Part shown: positions 1 to 41,976 of the stretch, piece by piece
Numbering within the stretch: position 1 is the stretch's first letter
Layout of the letters: every line of letters begins with the position of its first letter
Assembly: GCA_017443465.1 (NCBI GenBank)
Contig: JAFRXO010000036.1
Coordinates: 1-41,976, forward strand
Origin: Bacteroidales bacterium
GTDB taxonomy: Bacteria > Bacteroidota > Bacteroidia > Bacteroidales > UBA932
Reading direction: 5' to 3'
DNA length: 41,976 bases
Program-made: the position numbers and the translations under genes
The notes under the pieces: model-generated
What the model was told of the DNA's origin: nothing
Databases searched by the model: none
What the model saw: only the letters and a program-made list of their open reading frames with translations

Positions 1-46
1 ACCTCATCCTTACCAAGGATGCGCTCTACCCCTGAGCTACACCGGC
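1..46 (-). tRNA. tRNA-Thr (GGT), 3' part cut off by window edge
   Basis: On the minus strand the 5' acceptor half GCCGGTG, the D arm GCTCAGGGGTAGAGC and an anticodon stem CATCC/GGATG with loop TTGGTAA are visible. The loop gives anticodon GGT, which reads threonine ACC. The variable loop, T arm and 3' acceptor half lie beyond base 1. It is the last of four co-oriented tRNAs, 5 nt after tRNA-Gly, so it is processed from the same transcript. Confidence 0.9.
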
Positions 47-51
47 AGCGT

Positions 52-127
52 TGGAGCGGAAAACGAGGTTCGAACTCGCGACCCTCAGCTTGGAAGGCTG
101 ATGCTCTACCAACTGAGCTACTTCCGC
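52..127 (-). tRNA. tRNA-Gly (TCC), CCA encoded
   Basis: The minus strand shows acceptor GCGGAAG, D arm GCTCAGTTGGTAGAGC, anticodon stem TCAGC/GCTGA with loop CTTCCAA (anticodon TCC, reads GGA), a GTTCGAA T loop and a closing acceptor strand ending CCGC-T. TGG at 52-54 encodes the CCA tail. It is the third gene of the Thr-Tyr-Gly-Thr cluster. Confidence 0.95.
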
Positions 128-133
128 AAGAAC

Positions 134-219
134 TGGTGGGCAGAGAAGGATTCGAACCTCCGAAGCGATTACGCAGCAGATTTACAGTCTGCCCCAGTTG
201 GCCACTTTGGTATCTGCCC
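134..219 (-). tRNA. tRNA-Tyr (GTA), long variable arm, CCA encoded
   Basis: The minus strand shows acceptor GGGCAGA/TCTGCCC, anticodon stem GCAGA/TCTGC with loop CTGTAAA (anticodon GTA), a long class II variable arm, and T loop GTTCGAA. TGG at 134-136 encodes CCA. The 86-nt length and long variable arm fit bacterial tRNA-Tyr. Confidence 0.95.
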
Positions 220-259
220 AAATAAATATTTCAAACAACCCGGAAAGAACCGGACTTCG

Positions 260-333
260 AGCCGATGGAGGGAGTCGAACCCACGACCCCGAGATTACAA
301 ATCACGTGCTCTAGCCAACTGAGCTACATCGGC
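260..333 (-). tRNA. tRNA-Thr (TGT), no encoded CCA
   Basis: The minus strand shows acceptor GCCGATG/CATCGGC, D arm GCTCAGTTGGCTAGAGC, and an anticodon loop TTTGTAA giving TGT, which reads ACA. The anticodon stem CGTGA/TCTCG holds one T-T mismatch. The bases after the discriminator T are CGA, so CCA must be added by nucleotidyltransferase, unlike the two neighbouring tRNAs. It is the first gene of the cluster, about 36 nt after a strong promoter. Confidence 0.93.
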
Positions 334-369
334 GATGTGTTTCATACAAACTTCCCCCAAAAGGGACTG

Positions 370-401
370 CAAAGATAGGCAATAATTTTTTATCTTCAAA
401 A
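370..401 (-). promoter_or_regulatory. Promoter of the tRNA cluster
   Basis: On the minus strand TTTTG is followed by a 19-bp spacer and TATCTTTG (bases 370-377). This is a full match to the Bacteroides primary sigma promoter (TTTG, 19-20 bp, TAnnTTTG). Transcription would begin near 364-366 and run into tRNA-Thr(TGT). It lies just downstream of the dxs stop codon, so the cluster has its own promoter. Confidence 0.85.
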
Positions 402-417
402 GTTTTTGAAGGAATTT

Positions 418-2301
418 TCAATTTTTTGAAGATACTTCCCTGAGGACCCCCAGAATGCCTCCGGTATCAAGACTGCATGCGGCCCTCTGTCCGCTCTGGC
501 TGTCCTGGCCGATGAATATGTCAGGTATCCCGATTCCGCGGATTTCCACATTGAGACCGCGCTGTGCGGCGTACTCCGTCACGGCTCCGTAAAGACCTCC
601 CTTTATGCTGCCCTCCTCGATGGTGACGATTGTCCTGCAGCGAGATGCAGCTTCGTCGATGATGGCGGTATCCAGGGGCTTCAGCCAGCGCATATCATAT
701 ATATAAGGACTGGGATGGCCTTCTTCCGCGAAGAGACCGGCCGCTTCAACCGCCCTCCAAACCGCCGGCCCGAGAGCGAGTACGGCGATTCCTTCACCTT
801 CTTTCACCAAGACTCCCTTTCCTTCAGGGATGATTTCCGGATGGATCCCCTCCCAGTCATGCCCTTCACCGCAGCCTCTCGGGTAACGTATGACGATCGG
901 ACCGCCTTCATGGTGAAGTGCAGTGTACATCATATGCTTAAGCGAAGGCTCATCCGAAGGAGCGCATATGGACACATTCGGGATGCAGCGGAGCGAAGCC
1001 ATGTCGAAGCACCCGTTGTGCGTGGCTCCGTCCTCTCCCACGAGTCCCGCCCTGTCAAGGCAGAGCGCCACTGGAAGTGACTGCAGCGCCGCGTCATGGA
1101 TTATCTGGTCATATGCTCTCTGGGCGAAGGAGGAGTAGATGTTGCAGAACGGCCTGAGGCCTCCGGCCGCCAGTCCGGCGGAGAAGGTCACGGCGTGCTC
1201 CTCCTCGATTCCCACGTCGAAGAAACGGTTGGGGAATTCCTTAGCGAAACCGGTCATCCCGCTTCCGGTAGCCATCGCGGGGGTGATCCCTATCACGCGG
1301 GAATCTTCCCTCGCAAGCTCGCACAGCACTTTCCCGAAGACATCCTGGTAGCGTGCTGCCGGGTACTGCTTATGCTCTCTTTTCCCTGTCACGGGGTCGA
1401 ATTTCCCTGGTGCATGCCATGTGGTGGGATCCGCTTCAGCCGGGGCGAAGCCCTTCCCCTTTACTGTGTGCACATGCAGGAGCCTGGGACCATGCATGTC
1501 CCGGAGCCTGGTGAGGGTCGAAACAACCTGGCCTATATCATTCCCGTCTACCGGGCCGAAGTACCTGAATCCGAATGCTTCGAACACCATTCCGGTGGAA
1601 CTGTCGACGATATTGGTCTTGGTGTTCCGCGTCAGTTTCTGGATCTTCTGCCTGATCTTGGTGTCACCGAGCCGGTTCCATATGCTCGACTTGATCTTGT
1701 TGTAAGTCGGGTCCGTGGTGATTTTCAGCAGGTAATTGTGCATTCCGCCGATGTTCCGGTCGATAGACTGGTCATTGTCGTTCAGGATGACCAGGAGGTC
1801 GGCTTTGCTCGCACCAGCGTTGTTGAGGCCTTCGAGGGCGAGTCCTCCGGTCATGGCACCGTCGCCTATGAGGGCCACGATCTTCCTGTGTTGTCCGAGG
1901 ATCCGGGAAGCCTCCGCGAACCCGAGCGCAGCGGAAATGGAAGTCGAAGAATGCCCCGCACCGAATGCGTCATATGGGCTCTCCGCCATGCGCGGGAAGC
2001 CGCTGAGGCCGTCTTTCTTGCGGTTGTCCTTAAAGGCCTCGCGCCTGCCTGTCAGGATTTTATGGGCATATGCCTGGTGCCCTACGTCGAAGACTATCTT
2101 GTCGTCGGGAGTGTCGAAGACATAGTGCAGGCCTACGATCAGCTCCACCGCTCCCAGGCTGGAGGCAAGGTGCCCCGGATTAACGGCGCAGCAATTGACC
2201 ATATAGTCCCTGATCTCCGCGCAAAGCGTACTTAGCTCATTGATACTGAGATGCTTGATGTCCGAAGGGACATTGACCTTGTCCAGAATTGCATACGTCA
2301 T
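418..2301 (-). CDS. dxs: 1-deoxy-D-xylulose-5-phosphate synthase
   Basis: The 627-aa product is a thiamine-diphosphate enzyme that condenses pyruvate and glyceraldehyde 3-phosphate into DXP, the first step of the MEP isoprenoid pathway, in the cytosol. Visible features are the N-terminal NPGHLASSLGAVEL segment, FDVGHQAYAHKILTGR, and the ThDP motif beginning GDGAMTGG and closing with LNNAG about 30 residues on. GIEEEHAV and SSFAQRAYDQ follow in the pyrimidine-binding domain and RYPRG near the C-terminal domain. Length is normal for DXS (about 620-640 aa). The ATG start at 2301 fits the N-terminus of the family. It is divergent from the MFS pair, and its 3' end abuts the tRNA promoter with no gene between. 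Confidence 0.97.
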   Translation of the reverse strand: MTYAILDKVNVPSDIKHLSINELSTLCAEIRDYMVNCCAVNPGHLASSLGAVELIVGLHYVFDTPDDKIVFDVGHQAYAHKILTGRREAFKDNRKKDGLSGFPRMAESPYDAFGAGHSSTSISAALGFAEASRILGQHRKIVALIGDGAMTGGLALEGLNNAGASKADLLVILNDNDQSIDRNIGGMHNYLLKITTDPTYNKIKSSIWNRLGDTKIRQKIQKLTRNTKTNIVDSSTGMVFEAFGFRYFGPVDGNDIGQVVSTLTRLRDMHGPRLLHVHTVKGKGFAPAEADPTTWHAPGKFDPVTGKREHKQYPAARYQDVFGKVLCELAREDSRVIGITPAMATGSGMTGFAKEFPNRFFDVGIEEEHAVTFSAGLAAGGLRPFCNIYSSFAQRAYDQIIHDAALQSLPVALCLDRAGLVGEDGATHNGCFDMASLRCIPNVSICAPSDEPSLKHMMYTALHHEGGPIVIRYPRGCGEGHDWEGIHPEIIPEGKGVLVKEGEGIAVLALGPAVWRAVEAAGLFAEEGHPSPYIYDMRWLKPLDTAIIDEAASRCRTIVTIEEGSIKGGLYGAVTEYAAQRGLNVEIRGIGIPDIFIGQDSQSGQRAACSLDTGGILGVLREVSSKN

Positions 2302-2337
2302 TTCACCTGCTTGCAGGACCTGTAAGCCCTAACCTGA

Positions 2338-2345
2338 CAAAGATA
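2338..2345 (-). promoter_or_regulatory. Probable dxs promoter -7 element
   Basis: TATCTTTG on the minus strand, 36 bp upstream of the dxs ATG, matches TAnnTTTG exactly. I see no clear TTG 19-20 bp further upstream, so only half of the consensus is supported. Confidence 0.6.
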
Positions 2346-2441
2346 CGACTTTATTCTGATATCGGGAAATCCGCATAGGTAGGGAAAATTTGAGTTTAGG
2401 ACGAAAAGACGTATATTAGCAGAAACTTTGATTGAAAGAAT

Positions 2442-3803
2442 ATGCCAGAAAAAGTACAGAAACTGTTGAATGATTCCGCGGCTGCGAGATGGACCGCACT
2501 CATTCTCATCGCATCGATGATGTTCTTCGCCTATATGTTCGTGGATGTGATGTCTCCCCTGAAGAGCATGATCGAAGCGGAGCGCGGATGGACCAGCACC
2601 GTATTCGGGACATATGCCGCATCCGAGTTCATCCTCAATGTCTGCGGTTTCCTCATACTTGCGGGAATCATCCTGGACAAGATGGGCGTACGCTACACCG
2701 GAGTCCTCTCCGCATCGCTGATGGTAGCCGGAGCCCTTATTAAATTCATAGGTATTAGCTCCTGGTTCCAGGACACCGCTTTCTGCGCATGGCTCAACAG
2801 CTGGTGGACCGCCCTTCCCGGCAGCGCCAAGATGGCCTCCCTGGGCTTCATGACATTCGGCTGCGGATGCGAGATGGCCGGCACAACGGTTTCCAAGGCA
2901 ATCGCCAAGTGGTTCAAGGGCAAGGAAATGTCCCTCGCCATGGGTATCGAGATGGCAATCGCCCGCCTGGGAGTCTTCGCAGTAATGTGGATTTCCCCGC
3001 TCATCTACAACAAGTTCGGAACTGTCGTAGCTCCTCTTGCATTCTGCTCGGCCCTCCTGGTAATCGGCCTTATCTTCTTCATAGTGTTCACTTTCATGGA
3101 CAGGTCGCTGGACAAGGACCTGATCGCAGCAGGACAGATGACAGCCGAGAAGTCTCCGGAGGACGAATTCCACCTGAGCGACCTCGGGACGATCTTCAAG
3201 AGCAAGATGTTCTGGATCGTGGCACTCATGTGCGTCCTGTACTACAGCGCCATATTCCCGTTCCAGAGGTACGCTCCCAACTTCCTTCAGACCACTCTCG
3301 GGGTGGATGCCGACACAGCCTCGCACCTGTTCAGCTTCTTCCCGATCCTGGCGATGGTGCTTACTCCATTCCTTGGAGGCTTCATCTCCTACAAGGGTAA
3401 GGCTGCGACAATGCTTCTGGTCGGCTCCCTGATAATGGTGGCATGCCACCTCTCCTTCGCTTTGCTCCTTCCCGCATTCCCGAGCAAGTGGCTGGCCGTC
3501 CTGCTGATACTGGTCCTGGGAGTGTCCTTCTCCCTCGTCCCGGCAGCCCTCTGGCCCTCAGTGCCCAAGATCATTGACGAGAAGGTTCTCGGAAGTGCCT
3601 ACTGCCTCATTTTCTGGGTCCAGAACATAGGTCTCTGCCTCGTTCCGCTCCTGATCGGTGCCATGCTTGACATCACCGGAGGCTACCTGGTGCCCATGCT
3701 GATCTTCTCATCCTTCGGCGTGCTCGCATTCTTCTTCACCTTCCTCCTCAAGGTGGAAGACAAGAAGAAGGGATACGGTCTGGAACTTCCTGAAGTAAAG
3801 TAA
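2442..3803 (+). CDS. MFS transporter, MFSD1-like (copy 1)
   Basis: A 453-aa inner-membrane protein with about twelve hydrophobic segments, split by a hydrophilic central loop near residues 225-245 (MTAEKSPEDEF). The signature AALWPSVPKIIDEKVLGSAY near residue 365 and the following segment WVQNIGLCLVPLLIG resemble the MFSD1 branch of the major facilitator superfamily, whose animal member exports dipeptides from lysosomes. That substrate is only a hint here. AKWFKGKEMSLAMGIEMAIARLG in the N-terminal half is shared with the next gene. It starts at ATG 2442 and is followed after 4 nt by its paralogue, so the two form one transcription unit. Peptide or another small-solute transport is inferred. 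Confidence 0.85.
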   Translation: MPEKVQKLLNDSAAARWTALILIASMMFFAYMFVDVMSPLKSMIEAERGWTSTVFGTYAASEFILNVCGFLILAGIILDKMGVRYTGVLSASLMVAGALIKFIGISSWFQDTAFCAWLNSWWTALPGSAKMASLGFMTFGCGCEMAGTTVSKAIAKWFKGKEMSLAMGIEMAIARLGVFAVMWISPLIYNKFGTVVAPLAFCSALLVIGLIFFIVFTFMDRSLDKDLIAAGQMTAEKSPEDEFHLSDLGTIFKSKMFWIVALMCVLYYSAIFPFQRYAPNFLQTTLGVDADTASHLFSFFPILAMVLTPFLGGFISYKGKAATMLLVGSLIMVACHLSFALLLPAFPSKWLAVLLILVLGVSFSLVPAALWPSVPKIIDEKVLGSAYCLIFWVQNIGLCLVPLLIGAMLDITGGYLVPMLIFSSFGVLAFFFTFLLKVEDKKKGYGLELPEVK

Positions 3804-3807
3804 AGCC

Positions 3808-5148
3808 ATGTCTGGTAAAAGTATAAGGGCCAGCCGCGTAGCATGCTGGATAGCCCTCGCATGTCTGGTGGTGCCGATGTTCGGCTCCTACTTCTTCGAC
3901 GACATGTTCTCGACGATTTCCTATCTGTTCGAGGACCCGTCGGCGACAATGCTCGGATGGGACTCCGTAGGCTACGGCCTCTACGCCAGCGGCTACTCGG
4001 TGCTCTGCGTTTTCGGCGGACTCGTCATATGCGGACTCCTGCTGGACCGTTTCGGAGTGCGCATCACCGGATCCGTATTCGTTGCCATGATGCTCGGAGG
4101 CGCCCTTCTCGTGCTGTGGGCCATCACCTCCGGAATGGACGCCGGACGCTCTCTTAAGATAGCATATGCAGGCTGCATGCTTTTCGGCCTGGGAAGTGAA
4201 ATCACCGGTACGGCGGTCCAGCGCTCCATAGCCAAATGGTTCAAGAACAGGCATATGGCTCTTGCCATGGGCCTTGAGCTGGCCATAGCGAGGCTCGGAA
4301 CCGCCTTTGCATTGGTACTGTCTCCGCGCCTGGTCGTGCAGAAAACTTCAGGAATCTACTCCCTTGCAGAAACCGCAAGGCCAGCTCTGGTCGGTATCGC
4401 CCTTATGGCCGCCGGACTGATCCTGTGGGCCGTTTTCGTGGCGATGGATGCCAGGTTTGACAAGGAGAGCGGATCCACTCCGGCTGAAGGCACAACCAAT
4501 GAGGAGGACCGTTTCCGCTTCTCGGATGTAATGAAAATATTGTCCAACAAGAACTTCTGGCTTATCGGACTGCTCTGCGTGTTTTTCTACAGCGCCATCA
4601 TCGCCTTCAAGAAATTCTCAGGAGCCATCCTGATCCCCAGGTTTGGGATAGAGGCTTCAGTTGCCGGCTGGATGACATCCATGCTGCCGTTCGCCACAGT
4701 AATCCTGGCTCCTCTCTTCGGCCTTCTGGTCGATGAGGTAGGACATGGGACAAGGTGGATGATCCTGGGAGCTGTCCTGGCGCTTGTCGCCCACCTGCTG
4801 CTGGCTTTCGCACCGGAAGGCGTGCCGTTCTTCGGCTATCTGGCCATGGTCTTCCTGGGCTTCGGCTATTCGCTCGTTCCCGCAGCCTTGTGGCCATCCG
4901 TTCCCAAGGTGGTGCCGGAGAAAGTCCTGGGCACGGCATATGCCTTGACCAACTGGATCCAGAACCTGGGCCTGATGCTGTTCAAGATGCTTGCTGGGGT
5001 GATTCTCGGATCTGCCGCAGGCAACGGGGCCGTGAGGGTCGAACTGATGTTCGTGGCACTGTGCGTAATAGCAGTGCTCACATCCGCCCTTCTCGCCCGG
5101 TCATCGGACAAGGAACCACAATTGAATCTGGACCGCCCAAACAAGTAG
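3808..5148 (+). CDS. MFS transporter, MFSD1-like (copy 2)
   Basis: A 446-aa paralogue of the preceding gene. It shares AALWPSVPK-V-PEKVLGTAY, WIQNLGLML and AKWFKNRHMALAMGLELAIARLG at matching places, with about twelve membrane segments and a polar central loop (STPAEGTTNEEDRF). The start is ATG 3808, four bases after the previous stop. The two copies differ throughout, so this is an old duplication. They may work as two carriers of different specificity or as a heterodimer, which I cannot tell. It ends 10 bp from the convergent ssb stop with no obvious terminator hairpin. Confidence 0.83.
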   Translation: MSGKSIRASRVACWIALACLVVPMFGSYFFDDMFSTISYLFEDPSATMLGWDSVGYGLYASGYSVLCVFGGLVICGLLLDRFGVRITGSVFVAMMLGGALLVLWAITSGMDAGRSLKIAYAGCMLFGLGSEITGTAVQRSIAKWFKNRHMALAMGLELAIARLGTAFALVLSPRLVVQKTSGIYSLAETARPALVGIALMAAGLILWAVFVAMDARFDKESGSTPAEGTTNEEDRFRFSDVMKILSNKNFWLIGLLCVFFYSAIIAFKKFSGAILIPRFGIEASVAGWMTSMLPFATVILAPLFGLLVDEVGHGTRWMILGAVLALVAHLLLAFAPEGVPFFGYLAMVFLGFGYSLVPAALWPSVPKVVPEKVLGTAYALTNWIQNLGLMLFKMLAGVILGSAAGNGAVRVELMFVALCVIAVLTSALLARSSDKEPQLNLDRPNK

Positions 5149-5158
5149 GCGGAGGGAA

Positions 5159-5641
5159 TCAGAACGGGAGGTCGTCGCTCGCGCCTTCCTGTGCAGGGGC
5201 TGCCGGAGCTTCAGCTGCGAGGCCCTGAGGCTGCTGGTATGAGGTCTGGTACTGCTGCTGGTACTGGGGTGCCTGAGGTTGTCCGGAAGGCTCGCCGCGT
5301 TTTCCCAGGAGCTGCAGGTTGTCCACAATCACTTCAGTGGTGTAGTGCTTGTTCCCGGTCTGGTCATTCCACGAGCGTGTGCGGAGTTTCCCCTCGATGT
5401 AGAGCTGGGTACCTTTTCTGACGAATTTTTCGACAACATCGGCTGAGCGCCTCCAGGCTACGATGTTGTGCCATTCAGTGTTTTCATGAGGTTCACCGCT
5501 GCGGTCCCTGTACCTCTCGGTAGTCGCGAGGGTGAAAGAGGCCACTTTGGCATTGTCGGAGCTGTTCGGATTATTGTCAAGGTAACGTACCTCCGGATCT
5601 TTTCCAACGTTACCGATAAGCATTACTTTATTCAATGACAT
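5159..5641 (-). CDS. ssb: Single-stranded DNA-binding protein
   Basis: A 160-aa protein that coats single-stranded DNA during replication, recombination and repair. The OB fold occupies about residues 1-112, opening MSLNKVMLIGNVGKDPEVRY and containing TEWHNIVAWRRSADVVEKFV and GTQLYIEGKLRTRSW. A Gln/Pro/Tyr-rich disordered linker follows. The acidic tip DDLPF is the conserved site that recruits partners such as RecJ, RecQ and DNA polymerase III chi. It lies 66 bp downstream of aroE in the same direction. Confidence 0.97.
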   Translation of the reverse strand: MSLNKVMLIGNVGKDPEVRYLDNNPNSSDNAKVASFTLATTERYRDRSGEPHENTEWHNIVAWRRSADVVEKFVRKGTQLYIEGKLRTRSWNDQTGNKHYTTEVIVDNLQLLGKRGEPSGQPQAPQYQQQYQTSYQQPQGLAAEAPAAPAQEGASDDLPF

Positions 5642-5707
5642 GATATGAAAGTTTTAGGGGCAAAGCGATCGTCGTTTTGCAAGCGCAATTTAAGCAAAAA
5701 AATTGAA

Positions 5708-6640
5708 TTACAAAGAAATAGTCTCTGCCATCGCCTTCGCATCAGGGACTTCTCCGGTCATCAGGGCATATCCTGACACAGCCTGTCCGAGGAGCCATTG
5801 CTGCCCCGGGATGTACCGGCATCCTGAGCTGAGGAGCCTTTCGGCAATGCTTCCGGTAAAGGATGGAGACCTGTAATTCGCTTCAAGGACCATCTTGGGC
5901 ACCTTTTTCCCCGCAGCCCCCTCATCCGTGACGAAATCCTGTTCTTCAAGGGATGCCAGCCCGTCCAGGGCGGCCGGAAGAGTATAGACAACCAGGTCGC
6001 ATTCGCGGACAGCTCCCCTGAGGTCGCTTGTAGGAACGCATATGAATCCGTATTCCGGAAGCGACGCCGCGAGTTCCTGCGCTTTTTGGGGCGTCCGGTT
6101 CATAAGTGCGGTTGCAAAGCCCATCTCAGCCGTGGCGACAGCCGCAGCCCTCCCGGCCCCTCCGCATCCTATGACCAGTGCCTGCGGCCTTCCGCCGTAG
6201 TAATCGCATATGTTCTCCTTAATGAACTGGTGGACCTTTATATGCGCCCTGGCGCCCCAGACCCCCAGGCACTGTGCTGTAAGGCCGGGGAAACAGTTCT
6301 CCGCCACAGCCAGGATCACTCCGCTGAAATCGCTGTTATGGGCCGACAGGGACCCGTCTTCACCCTTGATAACCAGATTGGTGGCACCTGTCTTAAGGCA
6401 GGGACCGCTTATCTGGCCGTGCCCTTCGACAGCGGCCCGGACCACCTCCCTGTAGGCGTCGGTCTTGAATGGGGTGGTTATGTTTATGGCTTTGTAATCC
6501 GACAGGAAACGCTGCCAGGCCTGGCTGAAACTGTCATTTTCGATTAAATCATATGCCAGGCGTCCGCCGTAGGCGGCGGAGAATAATTCAGGGCTCCTCG
6601 AGTGTGAGATAGGATTGCCTATGAGACCGTATCTGTCCAT
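5708..6640 (-). CDS. aroE: Shikimate dehydrogenase
   Basis: This NADP-dependent enzyme reduces 3-dehydroshikimate to shikimate in aromatic amino acid synthesis. Visible are the substrate-binding start YGLIGNPISHSRSPELF, the catalytic-lysine motif NITTPFK, GATNLV followed by NSDFSG (usually NTDxxG), and the nucleotide-binding loop VIGCGGAGRAA. I chose ATG 6640 (310 aa). A TTG two codons upstream is possible, but the family begins near this Met. At 310 aa it is longer than E. coli AroE (272 aa), with extra residues near 140-165 ahead of the Rossmann domain. aroK lies 6 kb away in a different transcription unit. Confidence 0.93.
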   Translation of the reverse strand: MDRYGLIGNPISHSRSPELFSAAYGGRLAYDLIENDSFSQAWQRFLSDYKAINITTPFKTDAYREVVRAAVEGHGQISGPCLKTGATNLVIKGEDGSLSAHNSDFSGVILAVAENCFPGLTAQCLGVWGARAHIKVHQFIKENICDYYGGRPQALVIGCGGAGRAAAVATAEMGFATALMNRTPQKAQELAASLPEYGFICVPTSDLRGAVRECDLVVYTLPAALDGLASLEEQDFVTDEGAAGKKVPKMVLEANYRSPSFTGSIAERLLSSGCRYIPGQQWLLGQAVSGYALMTGEVPDAKAMAETISL

Positions 6641-6643
6641 GCT

Positions 6644-6651
6644 CAAATTTA
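6644..6651 (-). promoter_or_regulatory. aroE promoter -7 element, 3 nt before the start codon
   Basis: The minus strand reads TAAATTTG-AGC-ATG. The match to TAnnTTTG is exact and the aroE ATG follows after 3 nt, so a transcript from here would begin at or within the start codon. No TTG is present 19-20 bp upstream, so support is partial. Confidence 0.5.
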
Positions 6652-6705
6652 AACAAATTTCATGTTTTTTTTCCGGGGATATGTAAAAACTATTGATTTA
6701 TTAAA

Positions 6706-6713
6706 TATCTTTG
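6706..6713 (+). promoter_or_regulatory. Promoter -7 element for the decarboxylase-like gene
   Basis: TATCTTTG matches TAnnTTTG exactly and lies 48 bp before the GTG start at 6762. The expected TTG upstream is missing (the corresponding bases read aaa/ATG), so only the -7 half is seen. Confidence 0.6.
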
Positions 6714-6761
6714 CACCGGAATAAGACAACGAACTATTAAAAGTCTAAACACGAAAATGCG

Positions 6762-7997
6762 GTGAGGAATTATTCATCCACTACCAGACAGCTGATCGAT
6801 ATGCTCAGCTCTGATGCAGTACTCAAAAAGGCGTTGACCGAGTCCATTGCCAAGGCAAAGGAACTCAATCCTGACAGGGACACCAATCCCGCTCAGAGCC
6901 TGGATGAATTCATAGATTTTGTCGAGTGGTCTACTACTACTCTTCCTCGTTTCCTTTTGAAGTTGCCGACGGGCAGGTCCCTCTACGATCATATGGATCA
7001 GGGAGTGGATTACCTGTATTTCCTCATAGACCAGCCTCTTGACATGTTCGCTGACAAGGGATGGTATTTCAATTCCGTCCAGTACTACGAACCGTTCGCT
7101 TCATGGATAAGGGATTATTGCCGCAAATGGGGCAGTTTCCTTTCTACCCCCGAGTCATGGAAACCAGAATATTCCGCGGATTTCTATGCCGACAGGGAAT
7201 TCGGTGTCCCGGAAGGATGGTATGAAGACAGGTCCAACTGGATAACCTACAATGATTTCTTCTCCCGCCGTCTCAAAGACCCCTCACAGAGGCCGATTTC
7301 AGAACCTCAGGACAACTCCATGGTTGTTTCTCCGGTTGACGGCTGGCCTCAGGGTGTCTGGCCGATAGATGATGAAGGCTACATAGTCCAGAGACCAGGA
7401 GTCCTCCTCAAGTCCAAATATTTCAATTCGATTCCGGACCTCATCGGTCCTGACAGCAAGTGGAACGGCTGTTTCGCAGGAGGTACCCTGACCCATGTCT
7501 TCCTGGATGTGAACGATTACCATCGCTACCATTTCCCCGTTTCAGGGAAGATCCTGGAAATGAGAAAGATAGCCGGTGTGGATGCAGGAGGCGGCGTTTA
7601 CCATTGGAGTCCCGCCCTCAAGAGATATTACCTCGAGAGCCGCAATCCGGGATGGGAGACCATAGAGACCAGAGCCTGTGTCATCCTTGACACAGAGGAG
7701 TACGGGCTGGTAGCCATGCTTCCGATCGGGATGTCGCAGATCTGCTCAGTGAATTTCTCTGACGGGCTGAAAGTGGGCGACTATGTGACAAAAGGACAGG
7801 AACTCGGTTATTTCCTCTTCGGAGGTTCCGATTTCGTGATCATATTCCAGAAAGGAGTGTCTTTCAAATGTACGGCTCCGCTTCAGTCCTCGTCACTGGC
7901 ACCCGAGCAGCCTTCCGCCGATCCTAACTCCGACGCTTCATCGGCATATGCCCACATCCTGATGGGGCAGCCCTACGGACGCCTTTCGCGCGTCTGA
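6762..7997 (+). CDS. Phosphatidylserine decarboxylase family protein
   Basis: A 411-aa member of the phosphatidylserine decarboxylase family. These enzymes cleave themselves to create a pyruvoyl cofactor. The C-terminal half carries the family pattern: SPVDG near residue 190, DYHRYHFPVSGKI near 255, and GQELGYFLFGGSDFVIIF near 345. GGS stands where classical enzymes have LGST or a GSS/GGS variant, so cleavage before that Ser is predicted. The N-terminal 150 residues are not typical of bacterial Psd, and no membrane helix is obvious, so substrate may differ from phosphatidylserine (soluble members act on amino acid derivatives). The start is GTG 6762. An ATG five bases upstream is out of frame and closed at once. 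Its 3' end overlaps the convergent methyltransferase gene by 25 bp. Confidence 0.85.
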   Translation: MRNYSSTTRQLIDMLSSDAVLKKALTESIAKAKELNPDRDTNPAQSLDEFIDFVEWSTTTLPRFLLKLPTGRSLYDHMDQGVDYLYFLIDQPLDMFADKGWYFNSVQYYEPFASWIRDYCRKWGSFLSTPESWKPEYSADFYADREFGVPEGWYEDRSNWITYNDFFSRRLKDPSQRPISEPQDNSMVVSPVDGWPQGVWPIDDEGYIVQRPGVLLKSKYFNSIPDLIGPDSKWNGCFAGGTLTHVFLDVNDYHRYHFPVSGKILEMRKIAGVDAGGGVYHWSPALKRYYLESRNPGWETIETRACVILDTEEYGLVAMLPIGMSQICSVNFSDGLKVGDYVTKGQELGYFLFGGSDFVIIFQKGVSFKCTAPLQSSSLAPEQPSADPNSDASSAYAHILMGQPYGRLSRV

Positions 7998-8806
7998 CCC
8001 TGACGCTGCCGCACGGCTTCGAACAGCAGGATGGCGGCAGACACAGAGACGTTAAGGGAATCCAGTCTCCCGAGCATCGGGATCAATATATGAGAATCCG
8101 CGGCCTCTCTCCACACCGGAGTGAGGCCGGTTGATTCCGTACCCATGACTATCGCGGTCGGACCTGTCATAGGCGTGTCGTAGTAGGGTGAGGAATCCTG
8201 CAGCTGGGCGGTAAGGATGCGTATCCCCTTGGATTTGAGCCATGATATGGCTTCGGCCGAAGTGCAGGCGACTGTCGGTACGGTGAAAACCGCGCCTATG
8301 CTGGAACGTACGACGTTGGGGTTGTAGAGGTCGGTCAGAGGGTCGCAGACTATCACGGCATCCGCGCCTGCGGCATCCGCGCTGCGGAGGACCGCACCGA
8401 GATTCCCCGGCTTTTCCACGGATTCGAGGACTATCACCAGAGGTTCTCCGGCAGGATGTATGTCGTCCAAGGTCCGGTCTTTCCACTCTACTTCCGCGAG
8501 GACTCCTTCAGTGCCTTCCCGATAGGCGATCTTGGCGTAAACTTCCGGAGTGAGGTCGAAGCATCTGCAATCCTGGTTGGCAGCCTCAGCCGCTTCGGCG
8601 ATCGGCCTGAAAACATCATCTCTGATAGTGTCGGGGCAGCGGAATATCGTCCTGGGCCGGAATCCGGCTTCCAGGCAGTGCCCGAGTTCCCTGACACCTT
8701 CGACAAGGAAGAGACCCTTCTCCCGCCTGACTTTGGATTTGTAGCCCAGCGAAAGAGCCTCCCTTATCTTTGGGTTCTGTACGGAGGTGATGGTCTCGGT
8801 TCTCAC
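7973..8806 (-). CDS. TrmH/SpoU-family RNA 2'-O-methyltransferase (RlmB-like)
   Basis: A 277-aa SPOUT enzyme that methylates ribose 2'-OH in rRNA or tRNA using SAM. An N-terminal substrate-binding domain ([20 protein letters not shown], then FLVEGVRE) is followed by the knot domain with its three motifs: [29 protein letters not shown] and [16 protein letters not shown]. Length and domain order match the RlmB/YsgA-like group. The target nucleotide cannot be read from sequence. The start is GTG 8806, and the lysS stop TGA overlaps it as GTGA, so translation is probably coupled to lysS. Confidence 0.9.
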
Positions 8807-10314
8807 TTCTCAGGCCTCATCTGGGGGAAGAAGAGGACGTCCTGGATAGTGCTCTGGTCGAGCATGAGCATGGCAAGGCGGTCGATGCCTATGCCGATGC
8901 CGGAAGTGGGGGGCATGCCATATTCAAGGGCGCGCACGAAGTCGTAGTCCACGTACATTGCCTCGTCGTCACCCTTCATCTTCAGCTTGGCTTCTTCCTT
9001 GAAGCGGTCCAGCTGGTCCACGGGGTCGTTGAGCTCTGAATAGGCGTTGGCGAGCTCATGCCCGTTCACGAAGAGCTCGAAGCGCTCGGTGAGGCGGTCG
9101 TCATAGCGGCATCTCTTGGTAAGGGGAGACATCTCAACAGGATAATCCGTAACGAATGTCGGCTGGATGAAATGGTCTTCGCAAAACTGTCCGAAGATTG
9201 CGTCGATCAGCTTTCCGCGTCCCATGGACGGGGTGGTTTCGACCTTGAGGGAAGCACAGGTAGCCCTGAGTTCATCCTCGTCCATATCCGAGACATCGAC
9301 TCCTGCATATTCCTTGATAGCATCCAGTATCCTGATCCTTCTCCACGGAGCCTTGAAGTCGATATCCTTTCCGTCCGTGTGGACCACCGTAGTCCCGTGA
9401 AGCTTGACAGCGATCTTTTCGAGCATCTTCTCGGTGAAGTCCATCATCCATATGTAGTCCTTGTAAGCGGCATAGAGCTCCATCTGGGTGAACTCGGGAT
9501 TGTGGGTACGGTCCATTCCTTCGTTGCGGAAGTCCTTGGCGAATTCGAAGACTCCGTCATATCCTCCGACGATGAGTTTCTTCAGGTAAAGCTCATCGGC
9601 GATCCTCAGATAGAGGGGAATGTCCAGTGCATTGTGGTGGGTGATGAAGGGCCTTGCGGTGGCACCTCCGGGAATTGACTGGAGGATAGGGGTTTCCACC
9701 TCCAGGTAGCCGGCGTCTGAGCAGTACTCCCTCATGGTGTTGATAATCTGTGTCCTCTTGACAAAGACCTCCCTTACCGCAGGGTTCACCATCAGGTCTA
9801 CGTACCTCTGCCTGTAGCGGAGTTCCGGATCGGTGAAGGCGTCATGTACCTTTCCGTCGGCCTCCTTGACGATGGGAGGCACCCTGAGCGATTTGCTCAG
9901 GACGGTGAGCTCCTTGGCGTGGACGCTGAGCTGGCCCGTCTGGGTGTAGAAGGCGAAGCCCTTGATTCCGACTATATCACCTATGTCGAGCAGTTTCTTG
10001 AAGACAGTGTTGTACATGGTCTTGTCTTCACCTGGACAAAGTTCGTCACGTTTAGCATAGACCTGTATGCGGCCCGTGGCATCCTGAAGCTCGAAGAATG
10101 ACGCGGCACCCATGATGCGGCGCGTCATCATCCTTCCGGCTATGCACACGTCCTGCATGTTGCCTTTCTCCGGGTCATAGTTTTCGGCTATGCTTTTGGC
10201 GGTAGCGTTGACAGGGTATTGCGGGGCGGGATACGGATTGATGCCCATCTCGCGCAGCTTCTGCATTGAATCCCTGCGCTGTTGTTCCTGTTCGTTGAAC
10301 GTCTTTGTTTCCAT
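8803..10314 (-). CDS. lysS: Lysyl-tRNA synthetase, class II
   Basis: Charges tRNA-Lys in the cytosol. The 503-aa product starts [20 protein letters not shown] at ATG 10314. The open frame runs on to 10605, but the extension would cross the divergent recJ gene and its promoter and is not LysRS-like. The N-terminal OB fold domain holds [20 protein letters not shown]. The class II catalytic core has motif 1 around [20 protein letters not shown], motif 2 [20 protein letters not shown], and motif 3 [17 protein letters not shown]. Length matches E. coli LysS (505 aa). It is cotranscribed with the RNA methyltransferase downstream (GTGA overlap). Confidence 0.97.
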
Positions 10315-10343
10315 TTTCTCTGCTTTCTGGTCTGTTTGAATCA

Positions 10344-10351
10344 CAAAAATA
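10344..10351 (-). promoter_or_regulatory. Probable lysS promoter -7 element
   Basis: TATTTTTG on the minus strand, 29 bp before the chosen lysS ATG, fits TAnnTTTG. This also argues for the internal start, because the longer frame would begin upstream of this element. No matching TTG at 19-20 bp is seen. Confidence 0.55.
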
Positions 10352-10394
10352 CCATAATTATTTTGATTCTCCGCATCCAATTTGACCGGGCAGC

Positions 10395-10425
10395 TTTGCT
10401 TGTCTGAAAAAAAGCGGTAAATTTG
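10395..10425 (+). promoter_or_regulatory. recJ promoter, possibly giving a leaderless mRNA
   Basis: TTTG (10395-10398), a 19-bp spacer and TAAATTTG (10418-10425) make a complete Bacteroides consensus promoter. The recJ ATG is at 10432, only 6 nt after the -7 element, so transcription would start within about 1-3 nt of the start codon. Confidence 0.8.
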
Positions 10426-10431
10426 TGAACT

Positions 10432-12165
10432 ATGGGCAAAGAGAAAAAATGGAATCTGAAACCTTCCGCGGACCGCGAGAAGGTGACGGTCCTTGCCACT
10501 CAGCTGGGCATAGACGAGGTCCTTGCCGAACTCCTGGTGAACAGGGGAGTGGAGACTTTCGAGCAGGCGAGGGTTTTCTTCAGGCCCAGTCTCGAAGACC
10601 TTCATGATCCTTTCCTGATGAAGGATATGGACAAGGCGGTCGAGAGAATACGCAAAGCCCTTATTTCAGAAGAAAAGATCCTGGTTTACGGCGATTACGA
10701 TGTCGATGGCACTACTGCCGTCTCCCTCGTGTACTCCTTCCTGAGGCGCTACAGCCGCAACGTGGACTTCTACATCCCTGACCGTTACGATGAAGGGTAC
10801 GGAGTTTCATTCAAGGGACTCGACTGGGCGGCCGACAACCATTTCACTCTCATAATCACCCTCGACTGCGGCATAAAGGCCAATGACAAGGTGGCATATG
10901 CTTCCGCCAAAGGAATGGATATGATCATATGCGACCATCACCTGCCGGAAGAAGAACTGCCCCCCGCAGTCGCGGTGCTTGATCCCAAGCGCGCCGACGA
11001 CACATATCCTTTCGACGACTTGTGCGGCTGCGGAGTCGGTTTCAAGCTGGTCCAGGGCTATGCCCAGCGTTACGGGATCCCGTTCGAGACCCTGATGCCC
11101 TTCCTGGACCTGCTGGTGGTTAGCATAGCGTCGGACCTGGTGACCATAGTCGGGGAGAACAGGATCCTGGCCTATTACGGTCTCATACAGCTCAACAAGA
11201 GCCAGCGCAGGGGGATGCTTGCCCTGATCAACCTGGCGAAACTCGATCCGGGCCACGTTACCATAGACGACATAGTCTTCAAGATCGGTCCCAGGATCAA
11301 TGCGGCCGGACGTATGGAAAGCGGAAGGATCGCAGTGGAGCTCCTTACCGCGGCAGACGACCAGACCGCATTCCGGATAGGGAACGAAATCAATGACAAC
11401 AACAACGACCGCAAGAGCATAGACAGGGAAATCACCCAGCAGGCTCTCAACATGGCCGTCGACGGGCATGCGCTTGCAAACAAGCATGCGACCATAGTGT
11501 ACAATCCTCAGTGGAACAAGGGCGTCGTGGGAATAGTGGCATCAAGACTTGTAGAGGCCTATTACAAGCCAACAGTGGTCCTGACCAAGTCCAACGGACT
11601 GGTTACCGGATCCGCCCGCAGCGTCAGGGGATTCGACCTGTACGCCAGCATCGAGAGCTGCGCCGACCTGCTGGAGAATTTCGGCGGACACGTGTATGCC
11701 GCCGGACTCACCCTCAAGGAAGAGAACCTGGCGGAATTCGCCAGGAGGATGGATGCATATGTAGGGGAACACTCTACAGATGAGATGCTTACGCCTGTAA
11801 TCGACATAGACTCGAAACTGGATTTCTCCCGTATCACCCCGAAATTCCTGCGTATCCTCAAGCAGTTCCAGCCTTTCGGTCCGGGCAACTCCACCCCGGT
11901 CTTCCGTACGGACAATGTCTATGACGCCGGAAACGGACGTCTGGTCGGGGGCGGAGCTTCCCACATCAGGCTTGACCTCATCCAGGAAGACCAGCCTTAC
12001 CACCCCATCCCGGCGATAGCGTTCAACATGGCCGGATTCTACGACTACATAAAGTCAGGGAATCCGGTGGACATATGCTATTCGATCGTGGAGAATTACT
12101 ACCGGGGAAGTTCATCCCTCCAGCTCCGTATCAGGGACATGAAGGAGAGGGATGAGTTCATCTAG
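10432..12165 (+). CDS. recJ: Single-stranded-DNA-specific exonuclease RecJ
   Basis: A 577-aa 5'-3' exonuclease of the DHH superfamily for recombination and mismatch/base excision repair. Visible motifs are [11 protein letters not shown] (motif I), the acidic TLDCGIKA, the eponymous [28 protein letters not shown], and in the DHHA1 part [26 protein letters not shown] and [12 protein letters not shown]. The OB-fold C-terminus ends [16 protein letters not shown]. Length matches the family. Its last 54 bp overlap the 3' end of convergent aroK, and both reading frames look genuine there. SSB, its usual partner, is 5 kb away. Confidence 0.96.
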
Positions 12166-12645
12166 AGGGGACTCGTTGTTTTCAACCGTAATCTCAGCGC
12201 AGCGCGCATATGTTTCTTCCCTCTCTTCGAGTAGGGCTTCAATCCTCGTCCTCAGGTCCTGTCCGCCAAGCATCGGGCGGGATGACTGGGTACCTTCCAG
12301 GTTCCCGAGAAGGGTTTCGACGGAAGCTTTGAGATAGACGCACAGGGTCTTTTCCCTTACCAGCCTTTCACATTCCGGAGTCATCAGCGTGCCTCCTCCC
12401 AGAGCCAGAACAAGGTCGATCTTCCCGGATTTGGACTCATTCTCCAGCAGCTTTTCCAAGGCTTCGAGTTCAGCAGCCCTGAAGGCAGCTTCCCCTTGAG
12501 TTGCAAATATTTCCGGGATAGCCATCCCTTGGGCTTCCTCAATCACCTGGTCCAGGTCAAGGAAGGCGCAGCCCAGCCTTTCAGCGAGGATTTTACCTGT
12601 GGTCGTCTTGCCGCTTCCCATGAAGCCGGTGAGGGTGAGTACCAT
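12112..12645 (-). CDS. aroK: Shikimate kinase
   Basis: Phosphorylates shikimate at O3 with ATP in the chorismate pathway. From ATG 12645 the product is 177 aa: MVLTLTGFMGSGKTTTGKIL with Walker A GFMGSGKT, then shikimate-binding DLDQVIEEAQG, FRAAELEALEKLL, and LALGGGTLMTPE. The open frame extends upstream to 12867, but that part is antisense to the repetitive parC tail and is not kinase-like. The gene starts 1 nt after the parC stop and is the last of a long minus-strand unit. Its 3' end lies within recJ. Confidence 0.95.
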   Translation of the reverse strand: MVLTLTGFMGSGKTTTGKILAERLGCAFLDLDQVIEEAQGMAIPEIFATQGEAAFRAAELEALEKLLENESKSGKIDLVLALGGGTLMTPECERLVREKTLCVYLKASVETLLGNLEGTQSSRPMLGGQDLRTRIEALLEEREETYARCAEITVENNESPLDELIPLLHVPDTELEG

Positions 12646-12646
12646 A

Positions 12647-15643
12647 TCAGAACAGGGTAGGCTCCGGGTCGTTGGGATCGAATCCTCCGTTGTCCAGGTC
12701 GGCATCGATGTCTCCCGGATCGAGAGGAATCCCTTCACCGGTAGGATCAATGATGTCTGTGGCATCGATTGGAGCCGGTTCCGGCTTCGGTTCCGCTTTC
12801 TTCCTGGCCTGCGGTTTAGCCTTTGCCTTCGGTTTCGGTTCCGGTTGAGGCTCTGGCTGATGTTCATGCTCCAGGGGCAGGCCGGGTTCCGGAGCAGGCT
12901 GTGGTTCGGGTTCCGGAGCAGGCTGTGGTTCGGGTTCCGGAGTGGGTTCCGGTTGAGGCTCCGGCTGGGCCTCAGGTTCCTGAACCGGCTGGGCCTCAGG
13001 CTCCTGAACGGGTTCGGTATCCGGTTCCTGAGCGTCCTCGGAGTCGGTCTCCGGCTCGTCCTCTGCCTTCGGCGATTCCAGGAATTTGACGGAAACGACC
13101 TCGAGGGCGGAACACTTCTTACCCTTCGCTGTGTAGCCCTTCTTTCCTATGAAGGACTCGGCCTGGAGTATCTCGGGCTCATGTGCGGAAGATTTTCCGC
13201 CGAATGTGAGCTCGATGCGCGGCTCTTCATCCGCAGTGATTCCCACGAGGTAGGAACCCCTTTCCTTAGATATGAAGGACTGGGGGGTATTGTCGCTCTC
13301 CACAAAGGAGAACCTCTTGACGTAGAATGCTTTGGCCTTTCCGTCCCAGTAAGTCGCGGTGTAGGTGGCCTCCGGGTCGAACTTGCATATGTCCAGGACT
13401 TCGCCCTGATAGCGGTTGGACAGGTCGAAGGACGTAGTGTAGAAGGTGCCGTTTGTGAATATGGCGAGCACCTTGTCTTCGGCCTCGAATTCGCCGAGGA
13501 AGAGGCCGCGGGCGTCCTCGTTGAGCTTCTGTACATCGGCATCGTACCAGATCTTCTTGCCTCCGAGAGTGGACACTCCCTTGGCTTTCAGCTGGATACG
13601 GGCGATGGGATTCTTTGACACCACATTTCCCCTGGCACCCTTTCCCTTGACGGCAAGGGTCGAGAAATCGTATTCGAGGGTAGATTTCTTCAGCTTCGGA
13701 CGCGGTCTGAGGGATATGCGGAGGACTTCGGCTTCTCCGTTGTGGTTGACCGTCATCCAGACAATCTGCGAACCGGGTTCACCGGTAGTGATGTCATATT
13801 CCTTGTCGCGTGTCAGTGAGGTAATTGCGAAGCGCTTGGCGTAATATGTTCCGCTCTTGCCGAGGCGGTAGACCACGTTGTAGATAGTGCGCTCGTCATC
13901 ATGTCCCCACAGGCCTACATAGATGAGGTTCTTCCAGAAGAAGGCCTTGTCAGTGACCTTGGACACCTTGTACTTACCGTCCTTGGCGATGGTGATTATC
14001 TCGGAAATGTCGGAGCAATCGCATATGTACTGTCCGCCGTCATCCTTCTTGAGGCCTATGCCTACGAAGCCCTCTTCCATGTTGGCGTAGAGCTTGGCGT
14101 TCTTGTTGACCACCTTGGTGGCGGCAATCGCCTCGAAGGAAGTTATTTCCGTCTGGCGCGGATAGTCGTCTCCGTACTTTTTCTTGAGGTTCTTGAACCA
14201 GTCGATGGTGTAGCGGGTCAGGTGCTCCAGGTTGTTCTGGACCTTTGCCATCTCCTCCTCTATGGAACGGATCTTCTCATCAACGGCCTTGGTGTCGAAC
14301 TTGGAGATCTTGCGGACCGGCTTCTCGACCAGCTTCATTATGTCCTCCATCGTGATCTCCCGCCTGACCCTGTCCTGGAATTCCTTCATCCTGGCCAGCA
14401 CGTCATCCAGCTGGGCGTTCCAGGTCTTCTGGTCCTGCTCCAGGATCTTGTACACCCTTTCCTCGAAGAAGATCTTTTCCAGGGAGTTGTAGTGCCAGTC
14501 GTTCTCGAGTTCCCCGAGGCGGATCTTAAGCTGCTCTCCCAGAAGGTCGCGGGTGTGCCAGGTGTCGTATTCCAGGATGTCCTTTACAGAGAGGAACTGC
14601 GGCTTGTTGTCCACAATGACGCAGGCATTGGGAGCTATGGTCGTCTCGCAGTCCGTGAAGGCATACAAGGCGTCGATCGTCTTGTCCGGGGAGACATCTT
14701 TGGGAAGGCGTATGACTATGTCTACCTTGTCGGTAGTCATGTCCTCGATCTTGCTGATGCGGATCTTTCCCTTGTCCTTGGCCTTGAGGATAGAGTCGAT
14801 CAGGATATGGGTGGTCTTCCCATATGGGATCTCGGTGATAGTGATGGTGTTCTTGTCGTTTTTCTCGATCTTGGCGCGCACCTTCACGCTTCCGCCCCTG
14901 CGTCCGTCGTTGTATTTGGAGCAGTCGGCATATCCTCCAGTCGGGAAGTCGGGATAGAGGTCATACGGTTCGTTCTTCAGGATGGCTATGGAGCTGTCCA
15001 GAAGCTCGTTGAAGTTGTGGGGGAGGATCTTGGACGCCATTCCGACGGCGATGCCCTCGGTGCCCTGTGCGAGAAGGAGGGGGAAACGGACGGGAAGCTC
15101 CGTCGGCTCCTGGTTCCTTCCGTCATATGAAGTCATCCAGTGGGTGATCTTGGGGTCGAAAACGACTTCTTTGGCGAACTTTGTCAGACGGCCTTCAATG
15201 TAACGCGGAGCGGCGTTGGAGTCACCTGTAAGGATGTTTCCCCAGTTTCCCTGGCCTTCCACTGTGAACCCTTTCTGACCGAGCTGGACGAGGGCTCCGA
15301 GAATCGAAGCGTCTCCGTGGGGATGGTACTGCATAGCCTGTCCCACGATGTTGGCGACCTTGTTGAAACGGCCGTCATCCATCCTGTACATGGCATGGAG
15401 GACCCTGCGCTGCACGGGTTTCAGACCGTCAACGATGTGCGGGACCGCCCTCTGGAGGATTACATATGACGAATAGTCCAGGAACCAGTCCTTGAACATT
15501 CCGGACAGCTTGTACTTCTTGCTGTCCTGCCCGAGAAGCCTGTCATATTTCCCCGAAGGCTGGGAGTCTTCGGCTAATGGGGCTTCTTCCAGCTGTTCTT
15601 CTTCCTGCAGTCCGTCTTCGATGTTCTCGTCGTCTTCTTTCAT
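12647..15643 (-). CDS. parC: DNA topoisomerase IV subunit A with a Pro/Glu-rich C-terminal tail
   Basis: A 998-aa type IIA topoisomerase breakage-reunion subunit. The core starts near residue 45 (MFKDWFLDYSSYVILQRAVP). It contains VQRRVLHAM, the active-site tyrosine in NAAPRYIEGRL, and VGMASKILPHNFNEL. A beta-pinwheel C-terminal domain follows (KGKGARGNVVSKNPIARIQ). No GyrA box (QRRGGKG-like) is visible, so I prefer ParC to GyrA. The final roughly 130 residues are a low-complexity tail of repeated EPEAQPVQ, EPQPAPEP and then KPKAKAKPQARKKAEPKPEPAP, ending DPNDPEPTLF. The usual family length is near 880, so the tail is an extension. parE is not adjacent. It lies 9 nt downstream of era. Confidence 0.93.
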   Translation of the reverse strand: MKEDDENIEDGLQEEEQLEEAPLAEDSQPSGKYDRLLGQDSKKYKLSGMFKDWFLDYSSYVILQRAVPHIVDGLKPVQRRVLHAMYRMDDGRFNKVANIVGQAMQYHPHGDASILGALVQLGQKGFTVEGQGNWGNILTGDSNAAPRYIEGRLTKFAKEVVFDPKITHWMTSYDGRNQEPTELPVRFPLLLAQGTEGIAVGMASKILPHNFNELLDSSIAILKNEPYDLYPDFPTGGYADCSKYNDGRRGGSVKVRAKIEKNDKNTITITEIPYGKTTHILIDSILKAKDKGKIRISKIEDMTTDKVDIVIRLPKDVSPDKTIDALYAFTDCETTIAPNACVIVDNKPQFLSVKDILEYDTWHTRDLLGEQLKIRLGELENDWHYNSLEKIFFEERVYKILEQDQKTWNAQLDDVLARMKEFQDRVRREITMEDIMKLVEKPVRKISKFDTKAVDEKIRSIEEEMAKVQNNLEHLTRYTIDWFKNLKKKYGDDYPRQTEITSFEAIAATKVVNKNAKLYANMEEGFVGIGLKKDDGGQYICDCSDISEIITIAKDGKYKVSKVTDKAFFWKNLIYVGLWGHDDERTIYNVVYRLGKSGTYYAKRFAITSLTRDKEYDITTGEPGSQIVWMTVNHNGEAEVLRISLRPRPKLKKSTLEYDFSTLAVKGKGARGNVVSKNPIARIQLKAKGVSTLGGKKIWYDADVQKLNEDARGLFLGEFEAEDKVLAIFTNGTFYTTSFDLSNRYQGEVLDICKFDPEATYTATYWDGKAKAFYVKRFSFVESDNTPQSFISKERGSYLVGITADEEPRIELTFGGKSSAHEPEILQAESFIGKKGYTAKGKKCSALEVVSVKFLESPKAEDEPETDSEDAQEPDTEPVQEPEAQPVQEPEAQPEPQPEPTPEPEPQPAPEPEPQPAPEPGLPLEHEHQPEPQPEPKPKAKAKPQARKKAEPKPEPAPIDATDIIDPTGEGIPLDPGDIDADLDNGGFDPNDPEPTLF
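12885..13010. repeat. 24-bp tandem repeats inside the parC tail
   Basis: About three copies of a 24-bp unit (ggttccggagcaggctgtgg and onward) run through 12885-12950. Two copies of a second 24-bp unit starting ccggctgggcctcagg lie at 12961-12984 and 12985-13008. The period is a multiple of three, and the repeats encode the Pro/Glu-rich tail of ParC. Copy number probably varies between strains. Confidence 0.8.
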
Positions 15644-15652
15644 TTGGCCTCT

Positions 15653-16528
15653 TTAATCTTCGTATCCGAATCTTCTCATTTCCTTGCGGCTGTTCCTCCA
15701 GTCAGGATCCACCTTCACGAAAGTGCTGAGGAAGACTTTCTTCTGGAAGAAATCCTCCATGTCGATCCTGGCCTGGGTCGCAGTCCTCTTCAGGGCCGAA
15801 CCGCCCTTGCCTATGATTATTCCCTTCTGGGAATCCCTCATCACGTAGATGACAGCGCTGATCTCGTAGCGCTCTTCCCCTTCCTTGAAAGCCTCGATCT
15901 CCACCTGGCAGCTGTAGGGAATCTCCTCGGAGTAGTTCTCGAATATCTTCTCCCGGAGGATTTCAGCTGCGAAGAAACGCAGGCTGCGGTCGGTGAAGAC
16001 ATCCTTGTCGTACCACTGGGGGGCTTCAGGCAGATTGGCCTTTACCGCCTCGAGAACGCTCTGGAGGTTGAATTTCTCCTTCGCCGAGATGGGGATCACA
16101 GTAGCGGCGGGAATCTCGTTCTGCCACCACTGCATCAGTTCCATCACCCGTTTCTGGTCGCTGACATCTATCTTGTTGATGACCAGGACCACCGGGCAGG
16201 TGACCTTCTTGAGCTTCTCTATGTAGGTGACGTTCTTGTCGGCTTTCTCCACTGTGTCAGTGACATAGAGGATGACGTCGGCGTCTCCGATCGCCGCATC
16301 CACGTAACCGAGCATGTTCTCCTGGAGCCTGTAGTTCGGTTTCAGGATGCCCGGGGTGTCTGACCACACGATCTGGAAGTCATCTCCGTTCACTATCCCC
16401 ATGATACGGTTGCGGGTAGTCTGAGCCTTTGCCGTAACTATGGAGAGCTTTTCGCCCACGAGTGCATTCATGAGCGTAGATTTACCTACGTTAGGATTCC
16501 CTATTATGTTGACGAAACCGGATTTCAT
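15653..16528 (-). CDS. era: GTPase Era
   Basis: An essential GTPase that binds the 3' end of 16S rRNA during 30S assembly. The 291-aa product shows G1 GNPNVGKST, a switch with KAQTTRNRIMGI, G3 DTPG, G4 NKID, G5 ISAKEKFN and a C-terminal KH domain with IIGKGGSALKRTATQARIDME. I prefer ATG 16528, which forms TGATG with the rluB stop. A GTG one codon upstream (16531) is the alternative. It is translationally coupled to rluB upstream and followed by parC. Confidence 0.96.
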   Translation of the reverse strand: MKSGFVNIIGNPNVGKSTLMNALVGEKLSIVTAKAQTTRNRIMGIVNGDDFQIVWSDTPGILKPNYRLQENMLGYVDAAIGDADVILYVTDTVEKADKNVTYIEKLKKVTCPVVLVINKIDVSDQKRVMELMQWWQNEIPAATVIPISAKEKFNLQSVLEAVKANLPEAPQWYDKDVFTDRSLRFFAAEILREKIFENYSEEIPYSCQVEIEAFKEGEERYEISAVIYVMRDSQKGIIIGKGGSALKRTATQARIDMEDFFQKKVFLSTFVKVDPDWRNSRKEMRRFGYED

Positions 16529-17904
16529 CACATGTAGGCTCCCATCTTGAGGATGTTGATCTCACCCTGGGTGAGGTAGCGCCATTCGCCCTTCTGGAGA
16601 CCTTTCTTGGTCAGTCCTGCGAAATAGACGCGGTCCAGGGCACGGACATCATATCCGAGCGACTCGAAGATCCTGCGGACGATGCGGTTGCGTCCCGAGT
16701 GGATCTTGATCCCCAGCTTGCGGTGATCGTTCTCGTCGATGTACTCGAGCTCGTCAGCGGCGATGGTGCCGTCGTTAAGTTCGATTCCGGCCATGATCTT
16801 GTCGTGGTCTTCCTCCTTGAGATTGTGGTCGAGGATCACCTGGTAGATCTTTTTCTTGTCGTAGGAGGGATGGGTCAGTTTCTCGGCGATGTCGCCGTCG
16901 TTGGTGAACATCAGGACTCCCGTGGTGTTCTTGTCAAGCCTTCCGACCGGGAAAACCCTGGAGGTGCAGCCCTTGAGGAGTTCCATCACGGTGCGGTCGG
17001 CATGGGGGTCGCTGGCGGTAGTGACATAGCCCTTGGGCTTGTTCATCACAATGTAGATCTTCTCCTCGCCTTTGAGCCTCTCTCCGTTGAAACGGACATC
17101 ATCAGTCAGGACGTTGATCTTGGTGCCGAGGGTGGTAACCACCTCTCCGTTCACAGTGACCACTCCGGCCTGGATAAACTGGTCAGCCTCCCTCCTGGAG
17201 CAGACTCCGGAGTTGGCGATGTATTTATTGAGGCGCTCCACTTCCTTGATGGGTGTTGCCACCTGGTCATTGTCGGAAAGGTTGATGTTCTGGGCGCTCG
17301 AGTTCATCATCTGGTTGACGGTCTCGTTGTTGTCGTTGAACATTCCGTCTTCCCTCCTTCCATAAGGCTTCTGGCCATATGGCTTGCGCTGGAAGCCGCC
17401 GCGTCCCTGCTGGGCGCCACGGTATCCGTAAGGACGGCGCTCGCCGTTGTCGGCGCTTTTCTGCCAGGGCTTGTGCTCGGACGGCCTGCCGCTGCGGTCA
17501 GGATACCTGTCTCCCTGACGGTCATATGACCTGGGAGCGCCATATGAGTTCCTCTGCTGGTCGTGTGTTCCGCGGGACGGTCTGCCCTGGTAGCCGCCCT
17601 GTGACGGCCTGTCGCCATAGCGGCGCGGCGCACCCTCCTCATGATCGGAACCCGAATGATGGGAATAGGACCTTGACGGAGCCCTGCGGTCGCCGTAAGG
17701 CCTTGGCCCATAGTTGCTTCTGTGTTCTGTGAAATTGCTGCGTGACGGTCTGTCACCGTAGTTGCGGGGTCTTTCTTCCTCTCCGCCCACTTTTCTCCTG
17801 GGCCTGAGACGCCTGCCTTCGGAGGTGTAGCCGGCATCATTGCCGTTCCTTCCGGATGTGTTCTGCGCGGATTGCCTTCCCGCGTTTTCGTAATGTTCTT
17901 CCAT
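16528..17904 (-). CDS. Pseudouridine synthase RluB/RsuA family with long disordered N-terminus
   Basis: A 458-aa protein with two parts. Residues 1 to about 215 are low complexity and rich in Arg, Gly, Ser, Tyr and Pro (for example YGDRPSQGGYQGRPSRG and GRGGFQRKPYGQKPYGRRED), probably a disordered RNA-binding extension. From about 220 comes an S4 domain (RLNKYIANSGVCSRREADQF) and then the catalytic domain with the aspartate motif VGRLDKNTTGVLMFTNDGD and the closing IHSGRNRIVRRIFE. These enzymes convert a uridine of 23S or 16S rRNA to pseudouridine. Start ATG 17904 is preferred over the in-frame extension to 17964. Long Arg/Gly-rich N-termini on this family are common in Bacteroidota. Confidence 0.92.
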   Translation of the reverse strand: MEEHYENAGRQSAQNTSGRNGNDAGYTSEGRRLRPRRKVGGEEERPRNYGDRPSRSNFTEHRSNYGPRPYGDRRAPSRSYSHHSGSDHEEGAPRRYGDRPSQGGYQGRPSRGTHDQQRNSYGAPRSYDRQGDRYPDRSGRPSEHKPWQKSADNGERRPYGYRGAQQGRGGFQRKPYGQKPYGRREDGMFNDNNETVNQMMNSSAQNINLSDNDQVATPIKEVERLNKYIANSGVCSRREADQFIQAGVVTVNGEVVTTLGTKINVLTDDVRFNGERLKGEEKIYIVMNKPKGYVTTASDPHADRTVMELLKGCTSRVFPVGRLDKNTTGVLMFTNDGDIAEKLTHPSYDKKKIYQVILDHNLKEEDHDKIMAGIELNDGTIAADELEYIDENDHRKLGIKIHSGRNRIVRRIFESLGYDVRALDRVYFAGLTKKGLQKGEWRYLTQGEINILKMGAYM

Positions 17905-17985
17905 TTGTTTGCCCTTCACGGGTTTTTTTAATTGTTGGTAAAGGCCAGTCGTGACTCCCGTCACGGCCGTGGCCTGGGAAATTGT

Positions 17986-18771
17986 TTATTTGAGTTTGAA
18001 AATATATGTAATCGTGCCTTGCTGCTTGGCCCCGGCTTCAGTGCTGGTGTTGAAGACAGCTTTCAAAGCGGCGGCCCGTGCTGCAGCCCAGAGCCTCTCG
18101 TCAGTAACGGTTGTGCCCTGTCCTCCGGCCTTCGCATCAACCACTTTGCCGTACGGATCAACCCATATGTCCACGACAACGATACCTTCGTTCTGGACAT
18201 TGTATTTCGGCAGCGGCAGGGAGCCCTTCAGGCTGCGTCCCTTGACATGGGCGTTGGCCGTACCGGCAGTCTTGCCCACGTCGGTGTTGCCCTTCGGCTG
18301 GCCGTCCTTGAAGTTGGACGAAGCCTCGCTCGCCGAGTGGGGAGCCGTCAGGCTGGTGTCTTTCTTCGCCATTCCCGGGAAGGAAGCCCTTGGATCGAGT
18401 TCCGGTTCCTGCTTGGGCTTCGGCGAAGGAGTCTCCACATCCCCGAAATTGTCCTGCTTGGTCTGCGGGGTGAGGTTGTTCTTGGCTATGGTCTCAGGGG
18501 ATTCGGACCTCTGGACGAGTTCCACCGGCTTTGTGAGGTCGATTTCCTCGGCCTGGGGGACCGTCCCGTTGCGGTGCTGTACGAGGACCTGGGGCTCTTC
18601 CTGCTCGAAGTCAATGATGAATGTCTGCTCCTCCGGAGGCGGGTAGAGGTATTTTACGCCGGTGAAAACCAGCAGAATGGCGGCTGCGACATGCAGAACC
18701 GCCGCGAGGACGATTCCGAGCGTCTTCGCGAACTTCTCATGTGCTTGCCTTTCCCGCAGGTATGGTTTCAT
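17986..18771 (-). CDS. tonB: Energy transducer TonB
   Basis: A 261-aa inner-membrane-anchored periplasmic protein that passes proton-motive energy from ExbB-ExbD to outer-membrane TonB-dependent transporters. After a short cytoplasmic start there is one membrane helix (IVLAAVLHVAAAILLVFTGV, about residues 20-42). A charged, Pro-rich periplasmic linker follows (TPSPKPKQEPELDPR). The C-terminal domain YNVQNEGIVVVDIWVDPYGK ... AAALKAVF ... TITYIFKLK is TonB-like. It begins 1 nt after the exbD stop, the canonical exbB-exbD-tonB order. Confidence 0.93.
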   Translation of the reverse strand: MKPYLRERQAHEKFAKTLGIVLAAVLHVAAAILLVFTGVKYLYPPPEEQTFIIDFEQEEPQVLVQHRNGTVPQAEEIDLTKPVELVQRSESPETIAKNNLTPQTKQDNFGDVETPSPKPKQEPELDPRASFPGMAKKDTSLTAPHSASEASSNFKDGQPKGNTDVGKTAGTANAHVKGRSLKGSLPLPKYNVQNEGIVVVDIWVDPYGKVVDAKAGGQGTTVTDERLWAAARAAALKAVFNTSTEAGAKQQGTITYIFKLK

Positions 18772-18772
18772 A

Positions 18773-19183
18773 TCATTCCGGCTGTGTCGCCAGTATAACC
18801 TTGTAGTGGTCCCGTTTCGCTATGTTCATCAGTCCTACGATCTCCTTGATCGGGACGCTTTCGTCGGAGTAGATCACGAAGGTGGGGTCTTCTTCCGACT
18901 GGAGGAGGGAGATGAGCTGGTCTTCTACATCGACCAGGGCCGTCGGGGTCTCGTTGCCGTTGACATGGTAAGTGTAGCGGTCTTCACCCCAGTCCTTGAT
19001 GGAGACGCTGACGGTCGGCTTGGCCGACACCTGCCCGGTGCTCTTGGGAAGCAGGAGCTTGAGGGCGTTGGGATTCACCAGCGTCGAAGTGATGAGGAAG
19101 AAGATCAGCAGCAGGAAAACGATGTCAGTCATCGACGTGGAGCCGATGTTGGCAGAAACCTGTGTCGTTCTTTTGAATGCCAT
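18773..19183 (-). CDS. exbD: Biopolymer transporter ExbD
   Basis: A 136-aa proton-channel partner of ExbB. It has a short cytoplasmic N-terminus and one membrane helix (TDIVFLLLIFFLITSTLV) whose leading Asp is the conserved protonatable residue (SMTDIVFLLLIFF). A periplasmic domain with FVIYSDESVPIKEIVGLMN follows. It starts 4 nt after the exbB stop. Confidence 0.95.
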   Translation of the reverse strand: MAFKRTTQVSANIGSTSMTDIVFLLLIFFLITSTLVNPNALKLLLPKSTGQVSAKPTVSVSIKDWGEDRYTYHVNGNETPTALVDVEDQLISLLQSEEDPTFVIYSDESVPIKEIVGLMNIAKRDHYKVILATQPE

Positions 19184-19187
19184 ATGA

Positions 19188-19919
19188 CTACTCTTCGGAT
19201 TGGTCTGCCGGCTCGTTGAGGAGGTCGGTGAAATCTATCGTTGCGCTCTCCATGCTGGCCACGATGCCGGAGATCCTGGCAGTCAGGTAGTTGTAGCCGA
19301 AATAGGCCAGGATACCTACGATGAGGCCGCCGACAGTGGTGATCATGGCGGTGTAGATACCGTTCGAGAGGAGGGATATGTCGATGTTGCTTCCAGCCTG
19401 GGACATGTTGAAGAATGCTTGGACCATACCGATGACGGTTCCGAGGAATCCGATCATAGGAGCACCTCCGGCGATGGTAGCAAGGTGGGGAAGTCCTTTC
19501 TCGAGGCGGGCGATCTCAGCGTTGCCGGTGTTCTCGACAGCTGTCTGGATGTCCTGCAGGGGCCTTCCGATACGGGCGATTCCTTTCTCGACCAGCCTTG
19601 CGACAGGGGAGTCATACCTCTGGCAGAGGGCTATCGCGGACTTGATCTTGCCTTCATGGATGTAGTCGCGGATGTCGTTCATGAAGTTCTTTTCGATCTT
19701 GGAAGCCTCATTGATCATCCACCACTTCTTGCCGAAGAGATAAATCGCGAGGATTGAGAGAAGGAGGAGAACCCACATCAACCAGCCGCCCTTGAGGAAA
19801 AGCTCGAAGAGCGAATAGGACATCTCTTGCGGAATAGGAGCAGCAGCAGAAGTGGATACGCTGTCCAGGGCCTGAGCCGCAGCGGCTATCGAGTCTGCCT
19901 GTAAAAGATTGAATAGCAT
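19188..19919 (-). CDS. exbB: MotA/TolQ/ExbB proton channel protein
   Basis: A 243-aa inner-membrane protein forming the pentameric proton channel with ExbD. An N-terminal segment is followed by a helix (GGWLMWVLLLLSILAIYLFG). A cytoplasmic region contains CQRYDSPVARLVEKGI. The two C-terminal helices hold the family signature LPHLATIAGGAPMIGFLGTV and SLLSNGIYTAMITTVGGLIV. It leads the exbB-exbD-tonB-rluB-era-parC-aroK run and has its own promoter. Confidence 0.95.
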   Translation of the reverse strand: MLFNLLQADSIAAAAQALDSVSTSAAAPIPQEMSYSLFELFLKGGWLMWVLLLLSILAIYLFGKKWWMINEASKIEKNFMNDIRDYIHEGKIKSAIALCQRYDSPVARLVEKGIARIGRPLQDIQTAVENTGNAEIARLEKGLPHLATIAGGAPMIGFLGTVIGMVQAFFNMSQAGSNIDISLLSNGIYTAMITTVGGLIVGILAYFGYNYLTARISGIVASMESATIDFTDLLNEPADQSEE

Positions 19920-19960
19920 ATGTTTAACGTACGTTTAAAATAACCTTTTAATACAATTTG

Positions 19961-19968
19961 CAAATATA
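19961..19968 (-). promoter_or_regulatory. exbB promoter -7 element
   Basis: TATATTTG on the minus strand, 41 bp before the exbB ATG, is an exact TAnnTTTG match. No TTG lies at 19-20 bp. The leader between them contains the perfect 10-bp palindrome AACGTACGTT (19925-19934), which could be a regulator site or chance. Confidence 0.6.
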
Positions 19969-20009
19969 GTGCTTTTATGTGGAATTTCCTATCCCGGAAA
20001 CGACAAAAA

Positions 20010-20840
20010 TCAGACCTCAGGATAGGATGCGCCGCAGAAAAAGAGGGCATGCCCCGGCACGGATTCTCCCGCTGCGGAACGGGACCCTGAAACCATCACT
20101 TCCTTCATCCAGTCCGGCCCGTGCTTCCCGCGTCCGATCTCCAGAAGGGTCCCCACCACTGCCCTCACCATATTCCGGAGAAAACGGTCGGCGCATATGT
20201 CGAAAAACAGGTACGACGGATCGCCTTCAGCGCCCTTGCATATGGTCCTGAGGCATTTTCCGTCCTGGGGGATGAATCCGCTTACGCCGGCGTGGACCGG
20301 AGTATACGGGGTCCAGACTGCCTGCGTGACAGTGCATATGGATGTCTTTGTGTCAGTCCCTTTTTTCTGGAAACAGGCAAAGTCATGAGTGCCGAGAAGG
20401 AATGAAGCCGCGTCATTCATCGCATCCACGTCGAGGAAGTCGTAATCGAACCAGTAAGACCATTTCAGGGCGAACGGGTCTTTGTGACGGTGGATGAAAT
20501 ACTTGTACTCCCTGCCAGTAGCGTCGAACCTCGCGTGGAAGTCCTCAGAGGGGGCCGGAAGGACCTCGTGGACTACTATTGAAGGCGGTAGGATGGCATT
20601 CAATTTGTAGCATAGAGTGCGCGCGTCACGCAGAGGTTCCTGTGCCGTGTCAAAGTGCGCCAAGTAATTGACAGCGTTGACATTTGCATCAGTTCTCCCG
20701 GCACCGGTGACTGAAACAGCCCCGCCCAGGAGAGTTGACAGGGCGGCCTGGAGGCATTCTTGGATGGACTTCGCGTTAGGCTGGACCTGCCAGCCTGAGA
20801 AATCCGCCCCGTCATAGGAAAGTCTGACCGTGTAGCGCAT
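20010..20840 (-). CDS. truA: tRNA pseudouridine(38-40) synthase
   Basis: Converts uridines 38-40 of the tRNA anticodon arm to pseudouridine. The 276-aa product begins MRYTVRLSYDGADFSGWQVQ at ATG 20840. The open frame reaches 21101, but that region is antisense to moxR. The catalytic aspartate motif is TGAGRTDANVNAVNYLAHFD, where most homologues read GRTDAGVHA. The Asp is kept and Gly-Val-His is varied. REYKYFIH and RFLRNMVRAVVGTLLEIGRG are also typical. Confidence 0.95.
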   Translation of the reverse strand: MRYTVRLSYDGADFSGWQVQPNAKSIQECLQAALSTLLGGAVSVTGAGRTDANVNAVNYLAHFDTAQEPLRDARTLCYKLNAILPPSIVVHEVLPAPSEDFHARFDATGREYKYFIHRHKDPFALKWSYWFDYDFLDVDAMNDAASFLLGTHDFACFQKKGTDTKTSICTVTQAVWTPYTPVHAGVSGFIPQDGKCLRTICKGAEGDPSYLFFDICADRFLRNMVRAVVGTLLEIGRGKHGPDWMKEVMVSGSRSAAGESVPGHALFFCGASYPEV

Positions 20841-20857
20841 ATGCGATGATTTATATG

Positions 20858-20865
20858 CAAAAATA
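20858..20865 (-). promoter_or_regulatory. truA promoter -7 element
   Basis: TATTTTTG on the minus strand, 17 bp before the truA ATG, is an exact match. The divergent moxR ATG at 20875 is only 34 bp from the truA start, so the two promoters must overlap. I see no good consensus for moxR here. Confidence 0.55.
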
Positions 20866-20874
20866 GAGATATTT

Positions 20875-21870
<996 letters not shown>

Positions 21871-21908
21871 CGGATCCGGGTGACGTACAATAGACGAGGA
21901 AAAGACAG

Positions 21909-22802
21909 ATGCCCCAGATAAACAGCGCAACCGAATTGCTGAAGAAGGTGCGGAAGATTGAAATCCGCACCCGGGCTTTGTCGCATCAGATATTCGCCGG
22001 AGAATACCACAGCGCATTCAAGGGCCGTGGTATGGCGTTCAGCGAAGTCCGTGAATACCAGTGGGGTGACGACCCCCGTTCAATGGACTGGAACGTGACC
22101 GCAAGGCTCCGCACCCCATATGTGAAAGTCTTCGAAGAGGAGCGCGAAATGACAGTGATGCTCCTTGTGGACATCAGCCGTTCGGGCCTTTTCGGAACCG
22201 AAGGAAAGACAAAGAGGGAACTCATAGCCGAGATAGCGGCCGTCCTCTCCTTCTCCGCCAGCATCAACAACGACAAGGTCGGGGCCCTCTTCTTCAGCGA
22301 CCGGATAGAAGAGTTCATCCCTCCGAAAAAGGGCCGCAGCCACCTTCTCCGCATCATCCGCGAACTCATTGAGCTCAAACCGGCTTCGGACGGGACCGAC
22401 ATAGGACAGGCGCTCCGTTTCCTGACCAATGCCCTGAAGAAAAAGTGCACCGCATTCGTCCTCAGCGATATGCTCGACGTGGACGAAAACGGGACACCTC
22501 GGTACGAGGATGCCCTGAAGGTCGCGGCAGGCCGTCATGACATATCCATAATAAATGTCTTCGACCCCAGGGAGAGGACAATCCCCAATGTCGGACTCGT
22601 CCATGTGAAGGACTCCGAGTCGGGTGATGCCGGATGGATTGACACCGGTTCCAGAAAGGTACGTGCAGAATATGCGAAGTGGTTCTCACAGGCCGCGGCA
22701 AGTTCCCGCCAGCTGTGGAACCGCTACAGCATCGACAACGTAAGCATTTCTACTGCAGAAGATTATGTTAAAGGATTGTTAGGATTTTTCCAGACGAGAT
22801 GA
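21909..22802 (+). CDS. DUF58 domain protein
   Basis: A 297-aa protein with the DUF58 signature EYQWGDDPRSMDWNVTAR and a VWA-like fold segment MTVMLLVDISRSGLFG. It starts at ATG 21909, 38 nt after moxR. DUF58 proteins regularly follow moxR and are thought to work with it on envelope VWA proteins. Their exact role is not established. Its stop overlaps the next start as ATGA. Confidence 0.93.
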   Translation: MPQINSATELLKKVRKIEIRTRALSHQIFAGEYHSAFKGRGMAFSEVREYQWGDDPRSMDWNVTARLRTPYVKVFEEEREMTVMLLVDISRSGLFGTEGKTKRELIAEIAAVLSFSASINNDKVGALFFSDRIEEFIPPKKGRSHLLRIIRELIELKPASDGTDIGQALRFLTNALKKKCTAFVLSDMLDVDENGTPRYEDALKVAAGRHDISIINVFDPRERTIPNVGLVHVKDSESGDAGWIDTGSRKVRAEYAKWFSQAAASSRQLWNRYSIDNVSISTAEDYVKGLLGFFQTR

Positions 22803-23800
22803 AGCGTGCGGTTCTTTACATATGCGTGATCATGTCCATGGCGGCTGCCTTTGCGCAGACGAGGACTTCTCCAGGAGGTACGGTGATCGAGTCCGGCGAA
22901 GCGTTCATCAGGCAGCTCACCCCCAGGGACTCGATCCTGATAGCCGACCAGCTCCTTTACGGTTTCTCCCTGAAGGACGTGTCGGACGGGACCCTGTTCG
23001 GTTTCCCCGACCTCTCCAAGGCCTCCAACGACACCATCACTGTGGTAAGGGGCTGGAAGATAGACACCTTGAAGGTGGTCCGCGACAAAGCCTCCAGGCA
23101 CAGCCTTATTGACATGGAAGCAGGGATAGTTATCGCTCCTTTCGAGGAGGGAAGATACCAGCTCCCGCCCCTGGCTGTGCAGCGTATCCTTCCGGACGGA
23201 AGGATCGACACCCTGGTCTTCGCGGGCAAGTCAATGGAAGTCATGACAATGCCCGTTGACACTGCGACATTCGTCCCCCATGACATCAAGGGACAGATTC
23301 GTTATCCCCTGACATTCGCCGAGATCTTCCCGTACCTGGCCGGCTTCTGGGTGCTGACCCTCCTGGTCGCAGCCATATGCTGCCTGATCAGCATCCGCAG
23401 GAAGAGGGAGTCGGAAGGTCCCGTGATCAGGGAACCGGCCCACATAGTGGCCCTCCGCAAGCTTGACAAATTCCGCAGCAACAAGTACTGGGTTCCGGAG
23501 AAGCAGAAGGCTTTCTACTCCGGAATCACCGACACCGTCAGGGAATATATAGAGTCCCGTTACGGAATCGATGCCCTCAACATGACTACGGCCGAGATAT
23601 TCGGCAGCCTGAAGGACGTGGACATCGACAAGGACCTTCTCGCGGAATCGGAAGAACTTTTCGAGCGTGCGGACCTGGTGAAATTCGCAAAATACACTGC
23701 GGATGATTCATGGAATGCAGCTGCCCTGCCCACGGCCGTAAGGTTCGTGACGAGCACTTATCAGTCACAGGTAGAAGAGGAGGCGGGAGATGTTCTTTGA
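22799..23800 (+). CDS. Exported single-pass membrane protein of the bat operon, function unknown
   Basis: A 333-aa protein with a signal peptide (MKRAVLYICVIMSMAAAFAQ), a periplasmic domain of about 165 residues, one membrane helix near residues 180-200 (GFWVLTLLVAAICCLISI), a basic stretch, and a cytoplasmic alpha-helical tail (REYIESRYGIDALNMTTAEI). Genes with this layout sit between DUF58 and batA in many Bacteroidota. The periplasmic part resembles BatD-like beta domains in style only. It overlaps DUF58 by 4 nt and batA by 11 nt, so it belongs to the complex or pathway by context. Confidence 0.75.
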   Translation: MKRAVLYICVIMSMAAAFAQTRTSPGGTVIESGEAFIRQLTPRDSILIADQLLYGFSLKDVSDGTLFGFPDLSKASNDTITVVRGWKIDTLKVVRDKASRHSLIDMEAGIVIAPFEEGRYQLPPLAVQRILPDGRIDTLVFAGKSMEVMTMPVDTATFVPHDIKGQIRYPLTFAEIFPYLAGFWVLTLLVAAICCLISIRRKRESEGPVIREPAHIVALRKLDKFRSNKYWVPEKQKAFYSGITDTVREYIESRYGIDALNMTTAEIFGSLKDVDIDKDLLAESEELFERADLVKFAKYTADDSWNAAALPTAVRFVTSTYQSQVEEEAGDVL

Positions 23801-24773
23801 GAATCCACAGTTACTCTGGCTGCTGGTAATTCCGGCACTCCTGGTGGCCCTCTACATCTGGGGGGAAGTCACCGGCAGGAATCCGCATATGCGCGTCTCG
23901 ACTCTCACTCCGTGGAAAAAGGAGGGGAGGAACGTGCTGAATGTAATCAGGCATATGCCCGAGGCACTGCGTATCGCGGCTCTCTGCCTCATCATCATCG
24001 CCATCGCCAGGCCGAGGTCTTCCTCCGATGTAGAAAGAATTGACACTGAGGGTATTGATATCATTCTGGCGATGGACGTTTCGACCTCCATGCTGGCCCG
24101 CGACTTCAATCCTGACCGAATCAGCGCAGCGAAGGACATAGCCATACAGTTCATTTCGCAGAGGCCTTCGGACAGGATGGGGATAGTGGTCTTCGCCGGC
24201 GAGAGCTACACCCAGTGCCCCCTGACTACCGACAGGGCGACCCTCATCAATATGATGAAGGAGATCAGTACAGACCTCATCGAGGACGGAACGGCCATAG
24301 GTAACGGTCTGGCGACTGCGGTTGCCAGGATAAAGGATTCGGATGCCAAGAGCCGGGTGGTGATACTCCTTACCGACGGTGTGAACAACAGGGGAGAGAT
24401 CTCTCCCGAGACTGCCGCCGAGATTGCCAAGACATATGGAATCAGGGTCTATACCATTGGCGTCGGTGCGAATGGCGAGGCCCCATATCCGGTGATGACC
24501 CCTTGGGGAGTCCAGATCCAGAATGTTAAGGTGGAGATAGACGAAAAGCTTCTCGGGACGATCGCTGAGGCCACCGGAGGACGTTATTTCCGCGCTACTG
24601 ACAACACTAAGCTTGCCGAGATATACGGCGAGATCAACAAGATGGAGAAGGCCAAGACTACGATCGACAGCTTCCCCGTCTATAAGGAACTTTTCGGGGG
24701 ATATGCTCTGGCCGCTCTGATCTGTCTGATGCTCGAGCTTCTCGCCAGGCTTTTATTGAGGAGGCTGCCGTAA
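23790..24773 (+). CDS. batA: VWA-domain aerotolerance protein BatA
   Basis: A 327-aa inner-membrane protein. Two helices near the N-terminus (LLWLLVIPALLVALYIW; IAALCLIIIAIARP) are followed by a von Willebrand A domain whose MIDAS motif is AMDVSTSM, with the later ligand region GDGTAIGNGLAT-type sequence (EDGTAIGNGLATAV) and LLTDGVNN. A C-terminal helix (YALAALICLMLELLARLLL) ends the protein. In B. fragilis the bat genes support aerotolerance, and the mechanism is unsettled. The start ATG 23790 overlaps the previous gene. Its stop and the batB start share a base (TAATG). Confidence 0.9.
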   Translation: MFFENPQLLWLLVIPALLVALYIWGEVTGRNPHMRVSTLTPWKKEGRNVLNVIRHMPEALRIAALCLIIIAIARPRSSSDVERIDTEGIDIILAMDVSTSMLARDFNPDRISAAKDIAIQFISQRPSDRMGIVVFAGESYTQCPLTTDRATLINMMKEISTDLIEDGTAIGNGLATAVARIKDSDAKSRVVILLTDGVNNRGEISPETAAEIAKTYGIRVYTIGVGANGEAPYPVMTPWGVQIQNVKVEIDEKLLGTIAEATGGRYFRATDNTKLAEIYGEINKMEKAKTTIDSFPVYKELFGGYALAALICLMLELLARLLLRRLP

Positions 24774-25780
24774 TGAACACGATGTTTTTCCTGCATAGTG
24801 AGTATCTGTGGCTCCTCCTTCTGGTGCCCCTGTTCCCGATTCTGTGGGGCGCCCTGCTCAGGCTGCGCCGCCGCAGGATCCGCGCATTCGGGGATGAAGA
24901 CCTGGTGAATGCCCTGATGCCTCACTGGTCCAGGGCCAGGGGCTGGGTGAAGGTCATCCTCTTCTCCCTCGCCTTCATGTTCTTCGTTATAGGAATCTCC
25001 CGCCCCCAGATCGGAGCCAAGCTCCAGGAGCACAAGGCCCGCGGATGCGAGATCATGATCTGCCTTGACGTCTCCAACTCCATGCTGGCTGAGGACTATT
25101 CCCCGAACCGCCTGGAAAGGGCGAAACTGGCCATTTCCAGGATCACCGACAAGCTGAAGGAAGACCGCATAGGCCTGATCATATTTGCCGGAACCTCTTT
25201 CGTCCAGCTGCCTATCACAACCGATTACATCTCCGCCAGGATGTTCATGAACTCCATATCCACGGAGTCGATCCCGGTGCAGGGAACTGCGATTGGAGAC
25301 GCGATCGCCACAGCGACCCGCAGCTTCAGCGCACAGAGCCGCAAGAGCCGCGCGATCATAGTGATTACGGATGGAGAGAACCATGAAGATGATGCCGTAG
25401 CGGCCGCCAAAGAGGCCGCCGAAGCCGGGGTCAAGGTTTACACCATAGGAGTCGGAAGCCCTGAAGGTCAGCCGATTCCCATGAAAGGGGAACTGCTTAA
25501 AGACCGTGAAGGGAACATAGTGGTGACCCGGCTCGACGAGGCCGCGCTCAAGGAAATAGCCGCCGCAGGAGGCGGAGCATATGTCCACGCGGGTAACGAT
25601 GAATTCGGACTGAATCCCATAGTGAGCGACATCCAGAAGATGGATGCCGAGGAGTTCAGCAATGTGATATTCGAAGAATACGACGAGCAGTTCATGTACT
25701 TCTTCGCCATAGCCCTGGCCCTGTTCGTACTTGAGATGCTCATAGGTGACCGGAAATCTGACAGGAGGCTGTTCTCATGA
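24773..25780 (+). CDS. batB: VWA-domain aerotolerance protein BatB
   Basis: A 335-aa paralogue of BatA. It has N-terminal helices (LWLLLLVPLFPILWGALL; VILFSLAFMFFVIGI), a VWA domain with MIDAS CLDVSNSML, PVQGTAIGDAIATA and VITDGENHEDDA, and a C-terminal helix (FFAIALALFVLEMLIG). It is likely to pair with BatA in the membrane. The start is the ATG overlapping the batA stop by one base, and it overlaps batC by 4 nt. Confidence 0.9.
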   Translation: MNTMFFLHSEYLWLLLLVPLFPILWGALLRLRRRRIRAFGDEDLVNALMPHWSRARGWVKVILFSLAFMFFVIGISRPQIGAKLQEHKARGCEIMICLDVSNSMLAEDYSPNRLERAKLAISRITDKLKEDRIGLIIFAGTSFVQLPITTDYISARMFMNSISTESIPVQGTAIGDAIATATRSFSAQSRKSRAIIVITDGENHEDDAVAAAKEAAEAGVKVYTIGVGSPEGQPIPMKGELLKDREGNIVVTRLDEAALKEIAAAGGGAYVHAGNDEFGLNPIVSDIQKMDAEEFSNVIFEEYDEQFMYFFAIALALFVLEMLIGDRKSDRRLFS

Positions 25781-26529
25781 GAAGGTTATATGTCGTTTCT
25801 GCTTTCCTGATGCTTCTGGGGTTCCTGACTCCGGCAGCCGCCCAGATGCTTGACCGCAGGGATGTCCGCAAGGGTAACCGGGACTTCAGGAAGGAAGACT
25901 GGAAGAATGCCGAGATAGACTACAGGAAGGCCCTGGTAAAGGATTCGACGTCGTTCGCGGCGAATTACAACCTGGCCAACACCCTGTACCGCCAGGGAGA
26001 ATATGATGAAGCCGCAAAGAGCATGGAGAAGATCGGACAGGCCGCGGTGATGAATCCATATGCTTCCGATTATTATTTCAATGCCGGAGACATAGCCATC
26101 CAGCAGAAAGACTGGAAAAAGGCGGTGGATTCGTTCAGGCAGGCCTTGCTGAGGACTCCTGACGACCTGGACGCAAAGGAGAACTACATCTACGCCAAGA
26201 AGATGCTGGAGAACCAGCAGGGAGGCGGAGGCGGCGGCCAGAACAACCAGGACCAGAATCAGAACCAGGATCAGCAGCAGAACCAGCAGAATCAGGATCA
26301 GCAACAGGATCAGAATCAGCAACAGGATCAGAATCAAAACCAGAACCAGAACCAGGACCAGCAGAACCAGGATCAGCAGCAGGATCAGGGAGGGGAGTCA
26401 CAGATAAGTCCCCAGCAGGCCCAGCAGATGCTCCAGGCCATCCAGGCCCGGGAGAAAGAGACACAGGACAAGGTGAACAAAGAGAAGGCGGCGGCCCTGA
26501 AGTCCCGCCAGAAAGAGAAGAATTGGTGA
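25777..26529 (+). CDS. batC: TPR protein BatC with Gln/Asn/Asp-rich tail
   Basis: A 250-aa exported protein. A signal peptide (RLYVVSAFLMLLGFLTPAAAQ) is followed by tetratricopeptide repeats over about residues 25-145 (FAANYNLANTLYRQGEYDEAAKS, ASDYYFNAGDIAIQQKDWKKAVDS, split here at their natural repeats). A tail of about 60 residues is made almost only of Gln, Asn and Asp. The last part (SQISPQQAQQMLQAIQAREK) returns to helical sequence. TPR domains suggest a scaffold for BatA/BatB in the periplasm. Confidence 0.88.
   Translation: MRRLYVVSAFLMLLGFLTPAAAQMLDRRDVRKGNRDFRKEDWKNAEIDYRKALVKDSTSFAANYNLANTLYRQGEYDEAAKSMEKIGQAAVMNPYASDYYFNAGDIAIQQKDWKKAVDSFRQALLRTPDDLDAKENYIYAKKMLENQQGGGGGGQNNQDQNQNQDQQQNQQNQDQQQDQNQQQDQNQNQNQNQDQQNQDQQQDQGGESQISPQQAQQMLQAIQAREKETQDKVNKEKAAALKSRQKEKNW
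26240..26395. repeat. CAG/GAT-rich imperfect repeats encoding the BatC Q/N/D tail
   Basis: Imperfect 6- to 12-bp repeats of the type cagaaccaggat and caacaggatcagaat fill this stretch and encode Gln-Asn-Gln-Asp strings. Length polymorphism between strains is likely. It is coding repeat, not a CRISPR. Confidence 0.8.
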
Positions 26530-26530
26530 T

Positions 26531-29188
26531 ATGACTAGGTATTTCAGTATCAAACGACTGTTGGCGACTATGTGCTTTGCGCTTGTCGCCTTCGCCGCAT
26601 ATGCACAGGAGAGTATCCGGATCGAGTGCCCTAATCTGGTCGCCGTCGGCGAACAGTTCAATGTGACATTCGTCATAGAAGGGGAGAATGCCCCTTCCAG
26701 TTTCTCCTGGGAGCCCGGGTCTGATTTCCAGACTGTCTGGGGCCCGCAGAAAGGTACCTCCACCAGCATCCAGATCATCAACGGCAAACGCTCCCGTTCT
26801 TCCCAGACTACCTACACCTACATCCTTCTTCCCCGGTCCACCGGGCGCTTCACCCTTCCGGCGGCTACGGCCAGCGTAAAAGGGAAGAATATCTCATCCG
26901 GGCAGGCGACCGTAGAGGTCGTCTCCGACCAGTCATCCTCACGTAGCGGACAGGGCGGATCCCAGAGCGGTTCCTCCGGCAGTTCCCAGGGGAGTTCATC
27001 GTCCGGGAGCATATCTTCAGAGGACATGTTCCTCAGGCTCAGCCTCAGCCGCACTTCGGTTGTAGTCGGAGAGCCTGTGACCGCTACCCTCAAGCTCTGC
27101 TCCAGGGTGAACATATCCGGTTTCGATTCACCCAAGTTCCCAACCTTCAACGGTTTCTGGTCGCAGGAAGTTGAGGCTCCCACAAACATCCAGTTCCACC
27201 GGGAGAACATAGGGGACCGCATCTACGATGTGGCTACCCTCCGCCGCTGGGTGCTCATCCCGCAGCAGTCCGGCAGCATAAAGATCGATCCTGCCGAGCT
27301 CATATGCCTGGTCAATGTACGTTCCTCTTCAACCGGCAACAGCATCTTCGACAGTTTCTTCGACGACTACACTACAGTACGCAAGCGCCTCACCACCGGA
27401 GCGGCTACTGTCAACGTCAAGAGCCTCCCGTCCGGCGCTCCGGCTTCATTCGGAGGCGGGGTCGGGAACTTCAGCATGAACGTAAAGTTCAGCAAGGACA
27501 GTCTCCGTACCCATGATGCCGCATCCATACTGGTGACTGTAAGCGGCAAGGGAAACATCTCCCTCCTGACAGCTCCTTCGGTGCGTTTCCCGTCGGATTT
27601 CGATGTGTATGACACCAAGATCTCTGAAAACACGAACAAGGGAGACGGCAGGATTTCCGGGAGCAAGACTTTCGAGTATCCGTTCATCCCACGCAGTCAC
27701 GGAGAGTTCGACATCCCGCCGATCGAGTACAGCTACTATGACATCAATGCCGGGAAGTATGTGACTCTCAAGTCCGATCCCATCCACCTGAATGTCGCAA
27801 GGGGAAGCGCACCCCAGACCACTTCCTCAGGAGAAGGGACTATCGTAGTGACAAGCAACAAGCAGGACGTGAAGAATCTCGGAAGCGATGTCCGCTACAT
27901 CCATCCCAAGACTCCGGCCTTCAAACCGGTCGGGACCTTCTTCTTCGGATCCACCCTGTTCTGGGTCCTCTCCCTGCTGATACTGGCCTCCGGGCTGGCC
28001 GTGGCTGTCGCACTGAGGAAACTGGCAGCCATGCGTGCCGACGTGGCTATGACAAGGAACCGCAAGGCGACGAAGATGGCCCGCACCCGTCTTGCACAGG
28101 CAGGGAACTTCCTTTCCAAGGACCTCTACACTGCATTCTACGAGGAGCTCCACAAGGCGCTCCAGGGCTTTGTTTCGGACAAGCTGAACATGGATATGTC
28201 CGAGCTCAGCAAGGAGAACATATCCCAGGAACTCTCATCGAGGGGCGTCCCCGAGGAGTCCGTGAAGGCACTTACCGACCTTCTGGATGCATGTGAATAT
28301 GCAAGGTATTCCCCGGATGCAGGCCACGATGCTATGCATGCCCATTATGATTCGGCTGTAAAGGTGATTTCCACAATAGATTCTCTGATGAAGTCAAAGA
28401 AAACTCTTTCCGGCACATCCGGAACTGCGATGTTGCTGATGCTGTGCATGCTCGTTCCTTTCCACGCCAAGGCGGAAGGGGAGGCATTCCTGGATTCCCT
28501 GTGGACCAAGGGCACTGAGGCATATGCTTCCGGTGACTGGGAAGGTGCCGTTTCGAGCTGGCAGACAATCGCGAATGCAGGGGTGGAGTCGGAGGAACTG
28601 TACTATAATCTCGGGAACGCCTGTTTCAAGGGCGGAGATTTCCCCCACGCGATCCTCTATTTCGAGAGGACCCTGAAGCTTGATCCGTCCCATTCCGATG
28701 CCAGGTTCAACCTGGAACTCGCGAACGCCATGATCCAGGACAAGATCGAGTCAGTGCCCCAGTTCGTGCTGTCCTCATGGGCCCGGAAAGTGTGCTGGTG
28801 GCTCAAGTCCGATGCATGGGCGATCCTGTTCCTGTTCCTGCTGGCCGGCGCCGTGGGAATGTTCCTCCTTTTCAGGTTGGCAGGAACTCCCGGAGCGCGC
28901 AAGCTGGGATTCTATTCAGCTATAGTCCTGATACTTCTGGCCCTGATGGCCTTCTTGTTCGCACGCTGGCAGCGCAGGGATTACTACAATGCCGACAGCG
29001 CCATAGTGATGCGTCCGGTTTCCTCGGTGAAGAGTTCCCCGTCGGATGATTCCTCATCAAAAGACCTGTTCGTCCTCCATGAAGGGACCAAGGTCAAGCT
29101 TCTGGATGAGGTAGGTTCCTGGAAGAATATCGAATTAGCCGACGGCCGCCAGGGATGGATCCCCGGCGGCGACGTTGAGGTTATTTAA
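26531..29188 (+). CDS. Fused BatD-BatE protein
   Basis: An 885-aa protein joining two Bat proteins. Residues 1-25 are a signal peptide (LLATMCFALVAFAAYAQ). About 28-460 are the BatD beta-sandwich domains, with a Ser/Gly-rich insert near 135-160. A membrane helix lies near 473-495 (LFWVLSLLILASGLAVAVAL), then a cytoplasmic helical region. At residue 620 a second signal-peptide-like segment appears (MKSKKTLSG then AMLLMLCMLVPFHAKAEG). It is followed by TPR repeats (LYYNLGNACFKGGDFPHAIL), two helices (AILFLFLLAGAVGMFLLF; AIVLILLALMAFLFARW) and a C-terminal SH3-like domain (GTKVKLLDEVGSWKNIEL). The last part is BatE-like. It lies 1 nt after batC and closes the operon, with the convergent nuclease gene 10 bp away. 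Confidence 0.87.
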   Translation: MTRYFSIKRLLATMCFALVAFAAYAQESIRIECPNLVAVGEQFNVTFVIEGENAPSSFSWEPGSDFQTVWGPQKGTSTSIQIINGKRSRSSQTTYTYILLPRSTGRFTLPAATASVKGKNISSGQATVEVVSDQSSSRSGQGGSQSGSSGSSQGSSSSGSISSEDMFLRLSLSRTSVVVGEPVTATLKLCSRVNISGFDSPKFPTFNGFWSQEVEAPTNIQFHRENIGDRIYDVATLRRWVLIPQQSGSIKIDPAELICLVNVRSSSTGNSIFDSFFDDYTTVRKRLTTGAATVNVKSLPSGAPASFGGGVGNFSMNVKFSKDSLRTHDAASILVTVSGKGNISLLTAPSVRFPSDFDVYDTKISENTNKGDGRISGSKTFEYPFIPRSHGEFDIPPIEYSYYDINAGKYVTLKSDPIHLNVARGSAPQTTSSGEGTIVVTSNKQDVKNLGSDVRYIHPKTPAFKPVGTFFFGSTLFWVLSLLILASGLAVAVALRKLAAMRADVAMTRNRKATKMARTRLAQAGNFLSKDLYTAFYEELHKALQGFVSDKLNMDMSELSKENISQELSSRGVPEESVKALTDLLDACEYARYSPDAGHDAMHAHYDSAVKVISTIDSLMKSKKTLSGTSGTAMLLMLCMLVPFHAKAEGEAFLDSLWTKGTEAYASGDWEGAVSSWQTIANAGVESEELYYNLGNACFKGGDFPHAILYFERTLKLDPSHSDARFNLELANAMIQDKIESVPQFVLSSWARKVCWWLKSDAWAILFLFLLAGAVGMFLLFRLAGTPGARKLGFYSAIVLILLALMAFLFARWQRRDYYNADSAIVMRPVSSVKSSPSDDSSSKDLFVLHEGTKVKLLDEVGSWKNIELADGRQGWIPGGDVEVI

Positions 29189-29198
29189 AAATCAGCTT

Positions 29199-31688
29199 TT
29201 ACAGTCCCCAATCCGAAGCCGTAAAGGAGGATTCGGGGGCGTTCGGCACATTCGTGAAGAAGTCAAAGCCTGTGAGTTCCTCCAGGTCGTCGATCGTCAT
29301 CATTTCGGATTTGGTGACCGCTTGTCCTTTGATTCCGGGGGCATGGGCACGTACAAATGCTGCACACATCATTTCTGAAGCGGAGCAATCCTGCAGAGAT
29401 TTTCCTGTATTCCCTCTCTTTGTGCGAAGCAGGGCATAATAGAATGCAGTTGGAATCTGGACATTTACTCCCATGAAGGAGGCAGTCTGCTTGGTTGCGG
29501 AGTTGTTGTAGCCATCTTTGAAGGCTTCAAAATAACATCCAATAACGACATAGAGCGTGTCAGAACATTCAAAACCGTCAACGAAGTCCTCAAGTATGTT
29601 CCAACCTCCTCCTCCCGTATTGAACCATGTTTGATTCTGCGGAGCGATATTAGTGTAGAACATTACCTGCCGATTCAATTCACGTGATCCCAAGCGCTCA
29701 GCAGAACCTAACATGTGGCCTTTGTTATAGCCGCTGCTAGCATCATCGTTTGCTTGTTGGACATTCGAGGGAATATCAGGGTCAGGATAATATGATTTAG
29801 TGCGTTCAACAACTTTTGTCGAATAAATAGAATGTCTCGGAGCAGCTACCCACACAGGGCAGTGATATGAGCCATTGTAACAGACAGTATAGTTTCTGCT
29901 TCCAACGTCTGCAATATGGTAAGCGTAATAGAGGTTCGGATTGTTGTCGTCAACCAGGTAGCCTTGGGTGTTCTTGGTGTAATTCATCACAGGAAGCTCG
30001 AACCATCCCTTCTGGTCGCCGTCATCTTCCGGGTTCGGGGACTTGGTCTTGAATGATCTGACCTCTCCGTAATAGAAGTGCGAGACACCGTCCTCAAGGA
30101 CCCTGACATATGCACGGTAGTAGTAAGTCGTATTTGAAGCCAGGCCGGTGAGATCGGCTGTGAAATCGCCGCTGAGGGATGTCAGTGCGGTCTCGGACTG
30201 CTGGTCATTGGGATTCGAACCGATCACCTGGGCCTCAGAGGTACCCCATTGGAAGCCTTTATATGTCGGAACGGCTTTGGCGTTGGCATATGAACCGGAA
30301 AGACTGGCGCTTTCTGTGGTTATGCTGGATGCTCCGTCCGTGGTGACCGTAGTCTCGCCTGGCGTCGTGCCTCCGCCGGCGCCATCCTGGTACTGGATGG
30401 TGAAGCTCCTGCAGTAGAGTGAGTTGGCAGTTGCGCCGATGGTGATAACCACATCTTCACCGGGTGCGACTGTAGCGGGTGTCACTATCGGGAAGAGGTC
30501 CACGTAATCCTGTGCCCACTCACCGTTGAATGACTTGGTGTTGAAAGCAACTCCTGAAGAAGCGCTTCCAAGTGAGGAGATGGTCTTGTCCCCGACATTG
30601 ACGGAATAATAGCCCGATCCGCTGCTCTTGTTCGACTTCATGCTGAGGATGATTCCGGTAATGGTCACGCCGTCATATCCTTTCAGCGTAAGGGTCATCG
30701 AGTTGCCCTCGGTCATCTGGTAAACAGAGCTATAAGTCGCCGAGTATGTCGCAGAGGAATTCTCCGGGTAGGTGAACTTGCTTTCATCTGTAGTGACGGA
30801 AGATGTGGTGGCAACGACGTACTGGGCCTCATAGGTCGGCGGGGCAGTCCAGGACAGGCCCTGGATCGTGCCTACGTTCTTTATGACACCGGGGGAGAAG
30901 GCCTTCAGGGTAGCACTGACACTGGCAGTGTAGCCGTCGGTAGCGACAATGGAGAGGGTGACCTTGCCTCCGGCATTCGGGAGAACCAGGAAGTAATAGT
31001 CTCCGTCAGCCAGGGCTCCGGATCCTGAAAGGGTCACGCTCCTCGATGACTCGCTTCCGGCAGCAGCCTCGATGTCAGAACCGTCATATGAGATCTTGAC
31101 GTCCCCGGAAAGGGGATAATTCTCACTCGTGAGGGTGATGGAAGATATGCTGTGGCCTTCGAGCTTGCTGGCGTCCACAGTGACCTTCGCTGCGCTGAGC
31201 ATGCTCTGGAACGGCAGGGCGGTCTTGCTGGTGGAGTAAGCGGCAAGTATCAGTTTCTCATCGGGGATGTTGCCGGTGACGGCAGCCTGGGTTCCGGGGA
31301 CGGATGCATTTACGGAAACAATGCCGTCCTTGGCTGTGAAAGAAGCCGCGGAATTGTAAGGATACAGTGCGTAAAACTCTGTAGCGGAGCTGCTTACCTC
31401 TCCGGTTACAGGAGAGGTCGTCCCGGCTTTCTCAGTGGTGAATTCGCGAAGCGCGGTACCGTCATAGACCGCGATCTTCTCGCCTTCCTTCCAATTGAGG
31501 GAGAGCTTGTCGTCTCCGAGGACCAGCTTGGTTTCCTCGAAGGAAGCTGCCTCGGCATTGAATGTTACCTTTACCAGTTCGGCGTCACCTTCCTGGGTTG
31601 GCTGCGGAGCGTTGATCTCTTTTTCCGCGCAGGAGGTGAATGCCGTCAATATTGCTGCAAGTGCAGCGGTTTTGAATATGCGTTTCAT
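29199..31688 (-). CDS. Multi-domain lipoprotein with DNA/RNA non-specific endonuclease domain
   Basis: An 829-aa surface or periplasmic lipoprotein. Residues 1-20 form a lipoprotein signal with lipobox LTAFTSC (Cys20). About 25-285 resemble fimbrillin-like beta domains of Bacteroidales (WKEGEKIAVYDG, FYALYPYN). About 290-440 are another beta domain, and about 450-555 a fibronectin III-like domain (GLASNTTYYYRAYVRV). The last 270 residues are a NUC1-type nuclease: the catalytic-His motif reads GYNKGHMLGSAER (family DRGH), with NIAPQNQTWFN supplying the metal-binding Asn. Such nucleases degrade external nucleic acids, for nutrition or biofilm/NET escape (inferred). The gene follows a 42-aa ORF after 1 nt. 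Confidence 0.88.
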   Translation of the reverse strand: MKRIFKTAALAAILTAFTSCAEKEINAPQPTQEGDAELVKVTFNAEAASFEETKLVLGDDKLSLNWKEGEKIAVYDGTALREFTTEKAGTTSPVTGEVSSSATEFYALYPYNSAASFTAKDGIVSVNASVPGTQAAVTGNIPDEKLILAAYSTSKTALPFQSMLSAAKVTVDASKLEGHSISSITLTSENYPLSGDVKISYDGSDIEAAAGSESSRSVTLSGSGALADGDYYFLVLPNAGGKVTLSIVATDGYTASVSATLKAFSPGVIKNVGTIQGLSWTAPPTYEAQYVVATTSSVTTDESKFTYPENSSATYSATYSSVYQMTEGNSMTLTLKGYDGVTITGIILSMKSNKSSGSGYYSVNVGDKTISSLGSASSGVAFNTKSFNGEWAQDYVDLFPIVTPATVAPGEDVVITIGATANSLYCRSFTIQYQDGAGGGTTPGETTVTTDGASSITTESASLSGSYANAKAVPTYKGFQWGTSEAQVIGSNPNDQQSETALTSLSGDFTADLTGLASNTTYYYRAYVRVLEDGVSHFYYGEVRSFKTKSPNPEDDGDQKGWFELPVMNYTKNTQGYLVDDNNPNLYYAYHIADVGSRNYTVCYNGSYHCPVWVAAPRHSIYSTKVVERTKSYYPDPDIPSNVQQANDDASSGYNKGHMLGSAERLGSRELNRQVMFYTNIAPQNQTWFNTGGGGWNILEDFVDGFECSDTLYVVIGCYFEAFKDGYNNSATKQTASFMGVNVQIPTAFYYALLRTKRGNTGKSLQDCSASEMMCAAFVRAHAPGIKGQAVTKSEMMTIDDLEELTGFDFFTNVPNAPESSFTASDWGL

Positions 31689-31689
31689 C

Positions 31690-31818
31690 TTATGCGGGGA
31701 AAATTAAATCGTCCTCTTCAGTCATCTTGGGCGTCTGTGCCCCGCTTTGCGCGATAGTCTGCTCTGTCTGGATCAGCTGGATTTTGCAGACAGGTTCTGT
31801 GTAAATGAGCTTGGACAT
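31690..31818 (-). CDS. 42-aa ORF immediately upstream of the nuclease lipoprotein
   Basis: ATG 31818 to TAA 31690 encodes 42 residues, beginning MSKLIYTEPVCKIQLIQTEQ and continuing TIAQSGAQTPKMTEEDD. It ends one base before the nuclease ATG, so coupling is likely. The layout (tyrosine and proline near the start, a hydrophobic alternating stretch, an SG pair, then an acidic tail) recalls small ORFs often found beside secreted Bacteroidales proteins. That resemblance is from memory. It begins 24 nt after the glyA stop. No signal peptide is visible. Confidence 0.6.
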   Translation of the reverse strand: MSKLIYTEPVCKIQLIQTEQTIAQSGAQTPKMTEEDDLIFPA

Positions 31819-31842
31819 TGGTTATCAGTATGTGGGAATAAA

Positions 31843-33195
31843 TTAGTATCTGTTGAGCGGCCTCCCGGCTGTCATGAAGTTCACCCTTCTCTTAACGGAG
31901 TCGAGAACAGCCTTGTGCTCAGCGAGTTCTGCAGCCTGTGCGGGAGTCGGCTCTACACCGGCTTTCAGGCTCAGTGCCTCGACATGCTTCGAACAGGAGG
32001 AGAGGACCTCGTCGATCAGGTTGACTATGTCGACCATGTCTTTCTCGATGAATCCCCTTGACGTGACCGCCGGGGTACCAATGCGAAGTCCGGAGGTCTG
32101 GAACGGGCTGCGGTCATCGAAGGGCACCATGTTCTTGTTGACAGTGATGTCCGCCTTCCCGAGCTGCTTCTCAGCGATGCGCCCGGTAAGTTTCGGGAAG
32201 TTCCCGCGGAGGTCTATGAGGACGAGGTGATTGTCCGTGCCTCCGGAAACCACTTTATAGCCCTTGGACATGAATGCCTTGCATATGGTCTGTGCGTTGG
32301 CTGCGACCTGCTTCTGGTAATCCTTGAATTCAGGCTGGAGAGCCTCAAAGAAAGCGACTGCCTTTGCGGCTATCACGTGCTCGAGGGGACCGCCCTGGAC
32401 TCCCGGGAAAACGGAAGAATTGAGGATCTCGCTCATCTTCTTGACCTCTCCCTTGGTGTTGGTGATGCCCCAGGGATTGTCGAAATCCTTACCCATCAGG
32501 ATGACACCACCACGGGGTCCGCGAAGGGTCTTGTGGGTGGTGGAAGTAACTATATGGGCGTATTTTACGGGGTTCTTAAGAAGTCCTGCGGCAATCAGTC
32601 CGGCAGTGTGTGCCATGTCGATCCAGAGGATGGCTCCGACCTCGTCCGCGATGGCGCGCATACGCTCGTAATCCCATTCGCGGGAATATGCGGAAGCACC
32701 TCCGATGATCAGCTTGGGCCTGGTCTCGAGAGCCGTCTTCTCCATGGCGTCGTAGTCGATCATTCCGGTTTCGGGATCAAGGCCGTAGGAGACGGCTTTG
32801 TAGAGGATTCCGGAAGCGTTGACCGGGGAACCGTGGGTAAGGTGTCCTCCCTGCGAGAGATCGAGTCCCATGAAGGTGTCGCCGGGCTTGAGGCATGCCA
32901 TCTCCACCGCGAGGTTGGCCTGTGCACCGGAATGCGGCTGCACATTGGCATACTCTGCGTCGTAGAGGGCGCAGAGGCGGTCTATGGCCAGCTGCTCGAT
33001 CTGGTCGACTACCTCGCATCCGCCATAGTAGCGTTTGCGCGGATAGCCTTCGGCGTATTTGTTGGTGAGGATGGAGCCCATGGCCTCCATGACCTGGTCG
33101 CTGACATAGTTTTCGGAAGCGATGAGTTCAAGGCCTGAGGACTGGCGCTCACGTTCTTTCTTGATAAGATCGAAGATCTCGAGATCTGACTTCAT
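31843..33195 (-). CDS. glyA: Serine hydroxymethyltransferase
   Basis: A PLP enzyme that converts serine and tetrahydrofolate to glycine and 5,10-methylene-THF, the main one-carbon source. The 450-aa product opens [20 protein letters not shown] and continues [11 protein letters not shown]. It shows [27 protein letters not shown]-type sequence ([15 protein letters not shown]), the PLP lysine in [15 protein letters not shown], and [18 protein letters not shown]. It has a short C-terminal extension compared with about 420-aa homologues. ATG 33195 fits the family start. Its own promoter is upstream. Confidence 0.97.
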
Positions 33196-33229
33196 ATGCT
33201 GAGTTAGTTGTTTGTTTTCAGATAAGACA

Positions 33230-33237
33230 CAAAGATA
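33230..33237 (-). promoter_or_regulatory. glyA promoter -7 element
   Basis: TATCTTTG on the minus strand, 34 bp before the glyA ATG, matches TAnnTTTG exactly. The -33 TTG is not seen at the usual spacing. Confidence 0.6.
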
Positions 33238-33263
33238 ATCTTTTTTACGGATTATGCCGCGGG

Positions 33264-33611
33264 TTAAGCAATCAATTGAGACGTGATGTGGACATATTGC
33301 ACATCGTCATATGTAATCGACGCGGAAAGGGCCCCTTCGTCCGTGAGGGATATGCGCACATCGAAAGCCGGCGGATTCCCCGGTATGATGACGCTCGAGA
33401 AGCGGCAGAGCTTCACCTTGCTGTAGCTCAGACGCTTCCCGCTTATCCTCTCCGCGCATTCACGGATAATGCGCATTGAACACACCCCCGGCAGGATGGG
33501 ATGTCCGGGGAAATGTCCCCGAAAGAGGGGACTCTCCGGATCGAGGCATATGCGGAAAACCGTCCCGTCCGGAGTCTCATGAGTGTCTGTGACAGTGTAG
33601 AAGGCAGCCAT
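33264..33611 (-). CDS. FabZ-like hotdog-fold protein lacking the usual catalytic Glu
   Basis: A 115-aa single hotdog domain. The segment [18 protein letters not shown] carries the histidine motif of 3-hydroxyacyl-ACP dehydratases. FabZ normally has a Glu four residues after PGV (PGVxxxEA), but here that place is Arg ([12 protein letters not shown]). This argues against standard dehydratase activity and suggests an acyl-ACP or acyl-CoA binding, thioesterase-like or accessory role, as in polyene or lipid clusters. No such cluster surrounds it. It lies upstream of glyA in the same direction and diverges from trmH. Confidence 0.75.
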
Positions 33612-33651
33612 GGATGATGTGTTCTGTCCTGCGAATTTAGCATTAATTTGC

Positions 33652-33659
33652 TATTTTTG
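33652..33659 (+). promoter_or_regulatory. trmH promoter -7 element, 4 nt before the start codon
   Basis: TATTTTTG is followed by CCTT and the ATG at 33664. The -33 position reads CTG instead of TTG at 20 bp. Transcription would start at or next to the ATG, suggesting a leaderless message. Confidence 0.6.
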
Positions 33660-33663
33660 CCTT

Positions 33664-34197
33664 ATGAAAGACAGAAAACTCCTGAATTTCGAACTTCACC
33701 GGATCACTCCTTCGCAGTACAGGGAACTCCCTTCTGCGGGGCTCGCCGTGGTTCTGGACAGTGTCCGGAGCGCATTCAACGTGGGGTCCGTGTTCCGCAT
33801 CTGCGATGCTTTCAAGGTTGACCGCCTGATGCTTTGCGGCATATGCGCGGTGCCCCCGTCCGCGGAGATCCACAAGAGCGCCCTGGGAGCGGAGGACTCC
33901 GTCCCGTGGGAGTACTTCGGAAACACCCTTGACGCCATAGCCCGGCTCCGCAGCGAAGGCTGGAAGATTGTCAGCGTGGAGCAGACTGTAAACTCCCGAA
34001 AACTCGGCGAGTTCGTGCCCGAGGCAGGGGAGAGATATGCCCTAATATTCGGAAATGAAGTGGACGGAGTGTCCCAGGAAGTGGTTGACGCCTCCGACTT
34101 CTCGATAGAGATCCCGCAGTGGGGGACAAAGCATTCCCTCAACGTAGCCGTCTGCGCCGGAGTAGTCCTTTGGGAGTTCCATCGCGCAATGCAGTGA
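33664..34197 (+). CDS. TrmH-family RNA 2'-O-methyltransferase
   Basis: A 177-aa SPOUT methyltransferase without the N-terminal substrate-binding domain of the 7973 paralogue. Motifs are LDSVRSAFNVGSVFRICDAF (motif 1), ALIFGNEVDGVSQEVVD (motif 2) and GTKHSLNVAVCAGVVLWEF (motif 3). Likely a tRNA Gm18-type or related ribose methylase, with the target not certain. The start ATG 33664 (MKDRKLLNFELHRI) matches the beginning of short Bacteroidales homologues. The open frame to 33610 begins before the promoter and is rejected. The next gene follows after 22 nt. Confidence 0.92.
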   Translation: MKDRKLLNFELHRITPSQYRELPSAGLAVVLDSVRSAFNVGSVFRICDAFKVDRLMLCGICAVPPSAEIHKSALGAEDSVPWEYFGNTLDAIARLRSEGWKIVSVEQTVNSRKLGEFVPEAGERYALIFGNEVDGVSQEVVDASDFSIEIPQWGTKHSLNVAVCAGVVLWEFHRAMQ

Positions 34198-34219
34198 AAC
34201 AGTTATAAATACATATGTT

Positions 34220-34780
34220 ATGAAGAAATTTTTCATCATCCTTTTCGGTGTCCTCTGCCTTGGTATGAGCCAGGCTCAGGCCCAGTACAATCCCGCCAGC
34301 CTGACCTTCAGCAAAGGGCAGTTTTTCGATCAGAACGGGACTGTTTTGAATGTCGATCAGATCAGCCAGATAATCGGCAGTGATATTTTCAACGAGACCT
34401 ACCTGGGCGCAATGAAGCAGTATAAGGCCGGTAAGAATCTGGTTACCGCCGGCGCCGTCGGCCTGGGAGTCGGAGTCGCCGCCGCCGTCGGATGCGTCGT
34501 TTCCGGAGACTGGTACAGTAAAATGTACGACGACGAGGAGGATTACACCCCGACCAACAGTGAAAAAACGCTTATGGCCGGATTCGTCGGAGGTGTCATC
34601 GTGGCCATATTGGGAGGTACTGCCCTTGATGTAGGTATCCCTCTGCTGTCCATCGGAAAAAGCCGTCTGAGCTGGATCGCCGACAACTACAATGAGACCA
34701 GAGGCGCCCAGAACACCGTCGCACTTCGCGTCACCGGTTGCTCCGCAGGCCCCGGAATAGGCGTTTCAATCGTCTTCTAG
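34220..34780 (+). CDS. Small exported protein with two hydrophobic segments, function unknown
   Basis: A 186-aa protein I do not recognise. It has a signal peptide (KKFFIILFGVLCLGMSQAQAQ), a region with ISQIIGSDIFNETYLGAMKQY, and two Gly/Ala-rich hydrophobic segments (VTAGAVGLGVGVAAAVGCVV; LMAGFVGGVIVAILGGTAL) around an acidic loop (YDDEEDYTPTNSE). This hairpin layout is frequent in small Bacteroidales envelope proteins. It is probably co-transcribed with trmH (22-nt gap) and ends 14 bp from the convergent fusion gene. Confidence 0.75.
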   Translation: MKKFFIILFGVLCLGMSQAQAQYNPASLTFSKGQFFDQNGTVLNVDQISQIIGSDIFNETYLGAMKQYKAGKNLVTAGAVGLGVGVAAAVGCVVSGDWYSKMYDDEEDYTPTNSEKTLMAGFVGGVIVAILGGTALDVGIPLLSIGKSRLSWIADNYNETRGAQNTVALRVTGCSAGPGIGVSIVF

Positions 34781-34794
34781 GGATTTTCCCGCAG

Positions 34795-35766
34795 CTATTT
34801 TTCCCGGACGTGCTTTCCGGACATATGATCTATCGAGATCTCCATTATCAGGGCATTGCGAGCGTTGTTGGCCATGTCCTTCTCGATGTCGTACCCCTCG
34901 GGGAAGTACTTAGCCCCGATCTGCCTCAGTAACCGGTCTTTCTCCTGACCATCAGTCACTTCCGCGATGCGCCCGAAGCATATGACACTGGTGAAGCAAT
35001 TCCACCACTCTCCGGGATTCCTGACAGGCTCTGAAAGCACTGTGAAGCACACTTTGTCATCGGCCCGGACTGCATCCAGCTTATGTCCGGCCTTGGCGCA
35101 GTGGAAATAAATCTTCCCGTCCAGATAAACGTAATTCACTGGCAGCCCGTAAGGATAGCCGTTCTCACCGTGAACGGCCAGGATCCCCCGCTGAGCCGAT
35201 TCCAGAACCGCCTCACACTCATCATGTGCAGCGGCCTGCTTGAAACGTCGAAGTTGTCTGAATTCAGTTTTTTCATAGCTTCCGTCAATCAGGGTCACTT
35301 GTTCCCCCGCCCGGACAAAACCCTCCCGGAACCACCGGTTTTCCTCCTTAAGAAAAGACGCATTACAACCCGAATCGTCCAGCCTATGCTCGATCACTGA
35401 GCCCTTGTCGATGATCTCATTGATATGCTCATCGATGTAATCATCCGTCATTGCAAGGCATATGAACCGGATGTCAGACAAATAGCTTTCAGTGAAGTCC
35501 TTCCTCCAATCATATGGGACATAGCATCCTTCGACGATGAGGTTCTGCCGGTTCTCGATGGCAGTCTTGATCATTTCGCGCACAATGGGCCACAGGTAAC
35601 CCGTCAGTGCATCATCATCCATCGGCGTGAGGGTGGTGTTACCACTGCGGATAAGCCCCATCTTCAGATGGTCGATAGAGAGGTACGGATACTTGTACTT
35701 CTCAAGCATCCGCTGCGCCATGAGAGTCTTTCCCGTGTGCGAGGCTCCTGTTATCAAGATAATCAT
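34795..35766 (-). CDS. P-loop kinase-like / NimA-like (PNPOx-fold) fusion protein
   Basis: A 323-aa two-domain protein. Residues 1 to about 172 are a small P-loop NTPase with Walker A GASHTGKT (7-14). Its NLIVEGCYVPYDWRKDF segment resembles nucleotide or aminoglycoside-type kinases. About 178-323 form a split-barrel flavin-binding domain of the pyridoxamine-phosphate-oxidase/NimA type: ECEAVLESAQRGILAV, NGYPYGLPVNYVYLDGKIYF, HCAKAGHKLDAV, EWWNCFTSVICFGRI. NimA-type proteins are linked to 5-nitroimidazole resistance in Bacteroides, but no such activity can be claimed here. ATG 35766, with a promoter -7 element 38 bp upstream. Confidence 0.82.
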   Translation of the reverse strand: MIILITGASHTGKTLMAQRMLEKYKYPYLSIDHLKMGLIRSGNTTLTPMDDDALTGYLWPIVREMIKTAIENRQNLIVEGCYVPYDWRKDFTESYLSDIRFICLAMTDDYIDEHINEIIDKGSVIEHRLDDSGCNASFLKEENRWFREGFVRAGEQVTLIDGSYEKTEFRQLRRFKQAAAHDECEAVLESAQRGILAVHGENGYPYGLPVNYVYLDGKIYFHCAKAGHKLDAVRADDKVCFTVLSEPVRNPGEWWNCFTSVICFGRIAEVTDGQEKDRLLRQIGAKYFPEGYDIEKDMANNARNALIMEISIDHMSGKHVREK

Positions 35767-35804
35767 ATGAAAACCCTACACTGAAGTGCTCCGTCTTCCG
35801 AAGT

Positions 35805-35812
35805 CAAAGTTA
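35805..35812 (-). promoter_or_regulatory. Promoter -7 element for the fusion gene
   Basis: TAACTTTG on the minus strand, 38 bp before ATG 35766, matches TAnnTTTG. The -33 half is not seen. Confidence 0.5.
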
Positions 35813-35835
35813 AACAAATGTTTACAGTGCCTAGG

Positions 35836-36051
35836 CTACCAGATATTTTCAGAGAAATCAATCATTTCGCCCCGGGCTTCTATATCCTTCATTTCCTGGA
35901 GAAGACTCCGTTCGAAGCCATTCTGAGGAGTTCTTGTGCCGGCGTGAAGGTAGAGCATAACTTCATAGGTGTCCAGATCCGGAGAGTTTACGTATGCCTC
36001 ATAGGATTCATAGACGTTCCCGTCAGAGTCTATATAGGGTTTATCTTTCAT
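35836..36051 (-). CDS. 71-aa acidic protein, function unknown
   Basis: The ORF begins MKDKPYIDSDGNVYESYEAY and ends MIDFSENIW. It has no signal peptide or membrane helix. The opening (D-G-x-V-Y-x-S-Y-E-A-Y) looks like a short beta-hairpin module. Support comes from a matching promoter -7 element 16 bp upstream and protein-like composition. The opposite strand ORF is antisense and is discarded. It marks the edge between core genes and the AT-richer island. Confidence 0.6.
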   Translation of the reverse strand: MKDKPYIDSDGNVYESYEAYVNSPDLDTYEVMLYLHAGTRTPQNGFERSLLQEMKDIEARGEMIDFSENIW

Positions 36052-36067
36052 AGATGGTATGTTTTGG

Positions 36068-36075
36068 CAAAAGTA
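36068..36075 (-). promoter_or_regulatory. Promoter -7 element for the 71-aa ORF
   Basis: TACTTTTG on the minus strand, 16 bp before ATG 36051, fits TAnnTTTG. No TTG at 19-20 bp. Confidence 0.5.
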
Positions 36076-36448
36076 ATAACAATTTGATTATTCCGATGCA
36101 GATGTCAAATATAGATAGGTTAGTTCATCGCTGCAAGAAGAGCTGCAGATGTGTTTACTAATTAGACCTAAGCACAGAGACGCTTCTACGAAATAATGGC
36201 CGCTCCTTGCATAACAGAAGCCTTCGTCGGAATACTTAAACAGCTCTCTGAGGAGTCTTATGATAAAAACAATAAGTAAAAAACAACAATAGCCTTTTGC
36301 AAAATTTCATCACGCGGGGTGACATTTATACTGTTGACTCTTAAAGAATAGTCTTTCGATACTTTCTTTTTTATACATCCTGACTACATCTTGTATTCTA
36401 GACACTACAGGAAAAAATGATTATCTTTACAAAAAGGACAATTCAAGC
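36076..36448. other. AT-rich intergenic stretch at the island border
   Basis: No convincing ORF, tRNA or repeat is seen over 370 bp. TATCTTTA at 36422-36429, 20 bp before the GIY-YIG gene, differs from TAnnTTTG only in the last base and could be the island operon's promoter. No direct repeat of an attachment site was recognised. Confidence 0.5.
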
Positions 36449-37099
36449 ATGAAAGACACTGGCTGCATTTACATCCTCACCAACCCATCCTTTCCGGAAT
36501 ATGTTAAGATTGGCTATGCCACCAACTTGGAAAACCGTCTAAAACAGCTCAACCGGAGCGAGACCATTCCTTATGCTTTCCGAGCGTACGCAATCTACGA
36601 GGTCGATAAAGCCCTCACCGACAAGGAACTTCACAAGCTGATTGATAAGCTGAATCCGGAACTTCGTGCCATCGATGAGTTTGATGGTAAGCCCCGTGTA
36701 AAAGAGTTCTATGCAATGACGAAAGAGGCTGCCTATGAGCTTCTGGAATGCATTGCCAAGATTTCCGGGACTATGGATCGTCTTAAGAAGGTTAAGCCGG
36801 AGGGTCATGAAATCGAGGATGAACAGATTGCCCAGGAGATAAAGGAAACCGCTCGCCGAGGTCCATTCAACTTCGGCGAGTGCGGGATTCCTGTGGGTGC
36901 CGAGTTGGTTTACGTTGAAAACGCATCTATCAAGGTAAAAGTCATCGATGACCGCCATATCGAATACCAGGGAGAAACAACTTCGCTATCTCGTCTTGCC
37001 CAGAGTCTCAAGGGCTTCAATCACCCTGTTCAGGGAACACTCTGGTTTACCTATAACGGGGAAATCTTGAACGCCCTTCGCGACCGTTTAGGCAAATAA
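36449..37099 (+). CDS. GIY-YIG nuclease (T5orf172/Mug113 type) with RAMA-like C-terminus
   Basis: A 216-aa protein. Residues 6-100 are a GIY-YIG nuclease domain: IYILTNPSFPEYVKIGYATN holds the two tyrosine/glycine strands (IY at 7-8, KIG at 20-22), LENRLKQLN the conserved Arg (30), and DKELHKLI a likely metal-binding Glu. The domain closes with VKEFYAMTKEAAYELLECIA. Residues about 135-216 (GECGIPVGAELVYVENASIK, TTSLSRLAQSLKGFNHPVQG, TLWFTYNG) resemble RAMA-type modules found in restriction and modification proteins, a judgement made by eye. It is first of three tightly packed genes (7-nt gap to the next) in an AT-richer region before a type I restriction gene, so a DNA-cleaving defence role is inferred. 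Confidence 0.85.
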   Translation: MKDTGCIYILTNPSFPEYVKIGYATNLENRLKQLNRSETIPYAFRAYAIYEVDKALTDKELHKLIDKLNPELRAIDEFDGKPRVKEFYAMTKEAAYELLECIAKISGTMDRLKKVKPEGHEIEDEQIAQEIKETARRGPFNFGECGIPVGAELVYVENASIKVKVIDDRHIEYQGETTSLSRLAQSLKGFNHPVQGTLWFTYNGEILNALRDRLGK

Positions 37100-37106
37100 C
37101 AAGATT

Positions 37107-38669
37107 GTGGAGCCCAATAGTCACATATCGCCATTCATTTCAGAGCATGCAGACCTTAAAGTCGGCCTGAATCAACTTGGACTGCGAAATGCTCCGGAGA
37201 TGCTTTTCACAGCATTGCTCCGTGGCCTCAACAACGTAACTGCCAGAATCCGTTACTATAGCTTTTATTGCTGGCTGATGGATGCCTTCTGTAGCCCTCA
37301 TGCTTCAGTTGATCCGAAACAGCAGCCTAAGTTCATCCGAAAGGCGGAGTATCTTCTGGCACTCATTCAAACGCAGACTGACGATGCCCTCGGAATTCCG
37401 GGTATTAACTACGCCAGCGCCAAGGCCAGTGACTCAAACTCCTCGATTTTTGACCTTCAGAAAGGGACTTATAACGAGTCTGGTGGCACGAGGACAGGCA
37501 CATACTTCGCTAATCCTGGCGGTGTTTTCGCTCAGTACTACGCTAGATCATTGAACGATATCAAGCTGATCGGCGAAAACGAAGTGTCGAAAAGGGATAA
37601 GCTGTATGTCGCATCCAATGGAGAAGGTTATCTCAACGGAAAAACACTTGCTAATGCATTTGCAGCCAGCATTGGGTCAGATAACATTTCTCTTTTTCTC
37701 CAATGCGTTGATGATGGTGTGGTCAGTCGAGATCAACTTGGTTCACTCAAAGAGAGATTCCGGATGAAATCCTTCGCCGATGCTGAAGAAGAAAGAGATT
37801 TGCTTATCAAACTTCTTTTGCAGGAGGACTTCCGAGGTTCTGACGAGGTTACTTATTACAGGAAAAACACCCTTCTTCTTTTCCTGGAATACATCAAGAA
37901 TCAGCCTGGGAATGATCACAATGTTGATTTCCCGAAATATGTTTACCAACAATACATCAAGGCACCATCACAGGACCCGGTACACGCTGGTTGGTATGCT
38001 TATTATTTGGATGATAACTATCAATACCAAGCGTCCATTCTGCTGAAAAACATCCTTGGAATCCTCAACTCTGGTCCCTATAAAGATCTTTGGGTAGAAC
38101 TAGAGGCATTGGTTCATGAGATTGCGAAAGGGATAACGGACGTCCTTTCGGCTCAGGGGTATTCCGGTACCGTTGAACATGTGTGCTCATTATTAAAAGG
38201 CGGAGAACCGCAGTGGCAGCAGAACAGGGGGGCTTATCCGGCGATGTCGGAGGCTTTGTTGAACTTGTTCTATCAAACTACGGTGAACGAGCCGTACTTA
38301 GAGTCTATAAAAGACATTCAGGCCCGTTATTTTGCGATGACTGGAGTGGATGATTTTTCTCGCTTCATCCAACTTTGCAAGGAACAGGCGCAGTGGCCAT
38401 TAGAAGACTTCATCCATGATTTCCTGGAGAAACAAATCATAAGGAAGCATTTCCGCGTTGCTATGCGGAAGTACCATCAGACAGGTATTGCTTCTTACAA
38501 GTTCTTGCTGGAAGATGGATATATCAGGTTCCTTGATGGCGTTGAGGCTACCCACATGGACTCCCGAATCGGCACCGTTGCGGATTTCCTTCGAGAGCTG
38601 GAATTGTATGATAAAGACGGGCTTCTTCCTCTTGGAGAAGAGTGCCTCGAGTTGGAGGGCCGGCTATGA
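37107..38669 (+). CDS. 520-aa protein of unknown family, middle gene of the nuclease operon
   Basis: I do not recognise this protein. It starts at GTG 37107, 7 nt after the GIY-YIG stop, with no better upstream start. The sequence is mostly alpha-helical and soluble, with no signal peptide or membrane helix. The N-terminal block MLFTALLRGLNNVTARIRYY then SFYCWLMDAF is the most distinctive part. A Gly/Ser-rich segment (TYNESGGTRTGTYFANPGG) is near residue 130. The C-terminus (HFRVAMRKYHQTGIASYKFL ... RIGTVADFLRELELY) could be a winged-helix-like end. No nuclease, ATPase or methylase motif is evident. It overlaps the PLD gene by 4 nt (ATGA), implying stoichiometric production and probably a complex. 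Confidence 0.75.
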   Translation: MEPNSHISPFISEHADLKVGLNQLGLRNAPEMLFTALLRGLNNVTARIRYYSFYCWLMDAFCSPHASVDPKQQPKFIRKAEYLLALIQTQTDDALGIPGINYASAKASDSNSSIFDLQKGTYNESGGTRTGTYFANPGGVFAQYYARSLNDIKLIGENEVSKRDKLYVASNGEGYLNGKTLANAFAASIGSDNISLFLQCVDDGVVSRDQLGSLKERFRMKSFADAEEERDLLIKLLLQEDFRGSDEVTYYRKNTLLLFLEYIKNQPGNDHNVDFPKYVYQQYIKAPSQDPVHAGWYAYYLDDNYQYQASILLKNILGILNSGPYKDLWVELEALVHEIAKGITDVLSAQGYSGTVEHVCSLLKGGEPQWQQNRGAYPAMSEALLNLFYQTTVNEPYLESIKDIQARYFAMTGVDDFSRFIQLCKEQAQWPLEDFIHDFLEKQIIRKHFRVAMRKYHQTGIASYKFLLEDGYIRFLDGVEATHMDSRIGTVADFLRELELYDKDGLLPLGEECLELEGRL

Positions 38670-41212
38670 ATACTCGATACTGCATCTTTGGTAGTATAGT
38701 TGAGAAGAGCGGCGTGAGTTATAACTCCGTCATTCTGACTACTTTTTCCTTTGACCCGGTGTTCTTCAATAATTATTACCTGCCGAAACTTCGCGCCGTC
38801 AATGCAACAAATATTCTTGTCCTCATAGACGCTGACCGTTATGATGAAGCGATGGAGCTAATTTACGGTGAGGATGGCTTGGCAAGCAATAATGCCTCGC
38901 TATCATTTACTCCAATTCGCATTAAGAGCCGCGGTAATGGCGTGTTCCATCCTAAGGTCGCTCTCTTTGTCGGGGAGTCTAAGTGTATGGCGCTGGTTGG
39001 GTCTGGTAATTTGACTTGTGGCGGAACCTCCTATAATGAAGAAGTCTGGAATGCCTTCTGTGCAGATAGTGCCACGTCTTCGGAGGCCCCAATCATCAAC
39101 GCTGTGTGGCGATATATTAATTCGCTAATTGGAGATGATTCCGAAAATGTAAAGGAACAGCTCAAATGGGTTACTGCCTTCAGTGAGTTGATGCGCGGGA
39201 TTTCAGAAAGCGTTCAGACCGTTCTCGAGAATGATGAAGAGCGAATATCTTTGTTATCAAACGAGCCGGGGTCTTCCATTTTTGCTCAATTAATGGCCGC
39301 CGTGGACGGTGTCACGGTAAAGAAGCTCTCCATGCTTGCACCATACTATGACACGAATGGAAGGGCCATTGCGGCGCTAATGGATACTTTTAACCCTGAG
39401 GCCGTTGATTGTTATGTGGATAACGAACGCGGCACGCTTCCCACTGGGCTTCCGGCATCCTACTTAGACCGCATCTCATTTCATAAGATTAAAGAAGATC
39501 GGACTCATGCCAAGATTCTACAATTGGAATCTGAATCAGAGACTTGGGTCCTCACGGGCAGCGCCAATATCACTCGGGCAGCGCTCGGATTGGATGGACA
39601 GCCGGGCAACGAAGAGGCATCTATCCTGCTTCAGGCAAAGGGTAAAGTGGATTACCTGAAGGAATTAGGCTTCGAGAAAAGCCCGATTGACATCTTGACT
39701 ATAGCCCAAAAAGGTGGCAATAAATCGCTATCTAAAAGTCATAAAGAAGTATCTATTCATTGTTGTGAACTATGGGAAGGCACCTATCGTCTTAAGCTGA
39801 ATAAAGATGTAGACAACGTAGATATCTGCATTTATCATCTTGTCGGAGTGCCGTCTATTCATCACTTCGATAGACTCACTTGTGTACAAGAAATGCCGGC
39901 ATCCCTAATGCAGGATGCCATCTCCTTAGTGTTGCAGCGAGACGGCGTAAATATTTCCAATCGTATTTATATTCTGGACCAAGAGAGTATCCAGAAGGGC
40001 TGTCCAGATAAGGTGATTAAGCAGCTTGCAGATCTCTTCGGTAAATCTGAGGGGACAAACTGGTGGAATAAAATAGCAGGTATCCTGGGAAGTGTCTATG
40101 TAGATGAACCTTCATCCTCAACCAAGGATTATGCTGGGCGAATGGTATCACGGACGAGCAAAAGTAAAGAGGATACCAGCAGTGAAGATGAGGGCCTCGT
40201 ATATGCTGCGGACTACGATAAGGTGGTTTTTAAACAGGACGGCTATTCCTCTCGTATTAACCAGCGTATTTTTGACTTCATCTTTTCAGGAATGCGCCAA
40301 GAATTTGAAGCAGAGGAATCGGATGAGAAGAATAGTATAAAGGAAGTGGAAGATGGAAAGGCTGCACGGGCTGAGAAAAAAAAGAGAGTTTTCATTGTTC
40401 ATAGCCCCAGCGCAATAAATGCCACTATGAACTATTTAATGAGGCTGGAGAAAAAGTATATAGCACCCTTGAAGGAGTTTGACTCCACGGATCTTATTCC
40501 TATAACGCTTAATCCTGACCCTTATCAGAAGGGATATCCTCCTTTGCCTGCAAGTCTTACTCATTATTCTGCCATTTTAGTTGCGGTAGCTTTAATGATG
40601 AGAGTAAGCAATGATAATGAGGAAGAGAAAAAAGAAGACGTTAAGAGTAGGATTAAGTACTATGCTTTGTGTCTGCTCAACCGATTCCTTCTTACGTTTA
40701 GGCGCAGTATTACTGTATCTCAAGAGTATCGTTCAATCCAACTCCAGAGAATGCAGCGCGAGTTGTTTGCCCACGGCCTGATTCTTCTGGGCCATTATTC
40801 TTGGGATGTTTGGAAACTTACCATTACGGTTCTAAATCTGTGTGATACTTTTGACCCCACCCATCCGGAATTATTACAACAGGCAGTTTCGGCTTTTGAG
40901 AATGAAATCAAAGAAGACTACATGAGTCTCAATTCCGATACTCTGGCATATATTCATCGCCTATTATCAAAGTTTAAGACTGAAGGCAGAATGTGTGAAG
41001 TAATCAAGACTGTCTCGGCGCCTGGGAAGTTCATTTATTACAACAGGAAACTGGGATATCTTATCTGCGACTCGGTAAAGAGGGGTTATGGGAAAGATCC
41101 TTTTTACGGGCATATCACTACACCTGCGCTAAAGGAAGGCCAAATGGAAAGAGTTTATATTCCTGAAAGTATTCGGATGTTACCAGCTGATTTCTTAATT
41201 AGTACTACCTGA
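38666..41212 (+). CDS. Phospholipase D-like (PLDc) putative nuclease, 848 aa
   Basis: Starts at ATG 38666, overlapping the previous stop as ATGA. A GTG 24 bp upstream is in frame but less likely. Two HKD-type half-sites are complete: FHPKVALF (His95, Lys97) with GSGNLTCGG (112-120), and THAKILQL (His281, Lys283) with GSANITRAA (298-306). This pattern of HxK followed by GSxN is that of PLD-fold phosphodiesterases such as BfiI-type nucleases and DISARM DrmC. The two sites would form one active centre in one chain. Residues about 350-848 are of unknown fold and mainly helical, with a charged linker near 555-585 (EAEESDEKNSIKEVEDGKAA). DNA cleavage is inferred from the fold and the neighbouring hsdR, and lipid activity is unlikely. 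Confidence 0.87.
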   Translation: MNTRYCIFGSIVEKSGVSYNSVILTTFSFDPVFFNNYYLPKLRAVNATNILVLIDADRYDEAMELIYGEDGLASNNASLSFTPIRIKSRGNGVFHPKVALFVGESKCMALVGSGNLTCGGTSYNEEVWNAFCADSATSSEAPIINAVWRYINSLIGDDSENVKEQLKWVTAFSELMRGISESVQTVLENDEERISLLSNEPGSSIFAQLMAAVDGVTVKKLSMLAPYYDTNGRAIAALMDTFNPEAVDCYVDNERGTLPTGLPASYLDRISFHKIKEDRTHAKILQLESESETWVLTGSANITRAALGLDGQPGNEEASILLQAKGKVDYLKELGFEKSPIDILTIAQKGGNKSLSKSHKEVSIHCCELWEGTYRLKLNKDVDNVDICIYHLVGVPSIHHFDRLTCVQEMPASLMQDAISLVLQRDGVNISNRIYILDQESIQKGCPDKVIKQLADLFGKSEGTNWWNKIAGILGSVYVDEPSSSTKDYAGRMVSRTSKSKEDTSSEDEGLVYAADYDKVVFKQDGYSSRINQRIFDFIFSGMRQEFEAEESDEKNSIKEVEDGKAARAEKKKRVFIVHSPSAINATMNYLMRLEKKYIAPLKEFDSTDLIPITLNPDPYQKGYPPLPASLTHYSAILVAVALMMRVSNDNEEEKKEDVKSRIKYYALCLLNRFLLTFRRSITVSQEYRSIQLQRMQRELFAHGLILLGHYSWDVWKLTITVLNLCDTFDPTHPELLQQAVSAFENEIKEDYMSLNSDTLAYIHRLLSKFKTEGRMCEVIKTVSAPGKFIYYNRKLGYLICDSVKRGYGKDPFYGHITTPALKEGQMERVYIPESIRMLPADFLISTT

Positions 41213-41228
41213 CTAATTAGATATTTTT
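41196..41228 (+). terminator. Possible terminator after the PLD gene
   Basis: TAATTAG (41196-41202) and CTAATTA (41213-41219) form a 7-bp stem with a 10-nt loop that spans the PLD stop codon, followed by atatttttc. The stem is AT-rich and weak, so this is tentative. Confidence 0.35.
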
Positions 41229-41235
41229 CAAATAT

Positions 41236-41727
41236 AACCAACCCCCATTTTCTCACATTACGTCTAGTCGTTCAATACACTACGCCAGTGAGATCGTATG
41301 ATGTAATGATAGGTGGATATGTGACGAAGTCGCGGACGGGAATTCGTTTTCTTGCTCAGCGATCAATCGCCACCTTGTACGATGTGTTGGATATGTTTGG
41401 CGTCATCATCGAATTCGATGCGCAGATGGTTGCCAATTAACTGGAGGCCTGCGATCTCTATCCCGATTCCTCCCTCGGCTATGCCATATATCTTTTATCC
41501 CTTTTGTCGCTCTCTTCTTATTTCGAGATTAGCCAATCTAGCTGTGATCTGGCCGAGACTCGTACCGAACAGTTCTGTGAAGAGATAACCGTCCCGAAGG
41601 AGATAGTTGCAACTCTATTGCTCGATGCCGGCGGAAAAGTGGTGTCAGCGTAGGGGGTGGCGGAGGTGGCTCCAACGATGATCTCACCAACTGGGACGGA
41701 ACGAAGAAGAAGGGTAGGCATTTGTAG
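41236..41727 (+). pseudogene. Decayed coding remnant, possibly the C-terminus of a mobilization protein
   Basis: Two plus-strand frames look protein-like but are broken. Frame A reads from about 41236, includes a 44-codon ORF from ATG 41306 (IRFLAQRSIATLYDVLDMFG) to TAA 41438, and continues past that stop (RTEQFCEEITVPKEIVATLL) to TAG 41651. Frame B then gives SVGGGGGGSNDDLTNWDGTK to TAG 41725. A Gly run followed by NDDL and WDG-lysine-rich sequence resembles, from memory, the tails of Bacteroidales relaxases. The stop and frame change suggest a pseudogene. It could also be fortuitous. Confidence 0.3.
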
Positions 41728-41845
41728 AAAGAGTCAATTACACAAACAGCGTGAGAAAGACGCGATAAGTCATTCTCGCTGACAATCATAGAAGAACATC
41801 GTAATCTATTATCTTTATTATTGAGGTTAAATCGGCGAAAAGCGT

Positions 41846-41853
41846 TAAATTTG
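41846..41853 (+). promoter_or_regulatory. hsdR promoter -7 element
   Basis: TAAATTTG, 34 bp before the hsdR ATG, is an exact TAnnTTTG match. A TTG lies at 41821-41823 with a 22-bp spacer, longer than usual. Confidence 0.6.
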
Positions 41854-41887
41854 CGAATAGCAAGAAAGCACTTTTACATAGCATATT

Positions 41888-41976
41888 ATGGCTGAAGGCA
41901 AATTCAACGAGAACACTCGTGTTCAAGTTCCTGCTGCTTTGCACCTTGTCCGGTTGGGATACAAGTATCTGTCGCA
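41888..41976 (+). CDS. hsdR: Type I restriction endonuclease subunit R, N-terminal fragment
   Basis: Only 29 codons are inside the window, beginning MAEGKFNENTRVQVPAALHL and continuing VRLGYKYLS. This opening (NENTRVQVPAALHL-RLGY-YL) is characteristic of type I restriction HsdR proteins, where it precedes the PD-(D/E)XK nuclease and helicase domains. The gene continues past the right edge, where hsdM and hsdS should also lie. Its position makes the region a defence island. Confidence 0.85.
   Translation, partial: MAEGKFNENTRVQVPAALHLVRLGYKYLS

What the first reader, a model, noticed from the sequence alone, without database searches (positions are those of the whole stretch)
36449..41212. 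Three-gene nuclease operon (GIY-YIG + unknown 520 aa + double-HKD PLD protein) beside hsdR
The genes are packed as one unit (7-nt gap, then ATGA overlap). The outer two carry independent nuclease folds with intact catalytic motifs, while the middle one belongs to no family I know. The unit sits in an AT-richer segment directly before a type I restriction gene. Two different nuclease folds around an unknown helical protein do not match a named defence system that I can identify (DISARM has a PLD protein, DrmC, but with helicase and methylase genes that are absent here). It may be a new anti-phage system or an accessory of the type I RM locus.
Basis: partly seen in the sequence, partly recalled or inferred. 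Interest (0 to 1): 0.85.

Follow-up and report, generated by a model that had tools for sequence, protein, structure and literature searches.

The report
Helicase-free relative of Zac defence
Two of the three genes form a tightly linked pair, probably a DNA-binding protein plus a DNA-cutting enzyme, that many bacteria carry and that looks like a cut-down relative of a catalogued anti-phage system called Zac; the third gene, another nuclease, is probably a separate passenger.

Summary
In detail: three packed genes (GIY-YIG, 520 aa, double-HKD PLD), then a decayed mobilisation-gene remnant and 29 codons of hsdR at the contig end. The interpretation needs splitting. The 520-aa and PLD genes are a pair: PLD directly follows in 76 of 80 genome loci (three others end at a contig edge; in one the first gene is truncated and no PLD was found). 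The GIY-YIG gene sits directly upstream in 2 of 93 loci; it is PADLOC candidate PDC-S57, whose ten other copies found in the order have no such pair beside them. The pair is a distant relative of PADLOC's Zac (ZacA-ZacB-ZacC): same order, a shared ~80-residue N-terminal module in gene 1, homologous double-HKD domains in gene 2. No ZacC-like helicase was adjacent in any locus (72 of 89 pairs have at least 1 kb downstream to judge). I do not file it as Zac; it is best called a helicase-less, Zac-like two-gene module, mobile and enriched near type I restriction genes. Likely mechanism: protein 1 (winged-helix-like, weak evidence) recognises DNA and licenses protein 2 (Tdp1/PLD3-like fold, catalytic residues intact in 60 of 61) to cut. 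Mechanism and defence function are inferred, not shown.

The parts
36449..37099 (+). GIY-YIG (T5orf172) protein of the PADLOC candidate family PDC-S57; accessory, not part of the conserved pair
   Evidence: PDC-S57 E 9.7e-99; T5orf172 2e-12; directly upstream of the pair in 2 of 93 loci
37107..38669 (+). First gene of the pair ('MID', 520 aa), ZacA-like N-terminal module, winged-helix-like model; probable DNA-binding/sensor subunit (function inferred)
   Evidence: Followed by PLD in 76 of 80 genome loci; profile match to ZacA E 3.2e-6; AlphaFold pLDDT 90, pTM 0.88; first structural rows MntR, FokI, MukF, all weak
37158..37403 (+). Stretch encoding MID residues 18-99, the module shared with ZacA/DUF6361
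   Evidence: hhalign A3 vs A5, 80 columns; conservation counts
38666..41212 (+). Second gene of the pair: double-HKD PLD-superfamily protein (848 aa), probable nuclease, with a beta-rich stretch after the catalytic part and a long helical C-terminal part
   Evidence: PLDc_2; ZacB E 2.2e-9; secondary structure; Tdp1/PLD-type fold over residues 1-355
38948..39043 (+). HKD motif 1 (H95, K97, S113, N115, E126)
   Evidence: H95 in 60 of 61, the other four in 61 of 61 aligned proteins
39506..39616 (+). HKD motif 2 (H281, K283, S299, N301, E317)
   Evidence: K283 in 60 of 61, the other four in 61 of 61
41441..41727 (+). Decayed remnant of the 3' part of a Mob_Pre-type mobilisation gene (interrupted frames)
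   Evidence: tblastn of separate pieces to L020, L027, L029 just after their PLD genes; the L020 gene is Mob_Pre 1.4e-8
41888..41976 (+). First 29 codons of a type I restriction hsdR gene, cut by the contig end
   Evidence: 74% identical to an annotated Bacteroides uniformis type I restriction endonuclease, E 9e-6; contig length 41976

Best explanation
The core is a mobile two-gene module. Gene 1 makes a helical, winged-helix-like protein (MID) that probably recognises invading or infection-altered DNA. Gene 2 makes a single-chain double-HKD protein of the Tdp1/PLD3-like fold that probably cuts DNA once gene 1's product recruits or releases it. It is a distant, helicase-less relative of PADLOC's ZacA-ZacB-ZacC: it keeps the A-B order and homologous domains but has no ZacC. 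The upstream GIY-YIG gene (PDC-S57) is probably an independent accessory, sometimes found beside type I restriction genes, that happens to lie in the same operon. Shown here: the pairing, parallel divergence of the two proteins, domain homology, intact catalytic residues, no adjacent ZacC-like gene, mobility, and restriction-locus enrichment. Inferred: DNA binding by MID, DNA as substrate, control of the nuclease by MID, and anti-phage function.
Confidence: 0.6

Rival explanations
1. All three genes are one system: the GIY-YIG enzyme nicks or marks DNA, MID recognises it, and the PLD enzyme finishes the cut.
For: The same order with a 6-nt gap recurs in L009, whose GIY is also PDC-S57.
Against: GIY is directly upstream in only 2 of 93 loci. 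The ten other PDC-S57 copies found in the order have no MID or PLD beside them. The close relatives L008, L010 and L011 lack it upstream. L009's PLD gene is broken into two frames.
Confidence: 0.12
2. The pair is an accessory of type I restriction: a second nuclease that acts when HsdR stalls or is blocked by an anti-restriction protein.
For: hsdR in 13 of 80 flanks, about 22 times a rough background; a same-strand hsd gene within 400 nt in 8 of 80. Myroides pFM-G13 has it between hsdS and hsdR. DarTG2 sits in the same slot in an E. coli island reported active against phage (PMC12255303, passages).
Against: 62 of 80 loci have no hsd gene detected in the sequence held (many flanks are short). 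This assembly has no N6_Mtase match. A true Zac also sits between hsdS and hsdR, so the slot is shared by different cargo.
Confidence: 0.15
3. Toxin-antitoxin style abortive module: MID is a DNA-binding repressor or inhibitor, PLD a self-directed nuclease freed on infection.
For: Inhibitor-first order with overlapping genes in 49 of 58; winged-helix-like hints for MID; plasmid and mobile setting.
Against: MID is large (median 525 aa), and its module shared with ZacA suggests a core role rather than simple inhibition. Toxicity of PLD alone is untested.
Confidence: 0.2
4. The PLD protein is a phospholipase that damages the membrane.
For: Fold rows include vaccinia F13, phospholipase D and phosphatidylserine synthase, the first two at the top by VIA.
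Against: Foldseek's first 38 rows are Tdp1; the defence relatives by sequence are ZacB and, weakly, DrmC; the partner looks DNA-binding.
Confidence: 0.05

Closest known systems
Zac (PADLOC ZacA/ZacB/ZacC; ZacA carries Pfam/NCBI name DUF6361)
   Same: Gene order A then B, adjacent or overlapping; shared N-terminal module of A (E 3.2e-6); homologous double-HKD part of B (E 4.5e-19); plasmid and type I restriction settings
   Different: No ZacC-like gene adjacent in 93 loci; MID median 525 aa against about 390-430 for ZacA, aligned only over the N-terminal module; PLD median 873 aa against mostly about 590-660 for ZacB, with a long extra C-terminal part. One Sphingobium genome holds both the pair (L078) and a ZacA gene (L105), so they are not simply interchangeable
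PDC-S57 (PADLOC candidate, single gene)
   Same: The GIY-YIG gene of the window and of L009
   Different: Covers only the GIY-YIG gene, not the pair
DISARM (DrmC PLD nuclease)
   Same: PLD-superfamily protein; weak DrmC matches (window 0.0015; best relative 8.7e-9)
   Different: Its helicase, DUF1998 and methylase genes (recalled; DrmC as PLD from passages of PMC12458937) are not the recurring partners here
PDC-M27 (PADLOC candidate)
   Same: Has a component M27B that weakly matches the window PLD, 5.6e-6
   Different: Has a component M27C that matches ZacC helicases (3e-21), for which no counterpart was seen here

Membership tests
Zac (PADLOC) | First gene is ZacA/DUF6361 | tested here: not met
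   Window MID: 0 PADLOC and Pfam families at E <= 1; 48 of 67 aligned MID proteins match ZacA at E <= 0.01; DUF6361 in 2 of 67; shared module by profile comparison only
Zac (PADLOC) | Second gene is a ZacB-type double-HKD PLD protein | tested here: met
   ZacB is the best PADLOC hit of the window PLD, E 2.2e-9, but its best stretch is short (289-342); hhalign E 4.5e-19 over 291 columns
Zac (PADLOC) | Third gene is the ZacC helicase | tested here: not met
   No ZacC-profile hit next to the pair in 93 loci; the only two hits lie more than 5 kb away (L036, L081). 72 of 89 pairs have at least 1 kb downstream. In the window the next gene is the start of hsdR
PDC-S57 | Match to the PDC-S57 profile over nearly full length | tested here: met
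   9.7e-99, residues 1-214 of 216
DISARM | DrmC-type PLD with helicase, DrmB and methylase | tested here: inconclusive
   Weak DrmC match of the window PLD, 0.0015; the other window genes were not scanned against PADLOC and the contig ends
PLD superfamily (HKD) | Two HxK...N...E catalytic half-sites | tested here: met
   All eight residues in 60 of 61 aligned proteins, L069 the exception
Winged-helix DNA-binding proteins | Winged-helix fold in MID | tested here: inconclusive
Type I restriction-modification | hsdM, hsdS and hsdR together at this locus | tested here: inconclusive
   Only 29 codons of hsdR before the contig ends; no N6_Mtase match in the assembly, which is in 81 contigs and about 96% complete

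The most novel reading that the evidence does not exclude
A widespread, undescribed two-gene anti-phage system in which a winged-helix recogniser and a single-chain double-HKD nuclease cut foreign DNA with no dedicated helicase, ATPase or modification enzyme. It would be the minimal form from which, or towards which, the helicase-bearing Zac systems evolved.
Probability: 0.4. Interest if true: 0.65.

Novelty: new variant of a known kind. Interest (0 to 1): 0.5.

Why it matters
The pair is common and mobile (222 stretches encoding a relative in one genome scan), yet its first gene is 'hypothetical protein' in all 12 plasmid records matched, and PADLOC's models see it only faintly. If it restricts DNA without a helicase or a methylase, it raises the direct question of how such a nuclease tells self from non-self. 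It also gives Zac, on which my searches of the paper library showed nothing (listings partly capped), a simpler relative to study.

Tried and rejected
Single-query searches of the window MID: no PADLOC, Pfam, NCBIfam or PDB-sequence match worth keeping. PDB profile searches with A3 and A4 gave nothing useful. Foldseek of MID against PDB and against viral models: no hit at E <= 0.001. VIA-align rows for MID are below the level at which a fold can be claimed. First viral-contig scan with MID: none. GenBank phages: no match for MID or PLD.

Papers: ten searches. Those aimed at Zac: 17 papers, none on defence by title; 20 of 219 listed, 'zac' counted 0 in each listed; 20 of 414 listed, unrelated uses of the letters; no paper holds both 'Zac' and 'PADLOC'; DUF6361: 0 papers. 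Broad ones were seen only as listings, mostly capped; no title described this pair. Subscription journals and bioRxiv as a collection are not held, so this is not proof of absence. A likely source of the PDC candidates was seen only as title phrases counted inside other papers. Passages read: PMC12458937, PMC13092281, PMC12255303. DISARM as an identity was set aside because its other genes are not the recurring partners of the pair.

Neighbour tally: 145 of 281 non-redundant neighbour proteins (up to 1100 aa) were scanned, the other 136 were not. Only the top 25 of 427 PADLOC families and 25 of 141 Pfam families are shown, and PADLOC's shown rows are nearly all overlapping type I models, so no share of defence neighbours is claimed. 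The hsdR background (202 matches in 99 genomes, mean 3.46 Mb, 0.58 expected) used a Pfam model while the loci used protein seeds, and the loci are related, so the Poisson value printed is only indicative. L102 and L103 repeat L008 and L058, so the 93 loci are 91 distinct places. Alignments A3 (67) and A4 (61) left out truncated and broken copies and several near-duplicates. The mirror-tree correlation has no control for host descent.

Full report
What is there. The window is a whole contig (G000:C81, 41976 bases) of a 2.65 Mb, 81-contig assembly; by my reading of the closest named relatives the host is one of the Bacteroidales. At its right end lie three + strand genes: GIY-YIG 36449-37099, MID 37107-38669 (GTG start) and PLD 38666-41212. 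The first gap is 7 nt; the second junction is an ATGA overlap. The segment is AT-richer than the rest (0.42-0.47 against 0.48-0.59 G+C). After PLD come 675 nt with a decayed stretch and then 29 codons of hsdR, cut by the contig end. The 29 residues match annotated type I restriction endonucleases. Two separate pieces of the decayed stretch match sequence just downstream of the PLD gene, on the opposite strand, in L020, L027 or L029; the L020 gene is a Mob_Pre mobilisation protein.

The pair, not the trio, is the unit. One scan of genome contigs with a seven-protein MID alignment found 222 stretches that encode a relative, of which the best 80 were kept. In 76 of these 80 a PLD gene directly follows MID; in three of the 76 (L009, L039, L063) that gene is split into separate frames, and some others run off the contig. 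In L034, L044 and L062 MID runs off the contig; in L066 MID is truncated and no PLD was found. Of 12 plasmid records with a MID match I opened six (Myroides, Sphingopyxis, Roseovarius, Prevotella, Polaromonas, Undibacterium); all six have the pair. With mechanically chosen starts the junction overlaps in 49 of 58 measured loci. Pairwise identities of the two proteins correlate at 0.972 over 58 loci, permutation maximum 0.130; common host descent also raises this value. The GIY-YIG gene precedes the pair directly in the window and in L009 only, 2 of 93 loci, of which 89 hold both genes and 82 of those at least 0.7 kb upstream. L009's GIY is also PDC-S57, 6 nt before MID. The GIY of Roseovarius L004 is divergent and belongs to another candidate, PDC-S14. 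PDC-S57 occurs in 10 of 198 genomes of the order, the window's included. Around its ten other copies no MID or PLD was seen; in three (L134, L140, L142) an hsd gene is an immediate neighbour and in a fourth (L135) hsdR lies three genes away.

Relation to Zac. The window MID matches nothing useful in PADLOC, Pfam or NCBIfam, but 48 of 67 aligned MID proteins match PADLOC ZacA at E <= 0.01, best 3.9e-7. PADLOC names were tested for all three genes in L097, L098 and L109 and for ZacA in L111; the other plasmids rest on annotation. In L116 the helicase interval carries no annotated gene in an incomplete table, in L113 the DUF6361 gene is fragmentary, and in L114 and L117 the second gene is only 'hypothetical protein'. 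Profile comparison ties MID to ZacA over 80 columns (E 3.2e-6, probability 88%) and PLD to ZacB over 291 columns spanning both HKD motifs (E 4.5e-19). A ZacC profile finds no gene next to the pair in 93 loci; its two hits lie more than 5 kb away. The downstream side could be judged over at least 1 kb in 72 and over at least 3 kb in 68 of the 89 loci with the pair. Other helicase genes, hsdR and in L006 the SNF2 gene of a Zorya locus, do lie next to some copies. Haliscomenobacter carries a true Zac between hsdS and hsdR, the slot where Myroides carries the pair. A Sphingobium genome has both the pair and a ZacA gene. Because ZacA by direct match and ZacC are not met, I do not file the pair as Zac; it is a helicase-less relative.

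Setting and mobility. hsdR lies in the flanks of 13 of 80 genome loci against about 0.6 expected at a rough background density; some hsd gene lies in 18 of 80, and one within 400 nt on the same strand in 8 of 80. 62 of 80 show none in the sequence held, so the pair does not appear to depend on one nearby. A Zorya locus is the neighbour on Polaromonas pPNAP01. Copies in Empedobacter, Halpernia, Pedobacter and Sphingobacterium are 98-100% identical in DNA with shared flanking genes, which points to recent transfer. Three IMG/VR contigs, predicted viral, carry the pair (L118-L120), and a fourth a PLD alone; no GenBank phage matched. In a sample of 295 genomes of the order, 6 had MID, the window's included.

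Mechanism. The best reading is that MID recognises DNA or a DNA state and that the PLD protein cuts. Steps shown: linkage, parallel divergence, intact active sites, nuclease-compatible fold, relation to ZacB, no dedicated helicase partner seen. Steps inferred: DNA as substrate, recognition by MID, control of the nuclease, protection against phage. A toxin-antitoxin style variant and a restriction-accessory variant remain open. The precedent that active defence cargo sits between hsdS and hsdR is DarTG2 in E. coli (PMC12255303, passages read).

Verdict. A real, conserved, mobile, probably defensive gene pair; a new variant of the Zac kind rather than a categorically new system; the reading as one three-gene system is not supported.

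Noticed in passing
window 41441-41727: Decayed Mob_Pre-type mobilisation-gene remnant between PLD and hsdR; related sequence lies just after the pair in L020, L027 and L029, there on the opposite strand, hinting at a shared mobile element.
   Followed up: partly
L042, L045, L051, L054, L059, L068, L071, L072, L073 around the pair: The same short flanking genes surround the pair in several Flavobacteriia and Sphingobacteriia genera, some copies 98-100% identical: probably an integrative element carrying the pair as cargo.
   Followed up: partly
L111 8998-15517: A Zac set embedded between hsdS and hsdR on Haliscomenobacter plasmid pHALHY01, the slot that the pair uses in Myroides L002.
   Followed up: partly
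L110 1916-7983 and L116 1840-7892: In Bradyrhizobium and Rhizobium plasmids an annotated PD-(D/E)XK nuclease plus UvrD helicase pair sits directly before Zac; a possible larger cassette.
   Followed up: no
window MID residues 39, 486, 497 and PLD residue 20: The window copy differs at positions held by nearly all aligned proteins (P39 in 65 of 67, P486 in 66 of 67, D497 in 65 of 67, PLD H20 in 59 of 61); it may be a diverged copy.
   Followed up: no
window 29199-31688, - strand: 829-aa ORF whose C-terminal part looks by eye like a secreted DNA/RNA non-specific endonuclease; not tested by any search.
   Followed up: no
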